Part shown: positions 1 to 64,000 of the stretch, piece by piece | How positions within the stretch are numbered: position 1 is the stretch's first letter | Layout of the letters: every line of letters starts with the position of its first letter | Assembly: GCA_021292165.1 (NCBI GenBank) | Contig: CM037880.1 | Coordinates: 207,850,255-207,914,254 of the forward strand | Source: Shinisaurus crocodilurus | Taxonomy: Eukaryota; Chordata; Lepidosauria; Squamata; Shinisauridae | Length of the DNA stretch: 64,000 nt | Direction of reading: 5' to 3' | Program-made: the position numbers and the translations under genes | The notes under the pieces: model-generated | Databases searched by the model: none | Told to the model about the DNA's origin: nothing | The model's input: only the letters and a program-made list of their open reading frames with translations

Positions 1-218
1 ACTTAGGTTAGTGAGTCTCGTCCGACATTCCCAATATGCTCACGTTTGCATGACTCCCTAATGAGTGTTCAGTGTAGACATTCTTCGCAAAAAATGTAAG
101 CTGAATAATTTAATGTTTTATACCCATCTCAAGATCAAGAGACAGTGAAAGAATCTGGTTTATTTTATTTTTGCAAAATAAACAAATGCAGAGATATTTG
201 TGTGTATGTGTTTTTCAG

Positions 219-331
219 ATTAACGGGATTTCATATTCCTCCACCTGTGACCAGTACAAAATCTGTATTTTCACTACGACTGACCAGCGACTTTGCAGTG
301 AGTGCCCATGGATTTAAAGTATATTATGAAG
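219..331 (+). CDS. CSMD3: CSMD3-like exon: C-terminal part of a CUB domain
   Basis: This 113 bp internal exon is preceded by a pyrimidine-rich acceptor (tttttcag, 211-218) and followed by a consensus donor (gtaaga from 332). It starts with the last base of a split codon and ends with the first base of the next. The peptide runs LTGFHIPPPV... to ...SAHGFKVYYE. The final GFKVYYE is the closing beta-strand typical of CUB domains. CSMD proteins are very large single-pass membrane proteins of brain, built of alternating CUB and Sushi domains. The last G plus the first two bases of the exon at 55683 rebuild a glutamate codon, so the two exons are consecutive. From remembered family sequence I favour CSMD3 over CSMD1 and CSMD2, probably a CUB near the N-terminal end of the array. 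The paralogue choice is inference. Confidence 0.85.
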
Positions 332-705
332 GTAAGATAATACAATGAATATACATGCTAGATATCCTTCAGTTTAAATTTTGGTGTAGAAGTTAGCAAT
401 GCCAGGACAGCATTCTCCCTGCTCCTGAAATCCCATGCAATCAGAGTTCATGCAGTAACAGGGATGATATCACAATACTATATCGCAAGTCAGATTTGTC
501 TGCCTGATGACTAGCTACTCATCTTCACTTTCCTGAATTAGTTACATGAGTGTTTTTTATTCCCCTGGCTGCTGTTTTTTCCTCCTTCCTAAACTGGTCC
601 ACATGAATGACTCATTCCACCAGAGATCATGCCATGAACAAGATAACAGTGCAGTGTAACTTGGCCAGTCTGATTTAGATACCAATAGCCCAATAGACAA
701 CTAAG

Positions 706-771
706 GGTGCCATCCTATGCACGTTTAGACAGAAAAACATCATATAACTCCAAGCATAGGATTGCGCCCTA
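706..771. mobile_element. short palindromic element, AATCCTATGCA family
   Basis: The ends are inverted copies: gggtgccatcctatgcacg on the left and cataggattgcgccct on the right. The same terminal motif recurs near 28.9, 50.4 and 53.95 kb. It looks like a very small non-autonomous TIR element. Confidence 0.5.
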
Positions 772-837
772 ATAATGAAAACTAGTGAGGGTAATGTAAA
801 TGAATTGGAAAACATTTTTTTCAAGAAGCACCAATGA

Positions 838-1026
838 TTATCGAATAGAGGAGGCAGTTTTCAACACTGCCCCTCAATATTTTTTTAAAAAACAAAACCC
901 TTCACCAAAAAGGAGCACAGAGGAAAACCTATGTTTTTCCTCTGTGCTATCGAATAGAGGAGGCAGTTTTAACCGCCCTCAATTTTTTTTAAAAAAAACA
1001 AAAAGGAGCACAGAGGAAAACCTATC
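838..1026. repeat. tandem duplication of a ~110 bp unit with internal hairpin
   Basis: The segment atcgaatagaggaggcagtt occurs near 840 and again near 948. Each copy is followed by a T-run, an A-run and aaaaggagcacagaggaaaa. Between the units, gcacagaggaaaacc is followed by its complement tttttcctctgtgc, making a short hairpin at the junction (about 914-949). Confidence 0.7.
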
Positions 1027-1078
1027 ACACTGTCAACTGGCATGGCTTAGTCTATTTCAGTATGAATATCTGATCTAA

Positions 1079-2744
1079 ATGTAACTCAGTGAACACTTTC
1101 TGCTCACTCTTAATGCCTGATTGTCCGACTGATTTGGAGTCAAGAAGATACTTTTGCAGATGAGAATGGTAGTCAACCTAGTAGTTGACTGGATGGCTAT
1201 AGCTGTGATGGGTGGTGCTTTTTTCCTTTTTTCCTGCTGCATGTTTCAGTACTGCATGACACATGTTCTTAGTGGGGTGGGCTAGATTTGAAGAGCTTTG
1301 GGTTCCTTCTAGCTCCCTGGTTATATTGGTGTTTCAACATTGTATTGATATTTCAGGATTCACTTAAAATAATCACAGTCTCTAAAGAAATGAAGGTAAA
1401 TCCACCCATTCTCCATGCCTGCTTCCATCTTTGGGTTCAGTCTCTGTTGGGACAATACACAACAGTTCTAGCATCCAGAGCATAAGCTGGCTAGCAGAAG
1501 CCATGTCTCCTTTCCCTTCCCTTCTCTTTCTAAGCCAAGCAAGGTGGAGAAAGCATCTTGGCACATAGCTTAGCACTGTGGAAATATGGAGCCACTTCTC
1601 TGGCTCTCTCAAGAGTTCTGATTCTGCTTATTTCTGCTTCTAACATGCTGTGGCAGGTGGAGTGTGGGGTTTCACCCAGGGAGCCAAAGGTTCAAATTCC
1701 TCCTAGCTGTAAAGCTCAGTAGATGAACTGAAGGAAGTCTACTTCTCAGTCAAACATACTACACAGGGTTCTTGTGAGAGTACAATGTGATAAGCTCCAT
1801 GTTTGGTGCTTTGAGGTTCTGGAGAAAATGCACAAAATTAATAATTTTTTTGAAAAAAATGTGGACATGAAAATTGTAATGGAATTCATATGCTTTTTTT
1901 CTTTTTCATCTTTTTAAGAAAACTGCACATTTTATGGTCATTCACAAATGCTTGGTGGTGATTTTGTCTAGCATTTTCTTTTCATTTAAACATAAAACTT
2001 ATTATAGAACTCCAAATGTTCAAAAGTAATACTTTGTCCTTCACATCAGGCACTTCGTCTTCTTGGTGGTCTTCTGCTTTTTTAAATATATATATATATA
2101 TATATATATATTAGTTTTTAAAATGTGAATTACACCAAAACAAAACAAAAACCATTTAAAAAATGAAGGGAAAAAATGAACAACAAAAAATACAATTGGT
2201 GGTCTGCTTACACAACTACAATGACAGGCAACAGGATGTGTCCTCCCAAGAGCTATGTTAACATTTTCCTTCCTGGTTGGCATTCTCACATGCACGTGTT
2301 ATGTTTAATCACGGCTTCATTATTTCAGTAGGCTTTTTCAGACATTACTTATGTGTAGATGTGATATATGGATAATGGGGAGGGAGGCCCTGCAACTGGC
2401 CATACCTCCTCAACATCTACATATTCAACACAGATGACTACAAAGGGGCACCTATGTTCAGCTGAATGCATTGGTACACAACTCAGTTGGGACCCCGGCA
2501 TGATCAGGGGTCCTAATTACATAAAGTGCTTTCCTGTGTTCATCTGAATGCAAGTATATGGAACTCATAGACAGCAAGGGGGCAGGACCAGTGCTGTGTT
2601 TAACAATGGGGGGAGCCAGCAGTGCAGCATTACTTACCTTTAGAAGAATAGAGGCTATATGTGAGTAATTCCTGAAAAGGGCAAATGTGTTCTTAAATTC
2701 CTGAGGGCAGCCATGTTAGCCTGTTGCAGCAAAAGCCATAAAGC
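1079..2744. other. intron sequence without recognised genes
   Basis: It contains a (TA)n microsatellite at about 2083-2112. The stretch 1647-1850 has a weak resemblance to an old tRNA-type SINE (a box B-like ggttcaaattcc and a cacagggttcttgtgag tail). Nothing else is recognised, and short ORFs here look like chance. Confidence 0.4.
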
Positions 2745-2800
2745 AGGGGTGGACAACTTGTAGCTCTCCAGATGTTGATGGACTGAAACTCCCATTGACA
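2745..2800 (+). mobile_element. half of a hAT-type palindromic MITE
   Basis: It begins caggggtggacaacttgtag, followed by ctccagatgttgatggac and aactcccat. This is the left arm of the palindromic family seen complete at 22029-22157. The right arm is missing. Confidence 0.5.
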
Positions 2801-2914
2801 CCCTAAAGACTAACAAATGTTTTTTGGCATATTTCATTAGTTGTGTGAAAGTATCTATCTAAATCTGTAATTATTTTTATAATGAGTACTAAGAGAATAT
2901 TTCCCTCCCTCCCT

Positions 2915-2943
2915 CTGTGTGTGTGTGTGTGTGTGTTGTGTGC
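2915..2943. repeat. (TG)n microsatellite
   Basis: Visible run of TG dinucleotides with one interruption. Confidence 0.9.
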
Positions 2944-5026
2944 ATGACAGAGAAAGAAACTGATATTATCTTGTTTTAGCAAAGTGAGGTCAAAAATGCA
3001 AGACAGAGCAGCAGGTATGTATCACATTGCTATGCAGAACACAAATGAATGCAGGATCCAATCACATTGGTTGTGACACACTCCCAATTAGATGTCTCTC
3101 GTGATGAATCGCCATAGCAAAATGAATCATGTAAGCAAACGCCTAATGAGGAGCAATTACTTTCTGTAGTGAGCTAGCCACTTTCAGTTTATTTTCAAAA
3201 TCACTGGGAAATAATAAGAAAAAGGTTTCTAGAGCAGGGGTAGAGCATTTACAGGTAATTCTCATTGGATAGCTCAGAAGCACTGATAGTTGGGGTTTTT
3301 TTTAGACAGGACTGACAATTGGGGTACCGGGGAACATTGTGGGGGGGGGCTCAGATCTTGAGAGGGAAGAAGTCAGAAGATATATTATGTTGCCAGGTAT
3401 CACACTACTCAGAAGGGACCTTATGCATTTCAAAACTGGAATGTTTTGTAAGGAACCTTGTTTTTAGTCTTTTGCTCTCTGCAGACTACATCTCAGAGAT
3501 GCTTCTACTAGCAGTCCATATAGCATCTGTGGGAATTGTGCAACATCTACAGTTACACATTGCACATGGACTCTGATAAGAGAAAAGTTATCTGCCCTTT
3601 CCTAGGCCATTTTTCATGCTCCTGGCTGTGTGCTGTAGGACCTATAAGGACTAATGGGTGAGCACCACTTGACTTAATTCAGAGTCAGGGGTTGACAAAC
3701 CAAACTACTTTCCAAAATCTTTTGAAAAAAAGCAACTCTTTTCTGAGCCCAATTTTGAATTTATTTTCTTTATTTCTATTTCTATTGTTGTTTTAGTTCA
3801 AATTCAAATTAGTTTTATTGTTTCTAGCCAATGGCCATTACAATATAAACGCACAAAACATATTTGTAAAATATTTTACAATCCACTGAATAAAACACAA
3901 ATCATAAAGTACAAACAGTAAAATTTATACATCTAATTAATATTAAATGGAGCAAACAAAACTCTGTTGTTTTTGTTGTTGTTTTCTTACAACCAATACA
4001 AAAGCAGTAAGGGAGGGGGGAAAGGGCATGGATAAAAATTTTGAGTTTCTGATGGAACCATATTTCCAATGGCTACAACAAGACCAGTACACCTCCATCT
4101 AACCCTTCCCATTGTGAGCGCTTGTACTGTATCCCATTATTTCTTTGTTTCCCACTTAGCTGCCAGTGGAAACAACATGAAGGGTAGGTGTTGCTGAAGG
4201 CCTTGAATAAAGATGCCCATTTATAAGGTTACAGAAAAGAAGAAGAGGAAAATAAAGAGAAACCAGATGATGATAAAGAGGAGGAAATCAAGCTCTCCTC
4301 TGATGGCTTCCATCACATTTGTGTTTCCTAGGACATTTGGTTCTGAAATATAGTATTACCCAAAGTTGGGCAAGGCTACGGAATTCTATATACTTTCATT
4401 GGGGCAGATCTTTTTCTTCAACTTTCAGTTCTTTAGTATAACTTCTGTCCTACCAGCCACTTTTTTAGTTGATGTTTTAATATTAAACTGCTTTGAGAAG
4501 TTGTTTATACCCAAAAAGCAATATGTATTCATGAGGAGCCATTGGGGGTCATCATACAATTCCTCAGGTTTCTTGGTTGCCCAGCAACAGTAGCCAGTCA
4601 CAGGTAGGGCTGGGTAAACAGAAAGAAAGGGAATCAAGACAAGGGCTCTTTAAATGGCTCTAAGACTCTGAGGGAGGAGAGGGCATGGCAGAAGCACAGG
4701 ATAAAAGCCTGAATGCTGGAAGCACAAGAGGGGGAAAAAGACAAAGCAGGAGCAAAGATGCTCAAGGTGAGTGGCTGGAAGGAGCACCAGGCAAGGAACA
4801 ATGACCAGAAGGTACAAAAAGGGGTAGCAGGAAGGCAAAGGAGCCAGTGAGCTTATTAGAAGGCCCAGGAGCTGAATCAGAAGGCTGACTACTAGGAATG
4901 GTAAAAGGGACCTTCCACTACAGATGGCAAGAGACAGCAAAGTACAAGAACAAGAGGACAAGAAAAGACTTTCCCAGTTCCACAGCAAATTCAGTACCAG
5001 ATCATCTTGACCCCACAACTACTTAC
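2944..5026. other. intron sequence, nothing firm
   Basis: The stretch 3795-3900 (ttttattgtttctagccaat...) looks like an old interspersed repeat, but I cannot name it. The rest shows only chance ORFs. Confidence 0.3.
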
Positions 5027-5390
5027 CTAGGGTTTCCACCTCTACATAGGCATTCTTTCTGATCCTGCATATACTCATCTGTGTTCCTGCATTGGCATTT
5101 GCCAAGGTCCTGCAGCTATTCATCCTGCTCTTGATCCTGCAGCTACTTGCTGATATTGCTCTGTAGGCATCCACCCTTGTCCTGCAGCTACTTACCTGCT
5201 CTGTGGGCATTCTCTAGTTTCCTCCTGATTCTGCAGATACTTAGCTATATAAGCCTAAGCATTCAGCCTGGTCCTGCAGCTACTTACCTCACTCCATTAA
5301 CCTTCATCCTGGTTCTGCATCTACTTATTATTGCTCTGGGGGCATTCTGCCTTATCCTGCAGACAGCTACTAACTTTGGATCCTAAGAAG
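5027..5390. repeat. degenerate minisatellite, unit about 50-60 bp
   Basis: The core cctgcagctacttacctg recurs with variation (5112, 5138, 5180, 5273 and others). It is linked by ctctgtgggcattc-like segments. The open frames across it are a by-product of the repeat. Confidence 0.6.
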
Positions 5391-5496
5391 GGATTCTTCT
5401 CTTACAACTACTAACTTAGTTGAATGATCATGATACTGTGCTGTCACAAGGATTAATACAGTCTAGAGTTGCTGTATTTACATTGTCACATTGTTC

Positions 5497-5653
5497 CATA
5501 GATTTCATAGATCATAGAGTTGGAAGGAGCCTACGAGGCCATCGAGTCCAACCGCCCTGCTCAATGCAGGAAACTAGAAGACGGGTCTCCCATCCAAGGA
5601 ATAACCAGGCCTGACCTTGATTAGCTTTCCACGCTCAGACAAGCTGAGCCAGC
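5497..5653 (-). mobile_element. 5S rRNA-derived SINE with CR1-like tail
   Basis: Read on the minus strand, the head is gctggctcagcttgtctgag followed by gtggaaagctaatcaaggtc and tggttattccttggatggga. These match the internal promoter half of 5S rRNA (box A, intermediate element, box C). The tail is the CR1 3' end (ctgcattgagcagggcggtt ... ccttccaactctatgatcta). A closer copy lies on the + strand at 48341-48495. Confidence 0.75.
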
Positions 5654-8466
5654 ATGAGCCATGTGTATATTCCTCCTGATGGAAAGCAGGGGAAGTGACA
5701 TGTCACCCCTGATGGAGGGGGCACCCCTTGTGACAGGTTTATACATGTTTGAAGTTTGAAATGCTCAGGAAGAATGCAGGACATGTAGTCAGGAACCTCT
5801 CATTTAACTAATAACTCAAATGCTATGGAAAAGATGTTGTTCTTACAGCATTAAAGGTGCCAGGGAAGAAGAGAACTTAAACTTGCTTTAAATTCTGAGT
5901 CACAGAAGAGCTTTAGGGAGACACATTGCTTGATTTGTAATCAAGCCAAGCATTATGAGCTGGACAAGTTTGTATTCCAAGGTTAATATGAACTTTGGCA
6001 ACATTACTAGTCAGCAGGAACTTGTTGTCTGTCAGAAGATGCCCTTGAGTTTATCTCATTCCCCTTCATGGCACACTGTGAGGTAGCTTATCATTAATAT
6101 TCCCAAAGAATGGCACAGAATTGCAGCAGCAATATTCAGTCACTTGTGGAGCAGGAGAGAATCCCCAAGCATGTAGTGACTGCCACTGTAGGGTGTCTGA
6201 GAAGAGCCAGTCTGTTTGCTTTGGTTAACAGGCTAATACATCAGTTTCAAACAGCATGGTCCACTACAGGCCTCAGAGGAGGCTCAACATAGTTGCACCT
6301 GCATTATGTAGAATGGGTCATCCTTTTCCTCAACTACCACTCATTAATGGCCACTGGTATCTTCAAAGGCATTGTAGGTTTTACAGAGAGAAAGGCTCCA
6401 GAAAATTAGTGAAAGGAAGTTTTCATTATGTGCGTGATTCTCTTCCATGCATGACCTGAGTCTATTGCTGCTTTTTAATATACAGATTGCCAAGATTCTG
6501 TTTATCTGTATCATTTCTCTTCTTCAATTTTACATTCATTCTGCCAAGGACATTTTTCAGAAGTGTGTCTCCTAAGTGGAGCCACTCAGTTGGATTTATT
6601 TAAGTAGGGCATTCAGTCTCTCAACAAAACTGTGAAGACAATGAGACAAATGCTGAAACATTTAATTCTCCTGTCCCAATTGGGACCTGTCACCACTTTA
6701 GCTGAGAAATAGGAGGCAGGGAGTAGAAAGCTATTTCTTAAAGACTTTTGTTCCACAAGTTTTGTTCCCACAAATTAAATGACCTCAGAATATGGCCCGA
6801 AGGTTCATGATGTACACTCTGCCTGAAACAAAGGTCCAGAACTGGTCATTGCTGACATGGGAGACCACCTTGAAAGGGGAACACCATGCATGTTCCTTGA
6901 ATTCCATCCTGGAAGATATAAAAGTAATGCATGAATAAACAAGGATCTCTTTAAAAAGCGAATTACCTCTTGTGCTTAATTCTTCCCTTCTTGTCTAGTT
7001 TGTTCCGTCTAGCCAACAGGTGATTGTTACCTGTCCACCTCTGAAACATGGCAGCTCATCCACCCATCCTTAGAGAATTTAGTCTGCTGTAATCCACTTT
7101 TTACAGACTTCTTTCAAATTAGATTAGTTCTGGAGTAAAAGTAAAAATTAATTTCACTTTGATCCATCTTTTCCACTTGTAGTCCAGTGATATTCAGTGC
7201 AGCTTAGTCAGCATGTGTCTGTGCAAGAGAGATACTGCTGTTCAGAATGAGAGCAAAATAACAGCTTATAACACACAGCAGGAACCTCTCTGAACCTTGT
7301 TCTATTTGCATAGTGTGATATTCCTTTGTTCTGTGTGAGCTATTTAAAAAAAAACAAAAAACCAACCCTGCAATTAAGCAGGTAACAGTACTGAAGAGAT
7401 TTCCATTTCACTTGTAAAGACCTGCTCACTGTTGTAAAGGGGTAGATTAAATGAACCAAGGAGCAGTTGTGAAGCTAGTATTTGGTTCTTGTTCCCTTGA
7501 GCAAGAGTTAAGCACAGTTTTAAGGTAACAGTGTTTTCAGAAACCATATTTACTTATACCATATCAAAGGATATTGTGGTATTCCAGTGACACCATCTGT
7601 TTATTTGGTGTAATTGTTCTGCAGCAGGGATCTGAGAAACTCCCTCTTAGAGGTTTCACTAGTCTTATCAAAATGTGTGACTTTCCTTGAAATGTCTCAT
7701 TTCTTTCGCCCAAGGAGAAGTCATCTCAAAGTTGCTTTGAATTCCACTTTTGGTGAAATGTCAGTGGCAACTCTAATTGGAAATAATTTTGGGAAGAGCT
7801 GCACAAACATTTAGTTTGAAGGTTCACGTCAGTGCACTGTTAAGAGTTCACTAGCACAGAAATAGTGACATTTGCTAGCTTACCCAAGGGCTAATCCCTA
7901 ATTCACAGAGGACAGGCTGCTATGAGCTATGAAAGCTAAATGGAACCCTCCGGTTACTAGACATTAGGGACAAAATGGGACATCAGCTTCATGCCCTGCT
8001 TTTGCGCTTCTTGGCTTCCATGTGTGTATCTGGCTGGTTGCCATGAAAAACAGACTGTTGTAATAGAGATGGACCCTTGATCTGCTCTAGCAAAGGAATT
8101 TCTATATAGAAAAAAAAATTAAGAGGAGAAATTACATTTGTTTATTGTGCTTTTTTGATATAGTATGTAGCAAATAGTCTTGTGTTATTTCTTTGATCTT
8201 AGAAGGCCTTGAAATGGAGCTAGCAGGATTTGTGGCATTGCCTCTGTCTTGACTGTCAGAATTCTAGGTCACTGGCAAAAGTTCATAGCTGCTTATAAGG
8301 ATGCAGCGAATGCACACATTATAAATCAAACAGCGGATGATGAACACATGATTTTCTCAGTTTCACTAAGACTAGCAAATTTTCTTAAAGGGATTTCACA
8401 TATCCCTAGTCCTTGGTGTTTCAACCAGAACTTCTTGTAGTGCTACAACAATTATTCCAGACTGAG
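5654..8466. other. intron sequence without recognised features
   Basis: About 2.8 kb read on both strands. I see no domain, RNA gene or repeat that I can name. ORFs of 60-67 codons here have no recognisable motif. Confidence 0.4.
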
Positions 8467-8610
8467 GACACATGGGAGTTTGTAGAGCACATGCTTTGCA
8501 TACAAGAAGGTCCCAAATTCAATACATGGAATATCTAGTTAACGAATGTCAGGTAGAAAGGCTGTAAAAAGACATCTTCCTGAATCCTAGGAAATAAGTA
8601 AGAATAGTCA
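8467..8610 (+). mobile_element. tRNA-derived SINE (Ala-like head), degenerate
   Basis: The head has gtagagcacatgctttgcat (box A side) and ggtcccaaattcaatacatg (decayed box B). A downstream body is shared with the copies at 11393 and 13990. Confidence 0.5.
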
Positions 8611-9487
8611 GTGCTTGGCTAAGTAGCCCAATGGTTGGAAGTAGTATAATGTAGCTTCATGTATCCATATGCTTTTTTTAAAAAGTTGAAGGTGGAGAAT
8701 GAAAGCATGAAACTGTGCAAGGATGTGTTAGAAACTTTTTGGAATATGCCAGAAGTATTATTAGCAAAATAAGGGTTTGACAAGATGCCCTTAGAAGTCT
8801 GCAATGTCATTTATTCCATAGTGCTATGAAGGATCTGCAACTGATGTAATGAATTACTGAAGCATGTAGAGAAAACATTATTTGTATAATTAAAATGTGC
8901 CAGGGTATGTTTCCCAGCTGCAGTTTGGGTAGTAAGTTAGTAAAATATCTGAACAAATGGAATCATTGAACTATATTTAGACTGCCTGTTAAAATTCAGA
9001 ATTCTAATGAAAACAGAAAAGGCAACTGTAGCCAGTTGTGTTTTGTTGTGTAATTTGAATGAATTTTTAAAGTAAGGTTCTTGTGTGACAAAATCAAATG
9101 TATTTGTATGCTGTTTTTCCCAGTTATGCTCAAAGCAACTCACAAGAACAGTTAGCAAATAATCAACAACAAAAGCATAGTTATAAATATATTAAACACA
9201 TTTCATAATATAATTCAATGATTTAAAAAAAACACGTTTTGGTTTAACATGTTGTGTTAAGGACTTTCCATGTTCACTCAAGCTCCAAAATGCCAGGAAA
9301 CAACAGCTATTAAAGGTCACACCCTTAACACACACATTATTTAGAAAATATACATATGGTATGGTATTTTATGCTGTAGTTAGTTCCGGCTTCACCACTA
9401 CCTTGGAGCTAGATGGCTGTCAGTAGCAAAATGGTGGACTTAAGCCCCAGATTTGTCTGTTCACTGGAACGGACACATGGGGTCTAT
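8611..9487. other. intron sequence, no gene
   Basis: Only a possible old LINE or SINE tail near 9115-9240 (gctcaaagcaactcacaaga). Otherwise nothing recognised. Confidence 0.3.
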
Positions 9488-9812
9488 GGGCAGTATCCAA
9501 TGGGACACTTATGCCCCCACCAATTCCATTCCGCCCCGCTGATTCCATTCTGCAAGCCTGTGAAACAGTGATTTAGCACTTTTGGGGGAACTCTGCTGAT
9601 CTGCCATAAGGGAGTTCTGCTGAGCTGTCCTGATCCAGAAATGAGCGTTTCTGCTCATTTTGGGGCTTTTTCTAGGAAGTGCCAAATCTCCATTGCGTAA
9701 GCAGTGGGTCCTGCTTGCACAACAGAATCGGCAGGACCCACCACTTGCGAAAGGGAATTGGTATGATGGAAAGGAATCAGTGGTGGTTTAAGCCCCTCAT
9801 TGGATACTACCC
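9488..9812. mobile_element. 325 bp TIR element (MITE)
   Basis: The left end gggcagtatccaatggg is matched by the inverted right end cctcattggatactaccc. The central part also pairs: gcagtgggtcctgcttgcac against gcaggacccaccacttgcg. It is flanked by TAT on both sides (9485-9487 and 9813-9815), a possible 3 bp TSD. The superfamily is uncertain. Confidence 0.65.
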
Positions 9813-9892
9813 TATGTAACTGAAGCTATCATGCAACTGAAGCTACCATTCCATGGTATATGTATCCAGCTGGCAACAAATACCATCCACAT

Positions 9893-9945
9893 AGAATGAT
9901 AGAGTTGGAAGGGACCTTGAAGGCCATCTAGTCAGTCCTAGATCA
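9893..9945 (-). mobile_element. CR1 3'-end fragment
   Basis: agaatgatagagttggaagg followed by gaccttgaaggccatctagt is the reverse complement of a CR1 3' end. Confidence 0.7.
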
Positions 9946-10475
9946 ATTAATGCATAAATTAATTTAAATTAATTTAAATTTGTCAATGTGTTTGAAGCTT
10001 GCAGTACCATCTTCAATCACTAGGTGGTAGATTTCCCTATTCAGTGCATAGCTTTGGGGGAATCAGAGTGAGAATGATAAGTCGGCCCTTTCCTCCTTGC
10101 TGTGGGGCAGCCCCCCTCAGGGGAATCGACTAACCCCACCCTCAGAGTGCTCTAAGGGTGCCCTAGCCATGCTGAGGGATGTCTGCAGGCTTGGCCTCAC
10201 TCAGAGGGCAGGCATAATGTGTTCAATTCTGACAGCTAGCTGGCTTGTAGGCTTCAGTGTATCAAACCCAGGGATGGGGACTTGGACTCGAGGACTCGAC
10301 TCGTGAGTCGGACTGAGTCCCCCCTCTGACTCGACTCGGACTCGAGTCCCAATATTTTTAATGGGACTCGAGACTTGACTCGGGACTCGAGACCAAGGAC
10401 TCTTCAACATCCCTGGGCTGTGCCAGAAGGAGTGGAGAGGAGCGCATTCACCAGCAAAGAGCGCATGGAAGCGAG

Positions 10476-10760
10476 GTGTGCCGCTGCTCGGCCACTATGG
10501 ACGGCTACCAGGAGTGCAGCCCCAACAGTGTGTCAAGATTTATTTTGATTGATGTGTTGCGTACTTGGGAGAGGCAGAAGAAGGACCTGAGATTACTCTG
10601 TGTGGCTGCTCTGAGTGTGTTTCTGGTTCCAGCAAGTTCATCACCAGTGGAGCGGGTGTTCAGTGAGGGTGGAATTGTGATGAGATCTCACCGTTCCAGA
10701 ATGGGGGCCAAACATTTAGAAAAAATCATGTTCCTCAAATGCAACATGGATAAGTTTTAG
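10476..10760 (+). pseudogene. hAT transposase C-terminal (hATC dimerisation) remnant
   Basis: A 94-codon open stretch ends at a stop at 10758-10760. Residues from about 47 to the end carry the hATC signature: LCVAALSVFLVPASSSPVE, then RVFSEGGIVMRSHRSRMG, then a terminal EKIMFLKCN. In intact hAT transposases of about 600-700 residues this segment closes the RNase-H fold and forms the dimer. The DNA-binding BED finger and the catalytic DDE core are not present between the element's ends, so the element is non-autonomous. The first 40 or so residues look like read-in from unrelated element sequence. Orientation and position inside the TIRs fit the 3' end of a transposase gene. It may be a deletion derivative of an autonomous element elsewhere in the genome. 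Confidence 0.85.
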
Positions 10761-10824
10761 GAAGTACAGCAAGTTTATTTTTTAAAATCATTTTTTAAAA
10801 TGCAACCTTTCAGACATTTTGGGT

Positions 10825-11000
10825 TTGGCTGCCTCTGCCTGCCTGTCTGGGGTTCCCAGCCTCCTCTGCCTGCCTGGTCTCTTCTAGACCAGTTCAACAG
10901 TTGAATTGTCCAAGACAAAGGCCTCTGCCTGCCTGCTTTGGGGTTCCCTGCCTCCTCTGCCTGCCTGGTTATTTGGGGTTTGTCTGCCTGGTCTGTTCTT
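10825..11000. repeat. imperfect tandem repeat inside the hAT element
   Basis: cctctgcctgcctg recurs about five times with ggggttccc spacers. It lies between the transposase remnant and the right subterminal array. Confidence 0.7.
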
Positions 11001-11392
11001 GCCAAAATCAGTTGCAGAGTTTTGAAATAAAAAGGCACACTTGTGCCTAGAATTTATTTAAACCACACATCTGAAATAGCCTTATTTTGTTGGGAAAAAA
11101 TCCCATTGATTTTAATAGGGACTCGTGGAGTCAGCTTTGGGAGTGACTCATGACTTGTGACTCGTGAGTCACCATTTTGGACCAAGGACTTGGACTCGGA
11201 CTCGAGACTCGGGTCCAAAGACTCGTGACTCGACTCGTGACTCGAGACCAAGGACTCTTCAACATCCCTGATCAAACCATGCAAAGCTGGGACCATTTGC
11301 TAGTGATATATAATATGCACAGTCAAATCTGTTGCTCATGCTATGCTGCATAGTGAAGCATTGCATGAAAGGCCCAAGCATGGGTATGGGCC

Positions 11393-11545
11393 ATAGTTCA
11401 GTTATTGAGCATATGCTTTTCAAGAAAGATGTCTCAAGTTCAATCCTGGCATCTCCAGGTAGGGCTGGGAAAGACTACTGTCTGAAACTCTGGAGAACTA
11501 CACAGAGTTCAATGGACCAATATAAGGCACTTTCCTGTGACTTTT
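11393..11545 (+). mobile_element. tRNA-derived SINE (Ala-like head)
   Basis: catagttcagttattgagca (box A region), then ctcaagttcaatcctggcat (box B) and ctccaggtagggctgggaaa. It has the same body as the minus-strand copy at 29985-30110. Confidence 0.7.
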
Positions 11546-11654
11546 TCTGTATTAGAGACTGGAATGGAAGACTGAAAAATGCAGTTTAGGCCTTATCTCA
11601 GAATAGGTTTGTTCTGGTCTGGGCTATATGTGCTGATTTGCTTTGGGCATTTGC

Positions 11655-11905
11655 TGGTGTATTTATTTATATTATTATTATTATTAATAATAATATTATT
11701 ATTATTATTTACATTTATTTATCGCCTATCTGGCTGGCAAACCAGCCACCCTGGGCAATGTACACAAGATAAAAACAGGATAAAATACATTTAAAACAGT
11801 ATAAAATTTTAAAATCTTAGCCCACCCCATATTCCTGCCTGAACAGCCAAGTTTTTAGTGAGCGGTGGAAGCTCAGCAGAGAGGGGGCATGGTGTACTTC
11901 TATCA
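11655..11905 (-). mobile_element. L2-like LINE 3' end with (ATT)n tail
   Basis: The sequence cacccatattcctgcctgaa...gagggggcatgg and the block gctggcaaaccagccaccct parallel the longer minus-strand copy at 35163-35815. It is preceded by an ATT/AAT array (about 11667-11709) that forms the poly-tail. Confidence 0.65.
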
Positions 11906-12609
11906 TCCCTGTTGAAAATGGATTAAAAAAAATAAATTATGGAGATACTACAAACATAGTTGTCTCTTTCATGCTCATCTGCAATAGCAACCCCAATTTT
12001 TCCTCACCATTCAGAGAAGGGGCACCAAATAATAATTATAATGATTAAAACTACTAGTTCTATTATCAGCATCACCATAGAATTCCTTAGAATTAAGCAT
12101 TTCTTTTTGTGTTGCTTTTGCTACCACGTCTGCGCTTTAGCTGCTCGCTAACAGTCCAGACCAGCCATGATTAAAATGATTCCTCAGTGGTTTAGCAGGG
12201 AAATAATTCTTTAGCTTTGGGAACATAAGGAGAATGGGGACAGCAAAGGAGATGAAACTGGATGAAAAAGGATCGACTTCAGAGAGGTAAGATTACTAAC
12301 AGGGGCTGAAAGCATCAATGGTGCTCTTGTGAAGCAGCTGTAGGCAAAGTTTCCATTCATGGCTGCTTACCTGATTGGCATGTGTTGAAGGGAATACCAT
12401 TCATCTGTATTTTTGGCATCTGGCCACAAAAATCCCATGTACCTCATATTAAATACTGGAGCCAAAAATTAATTCAGCTAAGCTGCTTATCTGAGATACT
12501 CACTATGCATGTAGTGGCTGAAGTTTCCCAACTATTATTGATCTTATTTCCCATGTTTTTTTCTCTCCCCCATGATATTCCCATTTATAAGAAAACTTTA
12601 TATTAAAAA

Positions 12610-13022
12610 AAAAATTTGGAAACACACATTTTCATTGCAGTTGATTGGTGGGAGCTTCAGGACAGATAAGAGGAAGTACATCTTCACACAGTGCAGAGTT
12701 AAATGATGGAATTTGCTACTGCAAGATGTAATGCTGGCCACCAATTTGGATGGCTTTAAAAGGGGTCTGGACAAATTCCTGAAGGATAAGGCTATCAATG
12801 GCTACCGTACTTGTCCTGATGGCTATATGCTATATGGCTATATGTATCACAAGCAGTATGCCTATGTACACCAGTTGCTAGGGAACATGGGCGGGAGGGT
12901 GCTGTTGCACTCATGTCCTGTTTGTGGGCGTCCTGTGCGCAGCTGGTTGGCCACTGTGTGAACAGAATGCTGGACTAGATGGACCCTTTGGTCTGATCCA
13001 GCATGGTTCTTCTTATGTTCTT
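12610..13022 (+). mobile_element. CR1 3'-terminal fragment
   Basis: It encodes the end of CR1 ORF2 (a degraded stretch with LDGFKRGLDKFLKDKAINGY). The 3' UTR ends tggactagatggaccctttg...cttcttatgttctta. The same subfamily is seen at 54070-55316 (+) and 23938-24120 (-). Confidence 0.8.
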
Positions 13023-13534
13023 ACTAAAATTCAAGGAGAACAAATAGGGCAATGAAGGTCCTTCTTCTGTCAATCAAATAACAGTGTGCCAGAATATTTG
13101 CAATTCAAGTTTTACACTCCAGTACAAAATGTGCGGACTAATACAACAAGTATGTGAGCTTTCCAAAGCTCCCCTTGTACAAGTCCAGATATTTTATGAG
13201 TTTCCCAGAAAAAATACCAGGAAAACCCAGAAAACTTTCTTGAGCCAATTTTGAGGGCTTGACAAGCTCACCCCTTCTGCCAGCCAGCACCCCCCACCCC
13301 AAAAGTTCCCTTAATAAAAGTCCTCTTATGCATGTTTTTAATTTCATCTTACTTACCTGATCCCAACACTTAATGTCCCCATTCCCCTGGTCTGCATGTG
13401 CCACACTTCCTCTCTGTCTAATCTGATTTATGCAAGGCCTTCATCATTACACAATAAAATGTTGTGAAATTAAAATTGTGTCCTGAGTTGCTGTACTGAT
13501 GTAATGGTACTAAGCTTATACTACCAGTTCTTAC

Positions 13535-13968
13535 CTATAAAGCCCTAAATGACTTGGGCCTGGGTATCTGAGAGGCCATCTCTTCTCATATGAACCTGCC
13601 TGGAGACTATGTTCATAATCCAAGGCCCTGGTACATGTCTCACCTTCTAGAGAGATGAGGTTTCTGGGGATCCAAGAGAGGGCCCTCTATGTAGCTTTGC
13701 CCCTGTTGTGGTACTCCCTTCCCAGGGAGGTTAGATCTGCTCTTTTGTTATTGGCCTTTAGACATGTTCTGCCAAGCATTTAGTTATTGAAGCCACTCTG
13801 ATTTTAGAAGCTTTCCCAGTTTTATTGTGATGTATGCAAATTAAGAGTGTTTTAGTTTTGTTTTTCTTGGAATTGTTGTATGTTATTGTTTGTATGGTTT
13901 TATTGTCATTTGCCTTGAGCACTCATGGAGTGGAGAGGTTATTCAGAATACATTAAATAAATAATGAC
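13535..13968 (+). mobile_element. L2-like LINE ORF2 C-terminus and 3' end
   Basis: The frame around ataaagccctaaatgacttg and cccctgttgtggtactccc decodes, with breaks, to the KALNDLGP ... LWYSLP motif of L2-type LINE C-termini. It ends in cattaaataaataatg. Stops and frameshifts abound. Confidence 0.65.
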
Positions 13969-13989
13969 GTGGACTATTTCCGTGGGGTG

Positions 13990-14215
13990 GGGTGACATAG
14001 CTCAGTGGGGTTCGAGCAAATGCATTGCCTGCACAAAATCTTAGATTTGATCTCTAGAATTTCCAATTAAATGGTCCTGGGTAGCTATAGACTGGAAAAA
14101 GGCCCCGACTAAGACTTTGGAGAGCCAATGCCCGCTAGAGCAAACAACAGTGGCGTAGGTGAACCAGTGGCCTGACTGAGTGTACAGTAGGTTGATCTGT
14201 TCTTGGGAGTTTTGC
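13990..14215 (+). mobile_element. tRNA-derived SINE, degenerate
   Basis: tgacatagctcagtggggtt (box A) and agatttgatctctagaattt (eroded box B). The tail shares cctgactgagtgtacagtag with other reptilian SINE bodies. Confidence 0.5.
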
Positions 14216-17200
14216 TGCATGGCCCTATCATGGTATTATGCTTGTGTAAAAAAGCTAGGGATGGGTGATAATTTTGTTTCAGTTTGGTTTTGATAAGAAT
14301 TTACCAAAATTCACAATGTTTTTCATATTCAGGAGAGAAAGAACTTAAGATTTAAAATATTCGAATGCAGGAGAAAGCAAAACTGACAGAGTTGCCCATC
14401 CCTAGCAAGACTCTTCTGCCTGATCTAATTCACAAATTCCTTACACAGCATACCATAGGTTTATGCTGTAAGTCCAAAATGTTAGATATAGTTCTTTAGG
14501 TTATTTCATACAACAGAATGCAGCCTTTTAGCCTAATTCCTGTCACTTTGCCTTCTTTTCTGTATCCAAGGACCAATGGAAATAGAGAAGAAAAGCTGTA
14601 GCCAACCCTGTTTTGTACTACACGTAAATTCTGTTCAGTTTTGTTCTTTTCCTTGGTGTTGCTCAGTATAGAATGTTCTTTTCTGATATTTCTTATGGCA
14701 TTGCCAATCTGATTAGTGCTTACTCAAGAGACCGTGTGGTACTAACATACTGAACATTAAACATTGTTATTTAATTTTTATACTCACTGTGCCTCCCGAA
14801 TAATGTGTCTGAGGCAAACCCAGACTGTGTTGCTATCCCTCCTGCAACATGACTAATATTGTCATATCAAAAACACAAGGCTTAGCAGCAGATGTTTCTT
14901 CTCAAGATTTGCAGCATCCCTGAGCACAAGTCTTTCATTGCAATTTGTACCCAATGCTGGAAATAAAGAGATAAGCCAACTTATTTTGGCCAATAACCAG
15001 ATCATAAGTGCATAAGGGATCTGCAAATAATAATATGTCCTATCAAGTTACACTTCTTCCCAGTGTGGGTATCAAGTCCCTGGTATGGGGTGATGAAACC
15101 CTTCGCTTTCCATCTCAACTCTTGTTCGAGTGAGCCTTTCCTGGTTTGGAGACACCAAGCAGTTCTGCTGCCTCTCTATTTATGCCTTCGCACTGCCAGC
15201 ACCTGCAATGTTGTGCTGGAGAAAGCCTTTCCATGCCATTGTTCCCTTTCTGTGTCACTGCTGTGGGTGGATGAGTTCATCAGGTTCAAGGATAGTTCCT
15301 GTCCCTGGTCCCTTGAGCCCAGTGGCCTTGAGGGTCAGGTCCAAGGAAAACTCTCTTTGCCCACAATTAATCCCTCTGGCCACTCACTTTTTCCTCCTCT
15401 TAACCCTTTCCCTGCATTGCATCCGCTAGTTTTGTGGCCTATTTAAATAAGTGCACTATACTATACTTATACCAGACCCCCCAAAAAACCTTTATGGGTC
15501 TGTCAGTACATTTGGAATTTGAGAGAATAGCATGGGCACTCGCACAAAATGGCAAAGGTGGGATCTGAGGTCTAAAACACAAAACCATTCTTTTGAACTG
15601 GAAGATGGCACTAGAGGGCAGCACTTCGCTTTTCAGGAAGCCAGCTTCCCACTTTAAAAAATGTTGGGATTTAAAAACAAATTAAGACATAAAATAAAAG
15701 TCAGGAGGGAGTGGGAGTCTGGTGGTTGCCATGAAAGGTGTTTGTGGGCAGCACAGCGGAGACCCCAGGTTTACAGCACCCTGCCCTGTAACAAGTCCTA
15801 TCCACAAGTATTGTGTGGAGTAGGCAACAAAACAAAGCAATATGCCCATAGTCTATCAGGGCTATGAAGGTGGCGGTGGCGGGGGATGATATTCAAACCC
15901 AGAAGGTGACAACAAGCCATACTTACACTGAACCATGAACTGGAAGGTGCTGAATAATATGGAAGGTACTGGGAGGCAGGATGCAATGGAGTTAAGTAGC
16001 TACTTGGATTCCACTCCCTGATGGGTCAGCTTGCAAGATACCAGTATTGCCGGTCCACCTGACCAGCCTTGCGCTTTCAGTAAGTTGCAAAGCCACCATT
16101 GGGATTTCATCCAAAGTTAAATTTCTAGGCAAATTTGGGAGTTCCTTTTGAGGTGACACATCTGAGGGCTTTATAGACTTGGAGGCTATTGGAGGTCTTT
16201 TATTTTCTCCACAAAGGTAGGCTCAGAAACACACAAAATAAGAGTATTCTCTTCCAATTTAAATCGTGTTCAGCTAATTGGACACACAAGTTGGGGCACC
16301 AGATTTCCTTTAGACCCCAGATTCCCCCCCCCCCCCTTGATATGATTGATGGTGAAATGTGTTAGCTATCTTCTCATTAGCCAGAGACACTAAGATTTTA
16401 GTGTGATATATTTCATTGCCAAAACCAAATGCTTCAATAATGCATGACCCTGGGAGGACAAGGCCATTAGACAGAATTCTGAAGCAAATCAAAGAGCCGA
16501 TTTCATGGCTTGAGGCATAATGGCCTCCCAAGCCCTTAGCTTATAAATGACAACATGATAGATCTGCTGTGTTTATAACACTACACAGGGAATCAGAGGT
16601 GAGGGAAATGAAGAAACGTAAGTATATGTATCATGTCAGATTTTTTTTTCTAAACCTTTTTCTTCTTCTGTGCAATACTAGGCCTAATGCATAGCTTATC
16701 CTGGTGGTATGGTTACCAAGGGAACACAGGCCTTCTGGTTAACTCCTTCAGTAAAGTAGCAGTCCTATTGTTTGGTCATTTGTAGTGGGCCTCTCCTCAG
16801 TGTCTTGAGCCTCGCCTATTAACTCCTTCCCCTTTCCCAAGGTAAGACTACTTTGGTTTGGGAAAGGGACAGGCCTGGCAGGGAGGATGACAGAGGTGGT
16901 GCTAGGTACTGAGAAGATCTGGGGTGCAGGCCTACAGGACAACAACAAAAAAGCACAAATTTGCATATGCTAATTTACATATGTTCTAAAGTCTCTCTGT
17001 GTGTGTGTGTGTCTTTAAAGGACCCTGTCTCCTCCTAAGGACACTCCTATGTGTACAAAGGGATGTATGGACAGGGGAGAGAGGAGGGCATTTGATTTCA
17101 GAGAGGAAAAAAAAACTTCAAGCAGAAAGATTCAAGCGGGAAGGCAGCAGGAGGTGAAATGAATGTGGGCAAAAGCCAGCTAATCCAAGGGGATCAGATG

Positions 17201-18540
17201 CAACAGAGATCATCAGGGGCCCTGCACCTTTATTTCAGCAAGTGTCCATGGACAGCAGGGTGGTGGGGCAGATGGCCTCTCAGAGATTCAGGGCTCCAAA
17301 TGAAAGATTCGGGGCTCCAGCCCTAGTTGGCCGCCCCCTAACACTGCCTTTGGAGGGTGGAGTAGTGGAAGACTCAGGGTGCAAACCGCATTTCAAGTCA
17401 GACCCAATTTGAAAGGGCCTTGCCTCAATTCAAGATAGGGCTGTATTTCACAAGCAGTGGCGGGTGGGGGTGGGGGGTATATTTTGAGCTGCCCCATTTG
17501 AAGTCCTGCACCATCTCTAGTGTTTTCTGCACTAAGTCCATTACATAGACTGACCCATTAAGATCTGGTTATACTGTGTTGGGTTGTAAATAAGGCATAT
17601 CTCTGTAATCCTGTATTGATTATGTATGTTTGGGAACCTCACTACTACATTTCTGAATTAGGGGAAAGGTTGCATTTTCAAATACTTCAGTCATTCATAA
17701 ACAATTCTAATGTATGAAATGTGTATTACATCTTGTTACACTCAAACTAAGATATGTTTTTTATTTCACAGTGATCTTTTTTTTAATAACATTGTGATAT
17801 AAGGACACTTACAATTTTCATCTTTTATAATTTAGCACATGCTATATTTAAGCCATTACTATGTGGAGGCTACAGAAATAGATGTGTGAAAACATCCCCC
17901 TTTTTAAAGGGAAAAAAAGGCTACATTTCTTTGGCAGCTGGGAAATATCATCATGACTCTATCAAATATTCACATCTCTGTTTAAAGTGGATGCTTATAA
18001 AATCAGGCTAGGATTCTTTTCAAGATTGTTTATTCCCCCCTCATAAAAAAGCACGTTCTGCAGCTTTTACATGCATGTTTGTTTTTTTCTGGGGCAGGGG
18101 GATTCAAACTAAAATACTAGTAAAGCTGAATCTTTTGGATCAAAAGCAGGAAGTTCAGATGATGCATGCATTTTTTTAAAGGTCTTTATTGTTTTCTGGC
18201 TCTGATCTTATGGATATCCAAGAAGTCTACCAAAATCCATGCTGACTAGGATGTCATAATTGGTACAGGTCCAGTTGATGTAACTTTGGCCTCTGCTTGT
18301 CCACTTACAATTGAAACTTTGCAATTCGTACAGCCTGAGGTTGTGTACAAGTGCCCTTGGAGATATACCTACCATGTGTGTGTTTGGCCCTTGGTCTTCC
18401 TGGCTTATAAAAGCGGTTGGGGGTGGGGGGGAATTGCCAATTGGGTAAAGGTGGTAGTGAATGCCTCCTTACAATAAATAAAGTGCAGTCCATCATGCCT
18501 AAAGAGGCAGTGGTGAGAACTTGGTTAAAATAATAACAAT
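14216..18540. other. intron sequence without a supported gene
   Basis: It contains a C-run at about 16325-16336 and a (TG)n run at about 16997-17012. ORFs at 15063-15446 (+) and 15439-15624 (-) have no recognisable domain and no splice context. I see no exon here. Confidence 0.4.
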
Positions 18541-18554
18541 AATAACAACAACAA

Positions 18555-18700
18555 CAACAACCCTGAATCACAGCATATTAGATAATTTCCAGCCAGTCTC
18601 CAGTATTCCATTCTTGGGCAAGGTGTTAGTGCATGTGGTGGCATCTCAGCTCCAGGTGTTTCTATATGAGGTGGATTCTGTATGAGGTGAATTCACTCCA
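18555..18700 (+). pseudogene. L2-like LINE reverse transcriptase fragment
   Basis: gataatttccagccagtctc...ttcttgggcaaggtgttagt decodes to DNFQPVSS, then (with a shift) PFLGKVL, then QLQVFL. This matches the N-terminal RT block NFRPVSNLPFLGKVLE...QLQ of L2/CR1-group LINEs. It is very short and frameshifted. Confidence 0.6.
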
Positions 18701-19344
18701 GCTGTTTTTGGATGAGTTACTGCATCTACAGTATTAAGAAATGTAAAGTATAGAAAAGATATATGAAGCAGCACTTCCTTCCTTTTGCTATTTATTAAAG
18801 TTCTGACTTGCAGGACCTGCGCCATTGTATTGTGTGGGCCGCCTGTGGCTTCAGAATGGATTCGAGAACCCTTGAATTCTCTTCTGCCTGGTAGTCTCTT
18901 TTTATTGGGAGACTCCACGGTTTTCTCTCCTCCTCCACACAGTTCTATTCTTTCCCCCTGCATTTCCAACTTATTTTCCAACCCCCAATCCCTTTTATGT
19001 GGGTTCACAAGACATGCATACCTATCACTCATCTAACATCCTGGCCCACATCTAGGCCCTTCATGTTTCTTCTCCTGTCCTTTAGTATTAGCTTAACTTT
19101 GTCCTGTTGCCCCATCCATTCTATTGACTACCAATTTCCTTATGTCCAGTGGCGCATCCTTCTCACGCTATTCATGATTAGGCACACTTCCAAAATTCCA
19201 GCACAGCCCATTACAAGGCATTTTTGTTCCTTCCTATACACAAATAGTGCTTGGACTTTACAACAGGAGATAAACTGCAACCAAGAGCAGCCCCACAAGA
19301 GCAAGAATGGTCAACCCCAGACCTACAGAGTCTGTTGCTATCCC

Positions 19345-19905
19345 AAGATCATAGAATAGTAGAGTTGGAAGGGGCCTATAAGGCAATTGAGTCCAACCCC
19401 CTGCTCAATGCAGAAATCCAACTCAAAGCTTCCCTGACAGATGGCTGTCCAGCCGCATCTTGAATGCCTCCAGTATGGGAGAGCCCACTACCTCCCTACG
19501 TAATTGGTTCCATTGTTGTATTGCTCTAACAGCCAGGAAGTTTTTCCTGATGTTCAGCTGGAATCTGGCTTCCTGTAACTTGAGCCCATTATTCTGTGTC
19601 CTGCACTCTGGAATGGTTGAGAAGAGATCCTGCCCCTCCTCTGTGTGACAACTTTCAAGTACTTGAACAGCACTATCATATCTCCTTTCAGTCTTCTCTT
19701 CTCTAGGCTAAACATGCCCAGTTCCTTCAGTCTCTCAGCATAGGGCTTTGTTTCCAGTTCCAGATCATCTTTGTTGCCCTCCTCTGAACCCTTCCAGTTT
19801 GTCTGCATCCTTCTTAAAGTGTGGTGCCCAGAACTGGATGCAGTACTCAAGATGAGTAACCAGTGCTGAGTAGAGGGGAACTAGTATTTCACGTGATTTA
19901 GAAAC
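19345..19905 (-). mobile_element. CR1 3'-terminal fragment (ORF2 end and 3' UTR)
   Basis: Read on the minus strand it encodes the CR1 C-terminus ([20 protein letters not shown]) and then the 3' UTR ending in ccttccaactctactattct. It is the same subfamily as the long copy at 39846-44249. Stops and a frameshift show it is dead. Confidence 0.85.
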
Positions 19906-21520
19906 TATGCTTCTATTAACGTAGCATAAAAATTACAGATGTAGCACAAGAAACCACCAAATCATGTTCCCAAATAATCATCCATCAGTGTATACTGTCA
20001 TAAAAAACTACCCATTCTGTAATGCTTATCATTAGCATTGCTGGCCTTCTACATGAGAGCATGAGATGCCCTTGTTTCAAATGTGAAGCCTATATTTACC
20101 ATTCTGGAAATATTTGTGACTCAGGTAAGGAAAAATAAATTATTGATCTCATCAGTCGAAACACATACCCCTTATCTAATTCCTACTAGCATGAAACTTA
20201 GGACTCGGCTGGTAAATTTAATATAGGTACTATTGTCCAATCTTAAACATAGAGTGAAACCCAATTGCTAAGTGACACATTGCTTCTCCTGCAGGTGGAG
20301 GGCAAGGAGCTGAATTATTTTTGTGGTGTTTAAATAGTTTCCTGAACAGATATATTGATTTCCATAATGCCGGAGATGACATAAATTATATTTCATGCTG
20401 GAATTCTGCATGAAGATCTGCATCGCAAGAAAAGTAGACATAATTTATTGTTTTATTTTACGGCTCAGATCGAGACTTAAATGTTACCTTCTAAGCATGT
20501 TCCCATTAAAAACAATCTACATAATCGAATTAAACTAATATAATACTGCCAAGTTAAATAAAAAGAACTATTCTCATAAAAAAGACCAGGATCCCACCAC
20601 TTTTATGCCACTCTTCAGCTAAATTGTGTATTAAAATGCCCATGTGCCAAAAGCACACAAAAAATGAGGCAGGGAACAAGGAAGGAAGAAGCAAGCCTCA
20701 AATACGGCACCTTGATTCATACATGAGACTGCATTTTTTTTTTAAAAGGTGTTAAGGTATTCCTTGCTCCTTTCCTCTTTCACTGGTTTATTGGGGAGTA
20801 GCAGTCCAACACCTGGAGGCCACCACGTTGGGGAGGCTGGTCTATTTCATAGATCCCCAAATATGGTGTTAGGACAGAAGGTATACACTGTTCAGGTATA
20901 CACTATGTCAGACCCATTGAGAGAATTCACAAAGAAGAGAGACATATCAACAGGCTTGGGGATACCCCAAGCGGTTTGCCGAAGTACAAAAAATCTTTAC
21001 GGAAAAAAAGCCTAAGGATGTGCATTCAGAGAACCACCCCAAGACACCAAAGCCAATACACGAATCCCATATTCACATGGGAGTTCTGTAGTTTCATATT
21101 TGGAAGGAGCCTCTGAATCATGCTAGAAGGAGCTCAATTCTTAATTGGTTCAGCAATTCAGTTCACTTATGGTCCAAACATAATTTGAGAATTCTTTTAA
21201 AAATATTTGCTTTTTCCTGAAGATTCTAAATTGTACCTGATTACATTGGTTGTGGTGACAGTTGCACATTATTCATACATTGCCTTAAAATGTAATTCTG
21301 TGCATATTTTGCTGCCAAAGAAATGTTAAGGGAAATTATCTTCAATTCGTAATACATGCAAGGATTCCAGGCTAGACAAATGCATATTCTGAACCAACTT
21401 GGGCAGCATCACTAGCTTGAGTATGTTAGTGTAGGAATATTGAGGAATTTGATCTTTGAGAATTCCAGTATTTACTGATCTGATCTGATCCACACATCTC
21501 AGACTAATATACAACTCACA
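19906..21520. other. intron sequence, nothing recognised
   Basis: AT-rich and partly low complexity. No domain, RNA or named repeat could be supported. Confidence 0.35.
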
Positions 21521-21583
21521 GTGCAAACTTAAGCATGATTACTCAGAAGTAAGTCCACTGAGTTCAATTTGAGAGGAAATGCA
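21521..21583 (+). mobile_element. partial AATCCTATGCA-family element
   Basis: gattactcagaagtaagtcc and actgagttcaatttgagagg match the body of the copies at 50341 and 53937. The right end is lost. Confidence 0.45.
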
Positions 21584-21847
21584 TATATAATTAAATGCAT
21601 ATTTAAATGCATTTTTTTTTCTGTAGTAGACTTTGAAACATTGCAGATTAATGTTTTAAAGTCTACAGAAACAGAAGTAGACAGGATGGAACCAGACCTA
21701 TGGGTGAATACATGCAAAAGTAGCATGGAGCAGAAACAGGTTGATTCTAACATACATAGCTTGGTGTGATACAAAATCTGTACAAATTTAACCAGGACAG
21801 AGGGAGAGGAGAATAAGAATTATAGGATAGGAATTGCAAAATCTAAC

Positions 21848-21895
21848 ATAGATTCATAGATCATAGAGTTGGAAGGGGCCTACAAGGCCATCAAT
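21848..21895 (-). mobile_element. CR1 3'-end snippet
   Basis: gattcatagatcatagagtt followed by ggaaggggcctacaaggcca is the reverse complement of the CR1 terminus. Confidence 0.7.
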
Positions 21896-22028
21896 GTGGC
21901 CAAACAGTAAACCTAACAAGACATACATCTTGTAGCTGAGATCCTGTATTTGATATGGTACCTATAAGTGTCAGCAAGCATGGCAAATAGGAGCTTGGGG
22001 TGATTTGGATTGGGAAAAGCTTATATTG

Positions 22029-22157
22029 CAGGGGTGAGCAATTTGTCTCCAGATGTTGTTACAGTCTCCCATCAGCCCTAGCCAGAATAGCCAATGATGA
22101 AGGAAGATGGGAGCTGTAGTCCAACATCATCTGAATAGCACAGGTTGCCCAACCCTG
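22029..22157. mobile_element. hAT-type palindromic MITE, 129 bp
   Basis: CAGGGGTGAGCAA...GGTTGCCCAACCCTG termini. Internal arms pair: ctcccatcagccctagccag opposite a gatgggagctgtagtccaac arm. Flanks ttatatt/ttatat resemble each other but are offset by two bases, so the TSD is not clean. Confidence 0.65.
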
Positions 22158-22237
22158 GGTTATATTTTTAGCTTTAAAAGGGGGGCAGGTCCATTCATGC
22201 CAAATGATCTAATTAGCCACCCTACTACACTCTTTGC

Positions 22238-22439
22238 CTGGGTTCACACAACATGATATAAGCCACAATGGCTTATAAGCCATGTTAGTTTCAGAGTGGC
22301 TTGTCGTGTTGTCTGAACCCGGCCAGAGTGGCTTGTGCATGGTTAACAGACCATGCTGCTGGGTTCAGACAACATGACAAGACTCTAAAACAAACATGGC
22401 TTATAAGCCACCATGGCTTATCATGCTGTGTGAACCCAG
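22238..22439. mobile_element. nested palindromic MITE, 202 bp
   Basis: The outer TIRs are ctgggttcacacaacatgat and its inverse atcatgctgtgtgaacccag. Inside is a second palindrome built from cttgtcgtgttgtctgaacc and ggttcagacaacatgacaag. No clear TSD. Confidence 0.65.
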
Positions 22440-23937
22440 TCACTGTCTGTCAAGGGCGTAATAACTAGCAGTTCATTCCAGTATTGTATAGTAAAAAGAC
22501 TAAAGTATTTCTGCCTAAAAAATCTGTCATTATATGAGATACCACCAGATGGCATTTTCAAATGGATCTGATTCAACTCATTCAAGGTTGTTTCAAGATC
22601 TCCTTTTCATTTCTTCTGGAAGTTTGCATAATGCATTAGTCATCTTTTGATACTCAGCTTATGGGGTTATTTTGGTTTTGATCACTATACTTGAATGAGT
22701 CCTGCCGTTGATTATTACAGAGCTGCTTATAAGTCATTATTGTGGTTTATTTGTTATATTTGGGTCATATGACCATAATAAATAGTGTGTGTGTGTGTGT
22801 GTGATTATATTGAGAATTCCCCTGTATTAATGGCAATGAAATTACATTTTCCACTCCACCAAGGGGCCCTGCATGTTTCTGCCCCCATTTCCATGTATAC
22901 CATGATATCTAATATACTAATGCTACATTACTATACAAATTAAAATAGAGCTGAAATGCCCCCTCTATCTATTTTGCCACTCCAAGATGGCAACATTTGT
23001 AGGCTACAAAAGTGAGGGTGCATTTAAGGAATTGGGGTGGGGGTGATTTTGGAGGTAAGGAGACAAACCTTCCAAGGAAAAAATGAGAGTGTTTCAGCAA
23101 ACTTTGGCAGATGGGGCAATTTTGGGAGGTAAGGAGACGAATCCATCTTCAGACAGCATCATTCTGAGGGGGTTCTGAGGGAAATGTTGGTGGCCCTTGG
23201 CCACTGGCATAATGACATTAAGGAATTCCAAGAGGAGCTTGTGAAAAAATAAGCCAGGAGGAACTCCACTGCTCCTGCAAAACAGGCGGTGAAACAGGAC
23301 ATTTCAGCCAAAGGTTTTCAATAGACAACTTTCAGCCATGCCCTAAATACACCTCTTTAAAGTAATGTATTTTGCAAAGAGGTCAGCAAGGTGGAGCACA
23401 GCCAATCTAAAATAAGACAATACAACCATAAAACTCATTAACATAATCATTACAGTGGTTTTATATGGAAACCGCTTAGAGAATTTTTAAAATATCTAGC
23501 AGTATAAAAATAGTACAAAATAATGTAAAAGGTTAAATCAATGGTCAGGCCAGAGAAGTGTGCATAGCCATCTGGGGAACACCAGAGGGCCAGATCTAGC
23601 CCCCCCGGGCCTGAGGTTCTGCACCCCTGCTCCACGGAATAGTACAGAGCAGAGACTTCAAACTCTGTACTGGAGTACTCTGGAGTTCCTCAGAATTTAT
23701 CCTGGGTAATTTATTCATCTCACCTTGCATCAGCACCTCGCCCTCCACAGACCCATTTTCCTGCCGATAAGCTGAGCAGCGGGGTGGAAGATCATGTGGA
23801 AGGTAGGTTCAAACCTCATTTCCCATGTGATCTCCCACCCCACACCCATGCTGCTCTGTTACTCTGCAGGAAACAGGGAAAAGGGGCTGTGGGGCCAAGG
23901 AAAGTGGGCAGAGAGGCAAAGGGCTGGATGGCTAAGA
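22440..23937. other. intron sequence with minor repeat scraps
   Basis: (TG)n at about 22785-22803; an L2-like 3' end near 23445-23540 (aaaccgcttagagaattttt); half of a hAT-type MITE near 23570-23632 (ending ttctgcacccctg). No gene. Confidence 0.4.
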
Positions 23938-24120
23938 ACATAAGAGCCATGCTGGATCAGATCAAGGGTTCATCTATTCCAGCATTCTGTTCACACAGTG
24001 GCCAACCAGCTGCCCATGGAATCCCACAAGCAGGACATGCAACAACACCCCCTGCCCATGTTCCCCAGCAACTGAAGTACATAGGCATACTGCCTCTGAT
24101 CCTGGATGATACTCTGATGG
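23938..24120 (-). mobile_element. CR1 3'-end fragment
   Basis: aagaacataagagccatgct followed by ggatcagatcaagggttcat is the reverse complement of the CR1 end seen at 12980-13022 and 55255-55316. Confidence 0.75.
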
Positions 24121-24135
24121 TTGAACCTTGTTCTG

Positions 24136-26180
24136 CAAAGTTATTCTTTCCCTGTTGTAGAGTTATTCTTACTCATGTTTGCCTGGTATAAATAAGAGCT
24201 ATGCTTTCTTTGAGTTAAAAGAAGAACTTCATATCTGCAGAAAAATACAGGTTTGTTTTTTTTAAAAAAGATTTGCACAATGATGTGGAAATTGGGCAGA
24301 ACAAACTTATTGAATATGTGTGAAACTGACACTGAACAGATATGGACTGATTCATACTTCCCTATACTTCAGTGCTGTTAGAAATAATAAATGAATTAGG
24401 AAAAATAAATCCTACTATTGGTACAGCTAGAAAGCATATGGGTATGTTCAAATGCTATAAATTCCCAAATGTTTGCCAGTATGTGCAGAAAGATCTTCTG
24501 CCAAATGTTGTTCTCTTCTTGTTAGACTAGTCAAATGTTGAATTCACATTAGTTGGTTTTTAATACCATGATTGAAATTGCCATGTTTTAACATACATTC
24601 ATGATAAGTGTTTGAACACTTGAAAACAATATCCATCAATATGGAGAGGTTTTCATGTGATAAACTCATCACGCCCAAAAATGGATTGTCTGAATCCATC
24701 CACTAAAAGGATTCAGAACAAGTTATTTACCATGGTTACCAGAAAATAGCAATAGTTTCATAGCACTCTTCTTATAAACTCAGTTAAATATGCTCTGCAT
24801 TTGCTAAATGCTAATGAGGACTGGATTGCTTATCTTTAGGCTATGAAAACCAAGATTTAAAAGTTTCATGTTTGCATTCATTATTGGGATCTTTACTTAG
24901 ACCAAACAAATAGAATGCATGTATTTATCTGATTGCCTTATACTGTCTGTTATGGTTAATGTTGTTAATTGTTTGTTATACCGATATCTGCTTTTATCCT
25001 GCTCTAAAACATCGAACATGATTTATTCATACTGTGGGATTTTTCACAAGGAAGGTATTTCCAGTTGAGTCCAAAACACACCATACATGACCATATCAAA
25101 TGAGAAATCTTTCAGCAAACAATAAACTGAACTGGCATCTGTCAATATAAAAAAAGAATATTGAGGAAAAAGAAAAATCTCAGAATTTTTCTCAGAAAAA
25201 TGTATTCTGAGACATTTGGGTTCAGTCCTATTTGGGACTCCCTCACTCAGAACTGGCATCACTGGGCAAATGCAGAGGTGCATGCACCAGTAGAGGGCCT
25301 ACTGCTGTCCTTTGGATCCCCTTGGCCTTGTTGCTGTTCCTACTCCACTTAGCAGGCTCTGGGTTGTAGATGATGGTGTCCTCCTGCCAGTGGAATAGCC
25401 ACTGCTGGTGAAACAAATTTCCCCTTTTCCTCCCGAATATGTAACAGAAGGTTGGGGACCTTTCTGAATCAGATTTGGGGAGGTGGGGGCTGCAGGGGGA
25501 GGGAAACACCCACTGTGCAAGAAGATGAATTTAGCCCTCTCCCTGTTCACTTGCCCTAATGCAAATCATGACAATAGAAAGAAGGAGCAGAAACCTTCAA
25601 TTGCTTTGTCCTATCCCTCTGGGCAGTGGTGAGAATTGAGTTTGCAAGGAGAAGGTAAGAAAATGAGTAGCAGTGACAGTGGTGAGAAAAAAGTGGACAC
25701 AGTCAGGGAGAGGGATCCACACTGAAGGCATCTTGCACAAAACCATTCCTGCACCCAGTCCCTGCAGGCTTCAAGCAAGGATAAAGTCGTGTCTGGGACT
25801 GGGGGAAGAGGTGGAGAACGCTGGCAATGCAGATATGTGGATACATGTAATATCTACCTCAGATATAGGGTGGAGCTTAAGGGCCTTATTCAAGCCTGCT
25901 CCACCCCAAAGTCGGCCAGTTGAATCTTCTGGCACCCATTCTTCCCTCTTATGGTTTCAGTGTAGGCTTATCTCGATGCCTAGAGACCAAGTAGGAATTT
26001 TTGGCTTTTCCCCAATTGGTCTGGTTGGACAGATTGATTTGCCTACTTGACAATGATTGCTAGGGGAGGTGTAAATAGCCAAGGCTGTCATGTTATCATT
26101 GTTTACAGTTGAATTGTTTACAAGTGTCACTGACATTTCCGTTGTTTTATGGGGAGTTTGGGGTTGTGTTTTTAGTGGAT
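24136..26180. other. intron sequence without a supported gene
   Basis: ORFs of 80-125 codons at 25243-26050 on both strands have no recognisable domain or splice context, and I treat them as chance. No named repeat. Confidence 0.35.
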
Positions 26181-26184
26181 AATA

Positions 26185-26264
26185 GTTTTAGCAGTTGTAC
26201 ATTTTTTTATATTTTAATTTTGTGGCAGGTCTCCTTGAGTCTTTTTTGAGAAAGGCATCTAAGA

Positions 26265-26307
<43 letters not shown>
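26185..26307 (+). mobile_element. LINE 3' end with (AAT)n tail
   Basis: ttttaattttgtggcaggtc and tccttgagtcttttttgaga look like a LINE 3' UTR that runs straight into (AAT)n at about 26265-26307. The R4-like element starts at the end of this array. Confidence 0.5.
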
Positions 26308-27089
26308 GCAGCTGCACAAGAGCAAGCACTTTGGACCAATGTAATTAGAGTAAAAATTGAAAAAACTGGAATGGATAGTAAATGTAGGCTCTGTAAAGAA
26401 ATGGATGAGACATTCCTGCATTGAGCAGGGGGTTGGACTCGATGGCCTTGTAGGCCCCTTCCATCTCTATAATCTATGAATCTATGAATCTATATTATTA
26501 GTGAATGCAATAAGATCGCACAGATTGATTACAAAGGACACCATAGCCAAGTTGCGGCACTGCTACATTGGAATTTGTGAAAGAACTATGAGATACCATC
26601 TGTAAAATACTGGTGAGAACCTGAAAAGGTGGTTGAGAATGAAGGAAAGATGGTTAAGATCTTGTGGGACTTTAAAATCCAAACTGATAAGAAGCTCGAG
26701 CACAATACCCCAGACATCACTGTGGTTGAGAAAAACTTAGTTAAGCTGATTGATGTGGCGATCCCAGGTGACAGCCGGGTAGAAGAAAAAGAGATTTAAA
26801 AGATCACGAAATATCAGGATTTGAAAATTGAAGTACAGCATCTCTGGGAGAAAAGAACAACAGTGATTCCAGTAGTGATAGGAGCATTAGGGGCAATCCC
26901 AAAAGGGTTGAAAAAACACTTGAGTGCAATTGGTATTGATAAGATCACGATAGAGCAGTTACAAAGAGTAGCACTACTAGGTACTAGCTGCATTATCAGA
27001 CGATACCCCACTATCTGTTAGGTACTGGGTTGTACTTAAGCAGTGGGGTTCCAAAAATCCGGTCCAAACATCTGGTGGATCGTGGATAT

Positions 27090-27143
<54 letters not shown>
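26308..27143 (+). mobile_element. R4/Dong-like LINE, 5'-truncated, split by a CR1 tail
   Basis: The first part (to about 26420) decodes to EQALWTNVIRVKIEK...CRLCKEMDETFLH, the zinc-knuckle region of site-specific LINEs. The frame resumes at 26494 as IISECNKIAQIDYK. Downstream is the restriction-like endonuclease region: TPDITVV ... LIDVAIPGDSRVEE has the PD...D motif, then KYQDLKIEVQHLWEK and VIPVVIGALGAIPKGLKKHL. The coding part ends with a stop at about 27021. The 3' UTR ends in (AAT)n (about 27092-27143). At least two in-frame stops (near 26610 and 26800) show it is dead. Confidence 0.85.
26412..26493 (+). mobile_element. CR1 3' tail inserted in the R4-like LINE
   Basis: tgcattgagcagggggttgg...ccccttccatctctataatc, ending with ctatgaat repeats, is a CR1 terminus. 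It interrupts the R4 reading frame exactly between FLH and IISEC. Confidence 0.85.
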
Positions 27144-27145
<2 letters not shown>

Positions 27146-28890
27146 CATGACAGGGATGTGTGGACAATTTCATAGGTAGGAGTGAGCCGTGAGCACACTT
27201 GGGTGAGCACATTCATACTTTACAGGGGAATGGTGACTCCCAAGACCTAGAAAATGTGACCTGTGGGCAGAGTAAGGAACACCTTTGGGACAAATGTGAC
27301 TCACTCATTCAGAATTGTGGGGCTTCAAGGGGGGGCACTGATTCAGGAAGGCCTTCCTCCTCACCTGTAAATATAAAGCATAGAGGAAGGAGTGGAATTA
27401 ATTACTGCCTCCCCCTGGATCAAGATAGGCTTTCCCAAAGGGCATTATTCATAGTTGCCTGCTAACCTAGAGAACTAGCATTGCACATAGTCACTGACTT
27501 GTGCAGATCCGTCTGTAAGATGGGTAAATCAATGTGGCTCTTGTTCAACCCATATATCTTTGTCTTGCCTCTTTATTTCCAGTTTCTGGGCACAATAGAC
27601 TCCCAAAGCCTGGAGTTGTCAATGGTCTCACTGAATTAGAATGAAAGCATACATAATCACAACTAACCCATGGAGTCTGTTTAGATAAGGATAATAATTC
27701 AAACGATTGTCAGAATTCAATTTTTGCATATAGTATGGCCATAAAGCTAACCTAAATATTCTTCTCATCTGATGGTGAGATTTTGTCTTTTATTTGTATT
27801 TTAGAATGTGTCTTCGGTTGCCTTTTTCTCCTTTTAAAATTGAATAAATTCATCACTCGTTCACTCAATTCAGTTCTTTGTATTTAACGCTGTTATTGAA
27901 GAATGGCTTGCCATGAAAAGATTTATTACATAATCATTTTTATTCACATTTGTTATGTAGCTATAAACATGGCTATTGATATTTTAGAGGAATACTTTCT
28001 CCACTCTCTCCATTAACACTTACAAAATATTTCATTTCTTTGACATTACTTTGCTATCTAATGTCATTATTCTTAAATTTATCTAGTTCATCTTTTGTGG
28101 AAGGAAATATTTGGTAGGAATTGAAAGCAAATGTTAGATTGCTTCATAGTACTGTGCTGATATTTTTGACTCTTTTCTCCCTCCCCTGCCATTCATGGGG
28201 TGGAGGGGCAGAAAGAACACAGAAAGAAAGGTGTATATGTGAGAACTTCAGAGAAATCTTCAAGGGTGGGTGTGGGGTTTGTGTATTCTTGCTCTCTTAC
28301 TGTAGAAACACTATGAAATAGCTGAGTGGAGTGTGTACTTCCTTTTAACCTTTCCTTTTTTTTAACAGCTTCACACCTGTCTCTGCCACACTTGTCAGAC
28401 TTCCATGCTAGCTGGAATGCCCATGGGAGCACATCAAGTCATGACGTCTTCCCAATGTCATTTCAGGAACTGCAGCTGGCTGGGAGATGGCATGAGGAAC
28501 AGTAGATAGCCAGAAGATTTCTTTCTTTCATTTTTAAGGGAGGACATCAGAGGTGGTTGTTGTTGTTGTTGTTTTTAAGTGAAATGGAGACCAGCACAAA
28601 GCAGTAAAGAAAAAAGAACTTAAAAGGCATAGCACACTCCACTCACTTCCTCATAATGTTATTATGGTAATAGAGCAAGTATACACAAAGCCCTCACTTC
28701 CCTCAAAGATTTCTCTGAAGTTCTCCTCCTGCCCCCACCAAAGAAAGCCGCAGAAAAATAAGGCCTGCTTTTGCATGGAGTTGGGGGTTCAGTTCAGCAC
28801 AATCACTTCATAAACCAATGTTTTGATAAAGAACAGAGTAAATCAATAGTTACCATGATTATTACCCACATTTACGGTACACTTAATATA
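27144..28890. other. intron sequence, nothing supported
   Basis: A (TTG)n stretch near 28556-28573. The remainder has only chance ORFs. Confidence 0.35.
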
Positions 28891-28977
28891 TGTGCAGCAC
28901 AATCCTATGTACATTTAGAGCACAATCCTATGCAAGTCCTACTTATTTCTGTTTGAACATGCATAGGATTGCACCCT
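28891..28977. mobile_element. AATCCTATGCA-family palindromic element, duplicated left end
   Basis: Two successive left ends (cagcacaatcctatgtac and gagcacaatcctatgcaa) face one right end (catgcataggattgcaccc). Confidence 0.6.
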
Positions 28978-29194
28978 TATTCACAAAATCTGTTATGTTC
29001 AATGGGACTTGCTTGTGCTAAAATAAGCATACATAGCATTTTGCCCTTATTGTAATTCCAGAAATGTCATGGTTACAGATTGAAAATGCACACAGGAATA
29101 TAGGAATGGGTTAGAAAATTAATTAGCTATGCCCACACTTATTTATTCATCTTACAAAAGAAATGGGGAATGCCTTCATCCAAGAGTGTTTGCA

Positions 29195-29360
29195 GTGTAA
29201 ATAAAGTCAGAGATAAAGTTTCCGACTTTGACTAAGTCTGCTTTGAAACTCATAGGGTGACCTTGAGACAGTCTTCTTCTTTCAGCCTAGGCTACCTCAT
29301 AGAGTTGTTGTGGAAGATGGAATAGGGAGGACTGACTATGTTGCAAAAAAAAAAAAAAAG
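29195..29360 (+). mobile_element. probable old tRNA-type SINE with poly(A)
   Basis: The tail gctacctcatagagttgttg followed by tggaagatggaatagggagg resembles the body of the SINE at 58163-58413. It ends in a 15 bp A-run (about 29345-29359). Confidence 0.4.
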
Positions 29361-29984
29361 GATAAAAAGAGAATAATGAATAAACTGAGGATGTGCAAAA
29401 TCTTCCTCAGAAATTGTGCTAGTCTCATTGAAACTTTTGGGCTTCCATTAAAATTCCTCAAACATTTCTTCTGAGGTGCTCCACCTCCATCCCCATCTCC
29501 CAAATTTTACTTCAGATTCATTTGAGGGGAAATTTCAGTGGCAGCATTAGCCCAGTTTTTCTGGTTGGAAATGTTTACTGTGTATAAACCTCTTCAATAC
29601 ACCAGACTTCTGCTTGTGATGTATTTTGATATATTGTGTAAGTTTTTCTTTAGTGGCCTGGTAGGTACATGGCAATGCCTTTCTGCAAGGTTCCATGCAG
29701 GGTTCTGCAAGGTTCAATGCCTTTCCAGTTCCATGCATCTGTTACTACTTTTCTTAATCACAATTTTTTAAAAAAGGAAACCGCCAGGCACAATCAGTTA
29801 GGCGGAACATTAAGCTCTGGTGCCAAGTACCAGTCAACCATCAACTGGTGGCATGGTAGACATTGTTGATGTCTATTGGCAAGATATGTGTGCCAAGGCT
29901 TGAGCCTTCCTATAAGACCTTGTTCTGTCTTACCTTCGTTCCTATATGTTTGGTAGCAATTACACAGTGGAGATGCTCAATGGA

Positions 29985-30110
29985 CTCTGTTAGCTGACTA
30001 GCAGCAGAATGCCAGAATTTCAGACAGGAGACTTTCCCAGCCCTCCCTGGAGATATCAGGGATTGAACTTTTTTGCATGCAAAGCATATGCTCCACTACC
30101 AAGCTGTAAT
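29985..30110 (-). mobile_element. tRNA-derived SINE (Ala-like head)
   Basis: On the minus strand, agcttggtagtggagcatat (box A side) and agttcaatccctgatatctc (box B) precede cagggagggctgggaaagtc. Same family as 11393-11545. Confidence 0.75.
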
Positions 30111-30364
30111 TCTTCTCTTCATGTATTCTAGGTCTGAGCCCTGCCGCTGAACACCAGTTCTGTAACTAGCTAAGCCTTCGTGATCGCATGTGCAAATTAT
30201 GCCCTGAATGCTGGAATGAACTTGGCTCTAGGAAAGTGCTTACAGAATAATTCCTTCCTACTAAAAATACCCTTTTCCCATTCTGTAAATTTGATGAATT
30301 GAGTCAATATATTGGCTAGGAAAGCAGCCCCCATAAATCAGTCATGAACTCAGTTAGTGGCAAA

Positions 30365-30450
30365 TACTGAGAATATTAGAATAGCCCTCCCTGCTAGATC
30401 AGACCAAAGTTCCATCTAATCTAGCTTGGCCAATCAGATGCCTTTGGGAA
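30365..30450 (-). mobile_element. degenerate CR1 3' end
   Basis: tgctagatcagaccaaagtt followed by ccatctaatctagc matches the reversed CR1 terminus with several changes. Confidence 0.55.
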
Positions 30451-31908
30451 GCTACAAGAAGAGTTTGAAGGCAATAATGTTCTCTCACTGGTGCCCATTA
30501 TCTCAGTCTCACCTACAGTATGAGAGTAATAATCCTGGCTTACATGGTGGTTGTAAGAATTGCTAAGATAATATATGTCAATTAATTTGAACTCCAGGAA
30601 TGCACTATGTAAATATTAAATATCTTTACTATTAGTAATAATATTCAATGTTTGGCTTTTTTTAAAAAAAATTAAGTATCCATTAACATGCATAGGATTG
30701 TGCTGCATGGTAATCATGTCATCCCAATTTACTTGTTTTTAAAAGATTGAAGCTAAAGGTTGAAACTGAATGGTTAGTTAATTATGCTTATTCTTTTGAT
30801 AGGTTTTCTTGTGCTTTGGTGTATAAAGCCAGTGAGGAAATTCCTCCGTCGGCCCTCTGCACAGAATTAAATATCACCTGAAGTTAATAGCCTTGGTAAA
30901 TGTTTGCTTAGTCAGTATCTGTCTAACTATCTACCTATCACCCACCTATCATTTGATTACCCTTGGCCTTTCTCAGAATGTTGATGTATAAGCATTTAGC
31001 GCAAAATCAGCACTATCAAGTTACTTAACTTTCACCATACACCAGGGAGACGTGAGGGCCATGTAATTAAAACTGTAGAATTGTCAGTGGTTAAGCTCAA
31101 TTAAGAACCACAGCATACATAATTTTAATAGCTAATATTAAGTGACAACAATGGCTGAATATTTATAATATGAGCATCCTTTTATACATTACTGAAATGC
31201 ATGATTCCCAATAAAAGGTGAAAGAAAAGCTAGAGAGGTTGCCAGCTGCTTCAGTGCTTTCACTGGGTTGAGATTCAATAACAGCTATACAAGGGAAAGA
31301 GTATTGAAGCAGATAAAAGAGGGGGAAAGAAGTGGGAGGGATGCGGGCTAGTGTTACAGAGTATATAAAATGCCAGCTTTGACTGATGTGATATTATATA
31401 ATTGTTGTGAATAGTTTTGTTGGATATAATATTTTACTTAAAGCATGTCTGGTAGGAGCATGTAAGGAATATAACATCAGTTTGGATTCCATTCCTTTTC
31501 ATTGTTGAAAACTTAGTCCATTTTGTGTCCATTTATTTATTTTTATTTTCAGTCACTTTGATCTTTGGGTGTCTTTTTAAAGCATTTGGGGGGGGGCACC
31601 TGGCAGCAGAGCTAACGTTGGCACCTGCTCTTGGTGGCCGCCATTTTGTTTCTTTTACAATGCAGCATCATTCTGATGCAGCATCATTCTGGGGCATTTG
31701 GGAGTGGAAAATGGCAGCCACCAGCGGGAGCAGCAATTTGCATCAGGCATTCTGGGTGGGGACAGGTAAGCCTTCCCCTGCCAATCCCTGAATTCTATGG
31801 ATATAATGAATAGGTATGAATGGGAGTCCCAAACTGACTCTTGTTGTGGGATGAAAGAAAACTGAACTGAATGGGCCCTATTGGGTTCAATTATTCATTT
31901 TTCCTGAA
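30451..31908. other. intron sequence, nothing supported
   Basis: Overlapping ORFs at 31525-31813 are in a G-rich stretch with no recognisable domain. No named repeat. Confidence 0.3.
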
Positions 31909-32195
31909 CAGGGCCAGTCCAAGGCATTTTACTGCCAGAGGTGAAGGACAAGATGGTGCCTCTCCTCGCTCCATACAAAAGTCAACCAGACTTGCAGTTG
32001 AATTTTACTTCAACAATAGCAATGGGACAGCATTCTCTGCTGCACCTGAGGACAGCAGGCTAGTTTAGGCAGTGCAGGGCAGGCCACATGGTACACACAG
32101 TTCTGTCCCCCAATAACTTGTCACCCCATCCCACCTCACAGCATCTGCCACCTCAGGTGGCTGTTTCACCCTGGCTAATGGTAGGGCTATCCCTG
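31909..32195. mobile_element. hAT-type MITE, 287 bp, with TSD
   Basis: Termini CAGGGCCAGTCC and GGGCTATCCCTG. Flanking octamers TTCCTGAA (31901-31908) and GTCCTGAA (32196-32203) agree at 7 of 8 positions. The left terminus shares CAGGGCCAGT with the elements at 38145 and 56666. Confidence 0.8.
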
Positions 32196-32405
32196 GTCCT
32201 GAAATGAATGGACAAATTTAGTATGTATGGGCAGGAAAATGATTTTGGAAAGGTGAGATGCAGTTTTGTAATTGTTCTATGTGTGTGTCTTGTGGATTTC
32301 CATACACTTGTATCAGTTAAGAATATATTGTCTAGTGTAGAAATGGCCACACCGTCTTCATCCTGAAATATATGCTGGAGAGCAGATCCAGTTCATGTAT
32401 CAGGT

Positions 32406-32436
<31 letters not shown>

Positions 32437-35162
32437 CATTACTTCATTTTTTCTCCCATATCTATCTTCCCAATTTTTCAGTTCAACAAATGAAGCTGTG
32501 CTTTGTATCACATCCTTTATTGAGAGGACATGATTCTTTCTCCATTCTTGCATTCATCCTGTAGAATTAATTGCCATGGAAATATGCCAGGATTCTTTCC
32601 TTACTCATTCTGGCATGAGGTTAATAAAATTTTCTTATTTAACAAGAACTTTTAAAAACATTATACATTTTAAATCCTTTACAAGCATTTGAAGTCTTTG
32701 AATACTTGATGATAATAATTTACATTTTAAATGTTGCTAATGAGATTTCTGCTGCTTCTGCTGCTACTTTCTTGTTTACTTTAATGCATTGGTGTGTTAA
32801 TGTTTTGTTTCTTTTACAAATTTGTGCAGTAGTTTGAGCATTTTTAATAGACAAGCAGTTAAAATTTTATAAATAAATTGCAAATATGCTCTGCCTTCTA
32901 CATGAGGCAGAGTTACATCTGCAAACATTCAACAAGGAAATAATTCGTAGAGTTCTGGTCCTTGAGGAAGAATCTGAACACTTAGCGTAGGCGATGATTA
33001 AACTTATTTAATGCTGAAGCTGGCATTTCAGAAGACAGCATAAGGCATTATTTTACTTCTATAAATAAAGATGCCACACATGTTGCAAGCACAGAAGGAA
33101 AGTGCAAGAGTTATTTTTGTCCCCTTGCCTCCAAAATAATTATGTGGGTATATTTTTGTGGATTGAGCCTGCTTTAAAAAATGTTCCCTCTTCACTGACA
33201 CACAAATTTGCACGCAGACACAATACCCCAAAGTATTCACCTCAGTTAATCAACCTGCCCTGATAATTTATCTAGGGAAACAGGATAAACGTATGCTCCA
33301 ACTGTCCCTGTTTACTAATAATTGACCCATGGGGAGGGGGGTTTACTAACCATGCCTGGTAAATAATTGTCTCTGTTTAGTCCCTTTTTATTGCCTTTTG
33401 AGGATGCCTTATTTAAATATTAGTCTGAGTTGTTGGAATTGACATTCTTCATGATTTAGTCCCCCCCTCCCCACAGTGTGGGTCTGAGTAGGTAGTGGAC
33501 ATATCCTGTCTGTAGCGCACGTCCATGTAAATGCTTATACATGAATATTAGGTTGCCATGTAGTGAGCAGCTTGCAATTTCACATGCTTGTGTGGCTACT
33601 TTTGAACTGCTGATAACAGATTGTAGGACCCAGAACTGGGTTTTTTTTCCCTAGCATAATTTTAATATAAAGAATAGACACCTCTTTCTTCGGCTTTTAA
33701 AACAGAACAGGAGAGTTCCTGAATACACCATACAACAGATGCCTTCAGAAATGTGCATGGGGCAAGAAAATGGACAATGATCCTTGGTGTGAAGGAGCAA
33801 GGGAGTTGCCCTCACTAGTCCCAACAATGTAGGCAGCGACAGAAGGTTGCCCAGGCTGAACATCAACCCAGCAAGTTAGGCTGCCACCACCCATTACGTC
33901 CAACTCAGCCTGAGCCAGGGGACAGACTTTACAGGACACCCCTAAGACTTATGAAATGGGGTGGGGGCAGCCAACTAGCACCCTCTATTTTTAAGGCTTA
34001 GGCCTGAAACCTGGAACCATAGCATTTACCAAGAGGAAGACTCTGAATTTAGTACTGAGGCAATTTAGAATGAAGCATGCAGATAACCAGCTATAAGAGG
34101 TAGTGAGTTTATTGGGGAAGGGGAATAAAAAGACATAGAAGCACCAGAGTAACATTTGGAAACAATACTTAAAGTCAAAAATAACAAAGTACCTAAACCT
34201 GCCTATATTTACCTAAGCATGGGTGTTTCAATAGGACAGGGCCCAAACGAAGATACTTAAGAGTCCAAAGCAAAGGCAAGTTGAAGACAATGGGCAGCTG
34301 TAACCCCCTTGGTTATATGCTCAAGCCCCTGGCAACTCTAAGGTGATCCTTGTTAGCCAATCACAAACTGGTTAGAATAGTTTTTTCAGGCCCCCAAAGA
34401 GAGGTGAGGGTTCCCACGGGAACACAGCTGAGATCACTCAGTCCACATAACTGGCCTTGTTCTTATCTTGCTAGAGACATCACAAGATAACACACATGCA
34501 GGGGTTTACCACAGACTGCTAGGACACAAAAAGAAAATGGAGTTCTTGACACTTGGTATGAGATTAATAGGGGTGTGTAGGCACATCTCCCTATTTCCCT
34601 TTATAGAATGTTTTAGGGGTAAATGATGCAAAAAGAGAAAAGTCTGTGAAGCATCAGGAAATAGGTTAAGCTTGATGAAATGTAGTTTCTTAACTGAACA
34701 GTAGAGAGCCCCAGTGAAGTAACTATGGCCATTTAAATATGGTAGTGCTGCTAACTATAGAAGCATCAATTAAGGGCAGGAGGCAGAAGGAAGAAACACT
34801 GTTTTGAGCCATCTTACTTAGCACTATTGATTTTCTTTCTGCTTTAGGCCCCTTACTTCACACTTCCACTTTCACACTGTACCCAGAACACATTGTTTAC
34901 ATTTGATCCTTTTAGTTTATCAAAAAATCTTGGATCAGAGAACACTATGGAAACTAAAAACTATATTTATGCTTCTGAGGAATTGGCTATAAACATTATT
35001 AGTTCCAAAGAGAGAGAAATGCACTTTGGAAAAATATATATTTCTCCAATGTAAGAAGCAAACAGTACTAATTATCAACATACACTATCATCAGCATCAA
35101 CAGCAAGATTTTACAGCTTCTCATTTTGTATGTTAGTTTGAAGACATGAAGAGAACATTTTT
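32196..35162. other. intron sequence, simple repeat only
   Basis: (AC)n at about 32406-32434. About 3 kb otherwise without a recognisable gene or repeat. The stretch 33960-34560 looks atypical, but I cannot assign it. Confidence 0.35.
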
Positions 35163-35815
35163 TATTTATTTATTTATTTATTATATTTATCAATCGCCCA
35201 TCTGGCCGGTCACCCGGCCACCCTGGGCGATGTACAATTAAAATACAACAAAACAACACAATAAAATATAACAATTAAAACAATATAAAAAATTCTCATT
35301 AAAAACCTAACCCACCCCATATTCCCGCCTGAACAGCCATGTTTTTAATGCACGGCGGAAGCTCATCACGGAGGGGGCATGGCGAAGGTCACTAGGGAGG
35401 GAGTTCCATAATGTGGGGGCCGCCACAGAGAAGGCCCTCTTCCTAGTCCCCACCAGCCTGGCTGCTCTGGCTGATGGGATAAGGAGAAGGCCGTCCGTGG
35501 CAGACCTTGTTGAGCGGCCTACTTGATGTTGCTGGAGGCGCTCCTTGAGATAAGCTGGGCCGGAGCCGTGTAGGGTTTTAAAGGTCAAAACCAATACCTT
35601 GAATTCGGCTCGGCAAGCAACTGGTAGCCAGTGCAACTCATTAAGCACTGGCGTGATGTGATCACGCCGGCGGCTGCCCTTAATCAGGTGAGCCGCCGCG
35701 TTCTGTACCAGCTGAAGCTTCCGGACCATCTTCAAGGGTAACCCCACGTAGAGCGCATTACAGATTAATTCCAAGTGCTGATTCGTAAGCCCAAAATGGC
35801 TTGGAATCAAGATAC
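35163..35815 (-). mobile_element. L2-like LINE 3' end
   Basis: The minus-strand ORF and its 3' UTR (gcccatctggccggtcaccc) end in a TTTA-rich tail at 35163-35185. It is joined directly to a SINE at 35818 and followed by another LINE piece at 36063. Confidence 0.85.
35307..35810 (-). pseudogene. L2-like LINE ORF2 C-terminal fragment, 167 codons open
   Basis: This is an uninterrupted but N-terminally truncated frame. It contains the post-RT region conserved in L2/CR1-group LINEs: LQLVQNAAAHLIKGSRRRD, then ITPVLNELHWLPV, then FKVLVLTFKTLHGSGPAYL, then RAFSVAAPTLWNSLPSDLR. The catalytic RT motifs (the Y/FADD block) and the endonuclease are absent, so it cannot act alone. Its openness over 500 bp suggests a fairly recent insertion. 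Related but more decayed pieces lie at 13535, 36063, 52960, 54515 and 60480. Confidence 0.85.
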
Positions 35816-35817
35816 AG

Positions 35818-36062
35818 TAATTTATTTATTTATTATATTTATACCCCGCCTTTTTTCCTGCAAGGAACCCAAGGCGGCTTACATAATCCTCCTCCTCCTC
35901 CTCTCCATTGTATCCTCACAACAACCCTGTGAGGTAGGTTAGGCTGAGAGTCAGTGACTGGCCCAAAGTCACCCAGTGAGTTTCATGGCCGAGCGGGGAT
36001 TAGAACCCAGATCTCCGGACTCCCAGTCCAACACTCTTACCACTACGCCACACTGGCTCTCA
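35818..36062 (-). mobile_element. tRNA-derived SINE with LINE-like tail
   Basis: On the minus strand, gagagccagtgtggcgtagt and ggtaagagtgttggactggg (box A region) are followed by tctgggttctaatcccc (box B). The LINE-like tail has acagggttgttgtgaggat and aaaggcggggtataaatata. Copies also at 49309-49558 (-) and 58163-58413 (+). Confidence 0.85.
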
Positions 36063-36240
36063 GATGGTGGTGGAACCAAGAGAAGGGCCTCCCCTGAAGA
36101 TCTCAGGGTATGGGCAGGCTCATAAGGGAGAATACGGTCTTTCAGATAACCTGGACTTGAACCATACTTCTGAAAAGGGCTACTAACCAATTCCAAGTAA
36201 ATCCTGTTCAAATTAGTGCTGAACAGAAATGGCTACTTCA
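36063..36240 (-). pseudogene. L2-like LINE ORF2 fragment, second subfamily
   Basis: The minus-strand frame ends PGYLKDRILPYEPAHTLRSS GEALLLVPPP, homologous to the + strand piece at 60700-60900 (GPGYLMDCLLPYIPAWTLRS). The SINE at 35818-36062 abuts it. Confidence 0.7.
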
Positions 36241-37479
36241 ATATGCCAACCAACCCCATTCTCAGAAGGTGAATTGGCTGACTGTTTCAGTTATTTTCCA
36301 AGAGGTGGAGGTTTGTGCTGAACTGGATTGTCTGGTTCAGGTTGAGGGTGCTTACCAGAGTCAGTGGTGGTAGCTTAATGTATTCTTAAAACAAACGAAC
36401 ACTTGGGAAAAAAAACCTTGTTAACTAAGAGGGCAGCAGGGTTAGGCTTCTCCTCCTTTCCCTCTTCCCCTACCATACTTCAAATTAAACTTGTGACCTG
36501 TGGCCTCCCCTGAACAACTGGACAAACTAGTTCTGCCAACGATCCCCTTGATATGACCTTGTTGTTTGCAGAGATCAAGCCCCCCAACTGCCTGAATAAA
36601 ACCCAGCCCTGTTTAAAATACTCCAATGTTTGGGGAGATAATGAAGAATACACCTGCAACTTTAAAATAATAATACAAAATACTTCCATACTGATTTTCC
36701 AGTGCTTCAGTGGTCATGTGAATACAGGAGATCAGTTCATGACAATGGCCAGAATTGTAGATCCCAAACACTCACTCAGGTGCGTTAGAAATTAATTGGT
36801 GTTCCTGCTGGCCTTGATCCTAGCAGGAGTAAAATGCTTCCTCTCTTCATAGTTTCCATCTAAAAGTATAATTGTGAGAGGTATTTAATTTGAATGGTTT
36901 TAATTAATATTTACAAATAGGGGGATTTTGCTAATTAAATGTTCTAAAAACATTTGCCCATCTTGGTTAAGGAGAACTCTCTGGAGCATACTTTACACTA
37001 GCTTTTAGCTCAAAACTCCCACTGACATTAACAAGAGTTCTCCATGCAGAACGAGAATGGAATAAGAAATGCAAAAGCATGCCAGAAATGTTTTATGAGT
37101 TTGCCCTCAGAGTTTTATTACTTCTTAGTAGAAGATAGGAGGACTAGAACATTCTTGACTTCCACTTGAAATGTTTAGGGAAAAGATCTTGTTTCACTCC
37201 AAAATAAACAATGAATATGCTAATTCTCTGAATCTATTCAGAATTGTGTGTCGTAAATATGGGAGAAGGAGTGTTTTAGTATTATGATGGGCAAAAATCA
37301 TATTTTTACTCTTCACAAAGGCTAGGCTATAAAACTTCCCCTTGATATGTTAAAATCCACATTCAGACAGATTTTGTCATGGATATGCTTTTAACAAAGA
37401 ACACCCCACTAGTGATTTCTGGAACCATTGTGTTTGTGAAGGACTGGGCATCACAGCCTAGTTCAGACTATCACCTAAA
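36241..37479. other. intron sequence, nothing recognised
   Basis: Read on both strands. The 80-codon frame at 36553-36795 has several cysteines but no domain pattern or splice sites that I would trust. Confidence 0.35.
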
Positions 37480-37612
37480 CCAGCCTTCATCAGTGTGGTG
37501 CCTGTATTGGACTACAGCTCCCATAAATCCAGCCACCATTGCCAATGCTCAGGAAAATGGGAGTTGTACTCACAAACATCTGGAGCACACCACATTGGGA
37601 AAGGCTGACCAG
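37480..37612. mobile_element. palindromic MITE, degenerate
   Basis: ccagccttcatcagtgtggt pairs with accacattgggaaaggctg, and tggactacagctcccataaa with aaatgggagttgtactcac. It is related in layout to the hAT MITEs. No TSD found. Confidence 0.55.
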
Positions 37613-38144
37613 AACCATGGTTTAGGTCAGGGGTCCCCAAGCTTTTTCAACTTAGACCCAAGTCTAACTGGGTCACTTCAGAGATATTTGTTGGCATTCC
37701 CAGGCAAAGCAGGATTCCCTGCAAATTGACCAGAACCAAATCCTGACCTTCCTGAAACTTGTGAGCAATTCGGCTCTTCAGAGGACTGTATAAAAGCAGG
37801 CACTGTCTCTGCAAAGATTTGCTAGTTTATTTTACTTTTCCATACATGGAAATGCTGGAGGGAAGAGGGAGAGGAGTCAAGTGACTGACAGGTCTACCTT
37901 TTAATCACAGGGAACAGTTTAGCAATCACAGTGCTTCAAGGAGAGATGTATATACCGTATGTATATACTGTATATACTGTAGTATATACTGCTTTGCTTA
38001 AGCCTGCTCTGTCATCCATTAGTTCTGTTTCATCTCAGGAGGACCATTTCAAGAGCTGTGGTGGAGTTGTTTGTGTGTGGCTTGTGTACCTTCTTGATTT
38101 CCTGTCCTTCCAACCAATCTTCATTCTTGCAACCAGTCCTTATT

Positions 38145-38310
38145 CAGGGCCAGTGCTACCATTAGGCCAAGTAGGCAGCTGCCTAGGGCGCAGGGCTAAA
38201 GGGGGCACCAGAAACGCCTTGAAAAAAAAATACAGCGCTCTCAAGTGAGAAGGGGGCACGCTAAATATCTGATCTTGCCTAGGGCACCAAACTGCATTGC
38301 ACCGTCACTG
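38145..38310. mobile_element. hAT-type MITE, 166 bp, perfect TSD
   Basis: It begins CAGGGCCAGTGCTACC and ends GCATTGCACCGTCACTG. The flanking 8 bp TCCTTATT is identical (38137-38144 and 38311-38318). Both ends are near copies of the ends of the large element at 56666-57829: ggcagctgcctagg, gggcacc, and ctaaatatctgatcttgcct. It is a small deletion relative of that element. Confidence 0.9.
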
Positions 38311-38931
38311 TCCTTATTCCAACATCGCATTCATATTTTTTTCAAATTCTTTGTTTTCCATTTCAGGCCATTCCTTCAGACTGTGATCCTTTCTCTTAAA
38401 GTTGTTTCATTTCTTGTTATTGTTGTTTGTTGGTCTGTCTTGTTAGAACCCAGTTGCATAGGCAGGGCCACCTCCCTTTCCCACTACCACTACATTTGGG
38501 CCTTAGTTTTATAGGTTAGGTTTCATTTTGACTCTAGTGCTATGTTCTCTCTTCTTTTTTTACTAGCGTGTATCAGCAATTTCTTACACTACTTCAGTGT
38601 TCTGTCTGTCTGCAGTATTTGAGGTGTGTGGGTCTCTTAGTATGTTATGTAAATGTGTTTGCACCCTGTTATTTTTACTTTATACACACACACACTGCTG
38701 TCAGTGACCTATTATGCACAAGCTCTCTTGCTGTCATTCCCTCATATTTCCTTTCCTGTAATATATCTTTATGTTGTTGCCAACTAGTGGTAAAAGGGCC
38801 AAAGTATTTCTTTTAGAAAAGTTGAAAATGAGCATGCTCCAGGCTTGTGCTTTTGAGTCTGGTTCCAAGATGGATGTCAAACTGAGAACTGTATGAAGAA
38901 ATAGACTTGGGATGTGTGAGGATTTCATTCA

Positions 38932-39235
38932 GGGGTGGAAGTCTGGCGAACTTGCTGGGCTCGACGCCACGAACTCTGTCCCACCTACCTACTTCCCTGG
39001 CTCGACTTGCGTTCTCCCGAGCTGAACCAGGGGAGCGAGTTCCAGGTTCCTGGCGGGCCGCTTTTTACGTAGAAAATGGCGTAAGATACGCCAAAAATAG
39101 GTGCAATTTGTGCAAGCTACACAAATTGTGGCCACTATTAATGTATTTTACGCCATTCTCTATGTAAAAAGCGGCCCGCCGGGAAGCCAGAAGCTTGCCA
39201 AGCCAGAGGTGGGTCAGGTCCCTGGAGGGCCACCC
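38932..39235. mobile_element. palindromic element with TTTACGTAGAA core
   Basis: gcgggccgctttttacgtag is inverted as catgtaaaaagcggcccgc-like sequence at 39158-39180. atggcgtaagatacgcc faces attttacgccattc. A related copy is at 52390-52705. The outer ends are not securely defined. Confidence 0.6.
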
Positions 39236-39274
39236 ACCACTAGAATAAACCAGTTGTTGTCTCACTGGTGTAGG

Positions 39275-39473
39275 CAGGGGAGGCTGGTGACTCCTATGTC
39301 AGTTGGGTTCCTTATCCATTACACCTTTTATTCTGAGCCTTATATGAGCTATCCATGGTTGTAAACCTATTTTGAGGATGGAGTACAGCACCATGGATAG
39401 CTCCTATGAAGCTCAGAATAAAAGCTGCAATGGATAAGGAGCCCCACTGACACAGAAGTCCCAGTCTCCCTTG
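39275..39473. mobile_element. hAT-type MITE, 199 bp, with TSD
   Basis: caggggaggctggtgactcc opposite an inverted ...cagtctcccttg end. The arms share ccttatccattacacctttt / aaaagctgcaatggataagg. Flanking octamers GGTGTAGG (39267-39274) and AGTGTAGG (39474-39481) match at 7 of 8. Confidence 0.85.
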
Positions 39474-40683
39474 AGTGTAGGCTACCTATGTTACACTTCC
39501 CACCCCATAATTAGTTTTGATTGTGCTGAGCACAAGAGCCCCTGCACCTATCCTTCTGTAATTAGGCACTTCTTTTTGTGGGTTTTTTTTTTTTTTTTAA
39601 CCAAGGGGCACTTCTACAATGGCTGCTGTTTTCCTAGAAATGGCCCACCAAACAATAGGAGGGATTAGAGAACCTTTTTTTTAGCCACCCCAAAACTGTA
39701 AAGACTGCCCTTGAACAAAAGGCACAAAGTTTCAATTTTCTAAATCTCACTTCGAGTTCAGGCCCAAATTGAATCGGGCAGCCTATGAATTAGTCTGAAC
39801 AATTTTCTAGATTGCTTGTTTTGTTCTAGTAACACACACTTATAGACCAGGGGGACTCTGTTGTTAACATTCAGGGAAGGCAGGACAAGGCACCGGCCAT
39901 TCCAGTACGAAAAGAAAGGCAGAAGCATAAAGGGAATAGAGAACTATGGACGGAAAGGACTCTCCAGTGGTGTGATCTGCCTGAAGTGCAAGCTGGTCAC
40001 GCTGTTGGAAGAAAAAGTCAGAGGACTGCACTGGAGCAGCAAGTGTCAACCCTCAGGAGTATAAGAGAAAGTGAAGAGTTCTTAGACAGAACGGTGGATC
40101 TACAGCAGCAAAGTGTAGTACAGGAGCCAGAAGGGCAGTGGCAAGATGAGGCAGAATCAGAGAATGCTGAAGCAAGGGAAAATAACGTAGGGGGAACTCC
40201 CTGGAAAAGGGTGACTGTTAGGAGCAGAAGAACTAGAAGACATCCTGCACCTGTGGAAGCAGTGGAGCTATGGAACCACTTTCAGGTACTTGAGGCTGAC
40301 ACCGGAGGACAGCCTGCAGAGGATGAATTACCAGGCACCCAACGTGACAGCGAGCAAGAGGCTGAAGGTCAGTCAAGCAAAGGCAATCAAACCAAGGCTT
40401 ACAGCAAGAGAAAGAGAAGAGTACTAGTTGTGGGAGACTCCCTCCTGCGGGGGATTGAAGCCAAAGTATGTCGCGAAGACCCATGGACTCACCAGGTGTG
40501 CTGTCTCCCTGGGGCACGGATTAAAGATGTGACAGAACAGCTGCCGAGGCTCATAACACCCACCAATACATATCCCTTTCTTCTCATCCACGTGGGTACA
40601 AATGATACTGCCAAGCAGAGTTACAAAGAAATTACATCAGACTTTGAAGAGTTGGGAAGGGAACTCAAGAACTTTGGGGCACA

Positions 40684-41003
40684 ATTGAAATTAAATTAAA
40701 ATTTAATTAGAGAAAAAAAATTAACTTCATTCAAGAAAGACTGGAAACCTCTGGTGGAATTCTTGGGGAAGAGGGAAAGTGACTTAATAACTTTTGGTTT
40801 TGATTTCTGAATATTGGTAAGGTGATAGAAATTCTTTCTGTGAAAATAGAAGAAACTTAGATTGGATAAGGATTGGTAATGTTTGTCAGACAATGAGGCG
40901 GAAGCCAAATGTTGTTTTGGAAAAATCAATTAAAAAAATTAAATAATAATAATAATAATAATAATAATTATTATTATTATTATTATTATTATTATTTTAA
41001 AAA
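40684..41003 (+). mobile_element. nested 5'-truncated LINE insertion (probably L1-like)
   Basis: 320 bp inserted into CR1 ORF1. It is flanked by a perfect 17 bp duplication, aagaactttggggcaca (40667-40683 and 41004-41020). The start decodes to FKKDWKPLVEFLGKRESDLI before a stop, like an L1-type ORF2 C-terminus. It ends in an A/T-rich tail containing (AAT)n followed by (ATT)n. The family assignment is tentative; the insertion itself is clear. Confidence 0.85.
40943..40998. repeat. self-complementary (AAT)n(ATT)n array
   Basis: An AAT run switches to an ATT run, so the tail is a perfect inverted repeat. Confidence 0.9.
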
Positions 41004-41410
41004 AAGAACTTTGGGGCACAGATAGTTTTCTCATCCATCCTTCCAGTACTTGGAAGAGGAATAGAAAGGGAAAGAAAAATGCTCCGAGTTAATGACTGGC
41101 TATGAAGGTGGTTCCGACGCAAGAGATTTGGATTCTGGGACCACGGGCTACACTTCCTGGAAGATGGACTGCTGGCAAAGGATGGGTTGCACCTCACAAG
41201 GACTGGGAAGTATGTGTTTGGTCACAGCATGAGGAACTTCATCAGGAGGGCTTTAAACTGAATCCAACAGGGGAGGGAGACATAAACTCGGGGGTAACAA
41301 TGAAAGAAGGCCTCTGTGCCACAACGGAGAGAACAGCTCCAGCGGTGCCCAATAATAGTCTACCACAAAATGTAGGAAGAAAGTCGGACTATAAAGCACA
41401 TAGTCTTTGA

Positions 41411-44177
41411 TGTCTCTATACTAATGCCCAGAATATGGGCAACAAACTTGAACTTTTAATACATGAGGGCAAATACAACTTGATAGGTGTAACTGAAACT
41501 TGGTGGGATGACTCCCATGGCTGGAATACAGCAATTGAAGGATATAACTTGTTCAAAAGGAACAGAAGCAACAGAAAGGGAGGTGGAGTTGCGCTGTATG
41601 TTAAAAATAGGTATCTCAGCACAGAGATACAGGAGGATGAGCTTGGCAGCCCCACTGAGAGCATCTGGGTTAAAAGGGGGCAAGGAATAAGACGAACATG
41701 GCGGTTGGAGTCTACTACCGACCACCCAATCAAGGAGAAGACGAGGATGAAACTTTTGAAAAGCAAATTGCCTTTGTTTCAAGGAGGCATGATGTAGTAG
41801 TGATGGGTGACTTCAATTTCCCCGATATCTGTTGGGAGACAAATTCTGCCAATTGCCAAACATGGCCCCTCCAAGAAATTCCTGAGTTGTGTTGCTGATA
41901 ACTTCCTCCTACAGAAAGTGGAGGAAGGAACTAGAGGATCAGCTATCCTTGACCTGATTCTAACCAACAGAGACGACTTAGTGGATAAAGTGGCAGTTTC
42001 GGGAACTCTGGGGGAAAATGACCATGTTATACTTGAGTTCTTGATTCTAAAGGAAGCAAAAGCTGAGTGTAGCCAAATGTGTACCCCGGATTTTAGGAAA
42101 GCCAGTTTTAATAAACTCAGAACAATGATAAGTAAGGTCCCATGGCAAGTGACTCTAATGAGAAAAGGAGCCCAGGAGGGGTGGGAGTTTTTAAAAAAGG
42201 AAATTCTAAAGGCACAATTACAAACAATTCTCACAAGGAAAAAAGGCAGAGGGCACAGAAGAAGCCAATGTGGCTTAACAAAAAACTCAGAGATGACCTG
42301 AAAACAAAAAAAGGACACATACAGGATGTGGAAGGAAGGCCAGGCTACAAGGGAAGAGTACAGGCAGGTAGCACAGAACTGCAGGAATAGTGTCAGGAAG
42401 ACTAAAGCTGAGAATGAGCTGAGGCTAGCCAGGGATGCTAAAAACAACAAAAAAGCTTTCTTCAGATACATGCATAGTAAAAGACAGAGGAAAGAAATGG
42501 TGGTTCAACCACGCAATGAGGATGGCAAATTGATAACAGAAGACAAAGAAAAGGCGGAAGTGTTCAATTCCTACTTCGGCTCGGTCTTTTCCCAAAAGAG
42601 GGTCTGTGACCCCCCTGGCAAACCTGAAGTGCAGACTGAAGGGGCAGGATTGCAGCTTGAGATTGATAGGCAAATGGTCAAGGAACACCTGATTACTTTG
42701 AACAAGTTTAAATCTCCAGGGCCTGATGAACTGCATCCTAGAGTAATAAAGGAACTGGCAGAAGAACTCTCAGAACCACTGTCTATTATCTTAGAGAAAT
42801 CATGGAGGACATGTGAAGTGCCAGATGACTGGAGGAGGGCAAATGTTGTTCCCATCTTCAAAAAGGGCAAGAAGGAGGAACCTGGGAACTATAGACCAGT
42901 CAGTCTGACATCAATCCCTGGGAAAATTTTGGAGCAGATTATAAAGAAGTCAGTCTGCAAGCACCTTGAAAGCAATGCAGTGATTACTAGAAGCCAGCAT
43001 GGATTTGTCAAGAACAAATCCTGCCAGACTAATCTGATCTCATTTTTTGATCGGGTAATCTCCCTTGTGGACTGTGGGAATGCTGTGGACATCATATATC
43101 TGGACTTCAGCAAAGCTTTCGACAAAGTGCCTCATGATATCCTGATTAGCAAGCTAGCTAAAAGTGGGCTGGATGGAACAACTATCAGGTGGATCCACAA
43201 TTGGCTACAGAATTGGACTCAAAGAGTGCTTATCAATGGTACCTTCTCAAACTGGGGAGAGGTAACGAGTGGGGTACCACAGGGCTCGGTCCTGGGCTCA
43301 TTGCTCTTCAACATTTTTATTAATGACTTGGATGAGGAGGTGCAGGGAATGCTTATCAAATTTGCAGATGATACAAAGTTGGGTGGAACAGCTAATACTC
43401 TGGAAGACAGAAATAAAATTCAAAGTGATCTCGATAGGCTAGAGTGCTGGGCCGAAAACAACAGAATGAAATTTAATAGGGATAAATACCAAGTGTTGCA
43501 CCTAGGGAAAGGAAACCAAATGCAGAGTTACAAGGGACACTTGGCTCAACAATACTACAAGTGAGAAGGATCTTGGAATTGTTGTAGATCACAAACTGAA
43601 TATGAGCCAGCAGTGCGATGTGGCTGCAAAGAAGGCAAATGCTATTTTGGGCTGCATTAATAGAAGTTTAACTTCCAAATTGCATGAAGTGATAATTCCC
43701 CTTTACTCAGCACTGTTTAGGCCTCATCTTGAGTACTGCGTCCAGTTCTGGGCATCACACTTTAAGAAGGATGTAGACAAACTGGAGGGGGTTCAGAGAA
43801 GGGCAACAAGGATGATAAAGGGACTGGAAACAAGGCCTTATGAGGAGAGACTGAAAGAACTGGGCATGTTTAGCCTTCAGAAGAGAAGACTGAGGGAAGA
43901 TATGATCACACTCTTCCAGTACCTGAAGGGTTGTCACACAGAGGAGGGCCAGGATCTCTTCTCGATCATCCCAGTTTGCAGGACATGGAATAAGGGGCTC
44001 AAGTTACAGGAAGCCAAATTCCACCTAAACATCAGGAAAAATTTCCTGACTGTTAGAGCAATAAGACAATGGAACCAATTACCTAGGGAGGTGGTGAGCT
44101 CTCCCACTCTGGAGGCATTCAAGGTGAAGCTGGACGGCCATCTGTCAGGGATGCTTTGGCCTGGATTCCTGCATTGA
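41411..44177 (+). pseudogene. CR1 ORF2: APE endonuclease and reverse transcriptase, frameshifted
   Basis: Endonuclease blocks in order: LIGVTETWWDD, GGGVALYV, VYYRPPNQG, VVVMGDFNFPD, then a terminal ENDH. These are spread over at least three frames between 41435 and 42300. The RT region is open from 42326 to 43564: DDWRRANVVPIFKKGKKEEP, YRPVSLTSIPGKILE, then DFSKAFDKVPHDIL, then GVPQGSVLGSLLFNIFINDL, then the catalytic IKFADDTKLGG. A frameshift near 43520 moves the frame to 43602-44177, which carries the thumb/C-terminal part ([40 protein letters not shown]). It is inactive, but the 412-codon open RT block indicates moderate age. It supplies the reference for the CR1 fragments elsewhere in the intron. 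Confidence 0.92.
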
Positions 44178-44731
44178 GCAGGGGGTTGGACTCGATGGCC
44201 TTGTAGGCCCCTTCCAACTCTAATTTTCTATCATTCTATGATTGTATGAAATCATTTTCTGAATCGCCAAATTGGGGTCTGAAATGAATCTTGTGTTTGG
44301 TGCACATCCATATATATGGTTCTGCTAAGCAGTGACATTGGCTCCACTAAATAAATGCCAAGTAGGGAATGGCTTCATTTGACCAAAGTTAATCTGCTTT
44401 TTGTAAAATTAAGGCTGTAAAAGACCAATTCCAATCTTACCAAAAGAAGTTGAAAGGGCAGGTCAAGAGGGTCCAAGTTCCCCAAAGCACTTGGATCTTA
44501 TCTAAAGCTAGTGTTGAGCCAATTAGGCCCCTTCCTCACAGGACTGTTTATCTGCTGTGAATGTGCGGGAAGATTTTTAGTGACCTTTGGGGTGAATGCA
44601 CTGAATTTCACTAATTGTTGGTGTGGGTGGTGGTGGTATACCATTCCATGAGATACTACAGAGGGAAACCTCTCTCAGGTGTTAAATAGGGATGTGTTAT
44701 TGCCCCAACATTATTTGCTATTTTCATTGCC

Positions 44732-45770
44732 ATGATTTTACATCTTGTCGAGGGGAAATTTCCCACTGGTGTAATTATATATCGAACAGATCGAAAGCTT
44801 TTTAATCTCAGCAGGCTGAAAGCAAAAAGTAAGGTAATTACAACCTCCATTGTGGAACTTCAGTATGCTGATGATAATGTGGTCTCCGCACATTCAGAGG
44901 ATGATCTCCAAACTATCCTAAATGCTTTTGCAGAAGCATAGGAAAAACTTGGTCTCTCACTTAACATAAAAAAACCCAAAGTGCTTCATCAGCAAGTGCA
45001 AGTTAACCCTTTGGTGATGCCATCTATCCAGCTTGGCGGGGCAATACTGGAAAATGTCGATCATTTTCTCTATCTTGGCAGCTATCTCTCTGTTACAGCC
45101 AACATTGACACTGAAATCCAGCATCGTTTGAGCTCCGCAAGTGCCGCGTTTTCTCGAATGAAACATAGAGTGTTCGAGGATCGGGATATTTGTAAGAAGA
45201 CCAAAACACTGGTTTATGAAGCCATTGTATTACCAACTTTATTGTATGCCTGCGAAACATGGACTATCTATAAACGTCATTTCCACCTCCTTGAAAGATT
45301 TCATCAATCTTGCCTCCGGAAAATCCTGCGAATTACTTGGGAAGATAGGCGAACAAATGTCAGTGTACTGGAAGAAGCAAAGACTACTAGCGTTGAAAAA
45401 ATGATCCTTCAACGCCAACTTCAATGGACCGGTCATGTTGTTCGAATGTCTGACTGCCGTCTCCCAAAGCAGTTACTTTATTCCCAACTCAAGGATGAAA
45501 AGCGGAATATCGGTGCTCAGCATAAGAGGTTTAAAGATGTTCTTAAGGCTAATCTTAAAAAATTCAATATAAACATCGAAAACTGGGAAGCTCTGGCCCA
45601 TGAATGATCTAACTGGAGGTTGGCCTTTCACAAAGGTTCTATGGACTTTGAAGAAGCCCGAGTGCAAGGTGAAAGAGAGAAACGTGCTAAGCGAAAAGCA
45701 CGTCAAACGAATTCTTTACAGGACCATCTTCCATCTGGTAACCTGTGTCCTCACTGTGGAAAGCTGTGTG
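44732..45770 (+). pseudogene. LINE reverse transcriptase fragment with C-terminal zinc motif
   Basis: The first open stretch (44732-44941) contains the RT catalytic block as VELQYADDNVVSAHSEDDLQ. After one stop the frame 44981-45607 reads NVDHFLYLGSYLSV, then ASAAFSRMKHRVFEDRDICK, then YEAIVLPTLLYACETWT, then MILQRQLQWTGHVVRMSD and LPKQLLYSQL. This YLGS...LLYGCETW...LQWLGHVVRM layout is shared by a widespread group of animal LINEs often deposited as endonuclease-reverse transcriptase. I cannot place it surely in a clade (RTE-like or a neighbour). After a second stop the frame continues to GNLCPHCGKLC, a C2H2-type half finger. No endonuclease is present, so it is 5'-truncated and dead. Confidence 0.85.
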
Positions 45771-45898
45771 TCTTTGGCCTACAAGCTTGGGTGTCTTTGG
45801 CCTACAACTCCCAGCATGCCCCAGCCAGCGTAGCTGGCTCAGGCATGCTGGGAGTTGTAGGCCAAAGACATCTGGGGACCCAAGGTTGGAGAACACTG
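45770..45898. mobile_element. palindromic hAT MITE, left end damaged
   Basis: The same family as 47189-47323: ggcctacaactcccagcatg opposite catgctgggagttgtaggcc, right end ggagaacactg. The loop reads GTA here and TAC in the other copy, so it lies in the opposite orientation. The left outer arm is replaced by a repeated gtgtctttggcctacaa. Confidence 0.85.
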
Positions 45899-45955
45899 CC
45901 CTCATCATCAGGCGATCACTCGTGACCGAGTAAGATTGTCTTCCGGGATAAAAGG

Positions 45956-47188
45956 AGGAGATTCTAAAGAAGATTGTGTAGACTCTAGCGATGTGTGTAG
46001 ACTCTAGCCCTAAGGCATGTCTGAAACAGCAGTTGGGGACCTGGATATAATGCAGACCAACCTTCTGCCTTTCCTAAAGGACAGATGACCAATACAGACC
46101 AACCTGCTAACTTTCCTAAAGGACAGCTTTCCTGGAACATGCAATATCAACCTTATTAAAATGTAATTTATGGGCTGGGAGGGATAAAAATTATGCCTTC
46201 AGGACTAGTCATGCTTTTACTGTGTGTAGTGTCTAATGAAGTAAGAGGATGGATTGATGAGTTTTTGGCGGGATAAATTACTACATCTGCTAGATGCAAT
46301 TAGAATTTACAGTACGTTCAAAGTCTTTGTACAAACACCTTTAATTAATGGATTGAGTCTAATTATTTGTGCTTGGGGCTCAATATTGTATCTCAGGTGA
46401 AAAGTAATTGGTAAAAAAAAAGCATTAGCTCATCTCATTTTCTTCATTCTAATTAGTTGTGGGAATTAATATTTTTAAGAACAAACACAAAGTTTGTTAA
46501 ATCAGATAAAGATTTTGTGTTTGTTGGCATGTGATTTGGAGTACATCTGCACTATATAGCTCATTTCCATATTTTCTGCACAGTACATTACCAATGTCCA
46601 TGTGTTCATTGACAAAACACTGCAAAAAACCAGTTTGTATGTACACATGCAAAAAACACTGTACAAAAAGAATCTTGATGTAGTCATAATTGTATTCACA
46701 TCAAGACTGTTTTTATACAGTGTTTTGTGACCTAATGGAAAGAAATTAAAGTGCATCTAATTGCCTAGATACCTTTCTCCCCTTTTGACATTTGGGATTG
46801 TATCCACACTTCTCTGATCCACTAGAACATTTCCTCCTTTATATACCTAGGTTCTCTGAGGTAATTACTAATAGGTCTGAAATTTCAATGGCTGGTTTAT
46901 TTAATCTCTGAAGTTTCATTCTTTTACATAAAAAGTAGGCTTTAGCTCAGTAGGCTTGATAGAAGATCATGGATCCAGTTTTAGAAGATGATAAATGTAG
47001 GCTTTAATCAGTTTGTTTGCATTACATTCAGATATCACACAATCTTTTTCTTTTCTTTTTTAAGGAGACACTTACTGTAACTATGTAAGCCCTGTTCAGG
47101 CATTTTCATCCAGTGTAGATTAAATGTGTGAGGTGGCAGAGCACACTGGCCCCACCTCTTCTGTCACAGTTTCTGTCACCCTCTACAC
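45956..47188. other. intron sequence, nothing recognised
   Basis: AT-rich, no ORF with a domain and no named repeat. Confidence 0.35.
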
Positions 47189-47323
47189 CAGTGTTCTCCA
47201 CCCTTGGGTCCCCAGATGCTTTTGGCCTACAACTCCCAGCATGCCCCAGCCAGCTACGCTGGCTGGGGCATGCTGGGAGTTGTAGGCCAAAAACATCTGG
47301 GGACCCAAGGGTGGAGAACACTG
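47189..47323. mobile_element. near-perfect 135 bp palindromic hAT MITE with TSD
   Basis: Two 66 bp arms differ at a single position and flank a 3 bp loop (TAC). The ends are CAGTGTTCTCC...GGAGAACACTG. The flanking octamer CTCTACAC is identical on both sides (47181-47188 and 47324-47331), the hAT signature. Confidence 0.95.
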
Positions 47324-47331
47324 CTCTACAC

Positions 47332-48340
47332 AATGGAGGGCAGTTTTCTGAAGGGGAGAGCCTCATGTATCCTGCATTGGAGGCAGCAGGGATAGCAAGC
47401 TCTCCTCCTCATGTTTTTGTACTGGATGAAAACTCCTGAATAGGGCTATAGTTGTCACAGATCAGTGCATGCCATGGAGTTTGACATGCTGGGTCTATGC
47501 TGTGACTTGTATCATCTCCTCATTGGTGTGGTATTACACAGAATGACACAATTTATTGTATGTTCCCATGCTATGCCATATATTGCATCGTATTAATATG
47601 ATAAAAAAAAAAGTATTTTCTTTCTTCCACTTTCTGTGTTTGGACAGAAATAATACAAATCTGACATTACGTCTGGATTCCCACCCACCCCTTTCTTCTC
47701 AATTTAAAAATAGGATTGCAAACTTTAATTGCTTTAATTGCAAACTCTGTTAGGCAACGAAAACAAAGCTGGCTTTTCGCTGTAACTTTGTTCTTGTTCA
47801 AAGGGTAATTGTCTGTTATGGCAATTGGACCACCCTATGAGCTTGTGAGCTCCTCCCCATCTCTTCTCTCCCCCCCTCCTCGCCCACTGCCTGTGTGAAA
47901 TTCCCCCTTTCTCTCCTGGTTAGTGAAAATTATGGTTTACCATGATGCCTGAACCTCACGGTTTACCATAACATTATAAGAGCAGGTATAACCCTAACTC
48001 CCACTAACCATACTTTGGTCTCAGACAGGATCAGAACCTGTTTTTAATCTCTCATTTGAGAGCAAATTATGGTTAGTTTATGCTGATTCAGGCATAGTTA
48101 TTGTTAACCATAGACAGGAGGGGAAGGAATATGGAAGCAAAATAGGGAAGGAATAGGAGGTAAAAGAGGAGCATACTAGCTTGTGGAGTGCACATGATCA
48201 TCATACCATTCATTAATTATTATGAACATAGGAAGCTGCCTTATGCTGAGTAAGACCATGGCAATTTCTGTATAGTAAATAGTAAAATATATTTTACTGC
48301 ATTCCATTTCTCAAAAAAGTATCAAAGGCCTGTGGTTTGC
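47332..48340. other. intron sequence; possible decayed MITE at 47925-48120
   Basis: ttatggtttaccatgatgcc and ggcatagttattgttaacca suggest an eroded inverted repeat. A CR1-like end lies near 48220-48262. No gene. Confidence 0.35.
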
Positions 48341-48495
48341 GCTGGCTCAGCTTGTCTGAGCGTGGAAAGCTAAGCAGGGTCAGGCCTGGTTATTACTTGG
48401 ATGGGAGACCCCCCTCCTCTAGTTTCCTGCATTGAGCAGGGGTTGGACTCGATAGCCTTGTAGGCTCCTTCCAACTCTATGATCTATGATCTATT
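48341..48495 (+). mobile_element. 5S rRNA-derived SINE with CR1-like tail
   Basis: 48364-48410 is close to the internal half of 5S rRNA: box A agctaagcagggtc (48368-48381), ggcctggttattactt, and box C tggatgggagacc (48398-48410). This runs into a CR1 3' end (ctgcattgagcaggggttgg...ccttccaactctatga) with terminal gatctat repeats. The 5' part (gctggctcagcttgtctgag) is a diverged 5S start. Same structure as the minus-strand copy at 5497-5653. Confidence 0.85.
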
Positions 48496-49308
48496 ATATG
48501 CTCACTTATGTAATAGATGCATTACATGATTAAGCCATTTAAAAAAACTGGCCATGGGTTAATGAAAATACTTCAGGTGACATCTATATTTAAGTGGAAT
48601 TTTTTCCATATTCAATCTCAACTGTTGTCATGATGAAAATCTTTCCATTGTTAAAGAAGAAAATGATGTTGTAATATGAAGTCCCCACCCCCTTATTTGC
48701 AGAAGTGTAGAAAAATAAGAAAATGGATGAGAACATGAATTTTTAAAAGAAGGAGAAAAAGAAAGTAAAGCATGTAACACATAACTAATAAATAAATGAA
48801 ACAAGTAATAAATAAATGTATATATAATTCTTATTGGAAATTAAAAACAACAACAACTAGGAGGATAAGAAAAACTTTGGCTAGGGATTCCTGGACCTAG
48901 CCCAGAGAAATCCATCTACATGGTGACCCATGTAGGGAAAGGACATTGGCTCTTTAAGAAAACCAGATACAGCGCTTGAGCACATGGGGGTCCCAGAAGG
49001 ATTATCCTGGCCTGGCTATAAAATCCTGCCAGTTGCTGTAAGCCAGTGCTGGGTAACTTGTCAGTACTCTAGTTGCAGAACTGCTCTCTGTTGTCCTGAA
49101 CTCCCTCCAAGTCTTGGGCAGGTGCCTGTGATGCTGGCCATGGTGCTTAAACTGCTCCTGTTCCAGTTCCTGTCCCAAGTCATCCTGCCTCCTTGCCTAA
49201 GCTGTCACCCAGGGTAGACGACAGGTTCGCAGATAGATAAAGACAACTTTTGGAAACTGCATGCTGCACTAGATGTACCTTTCATCTCATTCTTTTTATT
49301 CTCTTAGG
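48496..49308. other. intron sequence, nothing recognised
   Basis: No gene or named repeat; the 77-codon ORF at 48984 has no domain. Confidence 0.35.
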
Positions 49309-49558
49309 TTTTATTTATTTATTTATTTATTTATTACATTTACACCCCATCTTTTTTCCTGCAAGGAACCCAAGGCAGCTTACATAATCATCATCCTCCT
49401 CCTCCTCCTCCTCTCCATTTCATCCTCACAACAACCCTGTGAGGTAGGTTAGGCTGAGAGCCAGTGACTGGCCCAAAGTCACCCAGTGAGTTTCATGGCC
49501 GAGCGGGAACTAGAACCTGGATCTCCCAAGTCCCAGTCCAGCACTCTCACCACTACGC
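49309..49558 (-). mobile_element. tRNA-derived SINE with LINE-like tail, head clipped
   Basis: Same family as 35818-36062, with TTTA tail, ggctgagagccagtgactgg body and box B. It lacks the last dozen bases of the head (stops at cactacgc). It includes an expanded (TCC)n. Confidence 0.8.
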
Positions 49559-50340
49559 AAATAATGATTAGGCAGAACTGCTTTGTTTGAAAGAGAACTT
49601 CCTTAATCACTCAAGTTGTTTAGTAGTAGTAGTAGTAGTAATAATAATAGTAGAGATCTTAATACCAGACTTGGTGTTTGGCTTGAGGATGCAAAATACA
49701 AGCAATACCTGCTACTTCAGTAAAAATCAGATATTTTAAAGCAAATGTATCACTCAATTTTAGCTAATTATGTTAGCACCTATGCATTATAATAAAACAT
49801 TATATAAACAACATACGATCACTGGATGAGGAATACAGCAACAATAGTAATTTCCCACCTCTTGTTTATATATGATACTCATTGTCAGGGGTGAGCCACT
49901 TCCAGGGTGAGAGGGCCACATTGCCCCCTTCCCCAGAACTCACCAGGGCTGTTCCCTGTCCTGCCCCTACCGATGCTGCCATGGTACCAAAAGCTGGTGG
50001 CACGGCAGCAGTAAAAATGGACTCCTTTTAAAATCCAAAAGCAGCAGTTAGCCACCACCAGAATTCAGCAGTGTAGTCCTAGTGTTGGGGAAAGGGGGCT
50101 GCTTTGCTTTAAACCTGCCCCTTTTCGCCACCACCGCACGGCTGAATTTCAGCAGCAAACCACTGCTTTTAGCTTTCAAAAGGAGGCTATTTTTCCTTGC
50201 TGCCACCACTGAGCTGCCAGATTTTGGTGGCAAATTCAGTGGCGCAGTGGCAGCAGGGGGCACAAAGCAGGCCGGGTGGGTGCACGCGGCTAATACCAAA
50301 GGCCTTTTTTCTGCTTTCGTGGATGAAAATATTTGTAAGT
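49559..50340. other. intron sequence with a GC-richer patch
   Basis: A TAG/TAA repeat at about 49621-49652. From 49888 (caggggtgagccacttccag) to about 50290 the sequence is GC-richer with loosely inverted pieces, perhaps an old TIR element. Its ends could not be set. Confidence 0.3.
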
Positions 50341-50511
50341 AAGCAGCCCAATTCTACACATGTCTACTCAGAAGTGGGTCCCATTGAGTTCAAGTGGGCA
50401 TAGGGTTGCAGCCTAACAGCACTGCTCTATACGTGTCTACTCAAAAGTGAGTCCTACTGCATCCAATGGGGCTTACTCCCCGGAAACTGGGTACAGGATT
50501 GCAACCTAAAA
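50341..50511. mobile_element. two adjacent AATCCTATGCA-family elements
   Basis: 50341-50422: cagcccaattctacacatgt...gggcatagggttgcagcct. 50423-50511: gcactgctctatacgtgtct...gtacaggattgcaacct. Both contain actca.aagtgagtcc and the sequence for a g(g/c)ttcaa-type middle. Confidence 0.65.
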
Positions 50512-51437
50512 GTTCTTGCTGAAACACTGGAGTCCAGAGTACATGTGAGAAAATTAATAATGTACCATCTAGCAGGAGTGAATGATTATACAATCTGCTG
50601 TGTTCTGAATTTACAAGTAAATTCTTTTAATTTATTGGCAATTATGTTGACAGAGCCTTAATAAAGCGGGGAGGAACCACAGAATGAATGAAAATTAAAC
50701 ATTGTGAGCCAAGATTCACATAATGGGATCCAGTCTATTACATTGACTTCTGCGGAACGATGCCAAATGATTGCACCAACTTCCATCACTTTCGTTCCAT
50801 TAGAGCCAGCAATCCAATGGCAATCAGTTGTGGCAGAACCTCTAGCGTGCTCAGATATTATTTCACAGAGCATGATCTGAAGAGAGGGAAAAGGAAGGAA
50901 TGTTAGTAACTAACATCAGCAGGGATCAAAAGAGCTGCTTTGGATGTATGTGATTAAGGAGTTGGGCTGGGCATGCAGATAACATACAGTTTGTTTGAAT
51001 AGAATGATGAAATATGGATGCAGATTATCAGTAAACACGCAAAAGAAAAGCTCATAAATGTCCCTCCAATCACAGGGCCTCCTAATACAACAGACACCGC
51101 TCTGGGGCACTAAGTTGCTTAGTCACTTGTGCACCTCTCGTTTTAAGCAGAAGGCCAAAGGGCAACAAGCAAGCTAAGGATTTTATAGAGGTCTTCCTAA
51201 ATCCTAGAGGCTGCCAGAAGCTGCCAGCAGTGGGGGAAAGGAGGGAGGGGCAAGAGAAGACCCAGCTATCCTAATTAACTTCAGCAGAAGGGTGAGTAAA
51301 TATCCTTATCACAAGGATGAGGTAAAGAGCTCACAGCAGCCAGCAGCTATTGGTCTCCTGCCTTCACTGAGCCCCCCCCCCCACCGGCTACCCTACAGGT
51401 TTCTCACAGCAATCAAGCTTAACATGTTGCTTTTATG
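50512..51437. other. intron sequence, nothing supported
   Basis: A C-run at about 51371-51383. No domain in the chance ORFs. Confidence 0.35.
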
Positions 51438-51903
51438 GCTACCCGCAGTGGCGTAGCGTGGGTTGCCAGCACCCGGGGCAAGGCAAGTAATTTGCGCCCC
51501 CTAACCCGTGGATTGCGCCCCCTAACCCAAGAGCCGTTACGGCCGGCGGGCAGCCGCCTCTTGCTTGCGGCCCCTGCAAGCGGTGCCCTCCAGCGCCGCC
51601 GCGCCCACAGCCCGGACCGCGGGCGCTCCTTTGCCAGCTGGCCACTCGCGACCTTGGCGGATCCAGCGGCCGGCGAGGAGCGAGAGCAGAGAGCAACGGC
51701 GCAACCACCGACCGGGCCCGGCCCGGCCCAGGCTGCGCAGGAAGGCGAAGGCGCGGCAGGGGCGGGTGGGGCGCTCTCCAGGCCCTGGAGAGCGCACCGG
51801 ACAGGCGCTTCCTTCCCTGCCTCCCCGGCCCGCAGCCCCGCGCAGGAGGCCCTCTGGGCTGGGGCTGCTGCAGCAGCATAGCCCGCCGGCTCACCCGGCT
51901 CAC

Positions 51904-52042
51904 CGCGCTCGAGGCTCTGGCGCACCGCCTCCCGCTCCGGTTCCGTCGCGACCTTGCCGATCACGGCCAGCAGCGCGCGGCGCCTCCCGCTGCAGGACGC
52001 GGCCGGCGTCTCCATAGCGACAGTCCCGGCCGGCGTCCCCAT
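51904..52042 (-). pseudogene. captured first-exon-like ORF of an unidentified host gene
   Basis: On the minus strand an ATG at 52042-52040 (and a second in-frame ATG at 52015-52013) opens a frame reading METPAASCSGRRRALLAVIG then KVATEPEREAVRQSLER. It ends at a consensus donor, GCG|GTGAGC (GT at 51903-51902), in phase 1. From the second ATG the exon would be 112 bp, that is 37 codons plus one base. The context is that of a housekeeping-type first exon: CpG-dense and just downstream of CCAAT, ETS and E-box sites. I do not recognise the protein. The frame stays open far beyond the donor on this strand, but GC-rich DNA gives long open frames by chance. Being bounded by hAT ends and a TSD, it is most likely a transposon-captured copy and not a gene of this locus. 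Confidence 0.6.
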
Positions 52043-52083
52043 GGCAACCGGCGGCCCACTTAAGGAGACCCCGGGTCGCGCAG

Positions 52084-52110
52084 GGATTGGCTCTCGGAAG
52101 TGCACGTGAC
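52084..52110 (-). promoter_or_regulatory. promoter-like site cluster in captured fragment
   Basis: Within 27 bp: a CCAAT box (attgg on +, 52086-52090), an ETS-type cggaag (52095-52100) and an E-box cacgtg (52103-52108). They lie 40-70 bp upstream of the minus-strand ATG at 52042. The arrangement is typical of a TATA-less CpG promoter. Activity is inference. Confidence 0.55.
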
Positions 52111-52389
52111 CTGGGCAGCCGGCGCCCGCCGCTCCCCGCGGGGCGGGGCTCCCTGCCTGTGCTGGCTCCGCGCGGGGCGCTCCGGGGACCTGCCGGCGCT
52201 TGTGCTGCGGACGGGTGAGCCAGGCAGGGGCAGAGAGCTGCGAGCGCGCCCCCCCAGATGTTGCGCCCGGTGCGGCCGGCCCCCCCTGCACCCCCCACGC
52301 TACGCCTCTGGCTACCCGAACGGCCTATGGTGGACATTGTGAACATTTCACACTAACTCCTCATCACAATGTCTTCCGGTTATCAATCC

Positions 52390-52707
52390 CAATTAGGGCT
52401 GTGTGCGGAGCTCAAATGGGGGGGGGGTGGAAGCCCTGAGCTCCGCTTGCCCTACCTTTTCCCTGGCTTGACTCGTGTCCTTGTGAGTCAAGCCGGGGAA
52501 AGCGACTTCCAGGTTCCAGCGCTACGTTGTTTACGTAGAACATGGCGTAAGATACGCTAAAAATGGCCTAATTTGTGCAAATTGCAGCCTAATTTGTGCA
52601 AATCGTGGATGTTGTAACGTATTTTTTATGCTATTTTCTATGTAAGCAACGGGAGCGCTCAGCTCACGCGCCGTGAATTAAGTGCTGGGCAGGTCACCCA
52701 TCCCTAA
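52390..52707. mobile_element. palindromic element with TTTACGTAGAA core, second copy
   Basis: gttgtttacgtagaacatgg and cgtaagatacgctaaaaatg match the copy at 38932-39235. The inverse half is ttatgctattttctatgtaa. Possible ends are agggctgtgtgcgg and cacccatccct. Confidence 0.6.
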
Positions 52708-52790
52708 ATTACATACATATGTATGACATATTACATATTATTATACATATTACATATTACATACATATTACATATTATTATTCCCAATAC
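52708..52790. repeat. AT-rich TACATAT low-complexity repeat
   Basis: Many permutations of acatattacatatt. Confidence 0.8.
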
Positions 52791-52959
52791 ATACACCCAT
52801 GGACCTTTCTGTGGGTGTACCCAAAGCCTCTGGGGTAGATATGCACCAGCACTTCCAGACTATCATAACATCCCTCAGCTGATCTCTGGTGGGGAGGGGG
52901 CTTAAGGCTGCTCTGTCAAAATATTTGTGTAACTCTCTTCAGCCAAATTGATTCCAGGA

Positions 52960-53210
52960 CAGTTTAGACCAATATAAAAAAAGAAAACAAAATTTAAAAT
53001 GCAAGCTACTAAAACAGGCCACAAATAAAAAGTGCAGTTAAAAGATCAGAAACAGTGCTTACAGTGCCTGAGTGAATTTTTTTGGCCTGCTCAAAGATAC
53101 AAATGCTGGTGCCAGCCAGAGGGCCCTCCTTGGGGGAAGGAATTCCATAACGGGGGTTCCACAGCCTGAAAAGCTTTTGGAAGTTCCCAGCAACAATTTT
53201 TTTCAGGTGC
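52960..53210 (-). pseudogene. decayed L2-like LINE fragment
   Basis: The minus-strand frame near 53180-53100 reads FQ..EPPLWNS.P...PSGWHQHL-like remnants of the LWNSLP block. It matches 35390-35440 in layout (gggaaggaattccataacgg). Confidence 0.5.
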
Positions 53211-53936
53211 ATGTCTGCAGTTTAGGATCAAATGTGTGTATAAGACACTTAACAAGTATAATAAATAAACAAATAAAATATTGATGTTTAATTACACATT
53301 CATCACTGAACTGGTCCTGAAGAACTCAGTAAATAATGTTATTCAGTCTTTTGTTAAACTTACTTTTTTCTTTTGTTTTCTTCACAGCATAATTACCTTG
53401 TTGGTCATTACAAACTAAATGACTCTATCTAAAAAGTCATCATGTCATCATTACCTACTAATTACTTGTACCTTTTTGACCCTTATTTTTCTGGCTGTAC
53501 AAAAATTGGAAAAATAGTTCATAAGGTTAATCATTCTACATGCACTGCTTTTATCTATCTCCAGTACTAGTAGTTCTGATTTCTCTCTGGTGGTTATTTG
53601 GTACAATAATAGTCCCAAAATATGATTTAATTTCTTTAGCTAGTATGAGTTAACTCTGCTTAATCCCTGCCCTGAATTCTTCCATGGAAGTTGTAAGGCA
53701 GTGTTTGTATTATTTATTTGCATTTGGTTGGTTTCACCCAGCTTTACCACTGTCTAAACTATGCCGCTTTGCATTAAATGTACACACACATAAACACACT
53801 AACAGCAAACTCATTCTCCAAGTGGATCCTTATATAGCCACAATAGCACCATCCATGCAGAAGATGGAGATATCAGCAGCCTCAGGGGAACTCCCAAGTT
53901 TAGTACCAAAAAAATCCTTTAGGACAAAACCCCTAA
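53211..53936. other. intron sequence, nothing recognised
   Basis: No gene or named repeat; the 114-codon ORF at 53684 has no domain. Confidence 0.35.
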
Positions 53937-54051
53937 CAGTGCCATCCTGTGCATGTCTAGTCAGAAGTAAGGGCCATGGAACTCAACAGGTCTTAATTCT
54001 GAGTTCAATGGGCCTTACTCCCCCGTAAGAGCTTATAAGACTGCAGCCTAA
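53937..54051. mobile_element. AATCCTATGCA-family element with internal duplication
   Basis: gtgccatcctgtgcatgtct...cttataagactgcagcct, with the middle (aact/gagttcaatgggcctta) partly doubled. Confidence 0.55.
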
Positions 54052-54069
54052 GGGATTGTGAGGAGCTCC

Positions 54070-55316
54070 AAAGGACCTCTCCAAACTGGGAGAATGGGCA
54101 TCAAAATGGCAAATGCAGTAGTACAATGTAAGCAAGTGTAAAGTGATGCATGTTGGGGCAAAAATATCCCAACTTCAAGTATAAGCTGATGGGATCTGAG
54201 CTAGCGGTGACTGACCAAGAATGAGATCTTGGGGTTGTGGTGGACAGCTCGATGAAAATGTTAACCCATTGTGTGGCTGCTGTGAAAAAGGCAAACTCCA
54301 TATTAGGCATAATTAGGAAAGGAATTGAAAATAAAACTGCCAATGATCATAGTGCCCTTATACAAATTTATGGTGAGACTGCACTTAGAATGCTGTGTAC
54401 AGTTCTGGTCACTGACCTAAAAAAGGATATTGTAGAGTTGGAAAAAGGGCAGAAAAGGGCAACTAAAATGATCAAGGGACTGGAGCAACTCCCCTATGAG
54501 GAAAGGTTACAACATAAGCTCCTCACTGAGGCCCGCCTGGCGCCAACCTTACTATCTTTTCGGCGCCAGGTTAAGACTTCCCTCTATGCCAAGGCATTCA
54601 ATATTTAATCTGTTCAAAATAGCACATGGGAGGGGGCAGGGGGTGACCTGTAGACTTAGTTATATTAACCTTTACTATTGTATAATTTTAAACTGCGTTT
54701 TTAATTTTGGTTTTAAATTGATTAAATTACAATGCTGTTTTTATTGTTGGTTTTATCTTGATTTTATTGTATGGACTGTTGAAACCGCCCTGAGAGCTTC
54801 AGCTGTGGGGCAGTATAGAAATTAAATAAATAAATACATAAATGTACAAAATTATGCATAGTGTGGAGAAAGTGGATAGGGAGACGTTTCTCTCCCTCTC
54901 TCATAATACTAGAACCTGGGGTCATCCCATGAAGCTGATTAGTAAGAGATTCAGAACAGATAAAAGGAAGTACTTCTTCACATAGCACATAGTTAAACTA
55001 TGGAATTCACTTCCACAAGATGTAGTGATGGCCACCAATTTGGAGGGCTTTAGAAGGGGATTGGACAAATTCATGGATGATAAGGCTATCGATGGCTACT
55101 AGTCCTGATGGCTATATGCTACCTCCAGTAACAGAGGCAGCACCATGCCTATGCACACCAGTTGCTGGGGAACATGGGTGGGAGGGGGTGCTGTTGCACT
55201 CAGGTCCTGCTTGTAGGCTTCTTGTAGGCAGCTGATTGGCCACTGTGTGATCAGAAAGATGGACTAGATGGACCCTTGTTCTGACCTAGCATGGCTCTTC
55301 TTATGTTCTTATGTTA
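54070..55316 (+). mobile_element. CR1 3' part split by another LINE's 3' end
   Basis: 54237-54510 encodes the CR1 thumb region (SSMKMLTHCVAAVKKANSIL; QKRATKMIKGLEQLPYEERL). After the insert at about 54512-54838, CR1 resumes (aaaattatgcatagtgtgga; ggacaaattcatggatgata) and ends tggactagatggacccttgt...cttatgttctta. Confidence 0.85.
54512..54838 (+). mobile_element. L2-like LINE 3' end nested in CR1
   Basis: It starts mid-ORF2 (LTEARLAPTLLSFRRQVKTS LYAKAFNI in pieces, then a stop). The 3' UTR has gaaaccgccctgagagcttc and an (AAATA)n tail. It interrupts the CR1 frame after ggttacaac. A short acataa occurs at both borders and may be the TSD. Confidence 0.8.
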
Positions 55317-55432
55317 TGTAGAGTCAGAGGGAGGGAGCCAAAACAACACAATGAGGACTGAACATGCTCAGTGGCAACTGAATGCCAGCTAACTGTTGTG
55401 GGGGACGGAAAACTAGGGGAGAGGGGGAACCC

Positions 55433-55613
55433 TGAGCAGGAGCACTCTGAACTGTGTTTTTAAATTTGGTTTTTTAATTTTTTAAACTATTCTGAATGTT
55501 TTTTTATTGTTGTTTTTATGTATAGAGTGTTGTGAACCGCCCAGAGAGCTTCGGCTGTGGGGCGGTATATAAATGAAATAAATGAAATGAAATAAATGAA
55601 ATGAAATGAAACG
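55433..55613 (+). mobile_element. L2-like LINE 3' end with (AAATG)n tail
   Basis: gaaccgcccagagagcttcg and gctgtggggcggtatataaa, then aaatgaaat repeats. It ends about 70 bp before the acceptor of the Sushi exon. Confidence 0.85.
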
Positions 55614-55655
55614 AAACTGCAACAGTTTGTTGTGGATCCCACTTGTAATAAAGAT

Positions 55656-55682
55656 TACTCTTCTGTGTGTTTTCTTTTATAG
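55656..55682 (+). promoter_or_regulatory. splice acceptor region of the Sushi exon
   Basis: A T-rich tract (ttactcttctgtgtgttttc) is followed by ttttatag. It lies between the LINE tail and the exon. Confidence 0.85.
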
Positions 55683-55877
55683 AATTACAGAGCAGTTCTT
55701 GTGGGAATCCTGGAGTTCCACCCAAAGGTGTCGTATATGGAACAAGGTTTGATGTTGGTGACAAAATCCGATACAGCTGTGTGACAGGATACATCTTGGA
55801 TGGGCATCCCCAACTCACCTGTATAGCCAACTCAGTAAACACAGCATCCTGGGATTTTCCAGTTCCTATCTGTAGAG
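55683..55877 (+). CDS. CSMD3: CSMD3-like exon: complete Sushi (CCP) domain
   Basis: This 195 bp exon has a clear polypyrimidine tract and acceptor (tgttttcttttatag, ending 55682) and a donor (gtaag from 55878). It is phase 1 at both ends, so it is a symmetric domain-sized exon. Translation gives ELQSSSCGNPG... to ...WDFPVPICR. It shows the four Sushi cysteines (SSCGNPG, IRYSCVTGY, QLTCIAN, PVPICR) and the conserved Trp before the last cysteine. Spacing is that of a complete complement control protein module. The exon follows the CUB-end exon at 219-331 in the expected CUB-Sushi order. I see no frameshift or stop. Together the two exons show that the + strand gene is intact here, and that everything between them is intron. 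CSMD3 is preferred from remembered paralogue differences; CSMD1 or CSMD2 are the alternatives. Confidence 0.88.
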
Positions 55878-56111
55878 GTAAGATAAAAGAGCGATATCCC
55901 GTCAAAGTGAAGTATTTATAAGTAGTGCTGACTTTGGTGGAAGAACATGATTGACTTCAGGGAAATTACTGAAACATACAAGTGCAGTGCCTGACTTTGG
56001 CTAGATTATCCCAAAATTATTTCATATTGAGCACTCATTTTTAGCTATCATGTCATGACTGCAAACAGATACTTTCAGAGCACAATTGTAGAAAATTTAC
56101 TGGGAAATGAA

Positions 56112-56144
<33 letters not shown>

Positions 56145-56657
56145 GCTGTTCTTTTCAGATTCTGGTATTTTCATATACTCTTCTGAACTATAATGTCACC
56201 ACTTATTTATTCCAATGAAGAAAAAGGGAAAAAACATTTATTACCATATTTGATTTGACAAATCAATCAATCATCTTATTAAAATAGGTTCATCACAGGC
56301 CAGTGGATAGTAAAGAAAATATTACACAGAGTTACATAAAACATAACAGTGTGACAGTTTTAGCCAAAAAAAGGCAAATAAAAAATCTTTGTGATAAAAA
56401 AAACCTCATCAAAATAAATAGCTTTATAAAACAAAGCCATAAAATCACTTACGCTCCACATAAAAATGCAGTCATAAAATATTTAAAAGTTTAATTTGTG
56501 ACCAAGCTCACTTTTGCTAGCTATTCCTGGGTTTTACTGGCTATCCATGTAAAACTGAAAATTCCACTGCCAATATGATTTGCATATATATATTTCAATC
56601 ATAAGTCCTTTTTTCTCTTTTAAGTGAATATATTGGAATTTAAAGCTGTGGACATTG
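55878..56657. other. start of next CSMD intron; microsatellite
   Basis: Donor gtaag at 55878. (TG)n at about 56113-56142. No exon or named repeat. Confidence 0.5.
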
Positions 56658-56863
56658 CTTCCAGTCAGGGCCAGTGCAAGGCAGTTTGGTGCCCTAGGCA
56701 AGATCAGATATTTAGCGCCCCCCTCCCACTTGAGCCCTCCCTCCTTCACTCCAGCCCTATGCCCATTATGAAATAAAAGTCAATTGGCAAACCTCAGCAT
56801 ATTTACGTGGAAGTAAGCCCCATGGAAATTAATAGTATCAACTTTTCAGTAGATTTGGCTGAT

Positions 56864-56972
56864 CGGTGGCTCAGCTGCTCCGCTTCCCCAGGCTAACCTT
56901 CGCCGCCTGGCTCTTGCTGCACCACCTTGGACCCCCCCCCCCCCATGGCTCTGGCGTCCTCCTTCTTGACAG
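56864..56972 (+). pseudogene. BMPER: BMPER exon 1 fragment, left arm (sense +)
   Basis: On the + strand this encodes the end of the BMPER signal-peptide exon: QLLRF, then [15 protein letters not shown], a C-run, then [11 protein letters not shown] consensus donor gtaagg follows at 56973. BMPER (crossveinless-2) is a secreted BMP-binding protein with five von Willebrand C domains, and exon 1 carries its signal peptide. The hydrophobic AAWLLL stretch is the signal core. The C-run (13 here, 11 in the other arm) breaks the frame between signal core and ASSFLTG. About 33 bp of intron follow the donor before antisense exon 2 begins at 57017. BMPER identity rests on my recollection of the protein. 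Confidence 0.85.
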
Positions 56973-57016
56973 GTAAGGATGGGCACGGGGATGTTGAGGG
57001 CGGGGGTGGGTGGGTC

Positions 57017-57102
57017 CAGGCAAATGCACATTATGCACGGATTGTCTGTGATAAAGGGGATCTGTAGAACTTCTCCCTCATTTTCACATTTGGCAACAGA
57101 GC
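57017..57102 (-). pseudogene. BMPER: BMPER exon 2 copy, left arm (sense -)
   Basis: This is an 86 bp exon-sized block reading, on the minus strand, [16 protein letters not shown] then [12 protein letters not shown]. That is the start of the first von Willebrand C domain of BMPER. It is preceded by its own acceptor (ttctcatacag). The first two bases complete the glycine codon opened by exon 1, so the splice phase is preserved. It is the inverted partner of 57185-57270. Reading minus from 57449, one meets exon 1 with donor, then this acceptor and exon, in correct order and orientation. Confidence 0.88.
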
Positions 57103-57184
57103 CTGTATGAGAATTTAAAATGATAAATTCATTTTCCATTGTGGACAGTGAGCAAAAAGTATTAATTTTTAAATTCTCATACAG

Positions 57185-57270
57185 GCTCTGTTGCCAAATG
57201 TGAAAATGAGGGAGAAGTTCTACAGATCCCCTTTATCACAGACAATCCTTGCATAATGTGCATTTGCCTG
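57185..57270 (+). pseudogene. BMPER: BMPER exon 2 copy, right arm (sense +)
   Basis: The acceptor aaattctcatacag ends at 57184. The exon is 86 bp (2 bases plus 28 codons) and has no stop. It encodes the CENEGEV...DNPCIMC cysteine pattern of the first vWC domain. After the exon the sequence changes at once to the antisense of the exon 1 donor region (57271-57314). It differs from the left-arm copy at about one base (gcaagg versus gcacgg). Confidence 0.88.
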
Positions 57271-57314
57271 GACCCACCCACCCCCGCCCTCAACATCCCC
57301 GTGCCCATCCTTAC

Positions 57315-57449
57315 CTGTCAAGAAGGAGGACGCCAGAGCCATGGGGGGGGGGGTCCAAGGTGGTGCAGCAAGAGCCAGGCGGCGAAGGTTAGTCCGGGGA
57401 AGCGGAGCAGCTGAGCCACCGCTCGGAAGCTGCCGGAGAGCCAGAGCAT
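57315..57449 (-). pseudogene. BMPER: BMPER exon 1 with start codon, right arm (sense -)
   Basis: On the minus strand an ATG at 57449-57447 opens [34 protein letters not shown] in consecutive residues. This is a typical signal peptide and matches the start of BMPER (MLW-SG...). After an 11-base C-run the frame must shift to read [10 protein letters not shown] up to the donor (GT at 57314-57313). The right arm alone keeps the true start and about 270 bp of GC-rich 5' flank (57450-57720) with (GCT)n and (GGA)n runs, so this strand carries a possible promoter. The single C-run slip prevents a correct signal peptide to vWC reading frame. Confidence 0.85.
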
Positions 57450-57720
57450 CGTCCCCTGGAGATGAGCACTCGGGTTGTTGCTATTGTTGTAGCTGCTGCT
57501 GCTGCTGCTGAGGGAGAGAGAGCAGGGCTGAGCGGCGTGTGGAGGAGGAGGAGGAGGAGGAGTTGCTGCTTGTTGCTGCTGGGGATGCAGAGGAAGGAGG
57601 GAGCGACAGAGGGCAGAGAAGGTGGGAGGGCTTTGCTGGCTGCTCTTGCTCGCAGTCCGGGCCGAGCTTTGAGGCGCTCTCCTGCCCACTGGCCCCTCCT
57701 GAGCTGGATATGGGTGGGCG
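57450..57720 (-). promoter_or_regulatory. captured GC-rich BMPER 5' flank / 5' UTR
   Basis: This lies upstream of the minus-strand ATG at 57449. It is CpG-containing and GC-rich, with purine runs (ggaggaggagg) and gctgctgctgctgctg. By position it would be the BMPER 5' UTR and proximal promoter. Promoter activity is inference. Confidence 0.5.
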
Positions 57721-58009
57721 GCGGGAGGGTGGGGGGAGATGGTTTTTTCCCCCAAGGCATTTCTGGTGCCCCCTTTAGCCCGGCGCCCTAGGCAGCTGCC
57801 TAGTTTGCCTAATGGTAGCACCAGCCCTGCTTCCAGTAAGATTTAAGTAAGCCCAAGTCTGTCAATCTACATGAATTTGGAATGGATACACCAGACTGAT
57901 CGGACTTGGGCTGCAATATTTTGCTGTGGAGCTTTATGTTGCTTGAGCTAAGGTGGTAAGATAAAGCAAATGTCACTCTGTTGACCATAAGAACATTTCC
58001 AAAATCCAT

Positions 58010-58150
58010 GTTGCCATAATACCTTTATTAGGCCAACCAAAATATCACCAACCAAAAAGTATACAAAAAAATAAAATAAAATTGTGATCTTGGGATCTCA
58101 AAAGCTTGTACATTTTTTGGGTGATCTTCTCTTTGGCCTAATCAAGGTAT
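58010..58150. repeat. interspersed repeat, TTTATTRGRCCAACC family, copy 1
   Basis: ataatacctttattaggcca and accaaaatatcaccaaccaa; the partner is at 58650-58745 (aatacttttattgggaccaa). Family unknown to me. Confidence 0.45.
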
Positions 58151-58162
58151 TACACCAACACT

Positions 58163-58413
58163 GAGAGCCAGTGTGATGTAGTGGTTAGAGTGTTGGACTG
58201 GGACTCAGGAGATCCGGGTTCTAGTCCCTGCTCGGCCATGAAATTCACTGGGTGACTTGGGGCCAGTCACTGACTCTCAGCCTAACCTACCTCACAGGGT
58301 TGTTGTGAGGATAAAATGGAGAGGAGGAGGATTGTGTAAGCCACCTTGGGTTCCTTGCAGGAAAAAAAGGCGGGGTATAAATATAATAAATATAATAAAT
58401 AAATAAATAAATA
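58163..58413 (+). mobile_element. tRNA-derived SINE with LINE-like tail
   Basis: gagagccagtgtgatgtagt, ggttagagtgttggactggg (box A region), gatccgggttctagtccc (box B), then cacagggttgttgtgaggat and aaaggcggggtataaatata with an (AAATA)n tail. The best-preserved copy in the window. Confidence 0.9.
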
Positions 58414-60479
58414 ACATGGATGGTGGTAAGAGAGGTAACCATGTATGTGCTAGAGAGCACTGTTCAGCATACAAGTTAATTAACCATACAGGAAAGTCAG
58501 TTGAAGAATTAAACTTGTGTTTGCTGGGGGGAGGGGCAATTGAATTTGGGGAAACAACTCACCACAATATTGGGAGATAGTGTGGTAAAGAGCTAGCAGA
58601 AATAGCACAGAAGATTTTTTAAAAACTTGAGGGGGGAAATCCAAAATCCATAGGAGGCAATACTTTTATTGGGACCAACCAAAATGCTACAAAAATGTGT
58701 GCAGGCTTTTGAATTTTTCAGAACTCTTTATCAGGCTAGATGGTACAAGAATCAGAGGGGGTGTGTGGGGGGTGGTGTAACAAAAAGGTACAAAAGTGAA
58801 TTAGTCCCTGGTATTTTTTGTCAGGTTACACCTAGCATTCTGGGTCAAAGGAGCAATGGTTGAATCCCATTTCTGAAAACATAAAGGCTGTAACTCAGAT
58901 CTGTCTCTTGCCTTGGGCAACATACACAAGTTCTTGGGTAGGGAAAGAGCAGAAGTAAAAAAAGAAACATGACAGTCTTTATATTAACAAAGGCAGGGGA
59001 TGAATTTTAGGTGGCACACTAGGTAAAAAAAAATGCAATTGAATTCAAATTGTTTAGTATTAAGTGGCTGGAGGGGATGGAACCCTCAAAAAGGCAAAGT
59101 TGCTCTTCAGGTGGTAGAAAATAATCATCCTCTGTTGGTAGATTGCACCCTGAGCAGCTAAACACAGTATTCTCCAAGGCACATACTGTGGATTTTGGAT
59201 TTATTTTTCTCCTCATGGACCAGCATGGGTATCTGTGTAGTTTATTATAAGCTGTGTGACTTATCTATCCATGTAAGAGATTGATACTTAATCTTACACT
59301 TCTCAAAATAGACCCTTTAAATCCAATACCTGCCTTTGCACTTGTCCTTGTGGCTGCGGAACCCATGCACAATAATATTTGTTCTAGAAATACAGTGTTG
59401 TGAGTAAAGCTGTTCCTATCAGAACAGCTGCAAAAGACTTATCTATAGCAGAACTTCTTATTTATTTTAAATAGTCATGGAATAGTGGTTGTCCTTGAAA
59501 ATTATAGGAAACTTACTCATGGAACCAATCGTCTATTGCATAGTTCCAATTTTTCCTTTTATGGAACTTGCTTACATCTATCTGTGGAAAAATAGATGCC
59601 TCACTTGAAACATTCACTGCACTGACGTGAATGGGATATGCCCTGCTCACAGTGAAATGTTAGTTCACTTCCTGCTCTGTGTAGAAGAAAGAGTTCCACA
59701 GGGCTTTGGAACTCTTGGACCCATGTTGAGAATCAGGCACTTGAGTCTAAAGTGTAAAATTAGAATTGGTCTCCTATTGCAACAAGAAAGCAATAAAGAA
59801 GAATGCTACTCCTATCAGGGCTGGCTCAAAACATTTTGCTCCTTCAACTGGAGATGGAAACAGTGTTCCACCCACAAATGCATGGCACCTGAGACACAAT
59901 TTTGGCACCTGAGACACAAAATCCTACAAGCAGCTCTCCAGGCAATAAAATACAACAATAATAAATTTAATAACTGAACAGTCTGCTGTCCTTTCATGAT
60001 ATGCCATATTTACTGCCCATGGTAACTACCTCACTCTGCCCAATGGTAGGGCTGGCATTGAATCTTCTATGTTTGAAAAGGCAGTCTTTTTTATTTACAG
60101 TGCACACAGCTTTTCTGCAGCAGGGCAAACTTCATTTCTCCCTGCCTTTGCTTCTTTAATGAGACATATACCTGGCTCAGATATACCTGGTGAGTTTTGC
60201 TCCTGCCTTATCCTTTAGGCAAAAATAATAATAGGTGTGTGGCATGTTTATGTGGCTAAATGTTTGTTGCCTTAAAACAACAACAACAACAACATCACCC
60301 TGCAGTCATGAACTACTGCTTTGAGCAGGTTGCAGAAGGGAAGGAAATTGATATTTGTCAAAAGTATTCAGGCATGTGAAAGATCCAGCAGGAATCCTGC
60401 CCACTTGATGCTGTAACACATGACCGACATTGCCCTAACCAAGGGATGATTGGCATACGTCTGAAGGGGGCTGCTTCTA
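58414..60479. other. intron sequence, one repeat scrap
   Basis: 58650-58745 is the second TTTATTRGRCCAACC repeat. The 116-codon ORF at 59627-59977 has no domain. (AAC)n at about 60277-60295. No exon seen. Confidence 0.35.
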
Positions 60480-61217
60480 CAGGTGTCGCTTCTAATGTGG
60501 TGGGGAGAACCTTGGTCAGTTAGGGTTCCCATCCCCGTGGAGGAAGGCCTAGCTACAGTTATCCATGCTCTGGTAACCTCTCGTGTGTATTACTGCATTA
60601 TACATGGGACTGCCTTTGAAAATGGTCCAGAAACTTCAGCTGGTCCAAAATAGGGCAGTAAAATTGTTAACCGGGGACTGGCCAACATGATCATATTATG
60701 CAAGTATTCTACCATCTTCACTGGCTGCCAGTCCATGTCTGGGCCCAATTCAAAGTGTTGGTATTAACATTCAAAGCCCTAAATGGCCTGGGGCCAGGTT
60801 ACCTGATGGATTGTCTCCTCCCATATATACCTGCCTGGACCCTAAGATCATCCTCAGCAGACTTTCTCCAAAGGAAGTGAGGTGGGTGGCTATTAAGAAG
60901 AGGGCCTATTCTGTTGTGGCACCCCGGTTGTGGAATGACCTTCCCAGAGAGGCTGGCCTGGCACCTACATTGTGCTTTTTCCAGCACCAGGTGAAGGCCT
61001 TCCCATTTCCCCAAGCATTTTAGTATTTCTGTTGTTTTAAATCTTTTACAGTATTTCAAATCTTTGCACTGCTGCCAGGTTTTACTTTTGTTTTTACTTC
61101 TATTTTATACTGTAGTTTCCAACTTTTATGGTTATGTTGTATTTTCTGGTTTTAATTGAGAACTGCGCAGAGAGCTTTGGTTATTGGGAGGTATAGAAAT
61201 GTAATAAATAAATAAAC
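60480..61217 (+). mobile_element. L2-like LINE ORF2 C-terminus and 3' end
   Basis: Pieces read ATVIHALVTSRVYYC, then HLHWLPVHVWAQFKVLVLTF, then KALNGLGPGYL, then AYSVVAPRLWNDLPREAGLA, split by frameshifts. The 3' UTR ends gcgcagagagctttggttat and (AATAA)n. Confidence 0.85.
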
Positions 61218-62544
61218 CAATAAAATGCAGAAGCAGAAGCAGCCCCCTTCAGACTTTTGCCAATTGTATGTTTCCCGGGGAATGGCTGAGGGTTAGGGCT
61301 AGTCCCGCTCATTCCCGCTGGTCTCTTCATGCATTCAGTAGTATCCAAAGGCCTGCAAGTACAGACAATCATCACTCTGCACAGCCACAGGAAATGGCTC
61401 CTGATGGAAACATGAAGAGCTGTTTGCTCCCAAGCTTGATTCTCTGTGGAAGATGGTTTATCTAGTCAACAAGTAGTGAGTTCAGTTTCACAGTAGGCTC
61501 ACAACTCAAGCTATGTATATCAGCAGGCATCCTTAAACAGAACCACTTTTATCAGGCTCCTTGCCACTCTTTCGTACACAGTTTTATTTATACAATGTAA
61601 AATTTTGCTGTAGTATACAGAAGGTGATTACATCATAATGATCTTCTTATTACTTTCCTCCAGTTTCTGGTGGAGATTCCCCTTGATTAAATGATTACCC
61701 ATTGGTAGTCCCTTTTGTCAGTGTCTTAAAACTCCTTAGGAATGACCTTTTAATCAAGTAAGGAGTATATTTGCTCTCTTATAAGTTTTCTTTCTGTTTC
61801 ATCATGAACCTGTGTCTACTTGAGCCAAATTCAAGGACATTCTTTCTGATTTAATAACTGCAGGTGACTGGCAGTCTTTCTTTCTGGTAAGCAGTGCCCC
61901 TCTGATTTTGATTTGTTAGGGAGGATAAGAAAACTTATTCTCAGCTTCAAAAATTACAGCATTTTACTGTGTATATCACAGTGAAAAGGCAAATGATGCT
62001 ACCAAATGAACTCAGAACAAAACAAATATGCTGCAAATGCTTTGAATTAATTATTCTGTATAATAGACTGAAATTACAGTAAGTTAATGCTATGAATGTG
62101 TGGGCAGTTCCAAAATAGCAGTTTACAGGCATTGAAGTTGCCTACTGAGAAGGTTGTAACTTGTATTGCAATACTGAATTTTTAAGATCTGTGCTTTAGT
62201 CTGCTAGATATGTTCGTGCCTGCTGATTGTGAGCAGCATTTTTTTGTCCTAACAGTGCAGTATGCTGATTATCCTACGGCTTTATATTGTAGTGTTTGAC
62301 TGTCCAATCACATCCTTAGTTCAGGACTCTATTCATATTCTCCAACATTTCACAGATGACAATAGAGAATTGCTTGTAACATCCCATACCAAGGATCACT
62401 GCCAAACTGAAGATTCAACTTGGGTGCTGTATTGATGCACTCTGTGATAGCCAGGCTTTCACTGGGTTAAAGGCCATAAAGGTGTTTGCTCTTGTCCTTA
62501 AAAAAATGTTATTGAGAAAATGCACTTTTGCAGCTATAGTGTGT
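61218..62544. other. intron sequence, nothing recognised
   Basis: No gene or named repeat seen on either strand. Confidence 0.35.
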
Positions 62545-62830
62545 GAATTTTAGAGTTGGAAAGGACCTTGGAGGTCATCTACTCCAACCCCCCCCCCCCC
62601 CCGCTCAATGTAGGATCTACAGTGCAGGATACAATCACAGCATCCAGCCTCTGTTTAAATAACTCCATCAAAGGAGAGCCCAGAAATCTGCTTCTCTGCA
62701 GTTTCCACTCACTGGTTCTAGTCCTGCCCACTGGGGCAAAAGAGAAAATCTTCTGCATGATGACATCTTCTGCACAATATATTGTATGACTTCCTCACAA
62801 GAATCCTTAGGAAATGTGGAGAAGGAAGAA
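62545..62830 (-). mobile_element. CR1 3'-terminal fragment
   Basis: tagagttggaaaggaccttg then gaggtcatctactccaac is the reversed CR1 end. A C-run follows (about 62588-62602). Confidence 0.75.
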
Positions 62831-63365
62831 GAATTACCATAGCAATAATAGGCAGTTTGCTGAATCAATTTACACCTCGCTAACATAAGGCTTTATAATA
62901 TGGAGCTTTGCTGGAAACAGCCAAGGTGAATGCAGAAATGGGGGGGGGGGTAAAAGGCCTGGAAAGCTTACAACATTGTGGGCAGGTGGGTGGAAATAAC
63001 ATGCAAATATGTTGACAATTTATAAAAAAATTTAAAAAACAAGCAAACAGAAGACTGAATGGGAGAATAATTGCTTTCTTGATCATTGCGGAGCAGTAGG
63101 ACTATGCACTTGTTATAATCATGTACACTGAACATGCATAGATAGGGCAATGGGACCATGCCTGCTGGCCCACAGCCTCCTCCCTCTGCATGTTCAGCAA
63201 CACTTCTTAACAGGCCTACAAATGTACAGTTTGTGCATGCCAGTTTACCAGCCTCATGCCACCTGCCGGCCACACAAAATACTTGCTCACACTCAAATCT
63301 GAGTCCCTGATAACATGAAGTTCAATTAGAGGACTTGGAGGAGGACACAATCTCTCAGCCAAACC

Positions 63366-63897
63366 CAGGGATGGGGAACCTCCAACCCATGGGTTGGATA
63401 TGGTCCCGGTGGGGGGGGGGGATCTAGTAGCAAGCATTTTTGGCTGTTATCTCCAAGATAAGAGGGTATTTAAAGGCAATGAAACATTAATTGCTGTGCA
63501 AAAAAATCAAGCTGTTGCAAAGATTTTGAGATGTGCATTTTGCAGGAAGGACAGGTGTTGCATAGTATTGAGGTGTGCATTTTGCATGCAGGAGACCTGC
63601 TTAGTTGTGAGTACACTTGCAGAGGCTTAGTATTTGGGATGCTATTTGAAAGTGCTGCTGAGTGATTCAGTCCTGCTGCTTACTTCTGAGTAGATGTGCA
63701 GAAGCCTTGTCCTGCTTACTTCTGAGTAGACATGCACAAGACTTATCCTTGCTTACTTCTGAGTAGGCTTAAAATGGTAATAATCATACTTGTCTCCACC
63801 CACTCTGCCTTAAGCCCCACCTACAGATGGAATGTAGCCCCCGAGAACTTTCCCATTTTGCAATTTGGCCCTCAGGCTGAAAAGATTCCCCACCTTG
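63366..63897. mobile_element. hAT-like element, 532 bp, decayed
   Basis: cagggatggggaacctccaa is opposed by gaaaagattccccaccttg. Flanks GCCAAACC and GCCTGACC agree at 6 of 8. Inside are three tandem ~37 bp copies of gcttacttctgagtaga (from about 63679, 63715 and 63752). Confidence 0.6.
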
Positions 63898-64000
63898 GCC
63901 TGACCTAACCTATCTCACATCTATACTTGTAAGTATAAATTTCCATAACCGGATGCTCTGAGATCCTTGGGGGGGGGGGGAGTGGGATAAAAATTTCATG

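Follow-up and report, generated by a model that had tools for sequence, protein, structure and literature searches.

The window, by which we mean the whole stretch of 64,000 nucleotides of Shinisaurus crocodilurus DNA that was analysed, contains a non-autonomous hAT-type element of 1164 bp (56666..57829) downstream of an exon of the CSMD family. This exon (55683..55877, plus strand; its start, either 55683 or 55691, was read by eye) ended 788 bp before the element and matched the Pfam family Sushi (E 5.3e-8). Its best named protein matches were CSMD3, with E-values inflated by the repeated sushi domains and identities of up to 98% (mammals 98%, a single snake sequence from Naja naja 87%, some fish sequences named CSMD3 down to 60%). 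CSMD1 and CSMD2 were considered as host genes and rejected: 7 of 93 matches were so named, and these were 62-68% identical versus up to 98% for the sequences named CSMD3. Judged by these matches, the element sits within a CSMD3 intron, in agreement with an earlier note on this DNA that had spoken of a CSMD3-like intron. A tRNA-derived-looking SINE, presumably similar to the Sauria SINEs of squamates, was located close downstream of the element (58165-58400). This SINE and the best BMPER matches of the cargo, from lacertids, would point to a squamate source, which the identities of the CSMD3 exon by themselves do not. Elsewhere in the window, a short inverted repeat was apparent by eye at 39050-39180 (GGCGGGCCGCTTTTTACGTAGA..., with its mirror near 39150).

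Boundaries and family of the element

The element begins with CAGGGCCAGTGC and ends with GCACCAGCCCTG, so that its termini read CAGGGC.../...GCCCTG; CAG termini are typical of hAT transposons. Sequence comparison identified an exact target-site duplication (TSD) of 8 bp, CTTCCAGT, at 56658..56665 on the left and, identical, at 57830..57837 on the right. The probability that two fixed positions show such an 8/8 match by chance is 0.25^8, approximately 1.5e-5. The element thus has two hAT characteristics, an 8-bp TSD and short terminal inverted repeats starting with CAG. The inverted ends are short, agreeing at 11 of the first 14 positions, and the family membership of the element rests on a relative within the window rather than on long terminal inverted repeats (TIRs). 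This relative, an empty copy of 166 bp on the minus strand (38145..38310), has its own exact TSD (TCCTTATT at 38137-38144 and 38311-38318), and each of its halves corresponds to one end of the element: the left end (69 bp, 56666..56734, plus strand) was 88.7% identical to 38240-38310, and the right end (77 bp, 57753..57829, plus strand) was 92.2% identical to 38145-38221. A run of T from 57743, seen by eye, may place the start of the right end a few bases before 57753. Between the ends lie 18 bp in the empty relative versus 1018 bp in the element, and the transposon sequence lost from the element amounts to 18 of 166 bp (11%) as judged by this single relative.

These data substantiate the hAT-type element and the exact TSD that had been claimed earlier. 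Other copies with the same ends and different TSDs had also been named as a test of that claim; the relative at 38145-38310 is such a copy, but it carries no cargo. A more diverged short hAT-like element was observed at 31909-32195, starting with CAGGGCCAGTCC, ending with ...CCCTG and flanked by a TSD matching at 7 of 8 positions (TTCCTGAA / GTCCTGAA). Its first 28 bp were 86% identical to the element described here (E 1e-5) and its last 24 bp matched weakly (79%, E 0.07). When viral contigs were scanned with 36 bases of the transposon end as a pattern, no matches were obtained.

The cargo is derived mostly from BMPER

Most of the approximately 1 kb of DNA between the transposon ends comes from BMPER and represents two parts of that gene: (i) exon 1 together with its presumed upstream DNA and 44 nt of intron 1, and (ii) a large part of exon 2, preceded by the acceptor end of intron 1. 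The joined exon 1 and exon 2 peptide, a query of 73 aa read with the in-frame length of a poly-C run, matched 103 of 129 candidate proteins at E <= 0.001, and 100 of these were named BMPER; the other three were hypothetical or uncharacterised proteins (P0077, P0094) and a kielin/chordin-like protein (P0082). The top match was BMPER of Lacerta agilis (85% identity over all 73 aa, E 1.9e-29), two snake sequences near the top were 77 and 73% identical, and the human protein was 69% identical. In the PDB, two entries for Crossveinless 2, which we take to be the BMPER orthologue, were matched (best E 3.1e-13). Since a Pfam search of the 73-aa peptide found no family at E 0.1, the identification relies on the protein and PDB matches and on an alignment with five relatives. 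In that alignment, similarity to BMPER extended over exon 1 and exon 2 and ended at ...CICL, beyond which all five relatives read N-K-E-V-T-C and the element diverged. The exon boundary agreed both with the continuity of the protein (G|S-V-A-K) and with GT...AG splice borders. Another protein with vWC domains (chordin-like, KCP) was considered as the source and rejected, such a name occurring in 1 of 103 matches (P0082).

A retrocopy was likewise rejected, as intron borders are present in the cargo. The proposal of the earlier note that exons 1 and 2 of BMPER had been captured with genuine splice flanks, from genomic DNA and not by retrotransposition, is thus upheld: the exon peptide, when searched against proteins, gave BMPER and not another gene as the best match, a gtaagg donor and a ctcatacag acceptor bound a 212-bp GT...AG interval, and intron DNA flanks the exons.

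The cargo is a palindrome of two inverted pieces

The arrangement of these exons is that of a large palindrome (56863-57423) with arms of approximately 256 bp. An alignment of the arms over 259 columns contained 4 substitutions and 5 gap columns. Two of the gap columns reflect the length of the poly-C run (13 vs 11) and three are at the ends, and one of the four substitutions is at the outer edge of an arm. The longest exact inverted match is 104 nt. Arm A (56863..57118, plus strand) runs from part of exon 1 through the donor and 44 nt of intron 1 into antisense exon 2, followed by the intron 1 acceptor end; arm B (57167..57423, minus strand) is its reverse complement except for the 4 substitutions and a poly-C run of 11 rather than 13. 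The arms are separated by a loop of about 48 nt (46-48; 57119..57166, unstranded). When folded as DNA, the palindrome had an energy of -357.7 kcal/mol, versus a mean of -90.6 (sd 5) for shuffled sequences; as RNA, the corresponding values were -573.1 and -206.6 (sd 6.25). None of 100 shuffles reached the observed value in either case.

On the minus strand, the coding part of exon 1 starts at the first ATG and ends at the gtaagg donor (57315..57449), with a frame break in its poly-C run. Exon 2 on this strand (57017..57102), with the ctcatacag acceptor directly before it, is truncated after ...CMCICL. The plus strand contains the tail of exon 1 (ATGGCTCTGG...TTGACAG, 56945..56972; 56945-56978 with the gtaagg donor that follows) and, again directly after ctcatacag, the truncated exon 2 (57185..57270). 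The acceptor end of intron 1 included in the arms is 18 nt long. Because each arm joins exon 1 and its donor to antisense exon 2, the two BMPER pieces are mutually inverted, and because this joined piece is duplicated in reverse, each strand reads exon 1, a 212-bp GT...AG interval and exon 2. Rather than one contiguous capture, the exons are therefore two pieces of BMPER in opposite orientation. The plus strand had previously been read as a captured exon 1-exon 2 unit; the letters and the splice flanks of that reading are correct, but the segment is not contiguous and its exon order is a by-product of the palindrome.

Two further parts of the cargo lie outside the palindrome or extend beyond it. 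The BMPER start codon (first ATG) is present in single copy, as is the G+C-rich DNA that precedes it, both on the minus strand only (57449 and higher). From its position, we infer that this upstream DNA (57450..57752) is the putative 5' UTR or promoter-proximal DNA of BMPER. On the other side, between the left transposon end and arm A, there is a filler (56735..56862, unstranded) that is neither transposon, as judged by one relative, nor recognised BMPER sequence. Segments of 48-74 bp within it showed weak similarity (66-71%) to a repeat dispersed in the window at 50436-50502, 21509-21556 and 53941-54013 (E 1.3e-4, 0.003 and 0.003, respectively), so perhaps a third source was copied. The three matched segments themselves appeared to be diverged copies of a dispersed repeat of the AGTAAGCCCCATTG... 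type.

Fold-back chimeric molecules are a known library artefact, and the near identity of the arms is what would be expected if the palindrome had arisen in sequencing or assembly over a simpler captured piece. We consider this unlikely. The arms differ by four substitutions and in poly-C length, and the loop is not palindromic over its full length. Moreover, even if the palindrome were set aside, the join between exon 1 and inverted exon 2, together with the transposon ends, would still demand a capture event.

Capture before or after insertion

The palindrome arms, if they were identical at the start, provide an internal clock for the capture, similar to paired LTRs, which can be compared with the age of the insertion; with such a clock, the question of whether capture preceded or followed the jump can be tested at a single locus. 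The arms differed from each other at 4 of 254 ungapped sites, and 12 of 146 sites differed between the transposon ends and the empty relative (Fisher p = 0.002 with an arm denominator of 257; 0.01 without CpG-adjacent differences). Read literally, these values make the cargo the younger of the two and so favour gap filling within the inserted element rather than a jump after capture. This single comparison suggests such an order provided that the arms began identical, and gene conversion between the arms could mimic a recent duplication.

Two routes to gene-carrying elements have been distinguished in a survey of animal Pack-TIRs (Tan et al., PMC8277862): most single-copy cases were explained by gap filling with template switching in a resident element, and multicopy cases by fork switching followed by transposition (FoSTeST). 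A course of the second kind, in which the chimera was made elsewhere, near BMPER or at another element, and was then moved whole into CSMD3 by a hAT transposase, has a fair, though lower, probability for the present element. It would account for the exact TSD that flanks the element. BMPER and CSMD3 are separate genes, and in the survey multicopy Pack-TIRs were distal to their parents, with 160 of 281 unique Pack-TIRs (56.9%) located within 15 kb of theirs (PMC8277862); the G+C richness of the cargo is also a tendency of the multicopy cases (PMC8277862). The lower divergence of the arms (4/254 vs 12/146) speaks against such a course by suggesting a cargo younger than the insertion, an objection that is weakened in turn by the fact that gene conversion or subfamily differences could account for the gap in divergence. 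The earlier proposal of capture followed by mobilisation into the intron is one possible order; the low divergence of the arms fits a cargo gained after landing at least as well.

Proposed origin of the cargo

Our preferred reading, to which we assign a probability of roughly 0.85, is that a hAT-type element in a CSMD3 intron carries mostly two inverted and joined pieces of BMPER, probably gained through break repair with template switching and fold-back. A break or a stalled fork inside the element would have been repaired with the cargo copied in the process. The repair polymerase would have left the transposon and copied BMPER, switched to the opposite strand at exon 2 and continued into intron 1, and then snapped back on its own product near the AATTTAAA stretch, such that the freshly made product was recopied. 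The filler would have been gained thereafter and the transposon rejoined, or the whole series may have run in the reverse order. A single episode of this kind would require at least three switches, namely from transposon to BMPER, from the side of exon 1 to the opposite strand at exon 2, and the snap-back; the filler would represent one more.

We infer one repair episode with template switches because the modest loss of transposon sequence fits an internal break and because the arms enclose a spacer, as in fold-back formation. In a study of fold-back inverted duplications (PMC3907307), inverted copies around a single-copy spacer were described as the signature of this process. The size of the transposon gap counts against gap filling to some extent: the 11% observed here, measured against one relative, exceeds the published median of 4.6% for gap-filling Pack-TIRs (PMC8277862).

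Coding and regulatory potential of the cargo

Canonical donor and acceptor sites occur on both strands of the cargo, and spliced readings from the second ATG encode 94 aa on the minus strand and 85 aa on the plus strand. In addition, the CpG observed/expected ratio over the upstream DNA (0.48 and 0.42 in two 200-bp bins) was elevated relative to the window (0.22), and transcribed Pack-TIRs are known (PMC8277862). On these grounds the cargo might be regarded as a working mini-gene, with the BMPER promoter driving a minus-strand transcript or the acceptor being used for a CSMD3 exon, a possibility that we rate as very improbable from the sequence features. Translation from the true BMPER start loses its frame within the poly-C run (11 C on the minus strand, 13 in arm A), so the native signal peptide is severed from the remainder. 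Exon 2 is truncated and reads on into antisense exon 1, and a simple consensus scan after exon 2 found two donor-like sites on the plus strand and one on the minus strand, none with a full gtaag. Given the broken frame and the truncated exon 2, no BMPER-like secreted product is expected. The 85- and 94-aa readings, which begin at the inner ATG and end in antisense exon 1, are probably meaningless, and the captured BMPER fragment is most likely inert now. Transcription from the BMPER promoter side would oppose the direction of CSMD3.

In CSMD3 pre-mRNA, the cargo is predicted to form a very stable hairpin of approximately 250 bp that would match BMPER exons 1-2. If such a hairpin were processed or edited, it might dampen BMPER in trans, which would make it a vertebrate gene silencer built by a transposon; this idea is the most speculative of those considered here, and its chance of being correct is slight.

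Comparison with known gene-capturing elements

TIR elements carrying host gene pieces had been regarded in the earlier note as described mainly in plants. This view is outdated since the survey of Tan et al., published in 2021, which listed 370 Pack-TIRs across 100 animal genomes, including 208 of the hAT class (PMC8277862). One example from this work is a frog case in which a 291-bp piece of the CAPSL 5' UTR is carried in hAT-N8_XT, with three copies having distinct TSDs (PMC8277862). The element described here has two of the features by which Pack-TIRs were recognised: two ends of one TIR element enclose approximately 1018 bp, within the range of 100-5000 bp allowed in the survey (PMC8277862), and the cargo is no retrocopy, since its exons are still flanked by intron DNA, namely the gtaagg donor with 44 nt of intron 1 and, on the other side, the ctcatacag acceptor. 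The survey also called for a unique parental copy of the cargo elsewhere in the genome; here the putative parent, BMPER, is identified from protein similarity. Like the animal hAT Pack-TIRs of that survey, it holds host gene DNA with introns between its ends, shows a small transposon gap and involves capture of 5' UTR or exon sequence (PMC8277862). Unlike these elements, whose median cargo was given as 224 bp, it carries about 1 kb in two opposed pieces that are inverted and duplicated (PMC8277862).

This difference bears on detection. The survey pipeline demanded a cargo of 80-120% of the length of the parental copy and would probably discard the present element, because its cargo is an inverted duplication of two inverted pieces (PMC8277862). 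The main text of that report mentions no palindromic or hairpin cargo and no lizard, anole or gecko (PMC8277862), and a palindromic cargo of two inverted pieces was not found described among the open-access literature matches listed.

Several other systems share individual properties with this element. As a non-autonomous DNA transposon with host coding DNA, it resembles the Pack-TYPE and Pack-MULE elements, which are described as plant elements (PMC8903248), whereas the element reported here is from a vertebrate. Turmoil-1 of Caenorhabditis elegans (PMC2572040) is another transposon of an animal in which inverted repeats hold coding sequence of the host; its coding sequences lie in its own inverted terminal repeats, whereas the element described here has an internal inverted repeat that consists of cargo. 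In having inverted copies around a spacer of normal copy number, the cargo is similar to the fold-back inverted duplications of PMC3907307, but those are large chromosomal events and the arms here are of approximately 256 bp inside a transposon. Gene-capturing hAT elements are already known in animals; what is unusual about this one is its palindromic cargo of two pieces. Surveys that require one colinear parent would probably overlook such rearranged multi-piece cargo, which, as the present locus illustrates, a vertebrate hAT element can carry, rather than being limited to a simple copy of a single stretch.
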